Below, piece by piece: positions 1 to 57,419 of a DNA stretch of 57,419 nt. The DNA is taken from the NCBI GenBank assembly GCA_013001285.1, contig JABDMU010000054.1, forward strand, positions 1 to 57,419, written 5' to 3'. This DNA is from Flavobacteriaceae bacterium (GTDB lineage Bacteria > Bacteroidota > Bacteroidia > Flavobacteriales > Flavobacteriaceae). The notes beneath the pieces were generated by a model, which had not been told where the DNA came from, made no database searches, and saw only the letters and a list, made by a program, of their open reading frames with translations. The position numbers and the translations under genes are program-made. Numbering within the stretch: the first letter of the stretch is position 1; every line of letters begins with the position of its first letter.

Positions 1-830
1 AGATCAATGTATTGATTTACTTTATTTTTTAGATCTTTTCTATGGGTAATAAAATCAAGAAAGCCATGTTCCAAAACAAATTCAGCGGTTTGAAACCCTT
101 CAGGTAATTCTTGTCCGGTAGTATCTCTCACCACACGCGGACCCGCAAAACCAATTAATGCTCCCGGTTCACTTATATTAATGTCACCTAACATGGCAAA
201 TGATGCGGTTGTTCCACCTGTAGTTGGGTCTGTACATAGCGAAATATAAGGAATTCCAGCTTCGGCAAGTTGTGCTAATTTCACAGATGTTTTTGCCAAT
301 TGCATCAAAGATAAAGCGGCTTCCATCATACGAGCACCTCCTGATTTTGAAATGATCATGAAAGGTGTTTTCTTTTTTAATGCATAATTGGCTGCACGGG
401 CTATTTTTTCTCCAACGACACTTCCCATCGACCCACCAATGAATGAAAAATCCATACAGGCAACCACCAGATCTTTACCTTTAGATTTTCCAACTGCTGT
501 TCTTACAGCGTCATTCAAACTGGTTTTTTCTTTTGCCGCTTTTAGGCGATCTGAATACTTTTTATTGTCAGTGAATTTTAATGGATCTTTTGACTCAATT
601 TTAGTGTCGAGTTCAGTGAATTTATTGTCATCAAAAAGAATTTCGAAGTATTCTTTGCTTCCAATGCGTACATGATAACCATCTTCAGGGCTTACGTAGT
701 AATTTTCCTCTAGCTCTTCAGTATCTACAACCTTTCCAGTTGGTGACTTATACCAAAGTCCTTTTGGTGTATCACGCTTAGCTTCTGTAGGTGTTTGTAT
801 TCCTTTATCTTTACGTTTGAACCAAGCCAT
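1..830 (-). CDS. accD: Acetyl-CoA carboxylase carboxyltransferase subunit beta (3' end outside window)
   Basis: Beta subunit of the acetyl-CoA carboxylase carboxyltransferase; with AccA it moves the carboxyl group from carboxybiotin to acetyl-CoA, giving malonyl-CoA for fatty-acid synthesis in the cytoplasm. The protein starts [10 protein letters not shown] and 276 residues are visible; the frame stays open to the left edge, so roughly the last ten residues are missing. Crotonase-fold motifs [27 protein letters not shown] and GFAGPRVV are intact. The N-terminal Cys4 zinc finger of E. coli-type AccD is absent: the places of its two Cys pairs are taken by YKSPTG and VSPEDG (about residues 27-51). 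It lies 47 bp downstream of the aldolase gene on the same strand; a -7-like TAGTTTTG at 863-870 may give it its own promoter. Confidence 0.95.
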
Positions 831-877
831 AATTTGGAGTTAAATTTTAGTTAGTTAGTTTACAAAACTACATAAAT

Positions 878-1945
878 TTATAATGTATTCACATTATTTA
901 AATCCTCGAATGCTTTCTTCAATCGCTTTACAAAAGATTGCTCGCCTTCTCGCAGCCATTTTCGAGGATCATAATATTTCTTATTTGGTTGGTCATCTCC
1001 TTCTGGGTTTCCGATTTGAGATTGTAAATAGGCCTCATTTGTTTTAAAATAATCTCTTACACCTGCCATGAACGCATATTGCATATCGGTGTCAATATTC
1101 ATTTTTATAACACCATAACCTATAGCTTCTCTTATTTCTTCAACTGTTGATCCAGAACCACCATGAAAAACAAAATCAATGTGGTTATGACCTACATTAT
1201 ATTTTTTTGAAATGTAATCCTGAGAATTCTTCAAAATTTTAGGTGTTAACTTAACATTTCCTGGTTTATAAACGCCATGAACATTTCCAAAGGCCGCAGC
1301 CACGGTAAACTGATCACTTACCTTACTTAATTCTTCATAGGCATAAGCAACCTCTTCGGGTTGTGTATATAATTTTGATACGTCAACGTCTGTATTATCC
1401 ACACCATCTTCTTCTCCACCAGTGATTCCTAACTCAATTTCAAGGGTCATTCCCATTTTTTTCATCCGTTCGAGATACCTTTTACAAATCTCAATGTTTT
1501 CTTCCAATGGTTCTTCACTTAAATCGATCATATGAGAACTATACAATGGTTTTCCAGTTTCCTGAAAATGTTTTTCACCTGCATCTAGAAGACCATCTAT
1601 CCATGGCAATAATTTTTTTGCACAATGGTCGGTATGTAAAATCACGGGAACACCATATTCTTCAGCAAGTAAATGAACATGCTTAGCACCTGCGATGCCT
1701 CCAGCAATAGCGGCTCTCTCACCTTCATTAGATAGGCCTTTACCCGCGTTAAAGCAGGCACCGCCGTTTGAGAATTGAATAATTACCGGAGCATTAAGAT
1801 CTCGGGCAGTTTCAAGGACACCATTAATACTGTCTGAGCCAATTACATTTACTGCTGGCAACGCATATCCCTTAGATTTTGCATGATTGAATATATTTTG
1901 AACTTCTCTTCCTGTAGCTACACCAGGCTTTATATTGTGACTCAT
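878..1945 (-). CDS. fbaA: Class II fructose-bisphosphate aldolase
   Basis: Zinc-dependent aldolase that interconverts fructose 1,6-bisphosphate with dihydroxyacetone phosphate and glyceraldehyde 3-phosphate in glycolysis and gluconeogenesis. At 355 residues it matches the FbaA (class IIA) subtype. The HTDHCAKK segment near residue 107 carries the catalytic Asp and a zinc-binding His; ELGITGGEEDGVDN holds the Glu of the metal site; AAFGNVHGVYKPG and FVFHGGSGS carry further zinc- and phosphate-binding residues; NIDTDMQYAF is the conserved C-terminal motif. The start is ATG (MSHNIKPGV). It is followed on the same strand by accD and preceded by a 104-bp gap after tamL that contains a weak GCCGT/ACGGC hairpin (2031-2044). 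Cotranscription with accD is possible. Confidence 0.96.
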   Translation of the reverse strand: MSHNIKPGVATGREVQNIFNHAKSKGYALPAVNVIGSDSINGVLETARDLNAPVIIQFSNGGACFNAGKGLSNEGERAAIAGGIAGAKHVHLLAEEYGVPVILHTDHCAKKLLPWIDGLLDAGEKHFQETGKPLYSSHMIDLSEEPLEENIEICKRYLERMKKMGMTLEIELGITGGEEDGVDNTDVDVSKLYTQPEEVAYAYEELSKVSDQFTVAAAFGNVHGVYKPGNVKLTPKILKNSQDYISKKYNVGHNHIDFVFHGGSGSTVEEIREAIGYGVIKMNIDTDMQYAFMAGVRDYFKTNEAYLQSQIGNPEGDDQPNKKYYDPRKWLREGEQSFVKRLKKAFEDLNNVNTL

Positions 1946-2049
1946 AATAACTTATTTTTTAGTTAATGGAATAGGTTTCAAAAATAGGCAATTTTAAAGT
2001 TGAAAAGAAGAAAATAACAGAATTCATTATGCCGTTTTTACGGCTAATA

Positions 2050-4599
2050 TTAAAATGGGTAATTTATACCAAGATTATAAACGGCATTATGAAAATTGAA
2101 TTCATTGAACCATCTATTATTATCACCAAAGGAAGGGTCATAAGCTTTAAATCCGATATCTCCTCTTAAAACGAAAAATCCGAAGTCATATCGAATTCCG
2201 AAACCGGCACCAATGGCTATGTCCTTCAATGAATTGAAACCGTCAAAAGTTGCACTTGCATCTTCGACATCGTCAAATACATTCCAAATGTTTCCGGAGT
2301 CGATAAACAACGCACCATTTATATTTCCGAATAAATTAGATCGATACTCCAAACTAAGTGCGAACTTCATATTGGCTTCATTAAACTCGTCATTACTGCT
2401 GGAACTCCCAGGCCCTAAATTATAGGCCGTCCAAGCACGATTATCATTTGTACCTCCAGCAAAGAAACTTTTAGCAAATGGTATGCTCGTCGAATTTCCA
2501 TAAGGGATTGCGATACCAAAAAAGCTTCGCATAGCTAGTACATTTTTGCCGCCAAGATCCCAATGTTTTATATAATCAAATTCAGTTTTGGCATATTGAG
2601 AATAGGGAACTCCAAATATTTCATAGCGATCATCATTATTTCTGTTCAACCCGAGCAATCTTGACGCATTTGCTAATAAATTTCCCGCGAACTCCAATTT
2701 AAATCGAAAAATAGAAAAGTTCTCGTCAAATACGTTTTCACGTTTATCCTTCGCATAGCTGAAATTAGAGGCAAAGATCAGGTTGTCCTCAGTAAGCCTA
2801 TTCTTTCGCTCTTTTATATTATTTACAGTTTGATACTCCGTTGGATTTGAAGATTGAAAGGTATCATCTAGCAACACCAAATCAATAAATGCATCTGCAC
2901 TAGATTGAATCAAGCTTAAATTGCCATTGTCATCATTTATAAATTCAGCTGGTGTATTGTAAACATCTAAGGCTATGTTTTCAAGTCTATTGAACGAATT
3001 TTGATAGACGCCAAAATAATTGCTTGGGTTCAAGTTCCGCACATATTGAACACTGAAGAGATCAAGATTATTGGTGACCTTGTCATTAGGAAACCACTTA
3101 TAATTAAAAATGCCATTGACTGTTTGCTTATCTAATCCAATATTGGTTTGGCTTGTAAAACCTAAACTAACTCGTGTGCTAGGCGACATATATTTAGGGA
3201 TGATCCTATCTGTATTAAATGGAAAGAACAGTCTTGGTATTGTAAGTTTAATATTCGCACCTAACTCATTAATATCGAAAAATTGACGGTCATTCTCAGA
3301 ACCATCCTTCGATGCACCAATGGCTCCAATTCCTGAAACTTCCAAAGTTTCAGCACCTCGAAACACATTTCGAGCCAAAAGCGAGGCGCTAAATGAAAAC
3401 CCAACTGTTTGTATGTTGCTTTGAGAGATATTGAGATCGATACCCAATCCAAACTTTTTCCGAGGGGTAAGGAAAATATTGGCAGTGAGCGTTGTGTCAG
3501 CTTCATTTTCTATATAATCAATTCTGGGATATTTGAAGGTTTGCAATTCGTTTAAATATCGTAAGGTCCTAGTTCTATCTAGATCTCTAAAAATACCGCC
3601 TTTATTCACAAAAATAGCATCAGTAATGGCCTTAGGGCGATACCTCATTTTATCATAGCTATAGAGGTTAAAATTCTTATAGATTATGGAATCTTTAAAA
3701 GCTTGTCCTTCAAATTCAAAGACATCATCGGTTACAATATTGACTGCTTTGATCTTATAAATCTTGAATGGTACACGGGCTGTAGAATCTTCATTGCGTA
3801 TGATCCTATCAAGAATTTGAGTTTCTACGTTGACTTTTTTCGTTTTCCCTATAGTATCGATCTCAAAATTCACATAATCTTGGGAGAAATGATAAACACC
3901 AGAATTTCTGAAATTAGTATTCAAACGTTCACGCTCATCAATAAAATTCTTCACGCTAAATTGATCCTTTCGTTTTAATAAAGATTTCGATTTTATAGCC
4001 TTATACAGCGAATCAATGATAGGAGACGTGATCTTTGTACGAAGGGTATCCAATTTATAAGGTTTACCAGTTTTAACTGTATAATCTATAGAAGCACGTT
4101 GATTCTCTTCTGGTGTAATACTGTAATTTACTTCGCGATCAAACCAACCATTAGAATAATAATAATTCTCTATATTTTTAACCGATTTGTTGGTTTTGAC
4201 GCTGTCTATAATGGCAGGAGCTTCACCCGTTTTTTTCAACCAATCATTTAATCCCAAAGCAGATTGCTTTAATCTGTCTATTTGTTTTTGAGAGTAAAGA
4301 TTCTGCATACGTTCACGTCGCTTCGGGTTTTTATCCAACCAAACCTCAAACAACGAATCACGATTAGGGCGCGCCAAATTATATATATGCAATCTTAGAG
4401 GAATGCCAAAGGCTTTTGTATTTGGTTTTTGATATAGTAAATTATTGACACGTTCCTTGTTGTTTTTTTTGTCGTTAACATAGATCTCGGCACTGGTTAA
4501 CAATAATTCATTATCACCAACGCGCTTTACAACATTACATGAGCTGAAGCAACCAATAAGAAGTAGGGAAAGTGATATTTTAGCAAGAGATTTTTTCAA
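2050..4599 (-). CDS. tamL: TamL: lipoprotein of the BamA/TamA (Omp85) family
   Basis: Outer-membrane beta-barrel protein of the Omp85 superfamily. The N-terminus MKKSLAKISLSLLLIGC is a lipoprotein signal with lipobox LIGC (Cys17; Cys21 is an alternative), which marks the Bacteroidota TamL type rather than BamA or plain TamA. POTRA-like repeats follow (about residues 30-360), then a 16-stranded-type barrel (about 380-849) with the surface-antigen motif AKSFFAGGTNDNRAW and a C-terminus ending in aromatic YPF. TamL is expected to work with an inner-membrane TamB in outer-membrane biogenesis, but no tamB lies in this window. The start codon is TTG: a TAG stop immediately precedes it in frame and no later Met would leave the signal intact. 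It is divergent from the RNA methyltransferase gene (66-bp gap). Confidence 0.9.
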   Translation of the reverse strand: MKKSLAKISLSLLLIGCFSSCNVVKRVGDNELLLTSAEIYVNDKKNNKERVNNLLYQKPNTKAFGIPLRLHIYNLARPNRDSLFEVWLDKNPKRRERMQNLYSQKQIDRLKQSALGLNDWLKKTGEAPAIIDSVKTNKSVKNIENYYYSNGWFDREVNYSITPEENQRASIDYTVKTGKPYKLDTLRTKITSPIIDSLYKAIKSKSLLKRKDQFSVKNFIDERERLNTNFRNSGVYHFSQDYVNFEIDTIGKTKKVNVETQILDRIIRNEDSTARVPFKIYKIKAVNIVTDDVFEFEGQAFKDSIIYKNFNLYSYDKMRYRPKAITDAIFVNKGGIFRDLDRTRTLRYLNELQTFKYPRIDYIENEADTTLTANIFLTPRKKFGLGIDLNISQSNIQTVGFSFSASLLARNVFRGAETLEVSGIGAIGASKDGSENDRQFFDINELGANIKLTIPRLFFPFNTDRIIPKYMSPSTRVSLGFTSQTNIGLDKQTVNGIFNYKWFPNDKVTNNLDLFSVQYVRNLNPSNYFGVYQNSFNRLENIALDVYNTPAEFINDDNGNLSLIQSSADAFIDLVLLDDTFQSSNPTEYQTVNNIKERKNRLTEDNLIFASNFSYAKDKRENVFDENFSIFRFKLEFAGNLLANASRLLGLNRNNDDRYEIFGVPYSQYAKTEFDYIKHWDLGGKNVLAMRSFFGIAIPYGNSTSIPFAKSFFAGGTNDNRAWTAYNLGPGSSSSNDEFNEANMKFALSLEYRSNLFGNINGALFIDSGNIWNVFDDVEDASATFDGFNSLKDIAIGAGFGIRYDFGFFVLRGDIGFKAYDPSFGDNNRWFNEFNFHNAVYNLGINYPF

Positions 4600-4665
4600 C
4601 TACAAATAAATAATTTAGATTTACGGTTCAAAGCCTGATCATATGCTCAAAAGTACATTTTTTGA

Positions 4666-5400
4666 ATGTTAAGTAAAAGCCAAATACAGCTTATAACGCG
4701 ATTGAAGCAAAAAAAGTTTCGTTCGCAACAACAGTTATTTGTTGCCGAAGGAAAAAAAACGATTAATGAGCTTTTAAAATCGCAATTTGAGCTGCATCAA
4801 CTTTACACAACTACCAGCGCATTTGATGTTGTTGAAGATTTAAAAACAATAATCACACCAACCGAATTAAAAAAGATAAGTTTTTTAAAAACCCCACAAA
4901 GAGCTTTAGCAGTATTTCACATTCCAAAAGCAAAACCTATTGATCAGGGTAATTTAATATTGGCTTTAGATAATGTTAGAGATCCTGGCAATTTGGGGAC
5001 CATAATTCGACTTTGTGATTGGTTCGGAATTGATGATCTCATTTGCAATAGTGAAACTGTCGATTGCTTTAACCCTAAAGTCGTACAGGCTACTATGGGC
5101 TCCCTTGCTCGAGTGAATATAACTTATACTGATCTTTCCAGGTTTTTAAAATCAGTTTCTAGTAAAAAAATGGGCGCTTTTATGGATGGATCAGATGTGT
5201 ATCAATCTGAACTGCCAGAAACGGGAATATTGGTATTAGGCAATGAAGCTAATGGCATTTCGGCAAACGTTGAAAAAGAAATTGATCAGCGTCTGGCCAT
5301 TCCTCAATTTGGAAAACTAAAAGAAACTGAAAGCTTAAATGTTGCTAATGCAGCCGCCGTTTTTTTTAGCGAGTTTAGAAGACGTACTATTGAAAGGTGA
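4666..5400 (+). CDS. SpoU/TrmH-family RNA 2'-O-methyltransferase
   Basis: SPOUT-class methyltransferase that uses S-adenosylmethionine to methylate a ribose 2'-OH in rRNA or tRNA. The N-terminal substrate-binding domain (about residues 1-90, with RSQQQLFVAEGKKTINELL) resembles the RlmB type. The knotted catalytic domain follows with its three motifs: LDNVRDPGNLGTIIR, VLGNEANGIS and the ESLNVANAAAV SAM-binding loop; NPKVVQATMGSLARV lies between them. At 244 residues the protein is complete. The exact target nucleotide cannot be told from sequence. The gene's end overlaps the convergent porT gene by 14 bp. Confidence 0.92.
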   Translation: MLSKSQIQLITRLKQKKFRSQQQLFVAEGKKTINELLKSQFELHQLYTTTSAFDVVEDLKTIITPTELKKISFLKTPQRALAVFHIPKAKPIDQGNLILALDNVRDPGNLGTIIRLCDWFGIDDLICNSETVDCFNPKVVQATMGSLARVNITYTDLSRFLKSVSSKKMGAFMDGSDVYQSELPETGILVLGNEANGISANVEKEIDQRLAIPQFGKLKETESLNVANAAAVFFSEFRRRTIER

Positions 5401-6100
5401 AACTGATAAAAAGTCCTCTGGATTTCATGCTTTCAACATTTCCGGTCCATGGGCTATTTGGATTATTATCTCTTATCAATTCATCATTTAAAGCAAAAAT
5501 ACCACGAACTGCTGGAGTGAACTTGAACCAAAACAAATAAAGATCAATGCCAAATCCCAATTCATAAAAAAGAACGCTTTTTCGGGCTCTAAATTCACCA
5601 ATGCTATTGTCATCTGGATTATCTTGATTACTTGAAAGATTTAAGGCAGTTGAAAGGCCAGCTACAATAAATGGTTTGATATTATTAACACGTTTGGTAG
5701 ACATTTTTAATAATAATGGCACATGAATGTAGGTCGAACGCACCTCACGAATTAGGTCAGCATCATTAAATTCCATCCCAGAAAAATAGGAGGGATCATA
5801 ATGTAAAAAACGCTTGGTAATGAATAAGCCTGGCTCTAGACGAAGATCAAAGTGATCACTTATTCTCAAGTTTCCTATCAGTCCTACACTAAAACCAACA
5901 GATTTCTCAACTTGAATGTCTTTTAGGTTTTCTGTATAATCGAAATTAAAATCATAACTATTTACACCCAAATAATAACCCCAAGAAAGAAAATCTTTAT
6001 CTAGGTTCTGATTATTCTGAATTTTCTCTTTATCAAATAACTGAGCTGATGCGTTCTGCACCAAGCATAAAAACGATAAAAACAGAAATATTTTTCTCAT
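5387..6100 (-). CDS. porT: PorT/SprT, type IX secretion outer-membrane beta-barrel protein
   Basis: A 237-residue protein with an N-terminal signal peptide ending ASA before QLFDKEK, then alternating hydrophobic and polar strands typical of a small beta-barrel (for example VGFSVGLIGNLRIS, DLRLEPGLFI, YIHVPLLLKMS, FYELGFGIDLYLFWFK), ending in the aromatic Phe-Thr-Phe-Gln expected for an outer-membrane protein. Sequence and context, directly after the menaquinone methyltransferase gene with a 4-bp gap, match PorT of Porphyromonas and SprT of Flavobacterium, which are needed for type IX secretion and gliding-related export. Two T9SS cargo proteins (hydrolase at 13.7-16 kb, protease at 27.8-32.7 kb) and the T9SS plug protein lie in the same window. 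Confidence 0.88.
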   Translation of the reverse strand: MRKIFLFLSFLCLVQNASAQLFDKEKIQNNQNLDKDFLSWGYYLGVNSYDFNFDYTENLKDIQVEKSVGFSVGLIGNLRISDHFDLRLEPGLFITKRFLHYDPSYFSGMEFNDADLIREVRSTYIHVPLLLKMSTKRVNNIKPFIVAGLSTALNLSSNQDNPDDNSIGEFRARKSVLFYELGFGIDLYLFWFKFTPAVRGIFALNDELIRDNNPNSPWTGNVESMKSRGLFISFTFQ

Positions 6101-6104
6101 AATA

Positions 6105-6833
6105 TTATTTTGAGGCCATATAAATTGTAGCTACACCCATTGTTTGAGGTAATGCCACAGCATTAATAAACCCAATTTTCGTCAAAATATTGTTGAGGGC
6201 CTCTCCATAAGGGAACACCGATGCAGATTCGCATAAATACGAATAGGCCACTTTATCTCGTGAAAATAACCTACCAATTAAAGGAAGAACTTTTTTTGTA
6301 TACAATTTATACCCTTGTTTAAAAGGGGTTTTTGTGGGTACTGATGTTTCTAGTATCACGAAAATACCACTCGGTTTAAGGACACGTAATATTTCGGAAA
6401 GGCCTTTTTCTAAATTTTCAAAGTTCCGAATACCAAAGGCAACTGTAATGGCGTCAAAACTGCTATCTTCAAATGGAAGATTTTCAGAATCCCCAACAAC
6501 CATTTCAATTCTATCATCAAGTTTGCGTTTAGCGATTTTTTTTCGACCAACTTCAAGCATGCCTTCACTGATATCAAGACCTACAATCTTTCGTGCCTGG
6601 GTTTCTAATAAGGCAATAGCAAGATCACCAGTTCCTGTAGCAATATCGAGAATGGTACTGGGATGAGTAGCTGCAACTTTTTGAACAACTTTTTTTCGCC
6701 ATTTAATATCGATTCCAAAGGAAATAACACGATTTAAACCATCATACTCATTTGAAATGGTATCGAACATTTTGGCAACCTGTTCTTTCTTGCTCAGGTC
6801 ACTGTCTTTATATGGTTTAACTTTATCGGTCAT
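6105..6833 (-). CDS. menG: Demethylmenaquinone methyltransferase (UbiE/MenG)
   Basis: SAM-dependent C-methyltransferase that performs the last step of menaquinone synthesis, methylating demethylmenaquinone. The class I fold is clear: SAM motif ILDIATGTGDLAIALLE, the acidic strand-2 end VGLDISEGML, and UbiE signatures KVAYSYLCESASVFPYG, VAFGIRNFENLEKGLSEI and LPQTMGVATIYMASK at the C-terminus. I chose the ATG giving MTDKVKPYKDSD (242 aa), because the upstream in-frame candidate is a TTG that adds eight residues not expected in the family. It is followed at 4 bp by porT, an arrangement known in flavobacteria. Menaquinone is the likely acceptor of the Na+-NQR encoded nearby. Confidence 0.95.
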   Translation of the reverse strand: MTDKVKPYKDSDLSKKEQVAKMFDTISNEYDGLNRVISFGIDIKWRKKVVQKVAATHPSTILDIATGTGDLAIALLETQARKIVGLDISEGMLEVGRKKIAKRKLDDRIEMVVGDSENLPFEDSSFDAITVAFGIRNFENLEKGLSEILRVLKPSGIFVILETSVPTKTPFKQGYKLYTKKVLPLIGRLFSRDKVAYSYLCESASVFPYGEALNNILTKIGFINAVALPQTMGVATIYMASK

Positions 6834-7026
6834 TTTCAGCTTAAAATTTAGGTGCAAAGAAATGCATTTCAGTTAAAAAAGCCTAGAATTAATATAGATT
6901 TCCAAAGATTTTTATCCAAATTTAGCCGCCTTAAAACTTAGAAATAAGATTGTCTTTTACCATGAAATAAAGAAGATTTAAATGAAAAAATACGTAGGTT
7001 TGCATATCTTTTTTAACAAATAATTG

Positions 7027-8376
7027 ATGAAAATCATAATTGCTGGAGCTGGAGAAGTTGGATTTCATTTAGCAAAATTATTATCATACGAGTCTCAAGA
7101 AATTACCCTAATTGATACCAAAAGGGAAAATTTAACCTATGCAGATAATCATCTTGATATCAAGGTCATAAAGGGTGATGCAACCTCAATATCAAATTTA
7201 AAAAATGCCAAGGTTCATACTAGCGATCTTGTTATTGCTGTAACAGCTTCTGAAACCACGAATATTACCATATGTGTTTTAGCAAAACAGTTAGGCGCAA
7301 ATAAGACCATTGCTAGGATTTCAAATACAGAATTTATTGATCATAAAGATGAGGTTGGATTTACAAAATTTGGAATAGACGAATTGATCTCACCAGAGTC
7401 CTTGGCAGCTTCTGAAATTGAATTATTACTGAATCAGGCAGCTTTCAATGATTCTTACGAATTTGAAGATGGTGCTTTAACCATGCTTGGACTGAATATT
7501 TCAAGAACCGCAAAGTTTGCTGAAAAGTCGGTAAAAGAGGCAGCAGACCTTGTTCCTAATGTTCATTTTGTTCCTATAGCCATACAGCGTTTTGCAACTC
7601 AATATACCATTATCCCGAGAGGCGACACGATATTAAAGGAAGGAGACCGCGTTGTTTTTATTACATCAAAAGGAGGAGATGAAGAGTTATTAAAACTGTT
7701 TGGAAGAGTAAATACCGAAGTTAAAAACGTGATGATTCTTGGAGGCGGTAAAATTGGGTTTAAAACAGCTGGAGATCTCGCAATTGCAAAGTATAATGTC
7801 AAGATCATTGAAAAGGATAATGAACGCGCATTCGAAATTGCAGAAGACCTCCCCAATATTTTGGTTATCAATGGTGATGGTCGAAATGTTGAATTACTCG
7901 ATGAGGAAAACATTGCCGATATGGACGCTTTTATTTCGGTTACTGGAAACTCTGAAACAAATATCATGTCCTGTCTTGTTGCTAAATCAAAAGGCGTTAA
8001 AAAAACCATTGCACTTGTGGAGAATATCGATTATTTCGAATTATCACATTCTATAGGTGTAGATACCTTAATCAATAAGAAATTATTAGCGGCAAGTACG
8101 ATCTTTAGATATATTAGAAGAGGGAATGTGGTGGCCATGACCAAGCTTAGTAATATGAATGCTGAGTTGCTCGAATTTGTTGTAAATCCCACCTCAAAAA
8201 TTTGTAATAAGGAGATTAAAGAACTTGATTTTCCTAGATCTGCGATCATAGGAGGTGTTATAAGAAACGGGGTCGGTATGAGTGCCCTTGGTAATTTAAA
8301 AGTTGAGGCCAATGACAGGATCGTCGTCTGTTGCCTTCCGCGTTCCATAAAAAAGGTTGAAGCCTTTTTCTATTAA
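7027..8376 (+). CDS. trkA: Trk system potassium uptake regulatory protein TrkA
   Basis: Peripheral cytoplasmic regulator that binds nucleotides and gates the TrkH potassium channel-like transporter. The 449 residues form the usual duplicated layout: RCK/TrkA-N Rossmann domain 1 (MKIIIAGAGEVGFHLAKLL at the start), a TrkA-C domain (about 140-220), Rossmann domain 2 (VMILGGGKIGFKTAGDLA near 236) and a second TrkA-C (about 370-449). The ATG at 7027 is preferred over a TTG one codon upstream. A -7-like TAGGTTTG lies at 6995-7002. trkH begins 2 bp after its stop, so the two are cotranscribed. Confidence 0.96.
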   Translation: MKIIIAGAGEVGFHLAKLLSYESQEITLIDTKRENLTYADNHLDIKVIKGDATSISNLKNAKVHTSDLVIAVTASETTNITICVLAKQLGANKTIARISNTEFIDHKDEVGFTKFGIDELISPESLAASEIELLLNQAAFNDSYEFEDGALTMLGLNISRTAKFAEKSVKEAADLVPNVHFVPIAIQRFATQYTIIPRGDTILKEGDRVVFITSKGGDEELLKLFGRVNTEVKNVMILGGGKIGFKTAGDLAIAKYNVKIIEKDNERAFEIAEDLPNILVINGDGRNVELLDEENIADMDAFISVTGNSETNIMSCLVAKSKGVKKTIALVENIDYFELSHSIGVDTLINKKLLAASTIFRYIRRGNVVAMTKLSNMNAELLEFVVNPTSKICNKEIKELDFPRSAIIGGVIRNGVGMSALGNLKVEANDRIVVCCLPRSIKKVEAFFY

Positions 8377-8378
8377 TT

Positions 8379-9872
8379 ATGAAACTCAATTTTAAGATCA
8401 TCTTCCACTTTTTGGGTTTACTACTATTATTTAATGGTGGTTTCATGCTCATGGCATCAATAATTAGTTTGATATACCAAGATGGGGCTTCAAAGGAACT
8501 ATTATTAGCAGGGATCACTGTGTTATTAATTGGTGCGATATTGATGATCAATACCCGGAACCATGATAAGGAAATGAATAAAAGAGAAGGTTATGTTGTA
8601 GTAACCTTTGGTTGGTTGGTCATGGCTTTATCTGGAACATTACCCTACGTATTCACAGATACTATTCCGAGCTTTACAAATGCTTTTTTTGAAACGATCT
8701 CGGGTTACACTACAACTGGAGCCAGCATTTTAAATGATATTGAAGTCCTGCCTGAAGGCATTTTGTTTTGGAGAAGTTTGACGCACTGGATAGGAGGAAT
8801 GGGGATCATCGTTTTGGCTGTTGCAATTCTTCCCTTATTGGGCATTGGTGGAATGCAGTTGTTCGCGGCCGAAGCACCTGGGCCTAATACTGATAAATTA
8901 CATCCAAGAATAACAGATACTGCAAAACGACTTTGGTTGATCTATTTTGGTTATACTGCTGCTGAAACCCTTTTCTTAAATTTAGCAGGGATGTCATTTT
9001 TTGATGCTATTAATCACTCGATGAGCACGCTTTCAACGGGTGGATTTTCTACTAAAAATGCGAGTTTGGCACATTGGAATGACACACCTTTGATACAATA
9101 TATAGTCATGGTCTTTATGTTTTTGGCCGGTACTAATTTCGTGCTTAGTTATTTTGCTTTTAAAGGTCGAGTTCAAAATATTATTAAAGACGAAGAATTC
9201 AAATTATACTGGAGATTCATATTTATTTTTTCAATTGTAGCGGCCCTGATCATTTACTTTAGAGCAGATATTACTGCTTCTACTATATCACACCCAATGG
9301 TCTGGGGAGAAGGCGAAAGTGCTATAAGACATGGCTTGTTTCAAGTTTTGGCCATAGTAACAACAACTGGGTTTGTTTCGGCAGATTATACCATGTGGAC
9401 TCCTTTTTTGATGGTCTTTTTCTTTGGATTGATGTTTTTAGGTGGTTCAGCAGGAAGTACTTCTGGAGGCGTAAAAGTGGTTCGCCATCTTATTTTAATA
9501 AAAAATGGGTTTTTAGAATTCAAACGAACCCTTCATCCAAACGCCATTTTGCCTGTTCGCTATAATAAAAAGTCTATTGGTGGAAATATCGTTTTTAATG
9601 TACTCGCTTTTTTTATTTTATATATGCTTTCTTTCATTGTTGGCGCCCTCGGATTCTCTATGATGGGCTTAGATTTTGAATCGGCTGTAGGTGTAGCAGC
9701 ATCCAGTTTGGGAAATGTTGGTCCGGCCTTGGGTGATTTTGGCCCAGTTCATAATTTTTATAACATGCCAAACATAGGAAAGTGGTGGTGCTCCTTTTTA
9801 ATGCTTTTAGGGCGTTTAGAACTGTTTACGGTTTTGATACTTCTTACTCCTTTTTTCTGGAGAAATAGATGA
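8379..9872 (+). CDS. trkH: Trk system potassium uptake protein TrkH
   Basis: Inner-membrane potassium-translocating subunit. The 497 residues show the four repeated membrane-pore-membrane units of the SKT superfamily, with selectivity-filter loops TISGYTTTGAS, STLSTGGFST, IVTTTGFVSADY and AASSLGNVGPALG; the filter glycines of all four are present. The long cytosolic loop motif HPNAILPVRYNKK and the glycine-rich GGSAGSTSGGVKVVRHLIL typical of TrkH are also seen. It follows trkA with a 2-bp gap, forming a two-gene operon in which TrkA gates TrkH. Confidence 0.96.
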   Translation: MKLNFKIIFHFLGLLLLFNGGFMLMASIISLIYQDGASKELLLAGITVLLIGAILMINTRNHDKEMNKREGYVVVTFGWLVMALSGTLPYVFTDTIPSFTNAFFETISGYTTTGASILNDIEVLPEGILFWRSLTHWIGGMGIIVLAVAILPLLGIGGMQLFAAEAPGPNTDKLHPRITDTAKRLWLIYFGYTAAETLFLNLAGMSFFDAINHSMSTLSTGGFSTKNASLAHWNDTPLIQYIVMVFMFLAGTNFVLSYFAFKGRVQNIIKDEEFKLYWRFIFIFSIVAALIIYFRADITASTISHPMVWGEGESAIRHGLFQVLAIVTTTGFVSADYTMWTPFLMVFFFGLMFLGGSAGSTSGGVKVVRHLILIKNGFLEFKRTLHPNAILPVRYNKKSIGGNIVFNVLAFFILYMLSFIVGALGFSMMGLDFESAVGVAASSLGNVGPALGDFGPVHNFYNMPNIGKWWCSFLMLLGRLELFTVLILLTPFFWRNR

Positions 9873-10049
9873 TTAATTTGACCTGATTATAAAATATTTT
9901 TAAAAATATTTAAACTTCCCAAAGTATCAGTATTTACTATATCTTCGGAAGGTTAATCCCTTCAATTACACGCTATACTTGCGATTGAAGCTGTAACAAA
10001 AAATATGCTTGTACGTCATATAACTGTAACCAATTAAAAAATTAATATC

Positions 10050-10307
10050 ATGGAAGCGTTAATTATTCACCAGGAAATTGAGGCTTTAGCGAAGCAAAAG
10101 AAAGAATTATTTGAATTTAAGAATGAAGGATTATTAAATTCACCATATAAGCAAGCGATACGTGAGAACTTCTTTCATTCTGACCCAAATTCAATTTTTG
10201 CTATTAAACAACGAATTAGAAGCTACCAGTTTCAATTTCCTTCAACTATTGATACCATTTTGAAACTTTCAGTATTCTCAATTGTATTAGCCATAGCACT
10301 AGTCTAA
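10050..10307 (+). CDS. Small predicted tail-anchored membrane protein, unknown function
   Basis: An 85-residue protein that I do not recognise. It is charged and probably helical over residues 1-65 (AKQKKELFEFKNEGLL, then AIKQRIRSYQFQFP) and ends in one hydrophobic stretch LKLSVFSIVLAIALV at the extreme C-terminus, so it could be a tail-anchored membrane protein. The ATG start follows an A-rich stretch (AACCAATTAAAAAATTAATATC), as is common in this phylum. It lies 177 bp downstream of trkH on the same strand and is followed by a terminator hairpin after about 225 bp. A link to potassium uptake is possible but rests only on position. It could be a lineage-specific gene; coding is supported only by an intact frame and sensible composition. 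Confidence 0.6.
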   Translation: MEALIIHQEIEALAKQKKELFEFKNEGLLNSPYKQAIRENFFHSDPNSIFAIKQRIRSYQFQFPSTIDTILKLSVFSIVLAIALV

Positions 10308-10398
10308 TCACCTTTAGATCGAATTGACATCTTAACTGATGTTTCGAGCACCCACTCAAAACGCTTTTAGAAACCTAAATTAAATCGATAAATAAGAA

Positions 10399-10414
10399 GA
10401 CTATAGTTATAGTC
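10399..10414. promoter_or_regulatory. Perfect dyad in the gap after the small membrane protein gene
   Basis: GACTATA-GT-TATAGTC, a 7-bp perfect inverted repeat with a 2-nt centre, in the 281-bp gap between the small membrane protein gene and the aspartate aminotransferase gene. The loop is too small for a good hairpin, so a protein-binding site is more plausible. Apart from this dyad and the terminator further right, I see nothing in the gap. Confidence 0.2.
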
Positions 10415-10533
10415 AAAAATGAGAAGTTTTTTATCTCGTTGCGATCATCACCATTCTGATAGTCATATTGTTTTTAAGCAATTACAATTATAATTTGTTC
10501 TCATAAGCAGAGAATAGCATGTGTAGTTAGTGC

Positions 10534-10566
10534 AAAAGCCGCTTTTTCATCGAAAAAGCGGCTTTT
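10534..10566. terminator. Bidirectional rho-independent terminator
   Basis: AAAAGCCGCTTTTTC pairs with GAAAAAGCGGCTTTT over 15 bp around a 3-nt centre, in practice a GCCGC-rich stem closed by A/T tracts on both sides. It sits between the plus-strand small protein gene and the minus-strand aspartate aminotransferase gene, so it can end transcription from both directions. Confidence 0.85.
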
Positions 10567-10588
10567 ATTTATTTTTATTTTCCTGTTA

Positions 10589-11773
10589 TTATCCTACCAC
10601 TTTTGCAATACGTTGGATAGCTTCTTTAAGCTGTTCTTCAGAAGCAGCATAAGATATCCTAATACAATTAGGATTACCAAAGGCTTCGCCAGTTACTGTT
10701 GCAACCAAAGCTTCTTCAAGTAAATACATTGAAAAATCAGTTGCAGAATTGATGGTTTTTCCACGGAGCGTTTTTCCAAAGAAATATGAAATGTCAGGAA
10801 ATACGTAGAAAGCACCTTCAGGGGAGTTGGTCTTAAAACCTTCAATATCTTCTAATAAATTCAATACCAGTTCACGTCTTTTCTTAAATTCATCAACCAT
10901 ATAATGGATTCGACTCGGATCAGCTTCCATGGCTGTTATAACAGCACGTTGTGCAATACAATTTGCACCGCTCGTTACCTGGCCCTGCATTTTATTACAT
11001 GCACGGGCAATTTCAGCAGGAGCACCTATAAACCCTATTCTCCAGCCAGTCATTGCGAAGGCTTTTGAAACACCATTTACAGTTATGGTTCTATCATACA
11101 TTTCAGGGAACTGAGCCATACTGGCGTGAGTACCTACGAAATTAATATGCTCATAGATTTCATCTGAAACGACATAAATATTCGGGTAATTCTTAAGAAC
11201 ATCAGCAAGTGCTTTTAATTCACTTTCAGAATAAACAGATCCGCTTGGATTACAAGGAGAACTGTACCAGATCATTTTAGTTTTAGGTGTTATGGCGGCT
11301 TCTAATTGCTCTGCCGTCATCTTGAAATCAGTTGCAATCGACGTTTTTACTTCAACTGGAACACCTTCATTTAGTTTTACGATGTCATTGTAACTTACCC
11401 AATACGGACAAGGTAATATGACTTCATCGCCGGGATTGATCATTGCAGCCGCAACATTCGCCAAAGATTGTTTTGCCCCTGTAGAAACAACAATTTGTGT
11501 TAAAGTATAGTCAAGATTATTATCGCGTTTGAACTTTTTAATGATCGCCTGTTTTAATTCTTTATACCCATCAACAGGTGTATAGCTGTTATAATTATCA
11601 TTTATAGCTTGAATAGCAGCTTCTTTAATAAAATCTGGGGTATTAAAATCAGGTTCGCCTAAACTTAAGCCAATAATATCTTTACCTTCTTCCCTTAGCT
11701 CTCTGGCTTTTGCAGCCATGGCTAGGGTTTGTGATGTTGATAGACTATTGATTCTATCAGAAAGTGTAATCAT
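10589..11773 (-). CDS. aspC: Pyridoxal-phosphate aminotransferase, aspartate type
   Basis: Class I/II aminotransferase, most likely aspartate:2-oxoglutarate aminotransferase linking oxaloacetate/aspartate and glutamate. Motifs: GLSLGEPDFNTPDFI near residue 35, substrate-binding Tyr/Trp in CPYWVSYND, the cofactor-contacting SSPCNPSG and VVSDEIYEHI, and the Schiff-base Lys in NGVSKAFAMTGWRIGF (about residue 237), followed by the carboxylate-binding Arg in NCIRISYA. I prefer the start MITLSDRINSL (394 aa); an ATG six codons upstream would overlap the desaturase stop by 8 bp. It lies directly downstream of the desaturase gene on the same strand. Confidence 0.93.
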   Translation of the reverse strand: MITLSDRINSLSTSQTLAMAAKARELREEGKDIIGLSLGEPDFNTPDFIKEAAIQAINDNYNSYTPVDGYKELKQAIIKKFKRDNNLDYTLTQIVVSTGAKQSLANVAAAMINPGDEVILPCPYWVSYNDIVKLNEGVPVEVKTSIATDFKMTAEQLEAAITPKTKMIWYSSPCNPSGSVYSESELKALADVLKNYPNIYVVSDEIYEHINFVGTHASMAQFPEMYDRTITVNGVSKAFAMTGWRIGFIGAPAEIARACNKMQGQVTSGANCIAQRAVITAMEADPSRIHYMVDEFKKRRELVLNLLEDIEGFKTNSPEGAFYVFPDISYFFGKTLRGKTINSATDFSMYLLEEALVATVTGEAFGNPNCIRISYAASEEQLKEAIQRIAKVVG

Positions 11774-11783
11774 GTGTTTCAGA

Positions 11784-12887
11784 TTAAACATGCAGTGTCG
11801 CAGGCTTCATACCCATTTCACGAAGAAATTTAAAATGTGCGATTATTGCGCGACGCGTCGTTTTGTATTCGTTATATGGTAAATTAAATTCTTTAGCGGT
11901 CTCTTTTACAATTTTGGCTATTTTCCCATAGTGAACGTGTGATATATGCGGAAAAATATGATGTTCAACCTGATGGTTTAATCCGCCTGTGAAATAATTG
12001 ACAAGCTTACTTTTTGCTCCAAAATTGACCGTTGTTTTTAATTGGTGAATAGCCCAAGTATTTTTGAGAGTTCCATCTTTTTCAGGTAATGGCATTTCAG
12101 CTTCATCCATCACATGTGCTAGCTGAAACACAACACTTAAAATAACTCCGGCCGTGTAATGCATAACAAAGAAACCAATTAGAATTTTCCACCAAACAAT
12201 ATCTAATATCAACATGGGTAAAACGATCCAAATTCCGATGTAAATGATCTTCGAAATGACAAGTTTACTCCAATTTGCCAATGGGTTCGGAAATTTTCCA
12301 TAAGACAGTTTACGCTTCATATAGCGTCGCATTTGCTGAAAATCTGTGGTAATTGCCCAGTTGATGGTTAATAGCCCGTATAACAGGACAGAATAATAAT
12401 GTTGAAATTTATGATACCAGCGCCATTCGGCGTGTTTTGAAAATCGTAATATGCGGCCCGCCTCGAGATCTTCATCATGACCGTGCACATTAGTATAGGT
12501 ATGATGTAAAACATTATGTTGAACCTTCCAATTATACGCGTTCCCTGCTAGTATATAAATACTACTTCCCATTAATCTATTGATCCATTCTTTATTCGAA
12601 TAGGAACCGTGATTTCCATCATGCATTACATTCATTCCAACACCAGCCATTCCAATTCCCATGACAACAGTTAAAACGAGTTGAAACCAACCTGGAAGAT
12701 CTAAGGTTAGGATTAAAAAGTAAGGGGCTAGAAACAGAGAGAACATCACAATGGTCTTGAGCCATAGTTGCCAATTACCTGTTCTTTTAATATTATTTTC
12801 TTTAAAATAGTTATTGACCCTCCTGTTCAAGGTGCGAAAGAACTTAGCAGAATCAGTACGAGCAAAGGTTAGGGCTTTATTTGACAT
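11784..12887 (-). CDS. Membrane fatty acid desaturase (acyl-CoA/acyl-lipid type)
   Basis: Di-iron integral-membrane desaturase that introduces a double bond into a fatty acyl chain using oxygen and reduced ferredoxin or cytochrome. All three histidine boxes are present: HDGNH (about residues 89-93), HNVLHH (about 125-130) and QVEHH (about 305-309). The Q-x-x-H-H third box is of the front-end/linoleoyl-CoA desaturase type; regiospecificity cannot be told. Four hydrophobic segments (for example MFSLFLAPYFLILTLDLP) fit the usual topology. There is no fused cytochrome b5 domain. A -7-like TATATTTG (12936-12943, minus strand) lies about 50 bp upstream. Such enzymes adjust membrane fluidity in cold-living marine bacteria; that role is inferred. 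Confidence 0.92.
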   Translation of the reverse strand: MSNKALTFARTDSAKFFRTLNRRVNNYFKENNIKRTGNWQLWLKTIVMFSLFLAPYFLILTLDLPGWFQLVLTVVMGIGMAGVGMNVMHDGNHGSYSNKEWINRLMGSSIYILAGNAYNWKVQHNVLHHTYTNVHGHDEDLEAGRILRFSKHAEWRWYHKFQHYYSVLLYGLLTINWAITTDFQQMRRYMKRKLSYGKFPNPLANWSKLVISKIIYIGIWIVLPMLILDIVWWKILIGFFVMHYTAGVILSVVFQLAHVMDEAEMPLPEKDGTLKNTWAIHQLKTTVNFGAKSKLVNYFTGGLNHQVEHHIFPHISHVHYGKIAKIVKETAKEFNLPYNEYKTTRRAIIAHFKFLREMGMKPATLHV

Positions 12888-13025
12888 AAATATTGTTCTT
12901 TTTAACGTGTAATTAATAGTCTAAATATAAAGCAGCAAATATAAATAATAAAAATGCTGTTTAAGTGTGCTTAACAAATAATTATGCACACAAAATAGTT
13001 ATTTTTGTTGAAAATTGGCTAAATA

Positions 13026-13658
13026 ATGGATTTAATCCTTAAGTATTTTCCTGAGCTTTCAGAAGAGCAAAGGTCTCAATTCCAGCAACTTCAGAAGCTT
13101 TATCGTGACTGGAACGCTAAAATTAATGTGATTTCTAGGAAGGATATTGACGAATTATATTTAAAACATGTGTTGCATTCTTTGGGGATTGCTAAAATAA
13201 TTTCATTTAAGACTGGTTCTCGGATTCTAGATGTTGGCACAGGAGGGGGATTCCCAGGTGTTCCTTTGGCTATTTTATATCCGAATTGTGAATTCATGTT
13301 AGTTGATAGTATCAATAAAAAACTCAAAGTTATTGATGCTATAACTGAAGCCCTTGAATTAAAGAACATTTCAACCAAACATTCACGTGTAGAGACTATA
13401 AACGAGCAGTTCGATTTTATTGTAAGTAGGGCTGTGACCTCAATGCCCACCTTTGTATCTTGGGTTAAGGGAAAAACATTGAAAAAAAACAATCACGATC
13501 TTAAGAACGGAATCCTCTATCTCAAAGGAGGTGATTTAACCGAAGAGCTCAAAGATTATCAAAAGTCACAGCTGTTTGATCTCAAATACATTTTTGAGGA
13601 AGAATTTTTTGAAACAAAAAAAGTGGTTCACCTTCCTTTAAAGTATAAGAAAAACTAG
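13026..13658 (+). CDS. rsmG: 16S rRNA (guanine-527 N7) methyltransferase RsmG
   Basis: Methylates N7 of G527 in 16S rRNA with S-adenosylmethionine. The 210-residue protein has the RsmG N-terminal helix (YFPELSEEQRSQFQQLQKLY), WNAKINVISRKDIDELYLKH, the glycine-rich SAM loop ILDVGTGGGFPGVPLAI, MLVDSINKKLKVI (strand 2), the RVETINEQFDFIVSRAV catalytic-core region and a Lys-rich end. It is divergent from the desaturase gene; a -7-like TATTTTTG at 13000-13007 is 18 bp upstream of the ATG. Confidence 0.95.
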   Translation: MDLILKYFPELSEEQRSQFQQLQKLYRDWNAKINVISRKDIDELYLKHVLHSLGIAKIISFKTGSRILDVGTGGGFPGVPLAILYPNCEFMLVDSINKKLKVIDAITEALELKNISTKHSRVETINEQFDFIVSRAVTSMPTFVSWVKGKTLKKNNHDLKNGILYLKGGDLTEELKDYQKSQLFDLKYIFEEEFFETKKVVHLPLKYKKN

Positions 13659-13679
13659 AAATAGTTGAAGTACTCCTAG

Positions 13680-16037
13680 TTATTTCACAATAAACTTAGT
13701 CGTGAACGATCCACTATCACTGGCCAATTTCAAAATATAAATACCTGAATTTAGTTGAATTGGCAATGAAATGCGAGTTGAGACTTCCCCTAAACTGTCC
13801 ATGCTGACTTGTCTTCCAAACATGTCATACATGCTTAATTTTACATTAATCAAAGGCTCATGTAGTAGTAAATTTAATTGGTCTTCAACAGGATTCTTTT
13901 CAAGTTTGATACCCGTTAATTCATATTCAGAAGTACTAAGCGTTTCACTAAATATTTCCATTAAAGCAAAATTTACATTGGTCTCAGTTAAGGTCACATG
14001 AACCTCGTTTGTATCAGGCATAAACCAATTAACAAATGGTGTTGTATTTATAACATCATAGGGATCACTGTTGGGGGCTTCGCTTGGTGGATCACCGTCG
14101 CCTAAATCGATATTGTGATACCAGTTGATCTCCCCATTTCCGGTGACATCAAGCGCCAAAGCACTAACGGAAGGAATGAAATCGAAATAATTTATATTTA
14201 GATTATTTACGAACTCTGTAATTAAGGGATCGGTCCCATCATCAAATCCTCCAAGATCAAATAGTCCTCCAGGAGCACTGTCTGGACCATCTGTAAAGCT
14301 TGGAGATTGGGCAGTGGCCTGAAATGAATACACAGTTGTCCAAACTCCAAATCCACCTGTAAAGTCGATCTGCCCAACAAAATCAGTTACCGTAATAGTT
14401 GATGAACTCGCAGGGGTAAAGTTCGAACTAATAATGGCTTGTGTTGGAAAGACGACTACTCCAGTATCAAAGGTGTGATTTATTAAGCTCATGCCAGGCG
14501 TTCCTGTTCCAGCACCAATACCGCTACCATTGATCATGGAAACATTTCTCGTGGTTTGAGGAAATCCCATACCATCTAGTTCCGTCTGAAACTCAGTTCT
14601 AAAATTTGCTGCTCCTTCCGGAAGGGTCAATCCTGGATCTTGTAAGAACATTGAACCAACGCTAAGATGTGAGGAATAATGATCAATAAGCATTTGTTTT
14701 GCCGCTGCACTTCCTAATAGACCATTAACCAATGGTTCTAATGCTACTACAGCGGGATCTCCATTGAGCATGTAGTTAAATAAATATTGAATGCCTATAG
14801 GAACGTTGGCACCACGATGAGGCGAATCGAACGACATATAAAGTCTGGTGTCGTGATTCATCGCATTTTGTTCCATATAACGCAATGCATAGCGTGAAAT
14901 AAGTCCACCCATACTTGGACCTATGACGACATTTTTATTTGTACCTTCTTTCATGGCATTAATAGTATTTAGTAGCTCGATAAAAATAAATGCGTTTCGC
15001 TGAATGAAATCGGCACCACCATCTATAATGGTTGTGTTATCTGATGCACTTACATAGGTTGGAAAATTTAAAACTACCAGATCAAAGCCCTGATCTCTTG
15101 CAAGCTCGGCTAAATTTTGAACTGGATTGCCAAAATCAAGTAAGTTATACATCAGAGGAATAGTCCTTCCGTCACCTGGATCAAATCCATCAACAAAGAA
15201 AATAGGTTTGTCTAAAATGCCGTCAACATTATCATAATAGATTTTGTATTCTCCTGTACCCAAATGCGCCTGAGCTTCTCCGAATCCCTGATAAGTCAGC
15301 ACCGAATTAATAGCTGTAATTGGGCTTTCATCTCCTGGAGCTCTGGTATTGAGATCGGAATTTGACAGTTCAATTTTAATGTATGATGACGTAGTGACGA
15401 CTTGACCATTTTCAAGACCGATTTCAAATTTTAGTTGTTTTTCACCAGCTGTCGTGTATAACGTGACTATTTCCGTATCGAGAGCGCAATTCCTGAGGCC
15501 CAGGCCGTCATCAAAATCTATCTTAATAGCTGTAATATTTGATGCTGTTGTATTTGTAATGAGATCTGATAATATTTTAAATTTCGATTGTAAACCCCTG
15601 TATTTTGGAAGGAGGGAAGCGGCAATGGTCTTTTGATGGGTGTCGTAGAAGTTGGTTTCAATTCCTGTACTAATGACATTATGACTGGCATCTAATGCAA
15701 TATAGCCATCTTCAAATGCAGAATTTTTAATGGTATTAAATTCGGTGTGAATGATACCAATTGGAATGAACTTTTCTCTAAATGCTTCCTTCTTTATCTT
15801 GTCATACAATGCACGCTTTTCGAAGCGTTCTTGATAATCAGATTGGGAAAGTTCTGAATAGGCTTGATTAAAATAAGTTGCATTTACCTTTTGATCATTA
15901 TCTGTCAAATTAGCAACGTTGAAGGCGCGATCATATAAAATCGAAGTTGTCATTCCGCTTTTATCAAGCAACTCAAAATTATCTTGTGAAAATAGTGAAA
16001 AAGGAAGGCATAGGGCAAGTATGTATTGTTTTAACAT
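13680..16037 (-). CDS. T9SS-secreted alpha/beta hydrolase (lipase/esterase-like) with C-terminal sorting domain
   Basis: A 785-residue secreted protein. It opens with a signal peptide (MLKQYILALCLPFSLFSQ), has a mixed N-terminal region of unknown fold (about 20-270), then an alpha/beta-hydrolase domain: KPIFFVDGFDPGDGRT resembles the oxyanion-loop strand and VVIGPSMGGLISRYAL (Ser near residue 375) is the nucleophile elbow G-x-S-x-G, followed by SFDSPHRGANVP. This is the pattern of PGAP1/lipase-like enzymes, so a lipid or ester substrate is likely but not shown. The last about 75 residues (EKNPVEDQLNLLL ... SGIYILKLASDSG ... KFIVK) form a type A T9SS sorting domain. Secretion by the PorT-containing machine, part of which is encoded nearby, is expected. 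Confidence 0.82.
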   Translation of the reverse strand: MLKQYILALCLPFSLFSQDNFELLDKSGMTTSILYDRAFNVANLTDNDQKVNATYFNQAYSELSQSDYQERFEKRALYDKIKKEAFREKFIPIGIIHTEFNTIKNSAFEDGYIALDASHNVISTGIETNFYDTHQKTIAASLLPKYRGLQSKFKILSDLITNTTASNITAIKIDFDDGLGLRNCALDTEIVTLYTTAGEKQLKFEIGLENGQVVTTSSYIKIELSNSDLNTRAPGDESPITAINSVLTYQGFGEAQAHLGTGEYKIYYDNVDGILDKPIFFVDGFDPGDGRTIPLMYNLLDFGNPVQNLAELARDQGFDLVVLNFPTYVSASDNTTIIDGGADFIQRNAFIFIELLNTINAMKEGTNKNVVIGPSMGGLISRYALRYMEQNAMNHDTRLYMSFDSPHRGANVPIGIQYLFNYMLNGDPAVVALEPLVNGLLGSAAAKQMLIDHYSSHLSVGSMFLQDPGLTLPEGAANFRTEFQTELDGMGFPQTTRNVSMINGSGIGAGTGTPGMSLINHTFDTGVVVFPTQAIISSNFTPASSSTITVTDFVGQIDFTGGFGVWTTVYSFQATAQSPSFTDGPDSAPGGLFDLGGFDDGTDPLITEFVNNLNINYFDFIPSVSALALDVTGNGEINWYHNIDLGDGDPPSEAPNSDPYDVINTTPFVNWFMPDTNEVHVTLTETNVNFALMEIFSETLSTSEYELTGIKLEKNPVEDQLNLLLHEPLINVKLSMYDMFGRQVSMDSLGEVSTRISLPIQLNSGIYILKLASDSGSFTTKFIVK

Positions 16038-16132
16038 GACCTGAAATATTTTGAATTAATAGCACCTTAAATATACAAATATATCGGGACACTTGCCTTT
16101 ATATATAAGCTAATGAAGTTATTTTATGCCAA

Positions 16133-16164
16133 TAAAAAAACCTTCATATTAAAATATGAAGGTT
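16133..16164 (-). terminator. Rho-independent terminator of pruA
   Basis: On the minus strand AACCTTCATATT pairs with AATATGAAGGTT (stem 16139-16164) and is followed by a run of seven T residues, 27 bp after the pruA stop codon. Confidence 0.8.
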
Positions 16165-16190
16165 TGATTGTCAATAATTTAATGATCCAA

Positions 16191-17816
16191 CTATCCTAGA
16201 AAAGGATATCGATAATCAGTTGGACTCACAAATGTTTCCTTGATCATTCTTGGTGAAACCCAACGCAATAGATTTTGTGCAGATCCGGCCTTATCATTAG
16301 TACCTGAAGCCCTTGCACCACCAAAAGGTTGTTGTCCGACGACAGCTCCAGTTGGTTTGTCATTTATATAGAAATTTCCAGCACAATTTTCTAAGGTTTT
16401 AGTCGCTTCTGCAGCAGCATAGCGATCTGTAGAAAAAACAGCTCCTGTAAGAGCATATTCACTGGTGCTGTCCACTAATTTTAAAGTCTTGCTAAAGTCG
16501 GCGTCGTCATAAACATAAATAGTCATTACTGGTCCAAAAAGTTCAGTGCACATTGTTGTGTACTTTGGATCATTAGTCACTATAACTGTAGGTTCGATAA
16601 AGTAACCTTTACTTTTATCGTAATTTCCACCACATATGATCTCAGCTGCATCATCATTTTTTGCTTGATCGATATATTTCGCCAATTTATCAAATGAGCC
16701 TTCATGAATTACAGCTGTCACGAAATTGCTCATATCTTCAGGAGACCCTTGCTTAAATGATGAAACATCCTCAATTACATATTTCTTTACATCTGGCCAT
16801 AGACTTTTTGGAATGTATGCTCTTGAAGCCGCACTACATTTTTGCCCTTGAAATTCAAATGCACCTCTAGATATTGCTGTTGCCACTTGTTTAGAATTGG
16901 CAGAATTATGAGCAATGATAAAGTCTTTTCCTCCAGTTTCACCAACAATTCTTGGGTAAGTTTTATACTTGTGAATGTTATTTCCAATTTGTTTCCAAAG
17001 TTCCTTAAAAATAAAGGTCGAACCCGTAAAATGCAATCCGGAGAAATCAGGGCTCGACAAGACGGTCTCGGTGATCATTACGGGATCACCAAAAACCACA
17101 TTAATAACACCTTCGGGAACACCAGCTTCTTTAAAGACATCCATGATGATCTTTGCAGAAAAAATTTGACTATCAGAAGGTTTCCATACCACAACATTCC
17201 CCATAAGCGCCATACATGATGGTAAATTACCAGCAATGGCGGTAAAATTAAACGGTGTTACCGCATATGTAAATCCTTCAAGTGGCCTGTATTCTATACG
17301 GTTCCAGGCATCGCTTGTGCTCTCTGGTTGCTCATGATATATATCGGTCATGAATTGAACATTAAACCTTAAGAAATCGATCAATTCACAAGCTGCATCA
17401 ATTTCTGCTTGATGTACTGTTTTAGATTGTGCGATCATTGTTGCAGCATTGATCTTAGCTCTATAAGGACCTGCAATTAATTCGGCAGCACGTAGAAAAA
17501 TTCCAGCACGCTGTTCCCATGGCATTTGAGACCATGATTTTCTAGCTTCAAGAGCCGTAGCAATCGCCTTCTCAACATGAGTGCGGTCTGCCAGGTGATA
17601 CTCTCCCACTATATGTTGATGATCGTGCGGAGGTGACATTTTCTTTGTATTTCCAGTTTTAACATCTTTACCATTTATATATAACGGCACTTCGGTATGC
17701 GTGTTAAAAAGCTCTTTATAAGCCTTAGCAACAGCTTCACGTTCTTCAGACCCAGGAGCATAGCTTTTTACTGGTTCATTAACTGCAATTGGCACATTGA
17801 AAAATCCTTTTCCCAT
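16191..17816 (-). CDS. pruA: L-glutamate gamma-semialdehyde (1-pyrroline-5-carboxylate) dehydrogenase
   Basis: NAD-dependent dehydrogenase that oxidises glutamate gamma-semialdehyde to glutamate, the second step of proline catabolism. The start is MGKGFFNVPIAVNEP (541 aa); a TTG 14 codons upstream is not needed. The ALDH fold motifs are clear: TPFNFTAIAGNLPSCMALMG, VVWKPSDSQ, FTGSTFIF, catalytic Glu in VGETGGKDFIIAH (about residue 295), catalytic Cys in EFQGQKCSAASRAYIP (about 327) and ELFGPVMTIYVY. The pattern matches the stand-alone, eukaryote-like P5CDH, not the bifunctional PutA; proline dehydrogenase is not in the window. A -7-like TAACTTTG lies at 17856-17863, minus strand. Confidence 0.95.
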   Translation of the reverse strand: MGKGFFNVPIAVNEPVKSYAPGSEEREAVAKAYKELFNTHTEVPLYINGKDVKTGNTKKMSPPHDHQHIVGEYHLADRTHVEKAIATALEARKSWSQMPWEQRAGIFLRAAELIAGPYRAKINAATMIAQSKTVHQAEIDAACELIDFLRFNVQFMTDIYHEQPESTSDAWNRIEYRPLEGFTYAVTPFNFTAIAGNLPSCMALMGNVVVWKPSDSQIFSAKIIMDVFKEAGVPEGVINVVFGDPVMITETVLSSPDFSGLHFTGSTFIFKELWKQIGNNIHKYKTYPRIVGETGGKDFIIAHNSANSKQVATAISRGAFEFQGQKCSAASRAYIPKSLWPDVKKYVIEDVSSFKQGSPEDMSNFVTAVIHEGSFDKLAKYIDQAKNDDAAEIICGGNYDKSKGYFIEPTVIVTNDPKYTTMCTELFGPVMTIYVYDDADFSKTLKLVDSTSEYALTGAVFSTDRYAAAEATKTLENCAGNFYINDKPTGAVVGQQPFGGARASGTNDKAGSAQNLLRWVSPRMIKETFVSPTDYRYPFLG

Positions 17817-17868
17817 GATATTTTTATTATTTTTAGAATTATAATTTTCGAGCTGCAAAGTTAAGCTT

Positions 17869-17882
17869 TTTTATCGATAAAA
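17869..17882. promoter_or_regulatory. 14-bp perfect palindrome TTTTATCGATAAAA between divergent pruA and NRDE gene
   Basis: TTTTATCGATAAAA is fully self-complementary and lies just upstream of the TAACTTTG box of pruA on the minus strand. A second ATCGAT stands at 17919-17924. In a divergent promoter region these could be operator half-sites, but A/T-rich palindromes also arise by chance. Confidence 0.25.
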
Positions 17883-17965
17883 TTTTTGGTCAACAGACTC
17901 AATATTTCTTTAAGTATTATCGATTTTTTTGTAAGTTGTTACTTGATTTATTGACTATTTTTCAC

Positions 17966-18691
17966 ATGTGTACAGTTAGTTTTTTTCCAATAAATAATGG
18001 CGATTTCATTTTAACGACGAATAGAGATGAGGCTCCTAATAGGCTATCATTAGCCCCTGATTTTTATGAAATTAAAAATGTGAGGACCCTTTTTCCGAAA
18101 GACAAAAATGCCGGGGGGACCTGGATCGGAGCAAGTGAGAAAAATAGAGTTTTGTGTATATTAAACGGAGGATTTTCGTTTCACAAAAGAAAAGACAAAT
18201 ATCGCATAAGTCGAGGTTTGATCGTAAAAGAATTATTGGTATGCGAAGATCTCAACCCTACAATTGATAGCATGGATTTTGAAGGCGTCGAGCCTTTTAC
18301 TTTGATCCTCATTGATTGGAATACAGAACTTATATGTTATGAACTGGTCTGGACTGGGCAAAAAAAGCATTTGACTTTAGTTGATAACAAACCTGGAATA
18401 TGGTCGTCATCGAGTTTGTATAATCATGAAATGAAAACGGAACGACATAAATGGTTTGAATCCTTTGTAAATACATCTGAATTGTCCTCAAGTTCTATAT
18501 TAAATTTTCATAAATCAACTGGGAAAGGAAATGATGAATATGGATTTATAATGGATAGAGGCTTCGTTAAAACAACAAGTATTACGCAAATCATAAAATC
18601 AAAGAACAAACTAACTATGTATTTCAATGATTTCATAAATAAAAAAGAGGTAACCAAAATTTTAAAGCCCTTGTCAATGATCAATGAATAA
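17966..18691 (+). CDS. NRDE/TANGO2-family protein (Ntn-hydrolase-like)
   Basis: Member of the NRDE family, named after the Asn-Arg-Asp-Glu motif seen here in LTTNRDEAPNR (about residues 18-28); the human relative is TANGO2. The start is set at MCTVSFFP: removal of Met would expose Cys2, the position of the N-terminal nucleophile in the Ntn-hydrolase fold, and an upstream TTG would bury it. The family motif FPKDKNAGGTWIGAS and the loop VLCILNGGF are present. TANGO2 proteins are linked to heme or acyl-lipid handling in eukaryotes, but no bacterial reaction is established. It overlaps the next gene by 8 bp, suggesting translational coupling. Length 241 aa, slightly below eukaryotic members. Confidence 0.88.
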   Translation: MCTVSFFPINNGDFILTTNRDEAPNRLSLAPDFYEIKNVRTLFPKDKNAGGTWIGASEKNRVLCILNGGFSFHKRKDKYRISRGLIVKELLVCEDLNPTIDSMDFEGVEPFTLILIDWNTELICYELVWTGQKKHLTLVDNKPGIWSSSSLYNHEMKTERHKWFESFVNTSELSSSSILNFHKSTGKGNDEYGFIMDRGFVKTTSITQIIKSKNKLTMYFNDFINKKEVTKILKPLSMINE

Positions 18692-19685
18692 TACTGGAAT
18701 TATTATTACACTGGCCTTTCCAGAAACAATTGTAAAAGTTTCGGATGAGTGGTTTATCTCATTAATCAGATATATGGGTATTGGTAAGAAAAATTATGTT
18801 CGAGCCGGTCATGCTGCAATAGTTCTTGCAGATACAGAGGGATCTCAATTGGAATATTACGATTTTGGTCGTTATATCGCTCCAGATAATCATGGTCGTG
18901 TTCGAAGTAAAGAAACTGATCATGAACTTGAATTTCCAATAAGACCCATTTTCCAGAACAATACATTGGTCAATTTAAATGAGATCTTAACTTTTTTAGC
19001 AACGTCCCCTAAATTCACGCATGGCCAAGGCAAATTAATAGCTTCCGTATGTGATGAGATCGATTATAAAAAGGCTAAAAATTATATAATCGATCTTCAA
19101 AATAGAGATTTTGTTAAATATGCTGTTTTTAAGAAAAATGCGAGTAATTGTGCACGCTTTGTCACCGACACCTTGATTGCTGGAACGACTAATAAAAAGA
19201 TTAAAAAGCGACTTAAACGTTCGAAATGGTTTACCCCAAGCACTGTGGGTAATGTTGTATTATCGAATACTAAAAATCGCATCTATGAAATCTCAGAGAC
19301 TGGCGACATAGGTGAATTTAAATCGACTGTCACTAAAGAAAACACTAAAAATTTCTTGGATCGTCTACGTGTATTCCAGCCTGATGCTGTTGGAACAATT
19401 CATCCAAAACCACTTAAAGAAATAAGTTCACATGCGCAGTGGATTGGCGGTGTAGGAGCAGGAGCTTGGTTTGAGTTACATGATACTGCCGAAAACTATA
19501 TGTATAGGTTTAAGCGCATCTCACCTCATGGTAGCATAGATGTGAATGGTCTTTATAAAATTGACGATGAAGAATTTCACTATGATTCTGAATATGAATT
19601 CATTCATTATTCAAACTGCCAATTTTTCCACATTAAACAAGGTGAAAAAATATTTAGATTCGATTTGCTAAAGAAGCTTAATTAA
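18684..19685 (+). CDS. Unknown protein with LRAT/NlpC-P60-like His and NCxxFV motifs (DUF6695-like)
   Basis: A 333-residue protein of a flavobacterial family that I associate, from memory, with DUF6695. No signal peptide or membrane segment is seen. RAGHAAIVLAD (His43) and, about 113 residues later, NASNCARFVTDTL (Cys about 156) have the order and spacing of a circularly permuted papain-like fold, as in LRAT and NlpC/P60 relatives where H comes first and the nucleophile sits in N-C-x-x-F-V. This assignment is my inference. The C-terminal part (about 230-333) has aromatic-rich strands (AWFELHDTAENYMYRFKRIS) and may be a separate domain. The start codon overlaps the preceding NRDE gene by 8 bp; the end overlaps convergent apaG by 8 bp. 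Confidence 0.8.
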   Translation: MNNTGIIITLAFPETIVKVSDEWFISLIRYMGIGKKNYVRAGHAAIVLADTEGSQLEYYDFGRYIAPDNHGRVRSKETDHELEFPIRPIFQNNTLVNLNEILTFLATSPKFTHGQGKLIASVCDEIDYKKAKNYIIDLQNRDFVKYAVFKKNASNCARFVTDTLIAGTTNKKIKKRLKRSKWFTPSTVGNVVLSNTKNRIYEISETGDIGEFKSTVTKENTKNFLDRLRVFQPDAVGTIHPKPLKEISSHAQWIGGVGAGAWFELHDTAENYMYRFKRISPHGSIDVNGLYKIDDEEFHYDSEYEFIHYSNCQFFHIKQGEKIFRFDLLKKLN

Positions 19686-20064
19686 GTGCAAAGGGCGCAC
19701 TTAACTTAAAAGTTGGGATGACTACTCTGAATTTTTTTGTATTTGTAAAGTTAACCATACTGTAGTGCCCTTGCATCGCACCGAAAGGAGAAGTTAATAA
19801 ACATCCGGAATTATAAGTATGTGATTCTCCGGGTTTAAGGACAGGCTTCTTTCCTATGACACCTTCACCATCAACAACCTCTACATTATTTAAGGCATCA
19901 AGGATGCGCCAGTGTCTTGAGTTCAATTGAACAGAATCCTTACTTTGGTTCTCAATCGTGACTTTATATCCAAAGGCAAAATGCACTTTATAATTTTTAT
20001 AAAATGTGCCTTCAAAATTTGTCTCAACGGAAATTTTAATTCCTCTTGTAACCTGTTGAACCAT
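19678..20064 (-). CDS. apaG: ApaG (DUF525) protein
   Basis: ApaG-domain protein, a small fibronectin-III-like beta-sandwich of 128 residues linked in enterobacteria to Co2+/Mg2+ phenotypes and Ap4A metabolism; its biochemical role is unclear. Seen motifs: FAFGYKVTIENQ, VQLNSRHWRILDA, VDGEGVIGKKPVLKPGE and TYNSGCLLTSPFGAMQGHY, all characteristic. Start ATG (MVQQVTRGIKISVET). It is convergent with the preceding gene and stands upstream of the plug-protein gene's stop with a 109-bp gap to the right. Confidence 0.95.
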   Translation of the reverse strand: MVQQVTRGIKISVETNFEGTFYKNYKVHFAFGYKVTIENQSKDSVQLNSRHWRILDALNNVEVVDGEGVIGKKPVLKPGESHTYNSGCLLTSPFGAMQGHYSMVNFTNTKKFRVVIPTFKLSAPFALN

Positions 20065-20173
20065 GCTAGTGTTGGTGTTTCCTTATTTTAAAAGTACACA
20101 AAAATACGAAATATTTTGTCCTTGAAGATTTTATTTTTGAAATTCTAATAGAATTTTAACAGTTTTAAAAGGA

Positions 20174-21421
20174 TTAATTGGAGATATTTAAAGAGCTTCC
20201 TTCACCAAAACCAATGATTTTGTCATATCGGGCACCGAGATCTCTATAATAAACAATGACCTTATAATTGTTTTCAGTTTGATCAAAATTACCGCTAATC
20301 GCTCCTTCTAAAAGTTCACCTTTTGCATTTACCATGACATATTTATAATTATAAAAGCCTTGCTTTAATAACATGGCAACTTCATAATATCCGGTAGCTG
20401 GATTAAAGACCATCTTATTTGTAGTATTTAAAGCGTAATTATTATAATTACCGTAAACATAAATATTATCATCAAACATTTCAGGATGTTGTAACGAAAA
20501 ATGAACCGTAGTATAATCGGCTTCAATATCAAGATTTTCAGCATTGAGAGCAGTGATCACAAAATTTCCATTGATATCAGGGTTGTAGGTATATGGTCTA
20601 TCGGCTCTTATGATATCGGTAAATAAAAAACTGTGATAGACATCTTGTAGATCAATGAACTGAACACCAACATTTGCACCACGTACATCTTTATTTTCAA
20701 AGAACAAATATTCATTTCCACCCCAAAAACTGGACTCAGTATCATATTTAAAAATCAATTCATTGCCAAGGGTATACTGCGGTTTTAGGTCGCTTATTGC
20801 AGTTCGCAAATTATTATTCTGAATAACTACAGTTTTAACAGTTTGTGAAGGGTTGTTGAATTGCATAAATGGCGAAGAAATTCTAAAGTCTACAGACTGC
20901 TTTTGATTGATGTATTTCACATCACGAGAGCGTTTAATGGATACGCCAACATTGGCCAACTCTTCATAAACCATAAATTTTCTACTGAACATGAGCTCAC
21001 CATAATCATCGTATATCTTGATCATGTAGTTTCCAGTAACCTTTAAGCGTGTTTGCTGATTCGGGATTTGAAGCCAATAATGACTATATAATTGGTAAGT
21101 ATTAAACGAGTTGTCATAGTCCCGTATGCGCTGATCATCAAATCCTTGAAGGTATTCTTGTTTCATTAAACGTGAAGGTGTCCAATCAAAATTAAAATGT
21201 TCGATCACATAATAAAAATCGGCCTCTTCGCCATTTAAAACATCAAACTCTAAAACGAGGCGATCATTTAGCTTTAAAATAGGTAATTCACTTTGGTCTG
21301 TGTTACTCTGAAAAGTAATGGTTTTGATAAAATCTGGCTCTTGAACTTCATCTTCAACTTGAGCAAAACCAGATAATAATTGAAAGAAAACAAACAGAAA
21401 CAATAAGGGCTTTATTGACAT
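20174..21421 (-). CDS. T9SS plug protein (DUF5103 family)
   Basis: Exported protein of the DUF5103 family. The flavobacterial member was found as the periplasmic plug of the SprA type IX translocon, which closes the channel when it is not engaged with PorV. Here: signal peptide MSIKPLLFLFVFFQLLSGFA, then strand-rich domains with FNFDWTPSRLMKQEYLQGFD and DYDNSFNTYQLYSHYWLQIP (N-terminal domain), SFWGGNEYLFFENKDVRG (middle) and a C-terminal carbohydrate-binding-like domain (NIYVYGNYNNYAL, FYNYKYVMVNAKG). The ATG giving 415 aa is preferred over an upstream TTG that would precede the signal peptide. It is divergent from nqrA. Confidence 0.88.
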   Translation of the reverse strand: MSIKPLLFLFVFFQLLSGFAQVEDEVQEPDFIKTITFQSNTDQSELPILKLNDRLVLEFDVLNGEEADFYYVIEHFNFDWTPSRLMKQEYLQGFDDQRIRDYDNSFNTYQLYSHYWLQIPNQQTRLKVTGNYMIKIYDDYGELMFSRKFMVYEELANVGVSIKRSRDVKYINQKQSVDFRISSPFMQFNNPSQTVKTVVIQNNNLRTAISDLKPQYTLGNELIFKYDTESSFWGGNEYLFFENKDVRGANVGVQFIDLQDVYHSFLFTDIIRADRPYTYNPDINGNFVITALNAENLDIEADYTTVHFSLQHPEMFDDNIYVYGNYNNYALNTTNKMVFNPATGYYEVAMLLKQGFYNYKYVMVNAKGELLEGAISGNFDQTENNYKVIVYYRDLGARYDKIIGFGEGSSLNISN

Positions 21422-21497
21422 GTACTCATTATTTGGAGTAAAGATAAACAAATTTTATGCCTAAATTTTTCAGCTGTACTTAAGCATCAAAATTATG

Positions 21498-21539
21498 TTG
21501 GAAATATTATGAAAACTGCATATTAAATTTGTAAATTTG
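21498..21539 (+). promoter_or_regulatory. Candidate promoter of the nqr operon
   Basis: TTG at 21498-21500 stands 23 nt before TAAATTTG (21524-21531); a second TAAATTTG follows directly at 21532-21539. Both fit the Bacteroidota -7 consensus TAnnTTTG, 39-54 nt upstream of the nqrA ATG. Which box is used cannot be told. Confidence 0.5.
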
Positions 21540-21577
21540 CTCGGATTTTTTAGACAACTAATTTCAATTTAAAACAT

Positions 21578-22933
21578 ATGTCAAACGACATTCAAATTAA
21601 AAAAGGTCTGAACATAAAACTCAAAGGTGAAGCTGATAAATCTGTAGAACAGGCAATAATTAGTAACTACTGCACCTTAAGACCTGAAGATTTTCATAAC
21701 GTCATTCCTAAACTTATTGCTAAAGAAGGGACTAAAATAAAAGCCGGGGAAACTGTATTTTATGATAAGTCTAATGAAGATATCAAATTTGCATCTCCAG
21801 TTTCTGGTGAAGTTATTGAAATTGTTCGTGGACCAAAACGCCGGATCGATGCAGTTAAAATTCAGGCAGATAAGGAACAACGTTACTTAGATCATGGTAA
21901 GTTTGATCTTGAAAATGCAAATGCCGAAAAGTTAAAAGCACATTTTCTTTCAACCGGTTGTTGGCCATTTATTAAACAACGCCCATATGACGTGATTGCT
22001 AATCCCGAAAAAGCACCTAAAGCTATATTTATTTCTGGATATGCAAGCGCTCCTTTAGCGGCCGATCTGGATTTTTGCCTTGGAGGTAAAGAGAATGAAC
22101 TGCAAGCAGCAGTTACCGCATTAGGAAAATTAACAGAAGGCGATGTACATGTATCAGTAGGAAAAGAAAGTAACTCACCACTTGCAACATTGCATGGTAT
22201 TTCATTGCATAAGGTTTCAGGTCCACATCCAGCTGGAAATGTGGGAACTCTAATCAATAAGGTTGATCCTGTGAATAAAGGTGAGATCGTTTGGACTGTC
22301 AATGCTCAAGATTTGGTAATTATAGGTGAATTGTTACTTACTGGTAAATTCAATGCTGAACGTATTGTGGCTTTGGTAGGATCTTCAGTAAAAAAACCGA
22401 GATATTTTAAAACGAAGATCGGCTCAGAAGTGTCAACAATGATCTATGATCACGGTGTTGAAAAAGATGGTAACGACCGCATCATATCTGGTAATGTGTT
22501 ATCGGGGAAACACATTGAGCCTGATGGCGCTTTGGACTATTATAGTAATACAATTACAATTATTCCTGAAGGCGATGATTATGAATTTTTTGGATGGAAC
22601 AAACCTGTTTTCAATAAAATTTCAACATCTAGAGCCTTAACGTTCTCATGGTTAAACCCTAAGAAAAAATACGATTTAGATACCAATACTAATGGCGAAC
22701 ATCGCGCTTTTGTGTTAACAGGGATCTATGAGGAGGTTTTCCCATTAGATATCTTTCCGATGCAAATTTTAAAAGCTTGTATGTATAATGATCTGGACGA
22801 AATGGAAGCCTTAGGAATGTATGAAGTAGCACCTGAAGATTTTGCCCTTACCGAATTTGTATGTGTTTCTAAACAACCACATCAAAAGATAATTCGTGAA
22901 GGTTTAGATTTAATGATAAAAGAAATTGGATAA
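21578..22933 (+). CDS. nqrA: Na+-translocating NADH:quinone reductase subunit A
   Basis: Peripheral cytoplasmic subunit of Na+-NQR, the respiratory complex that oxidises NADH, reduces quinone and pumps Na+; NqrA contributes to quinone binding. The 451-residue length equals the family (about 446). Motifs: IKKGLNIKLKGEAD at the N-terminus, ASPVSGEVIEIVRGPKRRIDAV (biotinyl/lipoyl-like turn), STGCWPFIKQRPYDVIANPE, and HPAGNVGTLINKVDPV. First gene of a six-gene operon with short spacings (36 bp to nqrB). Its promoter region is shared with the divergent plug-protein gene. Confidence 0.97.
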   Translation: MSNDIQIKKGLNIKLKGEADKSVEQAIISNYCTLRPEDFHNVIPKLIAKEGTKIKAGETVFYDKSNEDIKFASPVSGEVIEIVRGPKRRIDAVKIQADKEQRYLDHGKFDLENANAEKLKAHFLSTGCWPFIKQRPYDVIANPEKAPKAIFISGYASAPLAADLDFCLGGKENELQAAVTALGKLTEGDVHVSVGKESNSPLATLHGISLHKVSGPHPAGNVGTLINKVDPVNKGEIVWTVNAQDLVIIGELLLTGKFNAERIVALVGSSVKKPRYFKTKIGSEVSTMIYDHGVEKDGNDRIISGNVLSGKHIEPDGALDYYSNTITIIPEGDDYEFFGWNKPVFNKISTSRALTFSWLNPKKKYDLDTNTNGEHRAFVLTGIYEEVFPLDIFPMQILKACMYNDLDEMEALGMYEVAPEDFALTEFVCVSKQPHQKIIREGLDLMIKEIG

Positions 22934-22969
22934 TTTGAGTCATTTTAAAAAATGAGAAAAAAATATTAA

Positions 22970-24193
22970 ATGGGTTTAAAAAGTAACTTACATAAAATTA
23001 AAGAAAAGTATAAAGGAAAGAAAATGGCACCTGCCTTTAATGCCATTCATACTTTTTTGTACTCTCCAAACGAGACTACTCATGACGGAACGCATATAAA
23101 GGTAGTTGACGATTTAAAAAGAACCATGAATACAGTGATCATGGCCTTGGTGCCATGTTTAATATTCGGGATGTTCAATGCTGGTTATCAACATCATCTT
23201 GCCTTAGGCGAAATTGAAAGTGCAACAAATTTTTTCGATACCCTATTTTGGAATTGGGATAATTTAGTGATCGGACTCTGGAAAGTATTACCACTAGTAG
23301 CTGTATCTTATGGTGTAGGTCTGGCTGTAGAATTTGTTTTTGCTGTTATTAAAGGACATGAAGTTGAAGAAGGCTATTTAGTTACGGGTATGTTAGTGCC
23401 TTTAATAGTGCCAGTTGATATCCCATTGTGGATGCTTGCAGTAGCCGTAGTCTTCGGTGTTGTAATTGGAAAGGAAGTCTTTGGAGGAACTGGAATGAAT
23501 ATCTTAAATCCTGCCTTAACCATACGTGCCTTTTTGTTCTTCGCCTATCCTACTTGGATGTCTGGAGATAAAGTATGGGTACATGGTGCTGTTGAACGCG
23601 ATCAGATGATCGCTGCTGGCGAAAACTTAGATGCGATATCTGGAGAAACTGTTTTAGGTAGTTTAGCTCAAAATCAAGATGTAGGCTATTCGATTTGGGA
23701 CATGTTCATAGGATTTATTCCAGGATCAGTAGGTGAAACATCTGCGCTTTTAATCTTAGTTGGAGCCTTATTTTTGATCTTTACAAAGATAGGAAGTTGG
23801 AGAATCATGCTGTCTTGTGTGCTGGGAGCCATTGCAATGGGCTTGATCTTTAATTTCGTTGTAAGCTCAGAATGGATCTCAGAATCAAGTAAATTTTATG
23901 GATTGATGAGTACCACCTGGTGGCATCATCTCATAATTGGTGGATTTGCTTTTGGAACAGTTTATATGGCAACCGATCCAGTTACGGCATCTCAAACCAA
24001 TAAAGGTAAATGGATCTATGGCTTTTTAATTGGGTTCATTTCTATACTAATTCGTGTATTCAATCCTGCATATCCTGAAGGTGTGATGTTAGCAATTCTA
24101 CTGATGAATGTCTTTGCGCCAACCATTGATCATTATGTGGTTCAAGGAAATGTGAAACGCCGACTTAAACGTGTTAATGTAAAAACAGCTTAG
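22970..24193 (+). CDS. nqrB: Na+-translocating NADH:quinone reductase subunit B
   Basis: Integral-membrane subunit with about ten helices, carrying riboflavin and a covalently bound FMN; it forms the main Na+ path. The N-terminus (KMAPAFNAIHTFLYSP, then DDLKRTMNTVIMALVPCLIFG) and GKEVFGGTGMNILNPALTIRAFLFFAYP are typical. The flavinylation site reads DAISGETVLG (about residue 220-229) instead of the usual SGAT: the Thr that would take FMN is kept but Ala is Glu; I re-read the codons (TCT GGA GAA ACT). YMATDPVTASQTNKGKWIYG near the C-terminus is conserved. 407 aa, full length. Confidence 0.97.
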   Translation: MGLKSNLHKIKEKYKGKKMAPAFNAIHTFLYSPNETTHDGTHIKVVDDLKRTMNTVIMALVPCLIFGMFNAGYQHHLALGEIESATNFFDTLFWNWDNLVIGLWKVLPLVAVSYGVGLAVEFVFAVIKGHEVEEGYLVTGMLVPLIVPVDIPLWMLAVAVVFGVVIGKEVFGGTGMNILNPALTIRAFLFFAYPTWMSGDKVWVHGAVERDQMIAAGENLDAISGETVLGSLAQNQDVGYSIWDMFIGFIPGSVGETSALLILVGALFLIFTKIGSWRIMLSCVLGAIAMGLIFNFVVSSEWISESSKFYGLMSTTWWHHLIIGGFAFGTVYMATDPVTASQTNKGKWIYGFLIGFISILIRVFNPAYPEGVMLAILLMNVFAPTIDHYVVQGNVKRRLKRVNVKTA

Positions 24194-24195
24194 AC

Positions 24196-24987
24196 ATGGA
24201 AAAGAGAACAGATAAAAATATATACACAATAATCTTCGCCATTGGAATGGTGATTGTTGTTGGTGCTTTATTGGCATATTTAGCCTCATCATTAAAACCA
24301 CGTATTACGGAAAATCAGCGTTTGGAAAAACAACAGAATATCCTATATGCAATGGGAATCAATGAAAATGATGAAACGAATGCCAACTTTATTTCTACCG
24401 ATAAAGCACCCGAAGCTTTTCAAATGAATATTACCGATCAAGTGGTCATTACAATTGACAATACAGGTAAGGTTTTAAAAACTCAGACCCGAGATGAGTA
24501 TGTTGCAGAAACCAATCAAGAGCCATATTTGATCGACGTTAAAAAACAGCAAAATAATGCCAAGGAAGGTCAGCCTAGAAAGCTACCATTATTTGTAGGT
24601 GAGCGCGACGGGCAAACCTACTATGTGGCACCAATTTATGGTAAAGGCCTTTGGGATGCCATTTGGGGTTACATTGCAATGGATGAGAATATGGTCGTAC
24701 AAGGTGCTTATTTTGATCACAAAGCAGAAACACCAGGATTAGGAGCCAATATTAAGCAACGCTTCTTTATGGATGATTTTTATGGAGAACATTTACTTTC
24801 TGAATCAGGCGTTTTTAAAGGAATTACTGTTGCTAAAGGTAATGCCGATCCAACAAACAAAGACAAAAAAGATAATGAGGTTGATGCCATAGCCGGAGCT
24901 ACAATTACTGGCGATGGAGTTTCAGCAATGATACGTTCAGACTTGAAATTGTATGTGCCTTATTTCAAAAATTTAAAATCGAATTAA
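24196..24987 (+). CDS. nqrC: Na+-translocating NADH:quinone reductase subunit C
   Basis: Membrane-anchored periplasmic FMN-binding subunit of Na+-NQR. One N-terminal helix (IYTIIFAIGMVIVVGALLAYLA) is followed by a soluble FMN-binding domain. WGYIAMDENMVVQGAYFDHKAETPGLGANI is the family pattern in part; the covalent flavin site is DAIAGATITGDGV (Thr about residue 237), matching the ApbE target consensus with Ala for the first Ser. Length 263 aa agrees with the family. It begins 2 bp after nqrB and ends 2 bp before nqrD. Flavinylation is expected from the apbE product encoded at 36.3 kb. Confidence 0.97.
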   Translation: MEKRTDKNIYTIIFAIGMVIVVGALLAYLASSLKPRITENQRLEKQQNILYAMGINENDETNANFISTDKAPEAFQMNITDQVVITIDNTGKVLKTQTRDEYVAETNQEPYLIDVKKQQNNAKEGQPRKLPLFVGERDGQTYYVAPIYGKGLWDAIWGYIAMDENMVVQGAYFDHKAETPGLGANIKQRFFMDDFYGEHLLSESGVFKGITVAKGNADPTNKDKKDNEVDAIAGATITGDGVSAMIRSDLKLYVPYFKNLKSN

Positions 24988-24989
24988 TT

Positions 24990-25637
24990 ATGGGTTTACT
25001 TTCAAAAAAAGATGCCAACTTAATACTTGATCCATTAACGGATAACAATCCAATTACCATACAGGTTTTAGGAATTTGTTCTGCTTTGGCCATTACTGCC
25101 GAGTTAGAAGCTTCTATCGTTATGGCCATATCAGTGATATTTGTACTTGGTGTTGGTAATGTTGTGATATCACTAATGCGAAATATCATTCCTTCAAAAA
25201 TTAGGATCATCGTTCAATTGATCGTAGTAGCAACACTCGTAATTATAGTTGATTTGGTACTTAAAGCTTTTGCATACGAATTAAGTAAAACCTTATCGGT
25301 GTTCGTTGGATTAATCATTACTAACTGTATTATCATGGGTCGCTTTGAAGCCTTCGCTTTAGGAAATGGTGTTTGGAAATCCTTCCTCGATGGGATTGGA
25401 AATGCACTTGGTTATGGCGTTATATTGATAATCGTTGGATTTTTCAGAGAACTATTAGGGTCAGGAACACTTTTAGGAATACCAGTGCTTGGAGACCCTA
25501 TTGCAAAAACTGGATTGTACAGTATTGGATATGAGAACAACGGATTTATGCTTTTATCACCAATGGCATTGATCGTGGTGGGGATCATCATCTGGATACA
25601 ACGTACTAAGAATAAAGCATTAATTGAAGATAATTAA
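24990..25637 (+). CDS. nqrD: Na+-translocating NADH:quinone reductase subunit D
   Basis: Integral-membrane subunit of Na+-NQR, one of the NqrD/NqrE pair that together bind the intramembrane 2Fe-2S centre. Six hydrophobic helices in 215 residues. The first half-site Cys is in [19 protein letters not shown] and the second in [19 protein letters not shown], as expected for the inverted pair. [13 protein letters not shown] is conserved. Spacing: 2 bp after nqrC, 23 bp (or 44 bp to the preferred ATG) before nqrE. Confidence 0.97.
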
Positions 25638-25681
25638 AAAAGATAGGTCATTCAATTGAAATGACTTCAACATCACATACT

Positions 25682-26410
25682 ATGGAACACGTAGAATTAT
25701 TTTTTAAATCAATATTTATCGATAACATGGTATTTGCCACATTTCTGGGAATGTGCTCATATCTGGCGGTATCTAAGAAAGTGAGTACTGCAGTTGGACT
25801 AGGGGCAGCTGTTATATTTGTACTTGCTATTACGGTGCCTTTAAACTGGTTGTTAGATCAGTACATATTACAAGAAGGCGCCTTAGTTTGGTTAGGTCCT
25901 GAATTTGCTGCTTATGACTTGAGCTTCTTATCGTTTATCATGTTTATTGCAACCATTGCAACTATGGTACAATTGGTTGAGATCGTTGTAGAGAAGTTCT
26001 CTCCAGCACTGTATAACTCCTTGGGAATCTTTTTACCATTAATTGCTGTGAATTGCGCCATATTAGGTGGTTCACTATTTATGCAATCACGAGAAATAGC
26101 AACTTTTGGCTTAGCTCTTAATTATGGAGTCTCTTCAGGAATTGGATGGTTTCTTGCAATTTTAGCCATTGCGGCCATTCGTGAAAAAATTAGATACTCA
26201 AACGTTCCTGCTCCGCTCAGAGGATTAGGTATTACTTTTATTATTACTGGATTAATGGCCATAGGATTTATGAGTTTCGGTGGTATGCTTACTGGTGGTG
26301 ATGAGGAAACGGTAAATGAAGAAACTACAGTAAACGTTCAACCTGAAGCTGAGCAATTAGAACAGGTTGAGAATTCAGATGACACAGCAGTTTTGGCTGA
26401 AACAAATTAA
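25682..26410 (+). CDS. nqrE: Na+-translocating NADH:quinone reductase subunit E, with acidic C-terminal tail
   Basis: Partner of NqrD in holding the intramembrane Fe-S centre: Cys in [14 protein letters not shown] and in [15 protein letters not shown]. Six helices fit the family (about 200 aa). I prefer the ATG giving [19 protein letters not shown], which matches the usual NqrE N-terminus; an ATG seven codons upstream (25661) would add MTSTSHT. The protein ends with about 40 extra residues rich in Glu/Asp ([14 protein letters not shown] ... [10 protein letters not shown]) after the last helix, an extension not seen in Vibrio NqrE. It is followed by nqrF after 3 bp. Confidence 0.96.
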
Positions 26411-26413
26411 AAG

Positions 26414-27736
26414 ATGATTTACACAATGATATTACAAGCAGGTACATTTGGAACAGTTTTAGCAACCGTCGTGGCATTCTTATTTGTGACACTATTATTG
26501 GTTGCATTACTGTTATTTGTAAAACAAAAATTATCACCTTCTGGTCCAGTAAAAATAATGATCAACGGTGAACGCGAAATAGAAGTGGCATCAGGAAGTA
26601 GTTTATTGACTACTCTTGGTTCTGAAAAGATCTTTTTACCATCGGCTTGTGGTGGCGGTGGAACTTGTATCCAATGTGAATGCCATGTGCTTTCGGGTGG
26701 AGGTGAAGCTCTACCAACAGAGACCCCACATTTCACAAGAAAAGAATTGAAACAAGGCGCACGTTTGTCATGTCAGGTAAAGGTGAAACAAGATATGGAG
26801 ATCACAATTCCGGAAGAAGTTTTCGGAATTAAAAAATGGGAAGCAACTGTTGTTCGAAATTATAATGTGGCGTCTTTTATTAAAGAATTTGTAGTCGAGA
26901 TCCCTGAAGATATGGGCTATAAAGCTGGTGGATATATTCAGATTGAAATTCCACCATGCGAAATAAAATACGAAGATATCGATATCACAGCGCATCCTGA
27001 AGAACACGAAACGCCTGATAAATTTCAACCAGAATGGGATAAATTTGGATTATGGCCATTGGTTATGAAAAATACTGAAGTTGTAGAACGCGCCTATTCC
27101 ATGGCTTCTTATCCTGCGGAAGGGCGAGAGATCATGCTCAATGTTCGTATTGCAACACCACCATGGGACCGTTCAAAAAATGGATGGATGGATGTTAATC
27201 CTGGTATCGCGTCGTCTTATATCTTCGCTCAAAAGCCTGGTGATAAGGTAACCATCTCAGGACCATATGGTGAGTTCTTCATCAATGAGTCTGAAAGTGA
27301 AATGCTTTACGTTGGTGGTGGTGCTGGAATGGCACCAATGCGTTCGCACCTTTACCATTTGTTCAAGACCCTAAAGACTGGTCGTAAAGTGACTTATTGG
27401 TATGGTGGACGATCAAAACGTGAGTTATTCTATATTGAGCACTTTAGAGAACTGGAAAGAGAATTCCCGAACTTTAAATTCTACATGGCTTTATCTGAAC
27501 CTTTAGAGGAGGATAACTGGAAAGTAAAAAAAGATATCAATGACGAAGAAGGTGATGGATTTGTAGGGTTTATTCATAATTGTGTGATCGATAACTACCT
27601 AAATCATCATGAGGCACCGGAAGATATTGAATTGTACTTCTGTGGACCTCCTTTAATGAACCAAGCGGTTCAAAAAATGGGAGAGGACTTCGGAATTCCT
27701 GATGAACATATCAGATTTGATGATTTTGGAGGATAG
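26414..27736 (+). CDS. nqrF: Na+-translocating NADH:quinone reductase subunit F
   Basis: NADH-oxidising entry subunit with one N-terminal helix (GTVLATVVAFLFVTLLLVAL), a 2Fe-2S ferredoxin domain with Cys ligands in PSACGGGGTCIQCECHVL and RLSCQVKV, and an FNR-like domain: FAD-binding ERAYSMASYPAE, NAD-binding MLYVGGGAGMAPMRSHLYH and C-terminal ELYFCGPPLMNQAV. Electrons pass from FAD to the ferredoxin centre and on to NqrD/E. At 440 aa it is about 30 longer than Vibrio NqrF, with an insertion after ECEIKYEDIDITAHPEEHE-like residues in the FAD domain. Last gene of the operon, followed by a strong terminator. Confidence 0.97.
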   Translation: MIYTMILQAGTFGTVLATVVAFLFVTLLLVALLLFVKQKLSPSGPVKIMINGEREIEVASGSSLLTTLGSEKIFLPSACGGGGTCIQCECHVLSGGGEALPTETPHFTRKELKQGARLSCQVKVKQDMEITIPEEVFGIKKWEATVVRNYNVASFIKEFVVEIPEDMGYKAGGYIQIEIPPCEIKYEDIDITAHPEEHETPDKFQPEWDKFGLWPLVMKNTEVVERAYSMASYPAEGREIMLNVRIATPPWDRSKNGWMDVNPGIASSYIFAQKPGDKVTISGPYGEFFINESESEMLYVGGGAGMAPMRSHLYHLFKTLKTGRKVTYWYGGRSKRELFYIEHFRELEREFPNFKFYMALSEPLEEDNWKVKKDINDEEGDGFVGFIHNCVIDNYLNHHEAPEDIELYFCGPPLMNQAVQKMGEDFGIPDEHIRFDDFGG

Positions 27737-27760
27737 TCATTTTAACATGATATAATATAA

Positions 27761-27790
27761 AACCCAGCATATGATGCTGGGTTTTTTTAT
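27761..27790 (+). terminator. Rho-independent terminator of the nqr operon
   Basis: AACCCAGCAT pairs perfectly with ATGCTGGGTT around an ATG centre and is followed by six T residues, 24 bp after the nqrF stop. It separates nqrF from the convergent protease gene. Confidence 0.9.
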
Positions 27791-27822
27791 GAGCTCTATT
27801 AAATAAGAACACAATCTTATAA

Positions 27823-30800
27823 TTATTTCTTTATTATTTTATAAATCATCCTTTCACCATGTTGCTCATAAATGAAAAACAGGATTCCGGGTTTGAAATC
27901 AGATACATCAATTTGAATATTTGATGATCCTTTCAAATGATAATCTTCTTTATGTAAAAATCTACCGGTTTGATCTAAAATTATAATGCTTCCCTCAACA
28001 TTGTTATCTGGAAACTTCAGATGGACGAAATCGCTAACTGGGTTAGGATATAATTTAAGTTGTTCATCATTTAGTTCATTTAATACTGGAAATTCAGGTT
28101 CAGATTGATCAAAAGGTTGAGCCAAAGTTTCCGGACAAGGATCTGCATTTGAACCATTCGCCGATTTGGAAGCACTACTACAACCTTGAGTGATGACTTC
28201 CCATTGTAACCTGCCTCCATCTGTATAGATATAAAAAATATGTGTTCCTGGTAAAAATAGTTCTGGTGGTGATCCAATAAATTCTGCGTTTCCTTTTAAG
28301 CGATTATTTGTGCCATTAGGGATATAAATAGGCACATCTAATAGGTTGGTATATTCAAACTGTAGTAAGGTTGTTATGCTGGGGTTCTCAGGTAATGTTG
28401 CTGGACTTTGACAAATCCCAGAGGCTTTTATTCGTTCATTACATCCAACTACTGGGTTTACAAATAATGACCCTGGCGTTTGTGTAATGGTATAAGTATC
28501 GTAACCTGTAAGGCCTGAAAGATCGGCATATACTATATATGTTCCTCCAGCCAAGTCACCCGTTTGAATAACGCCGTTTTCGTCTTCAATAATAAAATTT
28601 GTAAAGGTTGGAGTCGCATCATCACATACAAGTCCGGTTGCTACAATACTGAAATCAGTTGGAATCGCATCGTCCTCTGATATTAACGACGATCCTATTT
28701 CCAAATGAAGATCAGCGTTTACGATAGTCAAATTACCGGGTTGATAACTGATATTATAATTATTTAACTGAATTTCGGGGGATACAGAAATGGTTGAATC
28801 TTGAGTACAAGCATCATCAGGAGTAAATGATAGTTCTCCTAATAGCTCTGAAATATTTTCATTGAAGGGTAAAACTTCTGGCGTTGTACTTATACCGAAT
28901 TCTGGTAGATCTTCCTGACCATAGGTTATCGTTGCATCATCTGCGGTCACGGTTAGATCTGCTGGTAGGATGACAAGCGCTGTTGGCTTATACTTGATCT
29001 CAAAATTGGTGTCTAAAATACCACCAGGAATTACATATTGGGTACCAGCATCTATCCCTGTAATAACATTTATTGGTTTAATATCAATAGGAACTTCACC
29101 TAAGGCATCATCACCATTCAGAATGACCAGGATATTTTCGAATGCATTTAAAAGGGGTGTACCTTCACTATTTACTAAAGGAATACCATTGACAAGGGCT
29201 AAACCATTGACAAGTGCTAAACCATTCACTATGGAGAGTCCGTTGACCAAGGAGAGTCCGTTTACCAGACTTACGCCGTTAACCAAAGGAATCCCATTTA
29301 TAAGTGCGAGACCATTCACTAAGGAGAGTCCATTGACCAATGAAATTCCATCTGTAATTGAAGAGAAAGTTCCATCGGCGATAGCATCCTCAGAAAAAAG
29401 ATCAGCTCCAAAGTTGACAAGTTTTTCAGTTCCATTTCCATTGACCAAAGAAAGACCATTCTGTGCTAATGTGCCTGACATATCAACCGTGTTTTGTGAG
29501 ACGAAGAAGGATTTATTGACCAATGAAATACCGTTAATGGTTGGTTCGTCGTTTACCAGGGAAATCCCGTTCACTAAAGAAAGACCATTAACCAAAGAAA
29601 TACCATTGACCAAAGACAAAGCGTTCACATGATTTACGGCAAAGGTGTTGGCAACTCCCGAATCTACCTCCAAATCGGTTTCATCTGGTGTTCCAAAAGA
29701 ATAATCAAAACTAATATCTGGTAGCGGGTCACCATAACTTATGTCATTCATGGCTTGTGGTGATATAGTTACTTGCATTGGCGTTATATTTAAGACACCT
29801 GGCTCAATAATAAAATTATATAACTCTAACAAGGCAACATTGACATCGGTTAAAGTCAATTCGATAGCATAGATGCCTACATTGGAATTGGGAGCAGCAG
29901 CCGTTGCCATTGAAACTGATGGTAATAAAAGATTCAGTTCTTCTAGTACAAGAGGATCTTCGTTATCACCAACCTTTGTTATGAAGGAAAACTCAGGATC
30001 TGCTTCACCATATCTTCGTGAAGCACTATCGGGTTGCAGGATTACATCTGTGATGATGGGATCATTAAAAGTTAAAATTTCTGATGTACCACCATCTGAG
30101 CCATTTGTTAATGGACCAGGTTCAGTATACACATAGATGGGAGGATTCCCCATAAATTCTGGTATGATAGCAGTTAAGGTATTGGTATCAACAAAAGTAG
30201 TTGCTATCTCTTCGCCACGAAATATCACGACAGATGATTCATCAAAGGAGTTGCCCTCAAGAATGAGCTCAAAGGCTATATCCCCAGGATTGTAAATTGA
30301 TGTATCTAAATTTTCAAGATTAAAACTTATCAGGTTTGGCGATGGATTTGAAAATGCACCAATGGATTCATCGGCTAAAATGAAACCATGACCAGTTTTA
30401 TTATCGAAACCAGCAAGCTCCATATCAATGGCATTGTCTGCTAATAAACTACGGACACTTAAATTTGGGTCTGAATTCGCAATATCAACGCCGAAGGTTG
30501 TCTTGGCTTCGATAATTAAGGCCGCTACACCAGCGGCATGCGGTGCTGAAGCAGAGGTCCCGAAGAAATTGGGTAATGAATTGCCATCAAAATCAGGTGC
30601 CCCCAATTCTACTGAGGTATCTCCTCCAGTGGGCGCCATGATATCAGGTTTGTTTCTTAAAAGACCATTAGTTGTTGTGCCTCCAAGAGATGATGATTCT
30701 TGGGCTACAAGTGCTCCTCCATAATTGGGCGTATTATCATAACGAACTGCGCCAACCGTAATTGCTCCTTCTGCGTTAGCATGACCCACAACAGTTGAGC

Positions 30801-32748
30801 TATTTGCTGGTGGTACAGCTTCAAAATCTCCATTTTCTCCAGCTCTAAATACCACATATTTGAACATGGGTGGCGCACCGGTCCCAAAGGCGTTCTCAAT
30901 GACGATATTAGTTGTGGTTGGGTTGATTACTGTGAAGGGCATAATTTCAACAGGATCTGCGCCTAAATTATTTCTGTTGAACCCATATTGTATATTACCA
31001 TCATTACCTGCGAGGTAAATATCCATATCATTCATTGCACCAGTATTTGAGCCAAACGAATAGAAATCATCATCCCATTGAAGAACGACGATATAAGATC
31101 CAACATCCAAATTGAGTTGTTGTAAAGCATTATTTCCGCCAAAATCGTGACGTAATGGATTTGATGCAGATGGTGAAAATGTAGACTGATAAGATCGTGA
31201 GCCAAAATTACCAGCAGATGTAAAATAACTCACACCATTGTTGGTTGCTTCGTTAATGGCATCAGCAATGATACCATCTCTAAAGAACGGTGCTTTCATA
31301 TAGGTGAGGTCATCTACAATGACATCACAACCCAAAGTGACAAGTTCAGCAATTCCTGCTGCCATGTTCCCTTCCGATATGAATCCAGTTCTAAAATACA
31401 ATTGAGCATCGGGTGCAACGTCATGTACGATTTGTAGCATAGCGCGACCTTCATCACTTGCTACTCCAAAGGGATAATCCTGTACAACAGTTATAGGATT
31501 TTCAGCTCCTGGAAGGTCTTGATTTACAATGTCAGTTTGTACAGCTGCACTGGTTCCGGCAACAACTCCAGATTTTCTATCAAAACTATCTGAGATAACG
31601 CCCACTTTAATATTATCACCAGTTACATTCCATCCTAATCTCGCAATATTTGAATTTTGAGCTGCGTCACCTTGGCTATCAATGAGTCCTGCATTTGGTA
31701 TAGGTGGAGAAACTTCATAAACTTGGTTGATAATATCAGATCGTGGATTGAGATCAGTAAGATTAGCAATTGGGAAGAACACAGTAATCACTCGTTCGTC
31801 ATCTTGTGGGTTATATACATCTGAGATATAGTCATCAGGATTTATTCCAAAGCTGCTTAAAAACGCAGCTACAGCATTAAATTGACCATTGAAGGTGACG
31901 ACCTCTATAAGGACTTCATCATTTTCATTAATGATGTATATGAATGTGTTATTTGGCTCGTTTGGATCGTAATTGTTAAAAAGGGAGGTTAATGCTGACC
32001 CAATGATATCATCAACTTTGGAATTGGGAGGATATCCGGGTAATATGTCACAATTAACTAGAATACATTCACATACCGCGGCAACTTCTGCTTCTGTGCT
32101 AGGTGAACCTGGGAGTCCGCTGCCTCCTTGACTATAAAAATAAATTGTATTTGAGTCCCAAGTACCAGAGTTGTTGATACTTCCATTTTCAGTTTTTATG
32201 CTTCCAAGACCTGAAACTGAACCATTATTTAAAAAATTACCTTCTATTAGTTGAACACAAGCATTGGTCAATACTAATTGAGTGTCATTTATAAAATTAC
32301 CATCTTTTATCATTATCGCATTGGTAAGCTGAATGATGCCTTGATTTTTAAGTACGCCAGGTCCAATGGCAATTTCACCCTGATCAACAACCAATAGGCC
32401 TCCTGAGTTCACATTAATATTACTTGTTGTTGTAAATTTTGCATTATTGAGAACATACAATTCAGCGTTGTTTTTTAATTTTATGGGATTATTAGTAATG
32501 AAAATGATATCATGATTGATGGTAATTGTAGCGTTATTTATTTCGTAATTTGGGAACGGATTATTGTTGCAATTACCTCCTGAGCAATCCCAAGCTGTTG
32601 GATCTTCCCAGTTGTCAGATAAACCTGTAGTTGTATAGTTTTGTCCATTTACCCAGAGAGTAAATAACAAAAAAAATAAACTTGATAATATAATGTTGTT
32701 GGTTGGTTTCGTGGTGAAGTAAAAACCACTTGCAGTTGTAGATTTCAT
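27823..32748 (-). CDS. Giant T9SS-secreted subtilisin-like peptidase with hexapeptide-repeat tract and MBG domains
   Basis: A 1641-residue exported protein. Order: signal peptide (to VNGQ, about 36); a strand-rich region like a parallel beta-helix (about 70-200, repeating patterns such as NNGSVSGLG); a subtilase/sedolisin-like domain (about 370-800) with VGVISDSFD (Asp about 385), DEGRAMLQIVHDVAPDA (about 432-448) and GTSASAPHAAG (nucleophile Ser about 731); an Ig-like segment; MBG-type domains (ITPMQVTISPQAMNDISYG; LTVTADDATITYGQEDLP) interrupted at about 1040-1193 by 16 copies of G-[LIV]-[SAP]-[LI]-[VI]-N; and a T9SS sorting domain (LYPNPVSDFVHLKF ... YKIIKK, about 1563-1641). Where subtilisins have the HGT histidine this protein has Glu (DEGRAM). 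Substrate unknown; a cell-surface or adhesive role is inferred. Confidence 0.88.
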   Translation of the reverse strand: MKSTTASGFYFTTKPTNNIILSSLFFLLFTLWVNGQNYTTTGLSDNWEDPTAWDCSGGNCNNNPFPNYEINNATITINHDIIFITNNPIKLKNNAELYVLNNAKFTTTSNINVNSGGLLVVDQGEIAIGPGVLKNQGIIQLTNAIMIKDGNFINDTQLVLTNACVQLIEGNFLNNGSVSGLGSIKTENGSINNSGTWDSNTIYFYSQGGSGLPGSPSTEAEVAAVCECILVNCDILPGYPPNSKVDDIIGSALTSLFNNYDPNEPNNTFIYIINENDEVLIEVVTFNGQFNAVAAFLSSFGINPDDYISDVYNPQDDERVITVFFPIANLTDLNPRSDIINQVYEVSPPIPNAGLIDSQGDAAQNSNIARLGWNVTGDNIKVGVISDSFDRKSGVVAGTSAAVQTDIVNQDLPGAENPITVVQDYPFGVASDEGRAMLQIVHDVAPDAQLYFRTGFISEGNMAAGIAELVTLGCDVIVDDLTYMKAPFFRDGIIADAINEATNNGVSYFTSAGNFGSRSYQSTFSPSASNPLRHDFGGNNALQQLNLDVGSYIVVLQWDDDFYSFGSNTGAMNDMDIYLAGNDGNIQYGFNRNNLGADPVEIMPFTVINPTTTNIVIENAFGTGAPPMFKYVVFRAGENGDFEAVPPANSSTVVGHANAEGAITVGAVRYDNTPNYGGALVAQESSSLGGTTTNGLLRNKPDIMAPTGGDTSVELGAPDFDGNSLPNFFGTSASAPHAAGVAALIIEAKTTFGVDIANSDPNLSVRSLLADNAIDMELAGFDNKTGHGFILADESIGAFSNPSPNLISFNLENLDTSIYNPGDIAFELILEGNSFDESSVVIFRGEEIATTFVDTNTLTAIIPEFMGNPPIYVYTEPGPLTNGSDGGTSEILTFNDPIITDVILQPDSASRRYGEADPEFSFITKVGDNEDPLVLEELNLLLPSVSMATAAAPNSNVGIYAIELTLTDVNVALLELYNFIIEPGVLNITPMQVTISPQAMNDISYGDPLPDISFDYSFGTPDETDLEVDSGVANTFAVNHVNALSLVNGISLVNGLSLVNGISLVNDEPTINGISLVNKSFFVSQNTVDMSGTLAQNGLSLVNGNGTEKLVNFGADLFSEDAIADGTFSSITDGISLVNGLSLVNGLALINGIPLVNGVSLVNGLSLVNGLSIVNGLALVNGLALVNGIPLVNSEGTPLLNAFENILVILNGDDALGEVPIDIKPINVITGIDAGTQYVIPGGILDTNFEIKYKPTALVILPADLTVTADDATITYGQEDLPEFGISTTPEVLPFNENISELLGELSFTPDDACTQDSTISVSPEIQLNNYNISYQPGNLTIVNADLHLEIGSSLISEDDAIPTDFSIVATGLVCDDATPTFTNFIIEDENGVIQTGDLAGGTYIVYADLSGLTGYDTYTITQTPGSLFVNPVVGCNERIKASGICQSPATLPENPSITTLLQFEYTNLLDVPIYIPNGTNNRLKGNAEFIGSPPELFLPGTHIFYIYTDGGRLQWEVITQGCSSASKSANGSNADPCPETLAQPFDQSEPEFPVLNELNDEQLKLYPNPVSDFVHLKFPDNNVEGSIIILDQTGRFLHKEDYHLKGSSNIQIDVSDFKPGILFFIYEQHGERMIYKIIKK
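29170..29349 (-). repeat. Ten tandem 18-bp units encoding the hexapeptide G-x-S/A/P-L-V-N
   Basis: Ten uninterrupted 18-bp units inside the secreted peptidase gene, coding GISLVN, GLSLVN, GLALIN, GIPLVN, GVSLVN, GLSLVN, GLSIVN, GLALVN, GLALVN, GIPLVN. Codons differ from copy to copy while the amino acids are kept, so selection on the protein is likely. The hexad matches a left-handed beta-helix period only loosely (Asn where that motif has Gly/Ala/Glu/Asp). Confidence 0.92.
29440..29457 (-). repeat. Isolated hexapeptide unit GLSLVN
   Basis: One more copy of the 18-bp unit, separated by 19 codons from the six-hexad block to its right and by a longer spacer from the ten-unit block to its left. 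Confidence 0.8.
29515..29622 (-). repeat. Six hexads (five canonical) of the same 18-bp unit
   Basis: Codes ALSLVN, GISLVN, GLSLVN, GISLVN, the degenerate DEPTIN and GISLVN. The degenerate unit still has exactly six residues, so the register is preserved across it. Confidence 0.88.
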
Positions 32749-32783
32749 AATAGTCGACTTAAATTACCTCATAAGTCTAAATC

Positions 32784-32800
32784 CTGATGATTATCATCAG
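32784..32800. promoter_or_regulatory. Perfect dyad upstream of the secreted peptidase gene
   Basis: CTGATGA-TTA-TCATCAG, seven base pairs around a 3-nt centre, 36 bp upstream of the peptidase start codon on the minus strand. It could be an operator or a leader hairpin. The rest of the 269-bp gap up to the HD-domain gene shows no gene and no clear TAnnTTTG promoter. Confidence 0.3.
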
Positions 32801-33017
32801 TATTCATAAGCCATATCTAGAAGCGGGCAAGTCGCTATGAATAATTATAAAGGAGACTATTAAGATATTGCATATCAGATGAATAACAAAATATTGAAAT
32901 GCTAATACTTTTAATTTAACATTTAATTAACATAAAGACTAATCTTATTCAGAAGTTGTGACGTTTCGACAACTTTTTATTTACTCTAGAATGCCTCTCA
33001 AAAAAAGAATATAATTT

Positions 33018-33611
33018 TTAGAGCTTTTTGGCTTTGAGTTCCTTAAGTTTTTTAATTTTTAATTTGCGGCGGTTCCATTTAGCATAGAGAGTGTGGTATT
33101 CATGATTTTCCAGAAACTTGATTTGAAGATCCAGCCATTCTTCTTCGGTTTTAATAACTCCAAGATGCAAAAACTCTTGATTCAGGTTTTCACTAAGTTC
33201 ATCGTAATCGTTTCTTCCTAAGTAGTCCAAATCAGCATCTGCAAGAATCTTATCATAAAAAGTTTTTGGTTGTTGTGGAATTTTGGTAGCTCTGATCATT
33301 TGGTTCACAATTGCTATCTCATCTTTTGTAAGAATGGGTTCTAGCATGGGCTCTATCAACGTAATGCTGCGTTCTTCATGATCAATAGGTGATACCGTAT
33401 ATCCAAAATCATGACTTATAGCAGCAATTCGAATAAGCTTGGCCATATGATCATCAATTTTATATAGCCTGATATATTTATCACAAACATTAGCCACATC
33501 AATAATATGATCGTAAGAATGATAACTTAAATGTGAAGCTAATTTCTCCTTGTATTCATCTAGAATTTGGAAACAAATATTTGGATATGTCTTTTTATTA
33601 TCAAGAGTCAT
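33018..33611 (-). CDS. HD-domain phosphohydrolase-like protein
   Basis: A 197-residue soluble protein with the metal-binding pattern of the HD superfamily: YHSYDHIIDVANV (His35), AAISHDFGYTVS (His-Asp pair near 69-70) and LADADLDYLG (Asp near 117-120). Members hydrolyse phosphate esters, often of nucleotides, but the substrate of this one is unknown; the DHEERS segment after the HD pair also resembles nucleotide-handling members. The C-terminus is Lys-rich. It lies 122 bp downstream of the adenylate cyclase gene on the same strand, so a shared role in cyclic-nucleotide signalling is conceivable but only inferred. Confidence 0.85.
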   Translation of the reverse strand: MTLDNKKTYPNICFQILDEYKEKLASHLSYHSYDHIIDVANVCDKYIRLYKIDDHMAKLIRIAAISHDFGYTVSPIDHEERSITLIEPMLEPILTKDEIAIVNQMIRATKIPQQPKTFYDKILADADLDYLGRNDYDELSENLNQEFLHLGVIKTEEEWLDLQIKFLENHEYHTLYAKWNRRKLKIKKLKELKAKKL

Positions 33612-33733
33612 GTATATCTGATTCTAAGAATTAGTATTCTTACAATTTTCATGCTTATTTTTCTCGATTATCCCCAAAATCGATTTGAATTATTATTAAA
33701 ATTAAAACAATATATATTTAAAATAATATTTTT

Positions 33734-35686
33734 TTAAGTTTTCTCACCAATTTTTTCTTCAGCATAATACATATTAAGCAATTGTTCATTCTTTGCTGTT
33801 ATCTTACCTCTATAGGTGAAATTATACTTATTTTTTAAATGTTGATAGGTGTTTTCTGAAACATTGATTTTTCCTGGTTCGGAATTACTCTCCATGCGAG
33901 CCGCTATATTTACAGTATTACCCCAAATATCGTACTGAAATTTCTTGTTGCCAACAACTCCAGCTACCACTGGACCCGTATTTATTCCAATACGTACCTT
34001 AAAAGGATAAATTCCATTTGGTGGATTCTGTTGTGTTTCCTTTACAAATTCTAAAATCTCTAATGCCGCCAATAATGCATTTTCAGTATGTGTGCTATTC
34101 TGTGTTGGCAGTCCACCAGCACACATGTAAGCATCACCAATGGTTTTGATTTTCTCCAGGTTGTGCTTTTCTGTGATTAAATCGAATTTCTTGAAAAAAT
34201 AATCCAAGCTTTGAACGAGTTCCTCAGCAGGAATTTCTTCCGCAACCAAGGAAAATTCCTTAAAATCAGTAAATAACACTGTAACTTCCTTAAAGTATTT
34301 TGCCTTTATGAATCCTTGCGCTTTTAACTCTTCAGCCGTTTCTTTGGGAAGAATGTTCAGCAGAATGCTTTCACTTTTATTACGCTCTTTTGCAAGACGT
34401 GCGTTGGATTTTTGGATAAATCTGAAACGTAAAAAAATACCTCCAGTCATAGCTAAAAACAAAGCAGCAATAGCATACAATAATCTTTTTGATGCCGTGG
34501 TGCGTTCAATTTGCGTTTGTTTTAATTCATTATCAATATTAAGCAGTTTTATTTCACGCTCTTTATTTTCCAGATCATATTGAAATCGCATGTTGCTTAT
34601 AGATTCCTCATAAGAATCGTTTCTAATAGTATCGCTTACGGCGGCAAAAAGCTGTTGATAATTATAGGCATTTCTGTAATCTTTCAAGCCTGAATAAGCT
34701 TTAGATAGTCCTTCGTAGGCATCCTTTTTATCTCGGTAAACTCCAGTAACTTCCGTTAATTTAAGCCCTTCTTTAAAATTTGTAACGGCCTCTGCATAAG
34801 CCTCCTGTTCAATTAAAACCTCTCCTAAGCTAATAAGTGCCTTGGTTTTCTCTAACTTAGCATCATTAAGGTCTGCCGCTTCTATGGCTTTTAGATGATA
34901 CTCTTTTGCCAAACCATAACTTTTAAGGTCTTTATAAGCCTTACCCATATAATTGTATGTATGAGAAAGACTATTTCCAGATCTTGTATATGCATCTAAT
35001 GCTTCATTGAGATAAGGCAAGGCTGCTTCTGGATCACCATTTTTTAAATTTAATTCGGCAATATTGATAGCTGCTGCTCCAACACCTTCATCATATCCCA
35101 TATTACTAAATATAGTCTTAGCCTTATTAAAGGATTCAAAGGCATCCTGATAGGTTGTTTCTTCATTAGAATATACGGTACCAATATTCAAGTATGCTGT
35201 TCCAACTCGAGATGAATCGTTAATTTTTTCGGCAATTTTTACTGATCTTATAAAATAATCTAAAGCCTTAGGGTCATCACCTTTTGTTTGATAAACCGCA
35301 CCTAAATTGTTTAGCAGGTTGCTTATACCAGTCTCGTCATCGATCTCCTGAAAAATGGCTAAGGACTTTTCCCAATAAATTAAAACATCGGAGAATTCTC
35401 CCTTGACATAATGACCAAGACCCATATTCTTATAGGCATAAGCCAATCCTTTTTTAAAATCGATTGAAGTAGCGAGCTCAATAGCCTCATTCGAATAAAC
35501 CATCGAAGAATCTGGCTGTGATCGAAAGAGCTGAGAAGATATTTCTATCAACGCGTTAACTTTTGTGCTATCATTTGCTTGTTCTTTGACAAGACGTTTA
35601 AGTTCTTCTATGCTTTGTCCGTTTTGACTAAAAGAATTAAGTGCCAAGAAGCTGAGAATAATAAAAAAAAGGGTGTTCCTATTCAT
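33734..35686 (-). CDS. TPR-containing membrane class III adenylate cyclase
   Basis: Membrane protein that probably makes cAMP from ATP. Layout: signal peptide or signal anchor MNRNTLFFIILSFLALNSFS; about seven to eight TPR repeats (about 50-350; for example NNLGAVYQTKGDDPKALDYF); one helix (RLLYAIAALFLAMTGGIFL, about 400-420); a cytoplasmic catalytic domain (about 460-645). Metal-binding Asp residues are in VLFTDFKEFS and TIGDAYMCAGGLP. Base-selecting residues are Lys in KIKTIGD and Asp in QYDIWGNTVNIAARM, the adenylate type (guanylate cyclases have Glu and Cys). The ATG giving 650 aa is used; the codon before it is TTG. Periplasmic TPRs may sense a ligand. An HD-domain gene follows. Confidence 0.9.
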   Translation of the reverse strand: MNRNTLFFIILSFLALNSFSQNGQSIEELKRLVKEQANDSTKVNALIEISSQLFRSQPDSSMVYSNEAIELATSIDFKKGLAYAYKNMGLGHYVKGEFSDVLIYWEKSLAIFQEIDDETGISNLLNNLGAVYQTKGDDPKALDYFIRSVKIAEKINDSSRVGTAYLNIGTVYSNEETTYQDAFESFNKAKTIFSNMGYDEGVGAAAINIAELNLKNGDPEAALPYLNEALDAYTRSGNSLSHTYNYMGKAYKDLKSYGLAKEYHLKAIEAADLNDAKLEKTKALISLGEVLIEQEAYAEAVTNFKEGLKLTEVTGVYRDKKDAYEGLSKAYSGLKDYRNAYNYQQLFAAVSDTIRNDSYEESISNMRFQYDLENKEREIKLLNIDNELKQTQIERTTASKRLLYAIAALFLAMTGGIFLRFRFIQKSNARLAKERNKSESILLNILPKETAEELKAQGFIKAKYFKEVTVLFTDFKEFSLVAEEIPAEELVQSLDYFFKKFDLITEKHNLEKIKTIGDAYMCAGGLPTQNSTHTENALLAALEILEFVKETQQNPPNGIYPFKVRIGINTGPVVAGVVGNKKFQYDIWGNTVNIAARMESNSEPGKINVSENTYQHLKNKYNFTYRGKITAKNEQLLNMYYAEEKIGEKT

Positions 35687-35930
35687 CAAAATTGCATAAA
35701 TACAAGTTCGCGGGGAGAGTTAAATTTAGGAAATTATTCGAGATAAACCTACATCTATGTTTAATTTCGATGGATTTGCACCTAGTCGAATATTATATTT
35801 TTATAGTAATTACGTATTAATAAAAATAATTGGATAATGATTTAGTGTTGTGATGGGACCTTTATTCTAAAAAAAATATTATCCTTTTCTTCTCTATTCT
35901 TATAACTTTTATTTATGTTATTTTTGTGCT

Positions 35931-36308
35931 ATGAGTAAGGCACTTTCAAAACAAGAATTACATAATCTTGCCATGAACCACGTTGGAAAAGAATTAGAAC
36001 AACGTGGCTTCGAGTTTATTGCTGTAAATAGTAAACTTAAAAAGCATCCTCAATTTGTTTGTATTGACAAGACCAATCAGTATTATTTTGTCATAGTAAA
36101 GGTGGTCATTTTACCAGATAATCCTAATAATTACGATGTTGTGTGGATGGAAGCTTTTAAAAAACATGCTCGAGAAAAAGATGCCAAGGTCTTGTTCGCC
36201 GGTGTAGGACTAGGCAATCCTAATGGTGAAAATTTACCTATTTATTTAGATGAAGACTATTTGATCGAATATAACGGCATTCAAATTATAGAGACACATC
36301 TGAATTAA
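35931..36308 (+). CDS. Conserved 125-residue protein coupled to apbE, unknown function
   Basis: A small soluble protein without signal peptide: MSKALSKQELHNLAMNHVGKEL, then a strand-rich core (GFEFIAVN, YYFVIVKVVILPDN, KVLFAGVGLG, YLIEYNGIQIIETHLN). I do not recognise a catalytic motif. Its stop codon TAA is followed immediately by the ATG of apbE, so the two are translated from one message. Similar proteins in other flavobacteria are, as I recall, often mislabelled as an NqrF subunit because they stand between nqrF and apbE; it has no ferredoxin or FAD motif. A role in Nqr maturation is a reasonable guess. A -7-like TATTTTTG lies at 35919-35926. Confidence 0.85.
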   Translation: MSKALSKQELHNLAMNHVGKELEQRGFEFIAVNSKLKKHPQFVCIDKTNQYYFVIVKVVILPDNPNNYDVVWMEAFKKHAREKDAKVLFAGVGLGNPNGENLPIYLDEDYLIEYNGIQIIETHLN

Positions 36309-37304
36309 ATGAAAAAACGCGTTCTCTTACTTTTTGTAGCACTAGCAGTTCTTGTTTTCGTATTTTTTCCTTCTGAAAAAAAGACATTAAGACTTTCAGG
36401 GGATATTTTCGGGACCACATACAGTATAATTTATTTTGATGATGAGGAGCAGGACCTTCAAAAGCAAGTCGATAGCGTATTCGCTGAGGTCAATAGGTCG
36501 ATGTCGACGTACCTTCCCAATTCCATAATTTCAAAATTCAATAGAAATGAGGAGGTCATATTTGATGATCATTTTATTGCTGTGTATTTAAAAGCCAAGG
36601 AAATTCATAGGCTTACAAATGGCGCCTTCGATCCTACAATTGGTATTGTCGTTAATGCATGGGATTTTGGCCCAGAGGGTAATCTCAAGGAGCTGGATAG
36701 CATGAAAATTGATAGTTTGATGCAATATGTTGGTTTTGATAAAATTGTCGGACCTATACCAAATTTAACGAAAAAGGATCGGCAAATCTATCTCGATTTT
36801 AATGCCATAGCCAAAGGGTATGGGGTTGATGCCGTTGGCGAGATGCTTGAATTTAAGAATATCGATAATTATTTGGTTGAAATTGGAGGTGAAATTCGGG
36901 TGAAAGGCCAAAATATAGAAAATGATAAACCATGGATGGTTGGATTGGAAGAACCAAGATTTGATGGGACACAAGCAGTATTAAAAGCAATAGCATTAGA
37001 GAATGAAGCCATGGCCACTTCTGGGACCTATAGAAAATTTAAGATCGACGATAACGGAAATCGCTATTCACATATAATAGATACAAATACGGGTTATCCG
37101 AGTAAGACCAATATTTTAAGTGTGTCTGTAATTGCCGAAGACTGTATGACCGCAGATGCTTATGCCACTGCCTTTAAAACCATGGGCATAGATAACGTGA
37201 AATCCTTTTTAAAAGCGCATCCTGAATTGAAAGTGTTTATCATCTTTGAAAATGATAGCAAGTCATTAGAAACCTTGGCCTTCAACGGTTTCCCAGAGAA
37301 TTAA
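36309..37304 (+). CDS. apbE: FAD:protein FMN transferase ApbE
   Basis: Transfers FMN from FAD to a Thr of target proteins, here most likely NqrB and NqrC. The 331 residues begin with a signal-anchor (KKRVLLLFVALAVLVFVFF, no lipobox Cys), then the ApbE fold: FGTTYSIIYFD, MSTYLPNSIISKFN, TNGAFDPTIGIVVNAWDFG, the FAD/Mg2+ site DFNAIAKGYGVDAV and GGEIRVKGQN, MATSGTYRKF, and HIIDTNTGYPSKT with TADAYATAFKTMG. Catalytically needed His and Asp residues in these motifs are present. It starts directly on the stop of the 125-residue gene. The nqr operon is 8.6 kb away on the same strand, separated by three genes on the other strand. Confidence 0.95.
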   Translation: MKKRVLLLFVALAVLVFVFFPSEKKTLRLSGDIFGTTYSIIYFDDEEQDLQKQVDSVFAEVNRSMSTYLPNSIISKFNRNEEVIFDDHFIAVYLKAKEIHRLTNGAFDPTIGIVVNAWDFGPEGNLKELDSMKIDSLMQYVGFDKIVGPIPNLTKKDRQIYLDFNAIAKGYGVDAVGEMLEFKNIDNYLVEIGGEIRVKGQNIENDKPWMVGLEEPRFDGTQAVLKAIALENEAMATSGTYRKFKIDDNGNRYSHIIDTNTGYPSKTNILSVSVIAEDCMTADAYATAFKTMGIDNVKSFLKAHPELKVFIIFENDSKSLETLAFNGFPEN

Positions 37305-37414
37305 TGTTGTGACCTTTGTCATTCATGCTTTCAAAAGAACCAAAACTTGGGAAATGGAATTTAAACTTTTGAACAAGTCTTCTATGTTTAAGAGAATTAA
37401 TATTGTGACTTTTG
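37295..37414 (+). repeat. Imperfect 24-bp direct repeat spanning the apbE stop codon
   Basis: 37295-37318 and 37391-37414 read AGAGAATTAAT-G/A-TTGTGAC-C/T-TTTG, 22 of 24 bases identical, 96 bp apart. The left copy includes the last codons and TAA of apbE, so the right copy looks like a duplicated gene end, partly decayed, in the 248-bp convergent gap. Confidence 0.6.
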
Positions 37415-37473
37415 CAGGAATGACATAAAAACTTAAGTAAAATTGCAATACAAATGATTAGTTTAAATGATAG

Positions 37474-37493
37474 ATTCCTGCCTTCGCAGGAAT
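37474..37493. repeat. REP-like palindrome ATTCCTGC-CTTC-GCAGGAAT
   Basis: Eight-base perfect arms around CTTC, in the gap between convergent apbE and the methyltransferase gene. An unpaired half (GCAGGAATGAC) stands at 37414-37424. The same design occurs at 56488-56557, so this is a dispersed intergenic element. Confidence 0.7.
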
Positions 37494-37552
37494 TCGAAGA
37501 TTCGACGAAGTCAATGACATTTTTTTTGAACACCAGAATTAAAAAAAGCATT

Positions 37553-38317
37553 CTACTTAATCACCACTGGAATGATCTCGCCTTTTGCCAATCGGAATTT
37601 GTCAATGGTTTCTTCGGAAAGGCTTGCGGTGTAATCCACTTCATTTACCGTAAATCCAACAGATCGTAGTTTATCAAAATAATCTCGCCCATAAATCCGA
37701 ACATGATCGTATTGTCCGAAGATTTTAGCACGTTCCTTTCGGTTTGTGATGGAATCGTCTTCAAATGTAACAGCTCTTGAAAGGTCTTGCGGAATTTGAA
37801 AAATGCCAGTGCCTCCAGGTTTTAATATTCGGAATAACTCTTGCATCGCTTTTTGATCATCTGGAATATGTTCAAGAACATGATTGCATAAAATAAAGTC
37901 GAAAGCATTATCCTCAAACGGAAGGTCACAGATATCGGCTTTAACATCAGCCAAAGGTGAATTAAGATCGGTCGTTGTATAATCTAAGTGCTTCATACTT
38001 CGGAATCTCTTATAAAACGCCTGTTCTGGAGCAAAATGTAAAACTTTTTGTGGTTGTGTAAAAAAGGTAGTTTCGTTTTCAAGATACAGCCATAACAAAC
38101 GATGGCGTTCTAAAGATAATGTTGATGGCGATAATACGTTTGGGCGCTGGGTTTCATATCCATAAGGCAAGAAATTCTTAAATCCCTTTCCGTCTATAGG
38201 ATCAACATACCGATTTCCTTTTAGAACAAATTTCAATATAGGCCGAACCACATAACTCAACCGAATTAGAATTGGTCTAGGAATTATATTCAATATGGAT
38301 TTAAATATACTTTTCAA
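37553..38317 (-). CDS. Class I SAM-dependent methyltransferase
   Basis: A 254-residue methyltransferase with a hydrophobic N-terminal helix (IIPRPILIRLSYVVRPILKF) that may sit on the membrane, then KVLHFAPEQAFYKRF (a variant of the SAM loop lacking the GxGxG pattern), TTTDLNSPLADVKADICDLPF, and FILCNHVLEHIPDDQKAMQELF typical of Methyltransf_11. The C-terminal FGQYDHVRIYGRDYFDKL is a family feature. Substrate unknown. The start must be TTG: it follows the map stop by 6 nt in the same frame, and the next Met is far inside the domain. Probably translated from the map message. Confidence 0.88.
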   Translation of the reverse strand: MKSIFKSILNIIPRPILIRLSYVVRPILKFVLKGNRYVDPIDGKGFKNFLPYGYETQRPNVLSPSTLSLERHRLLWLYLENETTFFTQPQKVLHFAPEQAFYKRFRSMKHLDYTTTDLNSPLADVKADICDLPFEDNAFDFILCNHVLEHIPDDQKAMQELFRILKPGGTGIFQIPQDLSRAVTFEDDSITNRKERAKIFGQYDHVRIYGRDYFDKLRSVGFTVNEVDYTASLSEETIDKFRLAKGEIIPVVIK

Positions 38318-38323
38318 GTTGAT

Positions 38324-39127
38324 TTATGCCCTAAATTCTTTTTCCTCATCACTTTCAATCCCAAGTGCTTCATAAACATAGTCGAAAGTTGATAGCAATT
38401 CTGGTTTTCCATTAACTAAAGCTACATTATGTTCAAAATGTGCACTGGGTTTCTTATCCACTGTAGTGATGGTCCAACCATCAGCATGTTGCATGATGCG
38501 TCGTGTTCCCATATTGATCATAGGTTCAATGGCCACAACCATACCTTCACTAAATTTCTTCCCGCGACCACGTTTTCCATAATTGGGCATTTCAGGATCT
38601 TCATGCATTTTTCTTCCTAGTCCATGACCAACTAATTCACGAACTACACCGTAGCCATGACTTTCACAATAATTTTGAATGGCAAAACCAACATCTCCAA
38701 CGCGGTTTCCTTTTTTAAACTCTCTGATCCCAACATATAAAGAGGCCTTCGTAACATCCAATAATTTTTGAACTTCCTCAGTGACTTCGCCAACTTTAAA
38801 GGTATAGGCATGATCGCCATAAAATCCGTTTTTAATGGCACCACAATCTATTGAAATAATATCACCTTCCTTTAGAGGCACATTTGTCGGAAATCCATGT
38901 ACTACTTGTTCATTCGGACTCATACATAAAGTATTGGGAAAATCATATAACCCTAAGAATCCAGGAATAGCATCTTGATCTCTAATATATTCTTCTGCTA
39001 TCTTATCTAAGGCAAGTGTTGTTACTCCAGGTTTGACTTCTTTCGCCAGAAGGCCAAGCGTTCGTGAAACTATCAATGCGCTTTCGCGCATAAGTTCTAT
39101 TTCTTCTTTGGTTTTTGGTATGATCAT
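38324..39127 (-). CDS. map: Methionine aminopeptidase, type I
   Basis: Removes the initiator Met from nascent proteins. Complete type I enzyme of 267 residues. The five metal ligands and the catalytic His are visible: VVHGFPTN (His about 78), IDCGAIKNGFYGDHAYTF (Asp pair), GHGLGRKMHEDP (His), VAIEPMINMG (Glu) and SAHFEHNVAL (Glu). Start MIIPKTKEEIELMRESA. A -7-like TATCTTTG lies at 39144-39151 (minus strand), 17 nt upstream. The methyltransferase gene follows after 6 bp. Divergent from the CoA-transferase gene. Confidence 0.96.
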   Translation of the reverse strand: MIIPKTKEEIELMRESALIVSRTLGLLAKEVKPGVTTLALDKIAEEYIRDQDAIPGFLGLYDFPNTLCMSPNEQVVHGFPTNVPLKEGDIISIDCGAIKNGFYGDHAYTFKVGEVTEEVQKLLDVTKASLYVGIREFKKGNRVGDVGFAIQNYCESHGYGVVRELVGHGLGRKMHEDPEMPNYGKRGRGKKFSEGMVVAIEPMINMGTRRIMQHADGWTITTVDKKPSAHFEHNVALVNGKPELLSTFDYVYEALGIESDEEKEFRA

Positions 39128-39249
39128 TTAAAAAAAATATCGACAAAGATACTTAAAATTAATATGGAATAAATTATCATATAATATGACATTTGGCAGG
39201 TTTTATACTACTTTTTTCAATTAAATTTACACCTTAAATTTAAGATCAT

Positions 39250-40515
39250 ATGTATACCCCCGTTAGTGCAGAAGATGCCGTAAAGATTATTAAGTCAAAC
39301 GATAAGGTTTATCTCCAAGCAGCTGCTGCCGCACCCCAAGTTTTAATTAACGCGATGACCCAACGTCATGAAGAACTTAGAAATGTAGAAGTTTGTCATC
39401 TTCATATAGAAGGAGAGGCGCCATATGCTGACCCCAAATATCATAAAAGTTTTCATGTCAATTCTTTTTTTATTGGTCGCAATGTTAGACATACTTTAAA
39501 AGCTGGGAATGGTTCATATACGCCTGTTTTTTTAAGCGAATTGCCGTTATTGTTCAAGCGAAATATCGTTGACCTCCAAGTCGCTTTGATTCATGTTTCA
39601 GTTCCAGATCGACATGGGTATTGTTCTCTTGGAGTCTCAGTTGAAGCAACTCCAGCAGCAATTGAAAATGCCGATCATGTAATCGCTCAAGTCAATAAAC
39701 AAATGCCAAGAACACATGGCGATGGCATTATTCATGTAAGTGAAATTGATGCTTTTGTTGAATGTGACGAACCCTTACCCGTTTCACATCACGGAAGCCC
39801 TTCTATAATTGAGGAAAAAATTGGCGACTTTGTAGCTAATTTGATCGAGGATGAAAGCACGCTTCAAATGGGCATTGGTGCGATCCCAAATGCCGTATTA
39901 TCTAAATTAGGAAATCATAAAAACCTTGGGCTTCATACTGAGATGTTTTCAGATGGGGTTATTGACCTCATTTTAAAAGATGTTATAAACGGAAATTATA
40001 AAGGGGTGAGTCCCGGACGTGCAATGGCCACATTTTTAATGGGATCTCAAAGGTTGTATGATTACGTAGATGACAATCCATATATAGAAATGCGTACCTG
40101 CGATTATGTTAATGATGTTTCTGTGATCAAACAGAACAAAAACATGGTGGCTATTAATTCAGCCATTGAAGTTGATGTTACCGGACAGGTTTGTGCTGAT
40201 TCAATGGGAGCAAAAATATATTCGGGCGTTGGTGGTCAGATCGATTTTATTCGTGCTGCCTCAATAAGTGAAGGCGGCAAGGCTATAATTGCATTGCCAT
40301 CGGTTACAAAAAGTGGAATAAGCAGGATTGTGCCTTCATTAAAACCTGGCGCTGGTGTGGTAACAACAAGATCTCATGTTCACTATGTGGTGACTGAATA
40401 TGGTGTTGCTAATTTATATGGGAAAACTATTAAAAAACGTGTGAAAGCCTTGGTTGATATTGCCCATCCAGATCACAGGGAATTTATTGAAAAGCGTTAT
40501 TTTGAAATGCTTTAA
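39250..40515 (+). CDS. Acetyl-CoA hydrolase/transferase family CoA-transferase (4-hydroxybutyrate type)
   Basis: Class I CoA-transferase that moves CoA between acyl groups, for example acetyl-CoA and a carboxylic acid such as 4-hydroxybutyrate or succinate. The 421 residues form two NagB-like halves. Motifs: VYLQAAAAAPQVLINAM, SVPDRHGYCSLGVSVE, LQMGIGAIPNAVLSKL and the catalytic Glu in GLHTEMFSDGVIDL (about residue 230); GQIDFIRAASISEGGKAIIA and VVTEYGVANLYGKTIKKR near the end. Physiological substrates cannot be told. It stands alone on the plus strand, 6 bp from the stop of the convergent HAD gene. Confidence 0.92.
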   Translation: MYTPVSAEDAVKIIKSNDKVYLQAAAAAPQVLINAMTQRHEELRNVEVCHLHIEGEAPYADPKYHKSFHVNSFFIGRNVRHTLKAGNGSYTPVFLSELPLLFKRNIVDLQVALIHVSVPDRHGYCSLGVSVEATPAAIENADHVIAQVNKQMPRTHGDGIIHVSEIDAFVECDEPLPVSHHGSPSIIEEKIGDFVANLIEDESTLQMGIGAIPNAVLSKLGNHKNLGLHTEMFSDGVIDLILKDVINGNYKGVSPGRAMATFLMGSQRLYDYVDDNPYIEMRTCDYVNDVSVIKQNKNMVAINSAIEVDVTGQVCADSMGAKIYSGVGGQIDFIRAASISEGGKAIIALPSVTKSGISRIVPSLKPGAGVVTTRSHVHYVVTEYGVANLYGKTIKKRVKALVDIAHPDHREFIEKRYFEML

Positions 40516-40521
40516 TACGTC

Positions 40522-40929
40522 TTATTTAAAAAAATCGAAAAATCCTTTTTTTTGCTTTTTCCTTTTTGGAACTTCTTCTTTTGTAAGTATTTGGTAAATT
40601 TCACCCCAACCTAAAAGTTCCCCAAGGTTTCGATCGTCAATAAACAGATCGGCATGGATCTTTCTGCTCTTAGAATTGTCTTCTTGCTCTTCAGGAAAAC
40701 TCTTGTTAACCGCATAAAATTCAACACCATTTTTTTTACAGAATTCAACAGCATCATTCAAGCGATCTCCATGCCTATAGGTCCATAAAATGAGTCGATG
40801 TCCATCCTCCTGAAGTTTTGTCAAGGTTTCAAAGGCAAATATTCGTGGTTTTCCAATACCTGGATAGGCATCTTCAACGATGGTTCCATCAAAATCAATA
40901 GCGATTGTTAATTTATTGTAGAGATTCAT
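40522..40929 (-). CDS. Small HAD-superfamily protein (BT0820-like)
   Basis: A minimal HAD-like phosphatase fold of 135 residues. Motif I is AIDFDGTIVED with both Asp residues, motif II LILWTYRHGDRL, motif III/IV ADLFIDDRNLGELLGW. No cap domain. The C-terminus is strongly basic (KRKKQKKGFFDFFK). Related proteins of Bacteroides (BT0820) have been called sugar or nucleotide phosphatases without firm evidence. It follows gpmI after 16 bp on the same strand, so it is probably cotranscribed with it. Confidence 0.85.
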   Translation of the reverse strand: MNLYNKLTIAIDFDGTIVEDAYPGIGKPRIFAFETLTKLQEDGHRLILWTYRHGDRLNDAVEFCKKNGVEFYAVNKSFPEEQEDNSKSRKIHADLFIDDRNLGELLGWGEIYQILTKEEVPKRKKQKKGFFDFFK

Positions 40930-40945
40930 ACTGGCGAAATTTACA

Positions 40946-42463
40946 CTAAATTAATGAATTTTGAGTCATTACCTTTGGCTTTTCAATGCCCATGAGCTTT
41001 AGTATTGTTGGAGCGATATCACCTAATATCCCATCTTGGATATGCTTTAAATCCTTATCTATTAAAATGATGGGCACAGGGTTGGTAGTATGAGCCGTAT
41101 GTGGTGAGCCATCCGGATTGATCATGGTTTCACAATTACCGTGATCGGCGATCAATATTGTGGTATAGTCATTTCTTAGAGCCGCTTCAATAACCTCTTT
41201 GACACAAATATCGACAGCTTCACATGCTTTTATTGCTGCACGCATTACACCTGTATGTCCAACCATATCACCATTTGCAAAATTCAAACACACAAAATCA
41301 AATTGACTATTATCTAGTTCGTTAACAAGGGCATCTTTTATTTCAAAAGCACTCATTTCTGGCTTCAAATCATAAGTGGCTACTTTTGGAGAATTTTTTA
41401 GTATTCTTGATTCGCCATTAAACACCTCCTCGCGACCTCCAGAAAAGAAAAATGTCACGTGTGGATATTTCTCAGTTTCGGCAATTCGCAATTGAGTTTT
41501 ATGATGTCGTTCAAGAACTTCTCCTAGAGTATTTGCTAGATTATCTTTATTGTAAATGACATGCATGCCTGCAAAGGACTCGTCATAATTAGTAAGTGTC
41601 ACATAATGGAGGTTCAAGCGATGCATATTTTGCTCGTGAAAATCTTCTTGGGTTAAGGCTTGTGTTAATTGCCGACCACGATCTGTTCTGAAATTGAAAA
41701 AGATGACGACATCCTCCTCTTCAATGGTAGCAATTGGTTTTTGGTCTTTGTCAACCATGACGATGGGTTTTATGAATTCATCGGTAATATCCTCATCATA
41801 GCTTTGAGAAATAGATTTTAAGGCATTTGTCGACTGGGTTCCAATACCATTTACAAGAGCATCATAAGCGAGTTTGATGCGTTCCCAACGCTTATCGCGA
41901 TCCATAGCATAATACCGACCAGTAATGCTTGCTAATTGACCAGATGATTTCTCAAAATGGTCCTCTAATTCAGTAATAAAACCATAACCTGATTTTGGAT
42001 CAACATCACGTCCATCTGTAAAGGCATGAACATAAACTTTTTCTAAATCATATTTATTTGCAGCATCAAGCAATCCGAATAAATGATCAATATGTGAATG
42101 TACACCACCATCACTGAGTAAACCTAAAAAATGAACTGCTTTTTGTTGCGTTTTTGCATATTCAAATGCATTTTGTAAAACCGGTTCATTTTCAAGAGTG
42201 CCTTCCTTTACTGCAAGATTAACCTTAACCAGATCCTGATAAACAATCCGTCCTGCACCAAGATTCATATGACCAACTTCACTATTTCCCATTTGCCCTT
42301 CCGGTAATCCCACATTAAGTCCATCGGTTCTCAGTGAGGCATTAGGATATTTTTCGTACAGACTATCTATAAATGGAGTATTGGCCTTATCGATTGCAGA
42401 TACTTTTGGATCTGGAGATTTTCCCCAGCCATCCAAGATCATCAAAATCACTTTTTTGTTCAT
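40946..42463 (-). CDS. gpmI: 2,3-bisphosphoglycerate-independent phosphoglycerate mutase
   Basis: Mn2+-dependent mutase interconverting 3- and 2-phosphoglycerate in glycolysis. 505 residues, usual length. MILDGWGKSP holds the first metal Asp, GQMGNSEVGHMNLGAG the phosphorylated Ser (about residue 62), ITGRYYAMDRDKRWER and FFNFRTDRGRQLTQAL substrate-binding Arg residues, NFANGDMVGHTG and IADHGNCETM the remaining metal ligands. A -7-like TATCTTTG lies at 42480-42487 on the minus strand, 17 bp upstream of the ATG and just after the terminator of the M48 gene, so this gene has its own promoter. Confidence 0.96.
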   Translation of the reverse strand: MNKKVILMILDGWGKSPDPKVSAIDKANTPFIDSLYEKYPNASLRTDGLNVGLPEGQMGNSEVGHMNLGAGRIVYQDLVKVNLAVKEGTLENEPVLQNAFEYAKTQQKAVHFLGLLSDGGVHSHIDHLFGLLDAANKYDLEKVYVHAFTDGRDVDPKSGYGFITELEDHFEKSSGQLASITGRYYAMDRDKRWERIKLAYDALVNGIGTQSTNALKSISQSYDEDITDEFIKPIVMVDKDQKPIATIEEEDVVIFFNFRTDRGRQLTQALTQEDFHEQNMHRLNLHYVTLTNYDESFAGMHVIYNKDNLANTLGEVLERHHKTQLRIAETEKYPHVTFFFSGGREEVFNGESRILKNSPKVATYDLKPEMSAFEIKDALVNELDNSQFDFVCLNFANGDMVGHTGVMRAAIKACEAVDICVKEVIEAALRNDYTTILIADHGNCETMINPDGSPHTAHTTNPVPIILIDKDLKHIQDGILGDIAPTILKLMGIEKPKVMTQNSLI

Positions 42464-42487
42464 AATAGAAATTTGAGTTCAAAGATA

Positions 42488-42516
42488 AAAACAAAAATCC
42501 TGCTCGTAGACAGGAT
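42488..42516 (-). terminator. Rho-independent terminator between the M48 peptidase gene and gpmI
   Basis: On the minus strand ATCCTG pairs with CAGGAT around an 8-nt loop, then TTTTTGTTTTT follows. It is 27 bp after the M48 stop and directly before the gpmI promoter box. Confidence 0.6.
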
Positions 42517-42542
42517 ATTTAAAGAATTACAATTAATTTATT

Positions 42543-43316
42543 CTAGGTACCGCGATATTTTTCAATCGCCTCTCTAATTTTTTCAATTCGGTTTTCTGGG
42601 TCCGGATGTGTACTCATGCGTTCTGGTTGTCGGTTTGGACCAGCGGCTGCCTTAAGAATTTCCATAACACCAATCATTTCTTCTGGGTTATAATTAGCCT
42701 TCAACATAAATTTCACACCAAGATCATCGCTTTGTAATTCGTCTTCTCTACCATAACTCATATTTAGCATTTGTGCAATCGCCGCGGCACCTTGTGCGGT
42801 GTTAGGATCAATACCTACAGCGACACCGCTAATTATGCCTTGGGTAAGCTCATGTTTTGACATGCGTTCAGCAGAATGTCGCCCTATAACATGACCGATC
42901 TCATGACCAAGAACACCAGCCAATTGATCTTCATTTTCAAGTTTAGAAAACAAGGCATAGGTGATAAAGATTTGCCCGCCTGGCAAGGCAAAAGCATTAA
43001 TGGTTTCTTGATCTGCTAATAAATGAAAATCATATTGATAGCCTGTTTGTTTTGCAATACTATTGTCTACCAATTTTTGTCCAACTTGATCTATGAAAGC
43101 TTGGTATTGTTCGTCTGGATATAATCCACCATGTTGCTGTGCCATTTGAGGTGCTGCTTGAAGCCCCATAGCAACTTCTTGCTCTTCAGATAAGGCAATG
43201 TGTTGCTTTTCACCAGTATAGGGGTTGACCTCGGCGCTGGAGCAATAACGAATGACTGCAAATACAACAATCCCAAGTCCTATCAATAATTTAATTTTAC
43301 TACTTCCTCTTCTCAT
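42543..43316 (-). CDS. Membrane-anchored M48-family zinc metalloprotease
   Basis: A 257-residue peptidase of the M48 (HtpX/BepA/Oma1-like) family, probably acting on envelope proteins in the periplasm. An N-terminal helix (KIKLLIGLGIVVFAVIRYC) anchors it; the RYC is not a good lipobox. The catalytic site is GVLGHEIGHVIGRHSAERM (HExxH near residue 137), the third zinc ligand is probably the Glu of GREDELQSDDLGVKFM, and the C-terminal STHPDPENRIEKI is the usual end of the domain. No TPR repeats follow, unlike BepA. It is 31 bp downstream of the M15 gene on the same strand and ends at a terminator hairpin. Confidence 0.92.
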   Translation of the reverse strand: MRRGSSKIKLLIGLGIVVFAVIRYCSSAEVNPYTGEKQHIALSEEQEVAMGLQAAPQMAQQHGGLYPDEQYQAFIDQVGQKLVDNSIAKQTGYQYDFHLLADQETINAFALPGGQIFITYALFSKLENEDQLAGVLGHEIGHVIGRHSAERMSKHELTQGIISGVAVGIDPNTAQGAAAIAQMLNMSYGREDELQSDDLGVKFMLKANYNPEEMIGVMEILKAAAGPNRQPERMSTHPDPENRIEKIREAIEKYRGT

Positions 43317-43347
43317 GGTTAATGTTTAAGGCCTAAAAATACAAAAG

Positions 43348-44082
43348 TTAAGCTAATAATTCTGGGTTGATATCCAGAATATGCTCTTTATAATAGGCTT
43401 GTATGACCTTATCTGACAGCTTGTTAGCACCTTTAAAATCTTCGCCTTGAATGACTTTAAAAATATCTAAATTTTGATACTGTTTTAAATACTCACATGA
43501 TAAGGGTCTGTAACTGAAATGCCAAGGTTCGTATTTAAATCCTTTGCGTTGAGGATCGTTGGTATAGACAATATAGAAATCGAAGGATTTTGCATGAGCA
43601 TCTAACCACAGTTTAAGTTCATAAAATGGCTGGTCCTTATTAAAATTATCTTCAGAAAGAAGGTTAGGCGTATTTAAAAATCTACCATCAACAATATCTA
43701 TGTCGGTACCCCAATGATGTCTTGATGTGCCTGGAATGGTAGAGTATTCAATGATCTTGTAAATACTTTCAATAGGTGTTAATCCATTAGCTAAATTGGC
43801 TTCATATTTGCGTTCCCAAATGCGTTTTTGATGCGCGTAATTTCTATAACTCGAAACCACATGAATTTTAATGCCATCTTTCAATGCGGCGGCTTGCATC
43901 TTGACAAATGCATCATGAGCTGACTTTCGCAATTGAAAGCCATTTCCGTATAATGTTGGTGATCCTTTACCTAAAAGTTCAGAAGATTCTAAAACAGTGG
44001 ATTGTCCAAAAATTAAATTAGGAGCCAGGGATATAGCCATCCCAGATCCTAGAGTTATATTTATAAATCTACGTCGTTTCAA
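43348..44082 (-). CDS. M15-family D-alanyl-D-alanine carboxypeptidase with twin-arginine signal
   Basis: Zinc peptidase of the VanY/DdcY type that trims D-Ala from peptidoglycan stem peptides. The N-terminus MKRRRFINITLGSGMAISLAP is a twin-arginine signal (R-R-x-F-I followed by a moderately hydrophobic stretch). Active site: SSYRNYAHQKRIWERKYEA, zinc ligands in SRHHWGTDIDIVDG (His, Asp) and catalytic Glu with the last His in EPWHFSYRP. 244 residues. The start is TTG, 7 nt after the pepE stop; no ATG precedes the signal. It lies in the chain pepE, this gene, M48 gene, and a tatA gene is found at 48.7 kb. Confidence 0.88.
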   Translation of the reverse strand: MKRRRFINITLGSGMAISLAPNLIFGQSTVLESSELLGKGSPTLYGNGFQLRKSAHDAFVKMQAAALKDGIKIHVVSSYRNYAHQKRIWERKYEANLANGLTPIESIYKIIEYSTIPGTSRHHWGTDIDIVDGRFLNTPNLLSEDNFNKDQPFYELKLWLDAHAKSFDFYIVYTNDPQRKGFKYEPWHFSYRPLSCEYLKQYQNLDIFKVIQGEDFKGANKLSDKVIQAYYKEHILDINPELLA

Positions 44083-44089
44083 TAGTGTG

Positions 44090-44803
44090 CTACTTATTTA
44101 AATAAATTTTTAGATCAGTACCTGTTTTTACTTCCCTTGCTGGTTCATCAGGTTCAAAAATTCTGGCGTTTAAATCACCATTCAATACGATGCTGTTATT
44201 CCAAACCCTTAAAAAACTTCCTTCCCGTAGTCCTATAACTGTTGTATCATTAAATTTATGGAATTCTTTAATTCGTGTTTCCCTAGTTTCACCCATATGC
44301 GTACTTTTGGGGTCAGGATCTAAGTAATGCGGGTTGATATTAAAAGGTACAACACCTAAAGTACTAAAACTTGGCGGATAGACAATTGGCATATCATTGG
44401 TGGTCCCTAATGATAAACCACAAATATTGCTACCTGCACTTGTGCCTAAATACGGCATTCCAGATATGATCCTTTCTTTTAATATTGGCATCAATCCTTT
44501 TTCATATAACGCTTTAACTAAGACGAAGGTATTTCCACCTCCAACAAAAATTCCTTTTGCATTGGCCAGTGCGGTTTGAGGATCCTGATGTTCGTGAATT
44601 CCATGTAATGTTAATCCAATTTTAGTAAATGCCTCTTGTGCTTTATTCGTGTAATCATCATGGGATACACCATTTGGTCGTGCATACGGTATGAATAAGA
44701 CTTCATCAATCGCACCAAATAGATCTTCGAGGTCGTCAAGAAGATACTCTAGAAAATCTGAACCATGAATAGTTGAGGTGCTGGCCAGAATAATATTCTT
44801 CAT
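44090..44803 (-). CDS. pepE: Dipeptidase E (alpha-aspartyl dipeptidase, S51)
   Basis: Cytosolic serine peptidase that hydrolyses Asp-X dipeptides. 237 residues, as in Salmonella PepE (229). The fold is class I glutamine amidotransferase-like: FVGGGNTFVLVKAL, the nucleophile Ser in YLGTSAGSNICG (about residue 124), and INPHYLDPDPKSTHMGETRE holding the catalytic His; the family's third residue is near EGSFLRVW. It is the first of three peptidase genes on this strand (S51, M15, M48). Upstream is a 96-bp divergent gap. Confidence 0.93.
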   Translation of the reverse strand: MKNIILASTSTIHGSDFLEYLLDDLEDLFGAIDEVLFIPYARPNGVSHDDYTNKAQEAFTKIGLTLHGIHEHQDPQTALANAKGIFVGGGNTFVLVKALYEKGLMPILKERIISGMPYLGTSAGSNICGLSLGTTNDMPIVYPPSFSTLGVVPFNINPHYLDPDPKSTHMGETRETRIKEFHKFNDTTVIGLREGSFLRVWNNSIVLNGDLNARIFEPDEPAREVKTGTDLKIYLNK

Positions 44804-44899
44804 AACGAATGATTTTCTGTAAATTTAAGTAAATATCATTTAACAAAAATTTATCAAAGGTTCATATATTTTATGAATGCAATTGATTTTCTTTAATTC

Positions 44900-45682
44900 A
44901 TGAAAAATTCGCTATTCTTATTTTTCCTTATGGCAATTAGTCTATGTTCTATTCAGAATGCAGAGTCTCAAACAGTTGAACTAAAGGGTGCGGTAGTGGG
45001 AAATGATGATGTTGAGAACATTCATGTGATCAATACAACTTCTAATAAATTTACGACCACCAATGCTTTAGGGATATTTAGGATCACAGCACAATATAAA
45101 GACACGATTCAATTTACCTCTGTTCGGTATAAAACTGCGACCGTCGTGGTCTCCTACAATATGATTCAGAATAAATCAATTAAGGTTTTTTTAGAAGATC
45201 AAATAAATGTTCTGGATGAAGTCATTGTGGGGAAGATACTCACAGGCGATCTTGATTCAGATATAAATAATTCCGACGCAGAGCGACCTATTAATTTTTA
45301 TGATGTTGGATTGCCTGGTTATAAGGGTAAACCATTAACGCAAAGTGAACGTCGACTGGTTGAGGCTACGAAAGTTCAGCCTGGTATGATACCCTTATTA
45401 CCTCTTTTAAACTTAATATCAGGGCGTACTAAGATGTTAAAGAATAGGGTGGTCCTAGAACGAATCTCTATGTTGCGATCAGAAATAAAAGATAAGTCAT
45501 CAAAAGATTTTTTTAGCGCGAATCCTTTAAACGAAAAATATCATGAAGAATATTTTTACTTTTGCGCAGAAGATGAGAATTTCGAAACCCGATGCAGGGG
45601 AAAATCTCAACTGGAAGTATTTGAATTTTTAAAAGAAAAGTATGACCAATTCTTGGTGAATCTTAATTCTAACAAGGACTGA
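44900..45682 (+). CDS. Exported protein with carboxypeptidase-regulatory-like beta-sandwich domain
   Basis: A 260-residue exported protein. Signal peptide MKNSLFLFFLMAISLCSIQNAESQ, then one CarboxypepD_reg-like/TonB-receptor N-terminal-extension-like domain (about 27-105: VELKGAVVGNDDVENIHVIN, TTNALGIFRITAQYKDTIQF, ending IKVFLEDQINVLDEVIVG). There is no barrel: the rest (about 110-260) is a charged helical region of unknown fold with QSERRLVEATKVQPG. The function is unknown. Order with the next two genes (DUF6702-like, M1 peptidase) recalls a cluster in other flavobacteria, so the products may act together in the envelope. Confidence 0.82.
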   Translation: MKNSLFLFFLMAISLCSIQNAESQTVELKGAVVGNDDVENIHVINTTSNKFTTTNALGIFRITAQYKDTIQFTSVRYKTATVVVSYNMIQNKSIKVFLEDQINVLDEVIVGKILTGDLDSDINNSDAERPINFYDVGLPGYKGKPLTQSERRLVEATKVQPGMIPLLPLLNLISGRTKMLKNRVVLERISMLRSEIKDKSSKDFFSANPLNEKYHEEYFYFCAEDENFETRCRGKSQLEVFEFLKEKYDQFLVNLNSNKD

Positions 45683-45726
45683 TTACTTTGGAATGCTTTT
45701 TGAACATAAATATCTAAAGAATTTAA

Positions 45727-46257
45727 ATGAACTATACAATATTTAGTCGAGCGACGTTTTTGCAGCTGTTGTTTTTGATATGCCTTATTCCAATGTTGGC
45801 TTTTAATTCGTTGCATAAATATTATGTAAGCGTAACCCAAATTGAATATGTTGAAGAACAACATTCTATTCAAATAATTTCAAGAATTTTTATTGATGAT
45901 CTTGAAGCCGTAATGAGATCACGTTATGATGAGTCACTAACACTGGCTATTAAAGATGAACCTCAGAAGGTCGATTATTATATCGAGAAATACATAAAGG
46001 AAAAACTCGTGTTTCATATTGATGGTAAACAGCAAGAGCTAAATTATCTTGGAAAAGAATATGAAGACGACATCGTTTATATTTACCTTGAAATATTAAA
46101 TGTTTCAGAAATTAATACTGTTGAGATCTCCAATAAAGTATTATTTGATCTACAAGACGAACAACAAAATATAGTTCGAACAAAATTCAAAGGAAAAAAT
46201 AAAAGCTTTGTGCTTTTGAAGGAAAATGCTAAAGCCGTGTTAAACTTCAGCAAATAA
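45727..46257 (+). CDS. DUF6702-like exported protein
   Basis: A 176-residue protein with an N-terminal hydrophobic segment (FLQLLFLICLIPMLAFNS) followed by HKYYVSVTQIEYVEEQHSIQIISRIFIDDLEAVM, the hallmark start of the DUF6702 family as I remember it. The mature part is strand-rich and ends SKSFVLLKENAKAVLNFSK-like. No catalytic motif. It lies 44 bp after the preceding exported-protein gene and 109 bp before the M1 peptidase gene. The -VLNFSK end and position next to the peptidase suggest a partner or chaperone role, but this is a guess. Confidence 0.8.
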   Translation: MNYTIFSRATFLQLLFLICLIPMLAFNSLHKYYVSVTQIEYVEEQHSIQIISRIFIDDLEAVMRSRYDESLTLAIKDEPQKVDYYIEKYIKEKLVFHIDGKQQELNYLGKEYEDDIVYIYLEILNVSEINTVEISNKVLFDLQDEQQNIVRTKFKGKNKSFVLLKENAKAVLNFSK

Positions 46258-46366
46258 CCATTACCCACACCATTTTTTATTACTTTTAGCGCTAATTTTT
46301 TTGCAAAATTTCGTGAATTTCAAAGGAAATTCTTGCCACATAAACTAAATTTAAAAATTAATATAC

Positions 46367-48673
46367 ATGAGAATCTTTAAGTATGTTTTACTGTCATTAG
46401 TATTTATTTCTGTAAATGCATTTGGTCAAGATGTAGAACAACCCGAACGTAAACCTGGACATACAAACAATAATAAATTCAAACAACTCTATGACGAGTT
46501 TTCTACACCAAATATGTTTAGAACAGGATCTGGTGCACCTGGTCCAGCTTATTATCAGCAACAAGCTGATTACAAAATGGATATAGAAATTGATGATGAA
46601 AATGCAAGATTATCAGGATTTGAGACCATTACTTACACCAACAATTCGCCTGACGAATTAAAATATTTATGGGTTCAATTAGATCAAAACATGCGTGCAA
46701 GGGATTCGAAAACACCTTTGATTCAAGGCAGTGGTTTTGCACCTGCACAACAAGCTTCAAGTTTTACGAGTCGCTATTTGACCGAAGGATTTGATGGCGG
46801 ATTTAAAATTCAAGCTGTAAAAGATACTAATGGAAAAGATCTTCAGAAATTGATAAACGGTACGATGATGCGTATTGAAATGCCCAAGGTTTTAAAACCA
46901 GGTGAGCAGTTTTCTTTTTCGATAAAATGGTGGTATAATATCAATGATCATGTCAACGGAAGAGGTAGATCTGGATATGAATATTTCCCAAAAGATGATA
47001 ACAGAGCTTATGTCATCGCACAGTTTTATCCAAGAATGGCAGTCTATAATGATGTAGAAGGATGGCAGAATTCACAATTTTATGGACGAGACGAATTCGC
47101 TTTACCATTTGGTGATTTCGAAGTAAACATTACGGTGCCAGCAGATCATATATTAGATGCTACCGGTAGATTAATGAACCGAAAAGAGGTCTTTACCAAA
47201 ACCATGATGACACGTTATGAAAAAGCCAAAAAATCGTATAACGAACCTGTTGTCATAGTCACTCAGGAAGAGGCTGAAGCAGCAGAAAAAAGTAGAAGCA
47301 CCGCTAAGAAAACCTGGAAATTTGTGGCTGAGAATGTAAGAGACTATGGCTTCGCTTCTTCTAGAAAATTCATCTGGGACATGATGGCGGTTAAGATTGG
47401 AAATAAAGATGTCATGGCTGTATCGCTTTATCCGAAAGAAGGAAATCCGTTGTGGGAAGAATGGTCAACTAAGGCTGTAGCGAGTACATTAAAATCGTAT
47501 TCACGAATGACTTTTGATTATCCTTATCACAAAGCCATTTCGGTTCACGCCAAAAATCAAGGTATGGAATATCCTATGATTTGCTGGAATTATGGCAGAC
47601 CTCGTGAAGATGGTACGTATAGTGATCGAACAAAGTACGGTATGATAAGTGTGATCATCCATGAAGTTGGTCATAATTACTTTCCAATGATCGTCAATAG
47701 TGATGAGCGTCAGTGGACATGGATGGATGAAGGGCTAAACACCTTTGTTCAATTTGTTGCCGAACAGGATTTTGGTGAATGGTTTCCACAAGCATTGTCA
47801 CCTGGCCATGAAAAATATCCTTCTCGTAGAGGACCAGCAAAAAACATTGTGAATTATATGGGTGGCGATCAAGACTATATTGCACCAATAATGACTAAAG
47901 GCCTGAATACCTATCAGTTTGGAAATAATGCCTACGGAAAACCGGGTACAGCATTAAACATATTGCGTGAAACCGTTATGGGACGAGAATTGTTTGATTA
48001 TGCATTTAGAGAATACTCGCAACGTTGGATGTTTAAACACCCAACTCCCGAAGACTTTTTTAGAACAATGGAAGATGCCTCAGCTTTTGATTTGGATTGG
48101 TTTTGGAGAGGATGGTTTTATACAACTGACTATGTAGATATTGGTGTTAAAGAGGTAAAAAAGTACTATGTATCGTCTGAACCAAATGCATATATAAAGA
48201 ATATGGTAGCGCAACGCGGTATGCAATTAAGCGATCTTCCACCTATGGTATATATGGTTGAAGAAGGAAGCGAAGAATTTAGCGAAGCTATGCGTGACAG
48301 ATCATTATTAGATAATGTACCTTCAGTTAAAGAATACATTATGGATAATTTCAATGAAGAGGAAAGAAAAGCTATTAAAAATCCAAAATATTTCTACAAT
48401 ATAACTTTTGAAAAACCAGGAGGTCTGGTCATGCCTATCATTGTTGAGTATAAATATGCTGATGGTACAAGTAAAAAGGAAACTTATCCAGCTCAGATCT
48501 GGCGATTGAATGATAAGGAAGCCAGTAAAGCTATAGCCTCAGACAAAGAGATTGTTGCTATTATTGTAGATCCAGATCTAGAAACAGCCGATGTTGATAC
48601 ATCTAATAATTCATGGCCTAAGGAAATGAAACAAAGTCAGTTTGATACTTTTAAGAACAACATGAAGAATTAG
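46367..48673 (+). CDS. Exported M1-family zinc metallopeptidase
   Basis: A 768-residue aminopeptidase-like enzyme of the M1 family. Signal peptide MRIFKYVLLSLVFISVNAFG, N-terminal beta-saddle domain (about 60-290), thermolysin-like catalytic domain with HEVGHNYFP (His ligands about 432-436) and the third ligand Glu in WMDEGLNTFVQFVAEQDF, then a C-terminal helical part with HPTPEDFFRTMEDASAFDLDWFWRGWFY. The exopeptidase GxMEN motif is replaced by NQGMEYPMICW, a common variant in Bacteroidota. No T9SS sorting domain, so it probably remains periplasmic. A terminator follows its stop. Confidence 0.92.
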   Translation: MRIFKYVLLSLVFISVNAFGQDVEQPERKPGHTNNNKFKQLYDEFSTPNMFRTGSGAPGPAYYQQQADYKMDIEIDDENARLSGFETITYTNNSPDELKYLWVQLDQNMRARDSKTPLIQGSGFAPAQQASSFTSRYLTEGFDGGFKIQAVKDTNGKDLQKLINGTMMRIEMPKVLKPGEQFSFSIKWWYNINDHVNGRGRSGYEYFPKDDNRAYVIAQFYPRMAVYNDVEGWQNSQFYGRDEFALPFGDFEVNITVPADHILDATGRLMNRKEVFTKTMMTRYEKAKKSYNEPVVIVTQEEAEAAEKSRSTAKKTWKFVAENVRDYGFASSRKFIWDMMAVKIGNKDVMAVSLYPKEGNPLWEEWSTKAVASTLKSYSRMTFDYPYHKAISVHAKNQGMEYPMICWNYGRPREDGTYSDRTKYGMISVIIHEVGHNYFPMIVNSDERQWTWMDEGLNTFVQFVAEQDFGEWFPQALSPGHEKYPSRRGPAKNIVNYMGGDQDYIAPIMTKGLNTYQFGNNAYGKPGTALNILRETVMGRELFDYAFREYSQRWMFKHPTPEDFFRTMEDASAFDLDWFWRGWFYTTDYVDIGVKEVKKYYVSSEPNAYIKNMVAQRGMQLSDLPPMVYMVEEGSEEFSEAMRDRSLLDNVPSVKEYIMDNFNEEERKAIKNPKYFYNITFEKPGGLVMPIIVEYKYADGTSKKETYPAQIWRLNDKEASKAIASDKEIVAIIVDPDLETADVDTSNNSWPKEMKQSQFDTFKNNMKN

Positions 48674-48694
48674 AGTTAATTCAAATAAAATAGT

Positions 48695-48725
48695 AAAGCC
48701 AACTTTAAAAGTTGGCTTTTTTTCT
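48695..48725 (+). terminator. Rho-independent terminator after the M1 peptidase gene
   Basis: AAAGCCAAC pairs with GTTGGCTTT around a TTTAAAA loop and is followed by seven T residues, 21 bp after the stop. Part of its right arm overlaps the -33 element of the tatA promoter. Confidence 0.85.
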
Positions 48726-48744
48726 TTCAAACCTGCTATATTTG
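48712..48744 (+). promoter_or_regulatory. tatA: Promoter of tatA, overlapping the preceding terminator
   Basis: TTG (48712-48714), 22 nt, then TATATTTG (48737-48744), a full match to the Bacteroidota promoter pattern. The GTG start of tatA is only 4 nt further, so the transcript should begin at or next to the start codon. Confidence 0.55.
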
Positions 48745-48748
48745 TATT

Positions 48749-49036
48749 GTGATACAACAAATTAATTTATTATTTATTAGTGGCGCCGAAATTGCCGTGA
48801 TCCTATTTATTGTGGTCATTGTTTTTGGAGCAGATAAAATTCCTGAGATCGCTCGCGGACTAGGCAAAGGCATGCGTACCTTAAAAGATGCTACGAACGA
48901 TATTAAACATGAGATCTCCAAAAGTGCTGAAAAGCATGGTATTGATACCGATGTCACTAAAAATATTAATGAAGAAATTAAAAAGGTAAAGGACGATTTA
49001 CAAGACTTCGGTGGCTCGGTAAAAAGAAAACTCTAA
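48749..49036 (+). CDS. tatA: Twin-arginine translocase subunit TatA
   Basis: Pore-forming subunit of the Tat system that exports folded proteins across the inner membrane. 95 residues: a short N-terminal transmembrane helix (SGAEIAVILFIVVIVFGADK), the hinge and amphipathic helix KIPEIARGLGKGMRTLKDA and a charged tail. The start is GTG; there is no ATG in frame before the helix, and homologues begin at about this point. No tatC is in the window. The M15 peptidase at 43.3-44.1 kb carries a twin-arginine signal and may be a substrate. Confidence 0.93.
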   Translation: MIQQINLLFISGAEIAVILFIVVIVFGADKIPEIARGLGKGMRTLKDATNDIKHEISKSAEKHGIDTDVTKNINEEIKKVKDDLQDFGGSVKRKL

Positions 49037-49138
49037 GTCCTTCATTTTCAGAAATTCCAATTTTATTGTAGGAATATTCATTCAAAATTCAACGGTTCAA
49101 AGAATCTTTTTTTCAAGTCAACAAATAATTGGTTCATT

Positions 49139-49171
49139 TTGGTTATCGATTCAACTTCGTTAATATATTTG
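49139..49171 (+). promoter_or_regulatory. Promoter of the hybrid histidine kinase gene
   Basis: TTG (49139-49141), 22 nt, then TATATTTG (49164-49171), 19 nt upstream of the ATG. Same spacing as the tatA promoter and a full match to the Bacteroidota consensus. Confidence 0.65.
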
Positions 49172-49190
49172 AATAACCCAAACCTGAATT

Positions 49191-51488
49191 ATGTTGAAGA
49201 AAACCCTACTATGTTATTTCTTCTTTATTGCTGTTCAGTTGTCTTTTTCTCAAGAGACCTATAACGAACGAGCAGTATTAGATAAGATTGACAGTACGAA
49301 CTTGAAAGCATTGCATTATTTTGGCAATAACCAAATAATGGAATCCATTGATGCTATTAATGAAGCCATTAAATTATCAGACTCTATAGAAGATAATTAT
49401 GGAAATGCAATGGCAAATTTTACTTATGGTAAAATTTATCGTCAAATGCAAGAATTTGAAGATGCTGAACGTTGCTTTAATAAGATGCTACAGGCCTCTC
49501 TCGAGATTGATGATAATTACTTAATTGCCAACTCCTACCTTAATCTAGGTGAAGTAAGTATTCAAAACAATAAAAAGGACTCGGCCTTACCTTACCTTAA
49601 TTACGCACTAAAATTTGCAGAAGAAAGAGATGTATTTGATCATAATAATACAGATAAGAAACTAAATGTCTTATTTAATATTAGAATGCAATTATCTAAC
49701 CTGCATATTGAAAATAACAATTCAAATGAAGCATTGATAAATTTATTGCGTGCTGAAGATATTTTAGATAAAAGCTCATATGATGCCTATAATGAAGGTT
49801 TGATCAGCTACATGTATGGTCAATACTTTCATAACAAAGAATCTTACTTTAAAGCAAATGAAAAGTATGAAGAGGCTATTGGATTTTTACTTGATGGTCC
49901 TAGTACTAGTGAAGCTCGTAATGTTAATTTGATGAGTAAGGTATATGAACATCATGCTGAGACCATGGCAAAATTAGGGCAAAATGAAGAAGCCTATGCC
50001 TTGATTTTAAATCATAATTATTATCGCGAAAAGATTATTAATGAAGAGCGCGTGAAACAAGAGAATTTTGCACGATCAAAATTTTATAATGCCGAATTTA
50101 CACGTGAAGCTGAACTTGCAAATAAAGAAAGAATTCTTCAAGAGCAAATGACCTTGAAAATGCAAAAGATTAATTTATTCATAACATTGGGGATATTTCT
50201 TTTGTTAATTTCGATGGTGACCATTTATAAAAATTATTTATCTAAGCGAAGACTCAATTCAATTCTCGCAAAGAGAAATAAGCAACTTGAATATGCCAAA
50301 GATCAGGCCGAAAAATCATCTCAATTAAAAACAAATTTCATTTCTAATGTAACTCATGAGTTACGAACACCATTATACGGCGTTGTTGGATTAACATCAC
50401 TTTTATTAAAAAGTAACGATCTAAGTGAACGCGATAGCAAATTTCTGAAATCATTGAAGTTTTCAGGTGATTACCTTTTGAATCTTATCAATGATATTCT
50501 TCAAATTGGAAAAATGGAATCTGATAATGTCGATCTTCAAATTGCTACAGTTAATTTGAAAGACCTTGTTGGAAACATCATTGATTCATTTGAATATCGT
50601 ATTCAAGAAAACAATAATGAAATTCATCTTGAAATTGATGAAAAATTACCGCAATTTGTAAAATGTGATAATGTGAGACTATCTCAAGTACTTATAAATT
50701 TAATCGGGAACAGTATTAAATTTACTAAGAATGGAAAGATCTGGTTACGCATTGAAGTGATCGAAAGCAATGGTTCTAATATGGAAGTCCGTTTTGTAGT
50801 TAAAGACAACGGTCCAGGGATACCTAAGAAGATGCACAAAAAGATCTTTGAGAATTTCTCACAACTCAGCGAGAAAAATAACATAGATTATCAAGGCACC
50901 GGACTTGGCTTATCGATCGCTAAGAATTTAGTAAATCTTTTTGGAAGTAAAATAGAATTAAAAAGCGCGGTTGGAAAGGGAGCTGAGTTTAGTTTCAAAC
51001 TTAACTTAGAGGTCGACCAAGCGAAACAAGAGAGTCTTTTAAATTCTCAGGAAAAAGGTAAAACAGTTCAAATTCATGATAAATATAAGATCTTGGTTGC
51101 AGAAGATAATAAGATCAACCAAATCGTAACACAAAATGTTCTTGAAAAAGGAAATTTCGAATGTGTGATAGTTGAAAATGGCCTTGAAGCCTTAAATATG
51201 ATCAAAGAGGATCCAAGTTATGATCTCATTCTAATGGACCTGAATATGCCTGTCATGAATGGTGTTGATGCTACAAAAGAAATTAGAAAAATAGATGAAT
51301 CTATTCCTATCATTGCCTTAACAGCTGCCGATATAGAAGAAGTAAAAACTGATTTTTCTATTATAGGATTCACTGACATCATTACTAAGCCATTCGATAA
51401 TTTTGAATTTTATCAGAAGATCATCGCTTGTATACAAGCCAGTAAAAAATCTGAAAATTATCCATTGAAATTGGTTAAAGTATCTTAA
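49191..51488 (+). CDS. TPR-containing hybrid sensor histidine kinase with receiver domain
   Basis: A 765-residue hybrid two-component sensor. Signal peptide (MLKKTLLCYFFFIAVQLSFS), periplasmic TPR-type repeats (about 30-290: MANFTYGKIYRQMQEFEDAE), one helix (INLFITLGIFLLLISMVTIY, about 326-347), coiled coil, HisKA domain with phospho-acceptor His in NVTHELRTPLYGVVG (about 388), HATPase with INLIGNSIKFT (N box), VKDNGPGIP (G1) and GTGLGLSIAKNLV (G2), and a C-terminal receiver domain with VAEDNKINQ, phospho-acceptor Asp in LILMDLNMPVMNG (about 683), TA and Lys of ITKPF. No DNA-binding output domain and no response regulator gene beside it. Confidence 0.93.
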   Translation: MLKKTLLCYFFFIAVQLSFSQETYNERAVLDKIDSTNLKALHYFGNNQIMESIDAINEAIKLSDSIEDNYGNAMANFTYGKIYRQMQEFEDAERCFNKMLQASLEIDDNYLIANSYLNLGEVSIQNNKKDSALPYLNYALKFAEERDVFDHNNTDKKLNVLFNIRMQLSNLHIENNNSNEALINLLRAEDILDKSSYDAYNEGLISYMYGQYFHNKESYFKANEKYEEAIGFLLDGPSTSEARNVNLMSKVYEHHAETMAKLGQNEEAYALILNHNYYREKIINEERVKQENFARSKFYNAEFTREAELANKERILQEQMTLKMQKINLFITLGIFLLLISMVTIYKNYLSKRRLNSILAKRNKQLEYAKDQAEKSSQLKTNFISNVTHELRTPLYGVVGLTSLLLKSNDLSERDSKFLKSLKFSGDYLLNLINDILQIGKMESDNVDLQIATVNLKDLVGNIIDSFEYRIQENNNEIHLEIDEKLPQFVKCDNVRLSQVLINLIGNSIKFTKNGKIWLRIEVIESNGSNMEVRFVVKDNGPGIPKKMHKKIFENFSQLSEKNNIDYQGTGLGLSIAKNLVNLFGSKIELKSAVGKGAEFSFKLNLEVDQAKQESLLNSQEKGKTVQIHDKYKILVAEDNKINQIVTQNVLEKGNFECVIVENGLEALNMIKEDPSYDLILMDLNMPVMNGVDATKEIRKIDESIPIIALTAADIEEVKTDFSIIGFTDIITKPFDNFEFYQKIIACIQASKKSENYPLKLVKVS

Positions 51489-51522
51489 TAAGAACGCTAT
51501 TAATGAATTACAAATAAACACT

Positions 51523-51553
51523 AAGGCCTAACGAAAGTTAGGTCTTATTTTTT
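51523..51553 (+). terminator. Rho-independent terminator after the histidine kinase gene
   Basis: AAGGCCTAAC pairs with GTTAGGTCTT (one G-T wobble) around a GAAA tetraloop, followed by A and seven T residues. It overlaps the end of the convergent O-methyltransferase gene, whose stop lies inside the right arm. Confidence 0.8.
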
Positions 51554-52186
51554 TCGACTAATGGTAAGTCCATCACGAATTGGAAGTACAATGGTTTCAA
51601 TTCGGTTATCTTCCTTTAGCAATTTATTATAGGCCACAAGACCCTTGGTATCATTGTCGTTAGGGTCAATAGATTCGATGACCTTTCCACTCCAAAGGAC
51701 GTTATCAGAGAGAATAACACCTCCAGAATTCAGTTTATCTATAACCAAATGGAAGTAGTTGGAATAATTTTCTTTATCGGCATCAATAAATACCAGATCA
51801 AAGCTCATATCTAGGTCGGCTATTATTTCCTGAGCATTACCTACATACTGAAAGATCTGATTTCCATACTCCGATCTATCAAAATACTTCCGTTGAAAAT
51901 CATAAAGCTCTTCGTTAATGTCAATGGTGTGTAAACTTCCATCTGAAGTCATACCTTCCGCCATACATAAAGCAGAATACCCTGTATACGTTCCAATTTC
52001 TAAAATGGTCTTGGGTTGAACAAGTTTCGAGATCATGCTTAAAAATCGGCCCTGATAATGTCCACTTAACATTCTTGGAATAAGTACCTTTTGATAGGTT
52101 TCTCTATTCAATTGTTTTAATAGTTCAGGTTCGTCTTGGCTATGTTTGACGACGTATGCATCGAGATCATCAGGAATAAATTGCAT
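51545..52186 (-). CDS. O-methyltransferase of the catechol/caffeoyl-CoA type
   Basis: Mg2+- and SAM-dependent O-methyltransferase (Methyltransf_3 family), 213 residues. SAM loop ILEIGTYTGYSALCMAEGM, acidic HTIDINEEL, metal ligands in VFIDADKENYSNYF and ILSDNVLWSGKV, and C-terminal PIRDGLTISRKK, all typical. Family members methylate catechols or similar vicinal hydroxy compounds. Its ATG overlaps the stop of the ACMSD gene by one base (TAATG), so it is the last gene of the kynurenine operon and translationally coupled; a substrate from that pathway is therefore possible but not shown. Confidence 0.9.
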   Translation of the reverse strand: MQFIPDDLDAYVVKHSQDEPELLKQLNRETYQKVLIPRMLSGHYQGRFLSMISKLVQPKTILEIGTYTGYSALCMAEGMTSDGSLHTIDINEELYDFQRKYFDRSEYGNQIFQYVGNAQEIIADLDMSFDLVFIDADKENYSNYFHLVIDKLNSGGVILSDNVLWSGKVIESIDPNDNDTKGLVAYNKLLKEDNRIETIVLPIRDGLTISRKK

Positions 52187-53268
52187 TATGAAAGTATTCT
52201 GTTATATAATTTTTCTTTGCCTTCGGCATCATCTCCGCAGAGCCATTGTACCACATTGTTTTCCCAAATCGCATCGCGTTCCGTTTCTGTAATTATTTCT
52301 CTTTCAACGGCTAGATCTAGAATTTTTCCAGGATAGGAGGATTGTTTAACACTTTCCATTTCTCCCAGAGGATACGGATCATCCAAGCCCATTAATACCT
52401 GTTTATAGGTTTGGTTCTTGATCAATAACTCAAGCGAGCCTGTGTCGTGAACTAAGGTGTCAAAGAATATATTTTTATGCCCAACAGCCTTTCTGGGATG
52501 ATGCATCCCTTCAAATAGATCTGGCCTGCCATCAAAACCTTGAATCCGTCTTCCTAAATTGATCTGGGCCAATTGGCCACCATGAGCAAAACAAACACGC
52601 ATGTTAGGGTATTTATCCTGATAACCACTTAAGGTTAAAAAATGATAGGCATCAGCACATTGTGCAAGCATCCAAATAAGATGAAAGCGCCAAGCAGTAT
52701 TTTGTAATTTAATAAATTTTTCTCCATCGTAAGGATGTACTTCTACAGCCAAATTATAGTGGCTTGCCAATTCAAAAATAGGCTCATTTTCCTCGTCAAA
52801 AATACATCTCCAGGTCCCAATCGTATCCATGTAATGTGTTGGTAAACAGAGCAGTCGCATGCCTAATTCTTCAACACAACGTTCTATTTCCCAACAGGCA
52901 CCTCTAACAAATCCTGGATGGACGACAAAGCCACAAGTAAATTTACTTGGATTCTCACGTTGAACCTTGGCATTAAAATCATTCTGAAACCTAAGTGCTT
53001 GTTTCATTTCTTCAACGCGCAACCCATTGCCATATAATTGGGATAAATTAAGGACCACGGCATGATCAATTTTAAAGCGTTCCATCCATTGTAATTTCTC
53101 ATCACGGAAAAAACTTGAATCGGTAACTGGTCGGCTCCAATCTTTTTGAAGCATGAACTTTCGATCTTTATCCACCCAAAAAATACCCTTGTCCTTCATG
53201 AATTGAGGGATTTCTTCTGGGTAAGGTAATAGGTGCGAATGACCATTAATACGAAGTTTACGCTTCAT
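52186..53268 (-). CDS. 2-amino-3-carboxymuconate 6-semialdehyde decarboxylase (ACMSD)
   Basis: Zinc-dependent amidohydrolase-fold decarboxylase that turns 2-amino-3-carboxymuconate semialdehyde into 2-aminomuconate semialdehyde, diverting carbon from quinolinate formation. 360 residues, near the family length (about 335). Zinc and active-site residues: NGHSHLLPYP (His-x-His), AVEVHPYDGEKF, FAHGGQLAQI (His) and VLMGLDDPYPLGEMES (metal Asp). GTWRCIFDEENEPIFELA and LFEGMHHPRKAVG are other family features. It starts 5 bp after the 3-HAO stop and overlaps the O-methyltransferase gene by one base. The start is MKRKLRINGHSH. Confidence 0.93.
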   Translation of the reverse strand: MKRKLRINGHSHLLPYPEEIPQFMKDKGIFWVDKDRKFMLQKDWSRPVTDSSFFRDEKLQWMERFKIDHAVVLNLSQLYGNGLRVEEMKQALRFQNDFNAKVQRENPSKFTCGFVVHPGFVRGACWEIERCVEELGMRLLCLPTHYMDTIGTWRCIFDEENEPIFELASHYNLAVEVHPYDGEKFIKLQNTAWRFHLIWMLAQCADAYHFLTLSGYQDKYPNMRVCFAHGGQLAQINLGRRIQGFDGRPDLFEGMHHPRKAVGHKNIFFDTLVHDTGSLELLIKNQTYKQVLMGLDDPYPLGEMESVKQSSYPGKILDLAVEREIITETERDAIWENNVVQWLCGDDAEGKEKLYNRILS

Positions 53269-53273
53269 TTATA

Positions 53274-53810
53274 TCAGTCTTCAAGTTGAACTTTTTTAGG
53301 TGGTTGCATGACCTCTCCACAATTCGGACAGCTACGTTTATCGGTATCGCTATAATAATTGTCGAAGATCTTTGGCATATCCGTTTCAATATTATCTAGG
53401 GTAAAATCTTCTTCATATAATTTGGTTGTGCAATTTTCACAAAACCAAAGTAAAGCATCTTGAACACCTTTCTCACGAGGATATTCAATGACCAATCCCA
53501 CAGTATTTGCACCACGCTGAGGTGAATGTGGTACTTTTGGTGGTAATAAAAATATTTCACCTTCTTTGATTTGAATATCTTTCGGTGTGCCTTTATCAAT
53601 AACCTTAAGAGTAATATCACCTTCAACCTGGTAAAAGAATTCAGGGGTTTCATTATAGTGATAATCTTTTCTGCTATTAGGTCCGCCAACCACCATGACA
53701 ATGAAATCACCATCTTTCCAAACAACTTTATTTCCAACAGGTGGTTTGAGGAGATGTCGGTTTTCTTCTATCCATTTTTTAAAATCGACTGGAGGATATA
53801 TTTTGCTCAT
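53274..53810 (-). CDS. 3-hydroxyanthranilate 3,4-dioxygenase
   Basis: Non-heme Fe(II) cupin dioxygenase that opens the ring of 3-hydroxyanthranilate to 2-amino-3-carboxymuconate semialdehyde. 178 residues, bacterial (dimeric) type. The iron ligands are in DYHYNETPEFFYQ (His and Glu) and LPPKVPHSPQRG (His); VVGGPNSRKDYH holds a substrate-binding Arg. The C-terminal rubredoxin-like site CENC ... CPNC for the second iron is intact. It lies between the SDR gene (35-bp gap) and the ACMSD gene (5-bp gap). Confidence 0.95.
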   Translation of the reverse strand: MSKIYPPVDFKKWIEENRHLLKPPVGNKVVWKDGDFIVMVVGGPNSRKDYHYNETPEFFYQVEGDITLKVIDKGTPKDIQIKEGEIFLLPPKVPHSPQRGANTVGLVIEYPREKGVQDALLWFCENCTTKLYEEDFTLDNIETDMPKIFDNYYSDTDKRSCPNCGEVMQPPKKVQLED

Positions 53811-53845
53811 AGTTTCGAGTTTTAGAATACTGTAATTCTATAAAG

Positions 53846-54628
53846 TTACAAAGATTTTGTACGACCACCATCAACAGGAAGATTAATTCCGTTGATATAT
53901 GCAGCGCATTCGCTTGCCAAAAATGTTATGGCATTTGCTGTTTCTTCAGGTTTGGCAAATCGCTTGGCAGGAACATAGTTTTTCATGATCTGTGTCATTT
54001 CTTTTTCTGATGTGCCAGCACGTTCCGCTTTGACCTTTATAATTTGATCCAATCGCGCAGTATCCGTAAATCCCGGCAATACATTGTTAACGGTTATTCC
54101 AAATTGCCCTAATTCACCTGCCAGGGTTTTTGCCCAGTTGGCCACCGCGTTTCTTATGGTATTGCTTACCCCAAGACCTTCAATGGGTTCCTTTACTGAA
54201 GTAGAAATTACATTGATTATTCTACCATAGGCCTCACTTTTCATAAAAGGCAAACAAGCTTGTACAAGGATGTGATTGCAAATAATGTGCATTTGAAATG
54301 CTGTCGTAAATTCTTCAGGAGATGCTTGACTTATTGCCCCACTTTTTGGACCACCTGTGTTATTTATAAGAATATGAAAGTTTCTTTTTGAGGAAACATA
54401 CGCCTTTACTTTTTCCTCCAACTTAGCTGGGTTAGAGAAATCGGCTACGATATAATCGTGTTGTCTCTGCTGAGGTAATTCGGAAAGTACTTCTTTGAGT
54501 TTTTCCTCATTTCTAGCAATTAAAGTCACATTAACGCCTTCTGCCGCCAATGCCATTGCTGTTGCTTTTCCGATGCCTTGTGTGCTTCCGCAAACAAGGG
54601 CATTTTTGTTATTTAAGTTCAGATTCAT
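53846..54628 (-). CDS. SDR-family protein lacking the catalytic Tyr and Lys, in the kynurenine operon
   Basis: A 260-residue Rossmann-fold protein of the short-chain dehydrogenase superfamily. The dinucleotide loop ALVCGSTQGIGKATAMAL and HILINNTGG are recognisable, but the active-site Y-x3-K is replaced: ISTSVKEPIEGLGVSNTIRN aligns Ser-Asn-Thr-Ile-Arg at the Tyr...Lys positions. I re-read these codons. This resembles the BKR-like SDR-like subgroup (cd05344 in my memory), whose members lack the usual tetrad. The conserved WAKTLAGELGQFGITVNNVLPG and the C-terminal GGRTKSL agree. ATG start giving MNLNLNNKNALV (2 bp after the aldehyde dehydrogenase stop); the upstream GTG is not needed. Its reaction is unknown. 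Confidence 0.9.
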   Translation of the reverse strand: MNLNLNNKNALVCGSTQGIGKATAMALAAEGVNVTLIARNEEKLKEVLSELPQQRQHDYIVADFSNPAKLEEKVKAYVSSKRNFHILINNTGGPKSGAISQASPEEFTTAFQMHIICNHILVQACLPFMKSEAYGRIINVISTSVKEPIEGLGVSNTIRNAVANWAKTLAGELGQFGITVNNVLPGFTDTARLDQIIKVKAERAGTSEKEMTQIMKNYVPAKRFAKPEETANAITFLASECAAYINGINLPVDGGRTKSL

Positions 54629-54630
54629 AG

Positions 54631-56070
54631 TTAATACTTTATACACACATTTTTAGCTTCGGTAAAAAAACGAAGCGCTTCCAAGCCGCCTTCGCGTCCT
54701 ACACCCGAATTTTTAACGCCTCCAAAGGGCGTTCTTAGATCGCGCATCATCCAGGTATTGACCCAAACGATCCCAGCTTGTATCTGTTTGCTCATGCGCA
54801 TGGTTCTTTTTAGGTCATTGGTCCAAAGGGTCGCTGATAAGCCGTATTCAACTTTATTGGCCATTTTTAGTACTTCATCTTCTGTGTCAAACGGCATAAT
54901 GGTTACCACAGGTCCGAATATTTCTTCCTGATTCACTCGGCAATCATCTGTTGGGACTTCAATTACAGTAGGCTTTAAATAATAGCCTTTTTCATAGCCC
55001 TTGACCTTTACTTGTTTCCCGCCGCAAAGCACTTCTCCCTTTTCCTCTTTTCCAATTCTGATGTAATCTAACACCTTTTCAAGATGAGGCTTTGAAACTA
55101 AAGCGCCAACCTTCGTTTTAGGATCAGAAGGGTGACCGACTTTCAATTGTTTGACTTTTTTAACAAAGTCGGTTTTGAACTTCTCATATATACTAGCTTC
55201 TACGAAAATTCTACTTCCGCATAAACAAATCTGACCTTGATTTGCAAATGATGATCGAACAGTTGTGGTCAACATCTCATCATAATCACAATCGGCAAAA
55301 ATGATATTCGGGTTTTTCCCGCCGAGTTCTAAGGATAGTTTTTTAAACATAGGTGCCGCTATTTTTGCAATATGAGCACCAGTAGCCGTTCCTCCCGTAA
55401 ACGAAATGGCTTTGATATCAGGATGTGCAACAATGGCCTGTCCCGTGGTGCTGCCCAGGCCATGAACAATATTAAGGACGCCTTTTGGTAAGCCTGCTTC
55501 CATACAAAGCTCAGCTAATAGAAAGGCAGTCATTGGTGTGACCTCACTTGGTTTGGCAACCACACAGTTACCAGCAGCTAAGGCTGGAGCAATTTTCCAG
55601 CTAAACAAATAAAGCGGCAGATTCCAAGGAGAAATACAGCCTACAACACCTATGGGTTGGCGCAAAGTATAATTAATGGCATCTTGTCCTACACTTTCGT
55701 GACTTTCACTTGCGAACTGCGTAATGGCATTAGCGAAAAACCTAAAATTACTAGCCGCTCTTGGAATATCAACGGCTTTTGCCAACCAAATTGGTTTACC
55801 ATTGTCTAGACTTTCTGCTTCTGCAAATTGCTGTAGATTGTCCTCTAGCAATTCGGAGATCTTAATAAGGAGCCTACTGCGCTGTTCTAAAGTGGTTTGC
55901 GACCAAGCAGGAAATGCTTTTTTTGCAGCTTGATAGGCTTTATTTATATCTTTTTTCGAAGAATTTGGAATTTTGCCATAGATCTCACCATTTCCTGGAC
56001 AAAAATTATCTATCCATTCATCATCGATGGGATCAACAAATTTACCGTTGATGTAGTTTTTAATGTTCAT
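54631..56070 (-). CDS. Aldehyde dehydrogenase, 2-aminomuconate/2-hydroxymuconate semialdehyde type
   Basis: NAD-dependent aldehyde dehydrogenase, in this context most likely oxidising 2-aminomuconate 6-semialdehyde to 2-aminomuconate. 479 residues. Motifs: GCISPWNLPLYLFSWK, VVAKPSEVTPMTAFLLAEL, SFTGGTATGAHIAKIA, catalytic Glu in LSLELGGKNPNIIFAD and catalytic Cys in NQGQICLCGSRIFVE, VNTWMMRDLRTPFGGVKNSG. The DLRTPFGG and CLCGSR patterns are those of the hydroxymuconic-semialdehyde dehydrogenase subfamily. It overlaps the RidA-type gene by one base and is followed by the SDR gene. Confidence 0.92.
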   Translation of the reverse strand: MNIKNYINGKFVDPIDDEWIDNFCPGNGEIYGKIPNSSKKDINKAYQAAKKAFPAWSQTTLEQRSRLLIKISELLEDNLQQFAEAESLDNGKPIWLAKAVDIPRAASNFRFFANAITQFASESHESVGQDAINYTLRQPIGVVGCISPWNLPLYLFSWKIAPALAAGNCVVAKPSEVTPMTAFLLAELCMEAGLPKGVLNIVHGLGSTTGQAIVAHPDIKAISFTGGTATGAHIAKIAAPMFKKLSLELGGKNPNIIFADCDYDEMLTTTVRSSFANQGQICLCGSRIFVEASIYEKFKTDFVKKVKQLKVGHPSDPKTKVGALVSKPHLEKVLDYIRIGKEEKGEVLCGGKQVKVKGYEKGYYLKPTVIEVPTDDCRVNQEEIFGPVVTIMPFDTEDEVLKMANKVEYGLSATLWTNDLKRTMRMSKQIQAGIVWVNTWMMRDLRTPFGGVKNSGVGREGGLEALRFFTEAKNVCIKY

Positions 56071-56477
56071 TATTGTTTTTTAAATGCCATCACTTTGATC
56101 TCAACCACAAGGTCGGGATGCGGCAATTGATGCACGGCTACCGTAGTTCGAGTTGGTCCAGTTTCGGCATCAAAAAATTCGGCATAGGCTTTATTATAGC
56201 CTGCAAAATCGTTCATATTCACCAAAAATGAAGTCACATCAACCACGTCGTTTATAGAGGCACCGGCTTTTTCGAGGTTTTTAGCAATATTATTTAAGAC
56301 CTCTCTCGTTTGTACTTCAATGTTTAATCGTTTGGTACCCATCTCATCAATGATATCAACGCCAGCAATGGAGTTGTCTGCACGTCTTGAACTGGTCCCC
56401 GAAACGAAGATAAAATCACCTACGCGTTTGGTATGTGGGTATGCACCTCTTGGTGTTACTTTTTTCTCTTGACTCAT
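56070..56477 (-). CDS. RidA-family protein, likely 2-aminomuconate deaminase
   Basis: YjgF/RidA-type trimeric enamine deaminase; in 3-hydroxyanthranilate operons this type (NbaF) removes the amino group of 2-aminomuconate to give 4-oxalocrotonate. Features: [62 protein letters not shown] and [20 protein letters not shown] with the conserved Arg of the active site. I chose [11 protein letters not shown] (135 aa); an ATG four codons upstream would start in the REP-like palindrome. It overlaps the aldehyde dehydrogenase gene by one base. Confidence 0.9.
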
Positions 56478-56487
56478 AAGTTTTGTC

Positions 56488-56557
56488 ATTCCGCACTTGA
56501 TGCGGAATCTATTTAATTTTACTTCAATTTATATTGGATTCCTGTCTTCACAGGAAT
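56488..56557. repeat. Pair of REP-like palindromes in inverted orientation
   Basis: 56488-56508 is ATTCCGCA-CTTGA-TGCGGAAT; 56538-56557 is ATTCCTGT-CTTC-ACAGGAAT. The flanks read GTCATTCC...GGAATC and GGATTCC...GGAATGAC, so the two units point at each other with about 30 bp between them. They fill the 86-bp gap between kmo and the RidA gene inside the operon. The same motif occurs at 37474-37493. Confidence 0.75.
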
Positions 56558-56563
56558 GACAAT

Positions 56564-57419
56564 TCATTTTAGTCCTGCAATTCTATCGTCTTCAAGAATA
56601 GCCTCTGTTTCTTTGGTCACTTGGTCTAAAATCGACTTGAGGTCATCATCTGGGTCTAAGGCTCCATCTGACAACATATTCAAAATGGCCTTGTCTTGAG
56701 CTCTTCCTCTTAGCATGGCTTCTCGATATCCTATATTTTCATTAAAGGTAACCAATGAATATTTAGAAGAATAAGCGTTAGGGAAACGTTCTTCAAGAGC
56801 CATTTCAATTTTACGTTTTTTCTGAAACATCGGATTTGCTACATGATCTTTCATCTCGTGAAAATTATCTATAGCTAAATCGGCAATGGCATCGGTATCC
56901 TTTTTTCGATCTTCTTCATAGGCTTTAAAGATGGCTTCCCAATCGCCATATTTTTGATCTAGTATCTTATCAAATTCAACAACATCTTCAAATGAGGCGT
57001 TCATACCTTGACCGTAAAACGGAACAATAGCATGAGCTGCATCACCCATGAGCAGTGTATTGCCTTTATAATGCCATGGTGAACACTTAACTGTTCCTAA
57101 TGGCGCCGTTGGGTTTTCAAAAAAGTCTTCGACCAAATTAGGCATTAGTTCTAAGGCATCAGGAAATTCTTCCTGAAAGAATGCTGTGACCATTTCAGGA
57201 GTGGTCAGATTATTGAAATTATATTTTCCTTGATCATAACTTAAAAATAAGGTTACGGTGAAACTACCATCCAGATTAGGCAAGGCAATGACCATGAAAT
57301 CACCTCTTGGCCAAATATGTAATGCGTTCTTATAGGTTTTATAATCACCATTCGCTGTTGGCAAAATACTTAGCTCTTTATAGCCATGAGTTAGAAATTC
57401 CTGTGAAAAACTAAATAAA
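56564..57419 (-). CDS. kmo: Kynurenine 3-monooxygenase (N-terminal part outside window)
   Basis: FAD- and NADPH-dependent hydroxylase converting L-kynurenine to 3-hydroxykynurenine, the first enzyme of the operon visible here. The last 284 residues are present; the frame is open to the right edge (SQEFLTHGYKELSILPT), so the FAD-binding N-terminal GxGxxG region lies outside. Visible motifs: GDFMVIALPNLDGSFTVTLF, FAD-ribityl-binding LLMGDAAHAIVPFYGQGMN and REAMLRGRAQDKAIL near the end, all typical. A typical family length is about 450-470, so roughly 40% is missing. It leads the operon that continues with the RidA-type deaminase. Confidence 0.93.
   Translation of the reverse strand, partial: LFSFSQEFLTHGYKELSILPTANGDYKTYKNALHIWPRGDFMVIALPNLDGSFTVTLFLSYDQGKYNFNNLTTPEMVTAFFQEEFPDALELMPNLVEDFFENPTAPLGTVKCSPWHYKGNTLLMGDAAHAIVPFYGQGMNASFEDVVEFDKILDQKYGDWEAIFKAYEEDRKKDTDAIADLAIDNFHEMKDHVANPMFQKKRKIEMALEERFPNAYSSKYSLVTFNENIGYREAMLRGRAQDKAILNMLSDGALDPDDDLKSILDQVTKETEAILEDDRIAGLK

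Follow-up and report, generated by a model that had tools for sequence, protein, structure and literature searches.

The repeat tract and its host protein

The window analysed here (the whole stretch of 57,419 nucleotides from a Flavobacteriaceae bacterium) contains a gene whose product carries a tract of short repeated peptides. Two further genes, encoding an HD-domain protein and a TPR-class III cyclase, precede it on the same strand. The features are as follows.

27823-32748, minus strand: open reading frame of 1641 residues carrying the tract; T9SS-sorted subtilase-fold protein with a multi-copy peptide, as predicted from its domains
28726-28956, minus strand: MBG_2 domain (Pfam) C-terminal of the tract domain, residues 1265-1341
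29170-29349, minus strand: ten tandem hexads, residues 1134-1193
29440-29457, minus strand: single GLSLVN hexad within conserved scaffold
29515-29622, minus strand: first block, consisting of ALSLVN, three hexads, DEPTIN and one hexad
29533-29550, minus strand: DEPTIN, a degenerate in-register unit (xEPTxN in close relatives)
29605-29622, minus strand: ALSLVN, the sixteenth unit, with A replacing G
29791-30036, minus strand: MBG_2 domain N-terminal of the tract domain, residues ~905-986 (3e-07, 31.4 bits, cut-off 25)
33018-33611, minus strand: HD-domain protein, second gene of the cassette (Pfam HD, 8e-05), with a homologue in 18 of 43 relative loci
33734-35689, minus strand: TPR-transmembrane-class III nucleotide cyclase, the proposed recogniser (Guanylate_cyc 9.2e-55, TPR_12 8.9e-29)

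Within positions 22970-37304, the cassette is flanked by nqr-type genes (nqrF, 26414-27736) on one side and apbE (36309-37304) on the other. The nqr and apbE products are functionally linked; no nqr- or apbE-like neighbours were found in the 12 relative loci from the contig scan described below.

The tract spans exactly 29170-29622, the coordinates given in the original prediction. That prediction counted sixteen copies of G-[LIV]-[SAP]-[LI]-[VI]-N; 15 units match exactly, but the sixteenth is ALSLVN. DEPTIN was correctly recognised as holding the six-residue register. The window holds four matches to a two-hexad pattern, against zero in 100 dinucleotide-preserving shuffles, and the commonest spelling of the unit accounts for at most 4 of the 15 exact copies. 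There is no second copy of the tract in the same genome, where the next matches have E values of 0.02 and 1.0. On the plus strand, an antisense frame of 220 residues (28970-29632) spans the tract, and antisense frames of at least 90 codons are likewise open over it in 10 of the 12 contig-scan relatives; this openness is probably a by-product of the codons of the unit.

The tract had been described as interrupting an MBG domain of a secreted protease. MBG_2 does match the protein in two stretches (2.8e-13, Pfam) that flank the tract-bearing domain on both sides, as in MBG (PF18676) surface proteins. Unlike in those proteins, the tract-bearing domain itself has no MBG_2 match, either as a whole or with its N-terminal part alone. 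The C-terminal sorting domain (Por_Secre_tail, PF18962; 4e-08, 33.9 bits versus a cut-off of 27) identifies the protein as predicted T9SS cargo, and TIGR04183 scores 21.9 bits, slightly below its cut-off of 23.

The term 'protease' derives from a Pfam match to Peptidase_S8 (PF00082; 5.1e-17, 62.5 bits, cut-off 21.8). The motif DEGRAM occupies what we take to be the place of the S8 catalytic His (a presumed position, not one set by a tool alignment), and it carries Glu there in all 43 rows covering the site. With the Asp/His/Ser sites presumed on the same basis, the Ser of GTS[AC] is present in 44 of 44 rows, and the Asp site has D in 35 and N in 8 of 43. An altered triad or a non-peptidase role of the subtilase part is possible. 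A PDB sequence search with the subtilase region returned nothing at E 0.001.

Variation of the unit between species and likeness of its copies

Whole-protein searches gave matches in 15 of 299 genomes at family level and in 20 of 395 at class level; at phylum level, 5 of 395 genomes matched a profile built from the tract domain. Each count includes the own genome. Scanning genome contigs with one hexad-type peptide pattern yielded 12 loci, a set biased toward hexad relatives, in Algibacter, Maribacter, Robiginitalea, Eudoraea, Xanthomarina, Formosa and unclassified Flavobacteriaceae. Homologous tracts were thus found by the family, class and contig searches, and the profile search recovered relatives as well; their absence elsewhere would have counted against the original prediction. 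Among viral contigs, 66 stretches matched and none was confirmed as a relative. The tract region also matched seven plasmid records. One of these is a gene on plasmid pHALHY02 of Haliscomenobacter hydrossis (L121:9902-10675), whose hypothetical product consists mostly of NVSNGV/I-type hexads; no cyclase is named among the 18 annotated features around it.

We compared the units of 44 proteins. This set is without two finds of the class search, G479 (no such unit seen) and G832 (incomplete), and without L036, which is included in the codon, within- and between-species identity and locus analyses. Consensus units were picked by us from k-mer counts, and those longer than six residues were trimmed to six for the covariation and paralogue comparisons. 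The same region with the same architecture occurs across all 44 Bacteroidota proteins, and the spelling and length of the unit vary between species. In 42 of them some 5-mer occurs at least three times in the region; the other two, G414 and G141, have variant copies. Hexad units include GLSLVN, GISLVN, GFSLVN, GFSFVN, GLSVIN, GIPLVN and NFNLVN, as well as LRGIVS, ARAIVN, AKVVTN and GKRSVN. Other relatives have seven-residue units (KFQAVVN, RFRTVLN, SFKGLAN, GSRGIAN) or an eight-residue unit (GQALGIIN), and the last residue can be Ser. Dispersed and isolated copies match the tandem copies in unit type, sequence and length shifting together.

Same-residue codons were compared between copies in 16 proteins (after removal of stray matches lying beyond the tract in three of them, those of the window, L034 and L040) and in 28 others, with G468 in both sets. 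Amino-acid identity among copies is 0.62-1.00 in the 16 proteins, and in most proteins codon agreement is near the expectation from codon usage. Over the 15 exact units of the window the value is 0.35, and the codon usage of the gene predicts 0.35, in agreement with the synonymous codon drift claimed originally. All 14 matched units of a Maribacter arcticus protein are identical, with a codon identity of 0.38 versus 0.31 expected, and so are all 13 in G153; both proteins additionally contain variants beyond the search pattern, such as ALSLVN. Codon agreement is raised in G964 (0.64 and 0.51 versus 0.37 expected), G036 (0.59 versus 0.41), G181 (0.64 versus 0.32), L042 (0.55 versus 0.39) and L043 (0.48 versus 0.35).

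Mean identity at hexad positions 2-5 is 0.77 within a protein, 0.64 between orthologous copies and 0.62 between non-orthologous copies of different species. Identity within proteins exceeds that of orthologous copies in 57 of 78 species pairs; the remaining 21 have no such excess, and the uniformity of the copies is incomplete. Since the copies are alike while their codons agree only as usage predicts, selection acts at the protein level. In most of the proteins tested, the earlier argument from codon drift accordingly holds in favour of selection on the amino acids and against recent DNA duplication.

Six genomes carry two family members each, paralogues that diverged long ago. Their subtilase parts are 45-61% identical, compared with a mean of 54% for 130 between-genome pairs, and the members sit in different groups of the tree (support 96/97 and 90/92). 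Of the six unit positions, the two members share six in G845, G964 and G997, five in G697 and G891, and three in G890. Between genomes the mean is 2.34, with at least five positions shared in 5 and at least three in 52 of the 130 pairs. Among 720 pairings the true one ranks first on its own, as it does among 120 without G997 and among 24 without G997 and G964, in a small sample whose consensus units are author-chosen.

To separate the units from their surroundings, the tract-domain scaffold was compared with the units masked, four domain ends being set by length where the end motif is missing (L097, L099, L100, L102). Between genomes, scaffold identity has a mean of 0.44 (sd 0.06, maximum 0.59). 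In G697, G845, G891 and G890 the paralogues reach 0.49-0.56, or 0.50-0.57 with the units of both members masked; the latter values are high for between-genome pairs, 3 to 20 of the 130 reaching them. Their scaffold codon identity is 0.38-0.44 versus 0.40 between genomes and, since this is the between-genome level, recent conversion is unlikely in these four; older exchange between paralogues or co-evolution of the whole domain may have taken place. The G964 pair, with a scaffold identity of 0.68, is ambiguous with respect to gene conversion. In G997 (L103, L104), conversion of the whole tract domain is likely, with scaffolds 0.85 and codons 0.72 identical and subtilase parts only 47% identical.

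These comparisons bear on a neutral account, in which the tract would be slippage-born low-complexity sequence made uniform by DNA duplication and gene conversion, acting both inside one gene and from one paralogue to the other. The probable conversion in G997, paralogue scaffolds on the alike side in six of six genomes, the raised codon identity in the five cases listed above and species that differ by single units in copy number all fit such an origin. However, codon identity is near the usage expectation in most proteins, the 14 identical Maribacter arcticus units show the codon values given above, and the spacing of copies is similar within groups of relatives; we therefore regard this account as very improbable. 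A recent slippage origin was rejected, the synonymous codons being scrambled while the residues are kept. As a recent process, slippage or duplication appears largely refuted by the codon comparison, and an old event followed by selection would remain. Likeness of the copies within a genome, together with their divergence between species, points to one recogniser behind all of them.

A constraint could also act in cis. The original prediction proposed that regular hexads could build a beta-solenoid, perhaps a stalk or a ligand- or ice-binding face with a ladder of Asn, and a structural repeat of this kind inside the MBG-like domain, be it a solenoid or a strand ladder, would force a change in one rung to spread to the others. 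Hydrophobic residues do alternate, hexad species mostly keep the register, and the scaffold segments between the blocks are conserved. The six-residue unit with hydrophobic residues also resembles the hexapeptide repeat motif of left-handed beta-helices. Unlike in those, the strict period of six does not hold, relatives having units of 7 or 8 residues, and isolated copies change in step with the others. Separate paralogous proteins with similar units need not stack together, and a PDB sequence search with the tract region gave no significant relative (best E 0.39).

AF2 (13 sequences) modelled residues 885-1265 of the window protein with a mean pLDDT of 47.6, and ten-residue blocks of the tract range from 22 to 56, so that neither fold nor disorder can be read from the model; low pLDDT from 13 sequences does not prove disorder. 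For the Maribacter arcticus relative with 14 identical GLSLVN units, the mean is 38.0 and the tract lies at 19-44. A beta-helix is seen in neither model, at this low confidence. AF2 is reported to over-predict solenoids for perfect repeats: of 78 random sequences with such repeats, it folded 32 as beta-solenoids (PMC11795689). Given that bias, the lack of an AF2 solenoid here counts mildly against one. With pLDDT too low in both models and a period of 6, 7 or 8, the conserved solenoid finds no support. The proposed stalk, Asn ladder and ice-binding face likewise find no support in a unit whose length varies and whose end residue can be Ser. We consider a structural role in cis unlikely.

A linked membrane cyclase as candidate recogniser

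The locus comparison covers 43 relative loci (12 from the contig scan and 31 from the genome searches, the window excluded), after removal of L079, L081 and L092 as duplicates or continuation. A TPR-cyclase gene lies near the subtilase gene in 36 of them, its nearest copy always on the same strand (36 of 36). The gap is below 100 bp in 17 cases and at most 1.7 kb in 35; it is 5.2 kb in one, L099, which is partial at a contig end. The order of the cassette genes differs among loci. Inspection by eye of the window cyclase shows a signal peptide, TPRs and a single transmembrane stretch, with the catalytic domain in the cytoplasm. Other recurring neighbours are the HD gene (18 of 43), a PycTM-type gene (8) and an ABC ATPase (7), all others being found in at most 3 loci. 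A histidine kinase with cyclic-nucleotide-binding and receiver domains (L090:478-2184) lies near one cyclase, and its cluster occurs in 3 of the 43 loci.

No cyclase was found in L034, L094, L095, L096, L101, L103 and L105; contig ends truncate L034 and L095, and coverage of L105 is limited to one side. Linkage is possible in the genome of L095 and L096, where another contig opens with an apparent T9SS tail followed about 15 bp later by a cyclase frame, as judged by eye. For G820 (L101), a search at E 1e-40 gave no full-length match to the TPR-cyclase. In G832, the cyclase adjoins the tail of a subtilase-like gene. The own genome encodes a second TPR-class III cyclase (L120:7307-9172, contig C69), and inspection by eye of 13 open reading frames beside it reveals no secreted repeat protein. 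Thus, this type of cyclase occurs alone too.

Since its gene is linked to the subtilase gene, the TPR domain of the cyclase is the best candidate for the recogniser. We tentatively propose that the tract is a multivalent, genome-specific ligand whose shared recogniser is most likely this TPR domain and whose binding would lead to signalling, a reading based on sequence comparisons and one that we hold to be plausible but short of probable. Many copies of one short peptide would be displayed in the secreted subtilase-fold protein, and they would stay uniform because a single shared partner of the cell must recognise each of them. The peptide, still within the exported protein or already released from it, would bind the TPR domain of the adjacent membrane cyclase in the periplasm and thereby switch the synthesis of cyclic nucleotides; the HD protein may serve as a phosphodiesterase. 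No processing site was identified. A more specific version, a system of peptide signalling or self-recognition in Bacteroidota, is rather doubtful: here the protein would be a T9SS-secreted reservoir of a genome-specific peptide of 6-8 residues, read by a periplasmic TPR domain that controls the class III cyclase, and the cyclic-nucleotide level would report kin or the cell's own product.

Covariation between the TPR domain and the unit gives a mixed answer. In the 34 loci compared, the correlation between TPR and unit distances is 0.385 given cyclase-domain distance (0 of 1000 shuffles as high), 0.093 given subtilase distance (163 of 1000) and 0.111 given both (137 of 1000). The value for subtilase versus unit distance given TPR and cyclase is 0.328 (1 of 1000), which exceeds that of the TPR domain. 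By subset, the TPR value is 0.334 (27 of 1000) in 14 loci of other families, 0.085 (366 of 1000) in 14 hexad loci and 0.539 (75 of 1000) in 6 heptad loci. Variability in the TPR domain is no higher at groove positions (2.14 bits) than at those exposed on helix B (2.26 bits), a comparison that carries little information by itself. The TPR covariation thus fades under subtilase control and the groove is not extra variable, both of which count against our preferred explanation, as do the 7 of 43 loci without a cyclase, the G890 paralogues with only 3 of 6 shared positions, the incomplete uniformity of the copies, and the signs of conversion in G997 or of possible older exchange in other pairs.

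The same results leave room for a different shared partner. The tract could be a multivalent ligand of an extracellular adhesin or matrix component, it could pair with itself in a homotypic, zipper-like manner between copies and cells, or it could be the substrate of a processing protease with drifting specificity. Such a partner explains the likeness within genomes and between paralogues equally well, the protein is T9SS-sorted, and covariation does not point to the TPR domain in particular. What it leaves unexplained is the cyclase linkage in 36 of 43 loci; besides the HD gene, no other family occurs in more than 8 of them. On balance we judge a partner of this kind doubtful.

The class III cyclase also recalls Pycsar (PycC/PycTM), and the cassette could be the sensor arm of a Pycsar-like defence in which a cyclase acts with a PycTM effector and the peptide protein serves as bait. 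A PycTM-type gene cluster member is present in 8 of 43 loci (L034, L037, L041, L043, L078, L082, L083 and L085), identified in L037 by Pfam and PADLOC and in the other seven by clustering with the L037 gene. PADLOC PycC models match the cyclase domain weakly, but only as they would match any generic domain of class III cyclases; the residues of the cyclase look adenylate-type, a further point against defence. The PycTM-type gene is absent from 35 of 43 loci, including the three closest relatives (L033, L039 and L040), and from the ten window neighbours scanned with Pfam, a scan that leaves ORF 35871-36305 outside. Unlike Pycsar, the cassette has a TPR domain and a secreted protein as partner, and PycTM is usually missing. 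This explanation strikes us as highly improbable.

Relation to known peptide-sensing systems

Taken together, the data suggest an undescribed peptide-sensing system made up of a multi-copy peptide protein and an adjoining membrane cyclase. A description of the protein family was not found in the literature searched, which comprised titles and abstract openings among the matches listed, with subscription papers mostly outside. Because no described family among those tested fits, we rate the architecture as new.

The closest parallels differ in their parts. RRNPP quorum sensing uses TPR receptors of the Rap, PlcR and NprR type and short peptide pheromones. In the cassette, too, a TPR domain is paired with genome-specific peptides of similar length, the TPR gene lying beside the peptide gene in 36 of 43 loci. 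Unlike in RRNPP systems, the proposed receptor is a membrane-bound cyclase whose TPR part is periplasmic, and a large T9SS protein contains the peptide in many copies, with TPR binding still putative. The yeast alpha-factor is made from a multi-copy pheromone precursor, and the tract protein shares with it several near-identical short peptides in one chain; here, in contrast, the copies are dispersed in a conserved scaffold that offers no identified processing site.

Short repeats of this kind, which resemble each other within a genome and in co-resident paralogues, differ between species and have scrambled codons, strongly indicate a common recogniser. Should the signalling reading prove true, the system would resemble known peptide sensing in its working and differ from it in its parts. 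With the TPR cyclase as recogniser, Bacteroidota would gain a signalling route from peptide to cyclic nucleotide, and the peptide of each species could be read from its genome and tested as a synthetic peptide.
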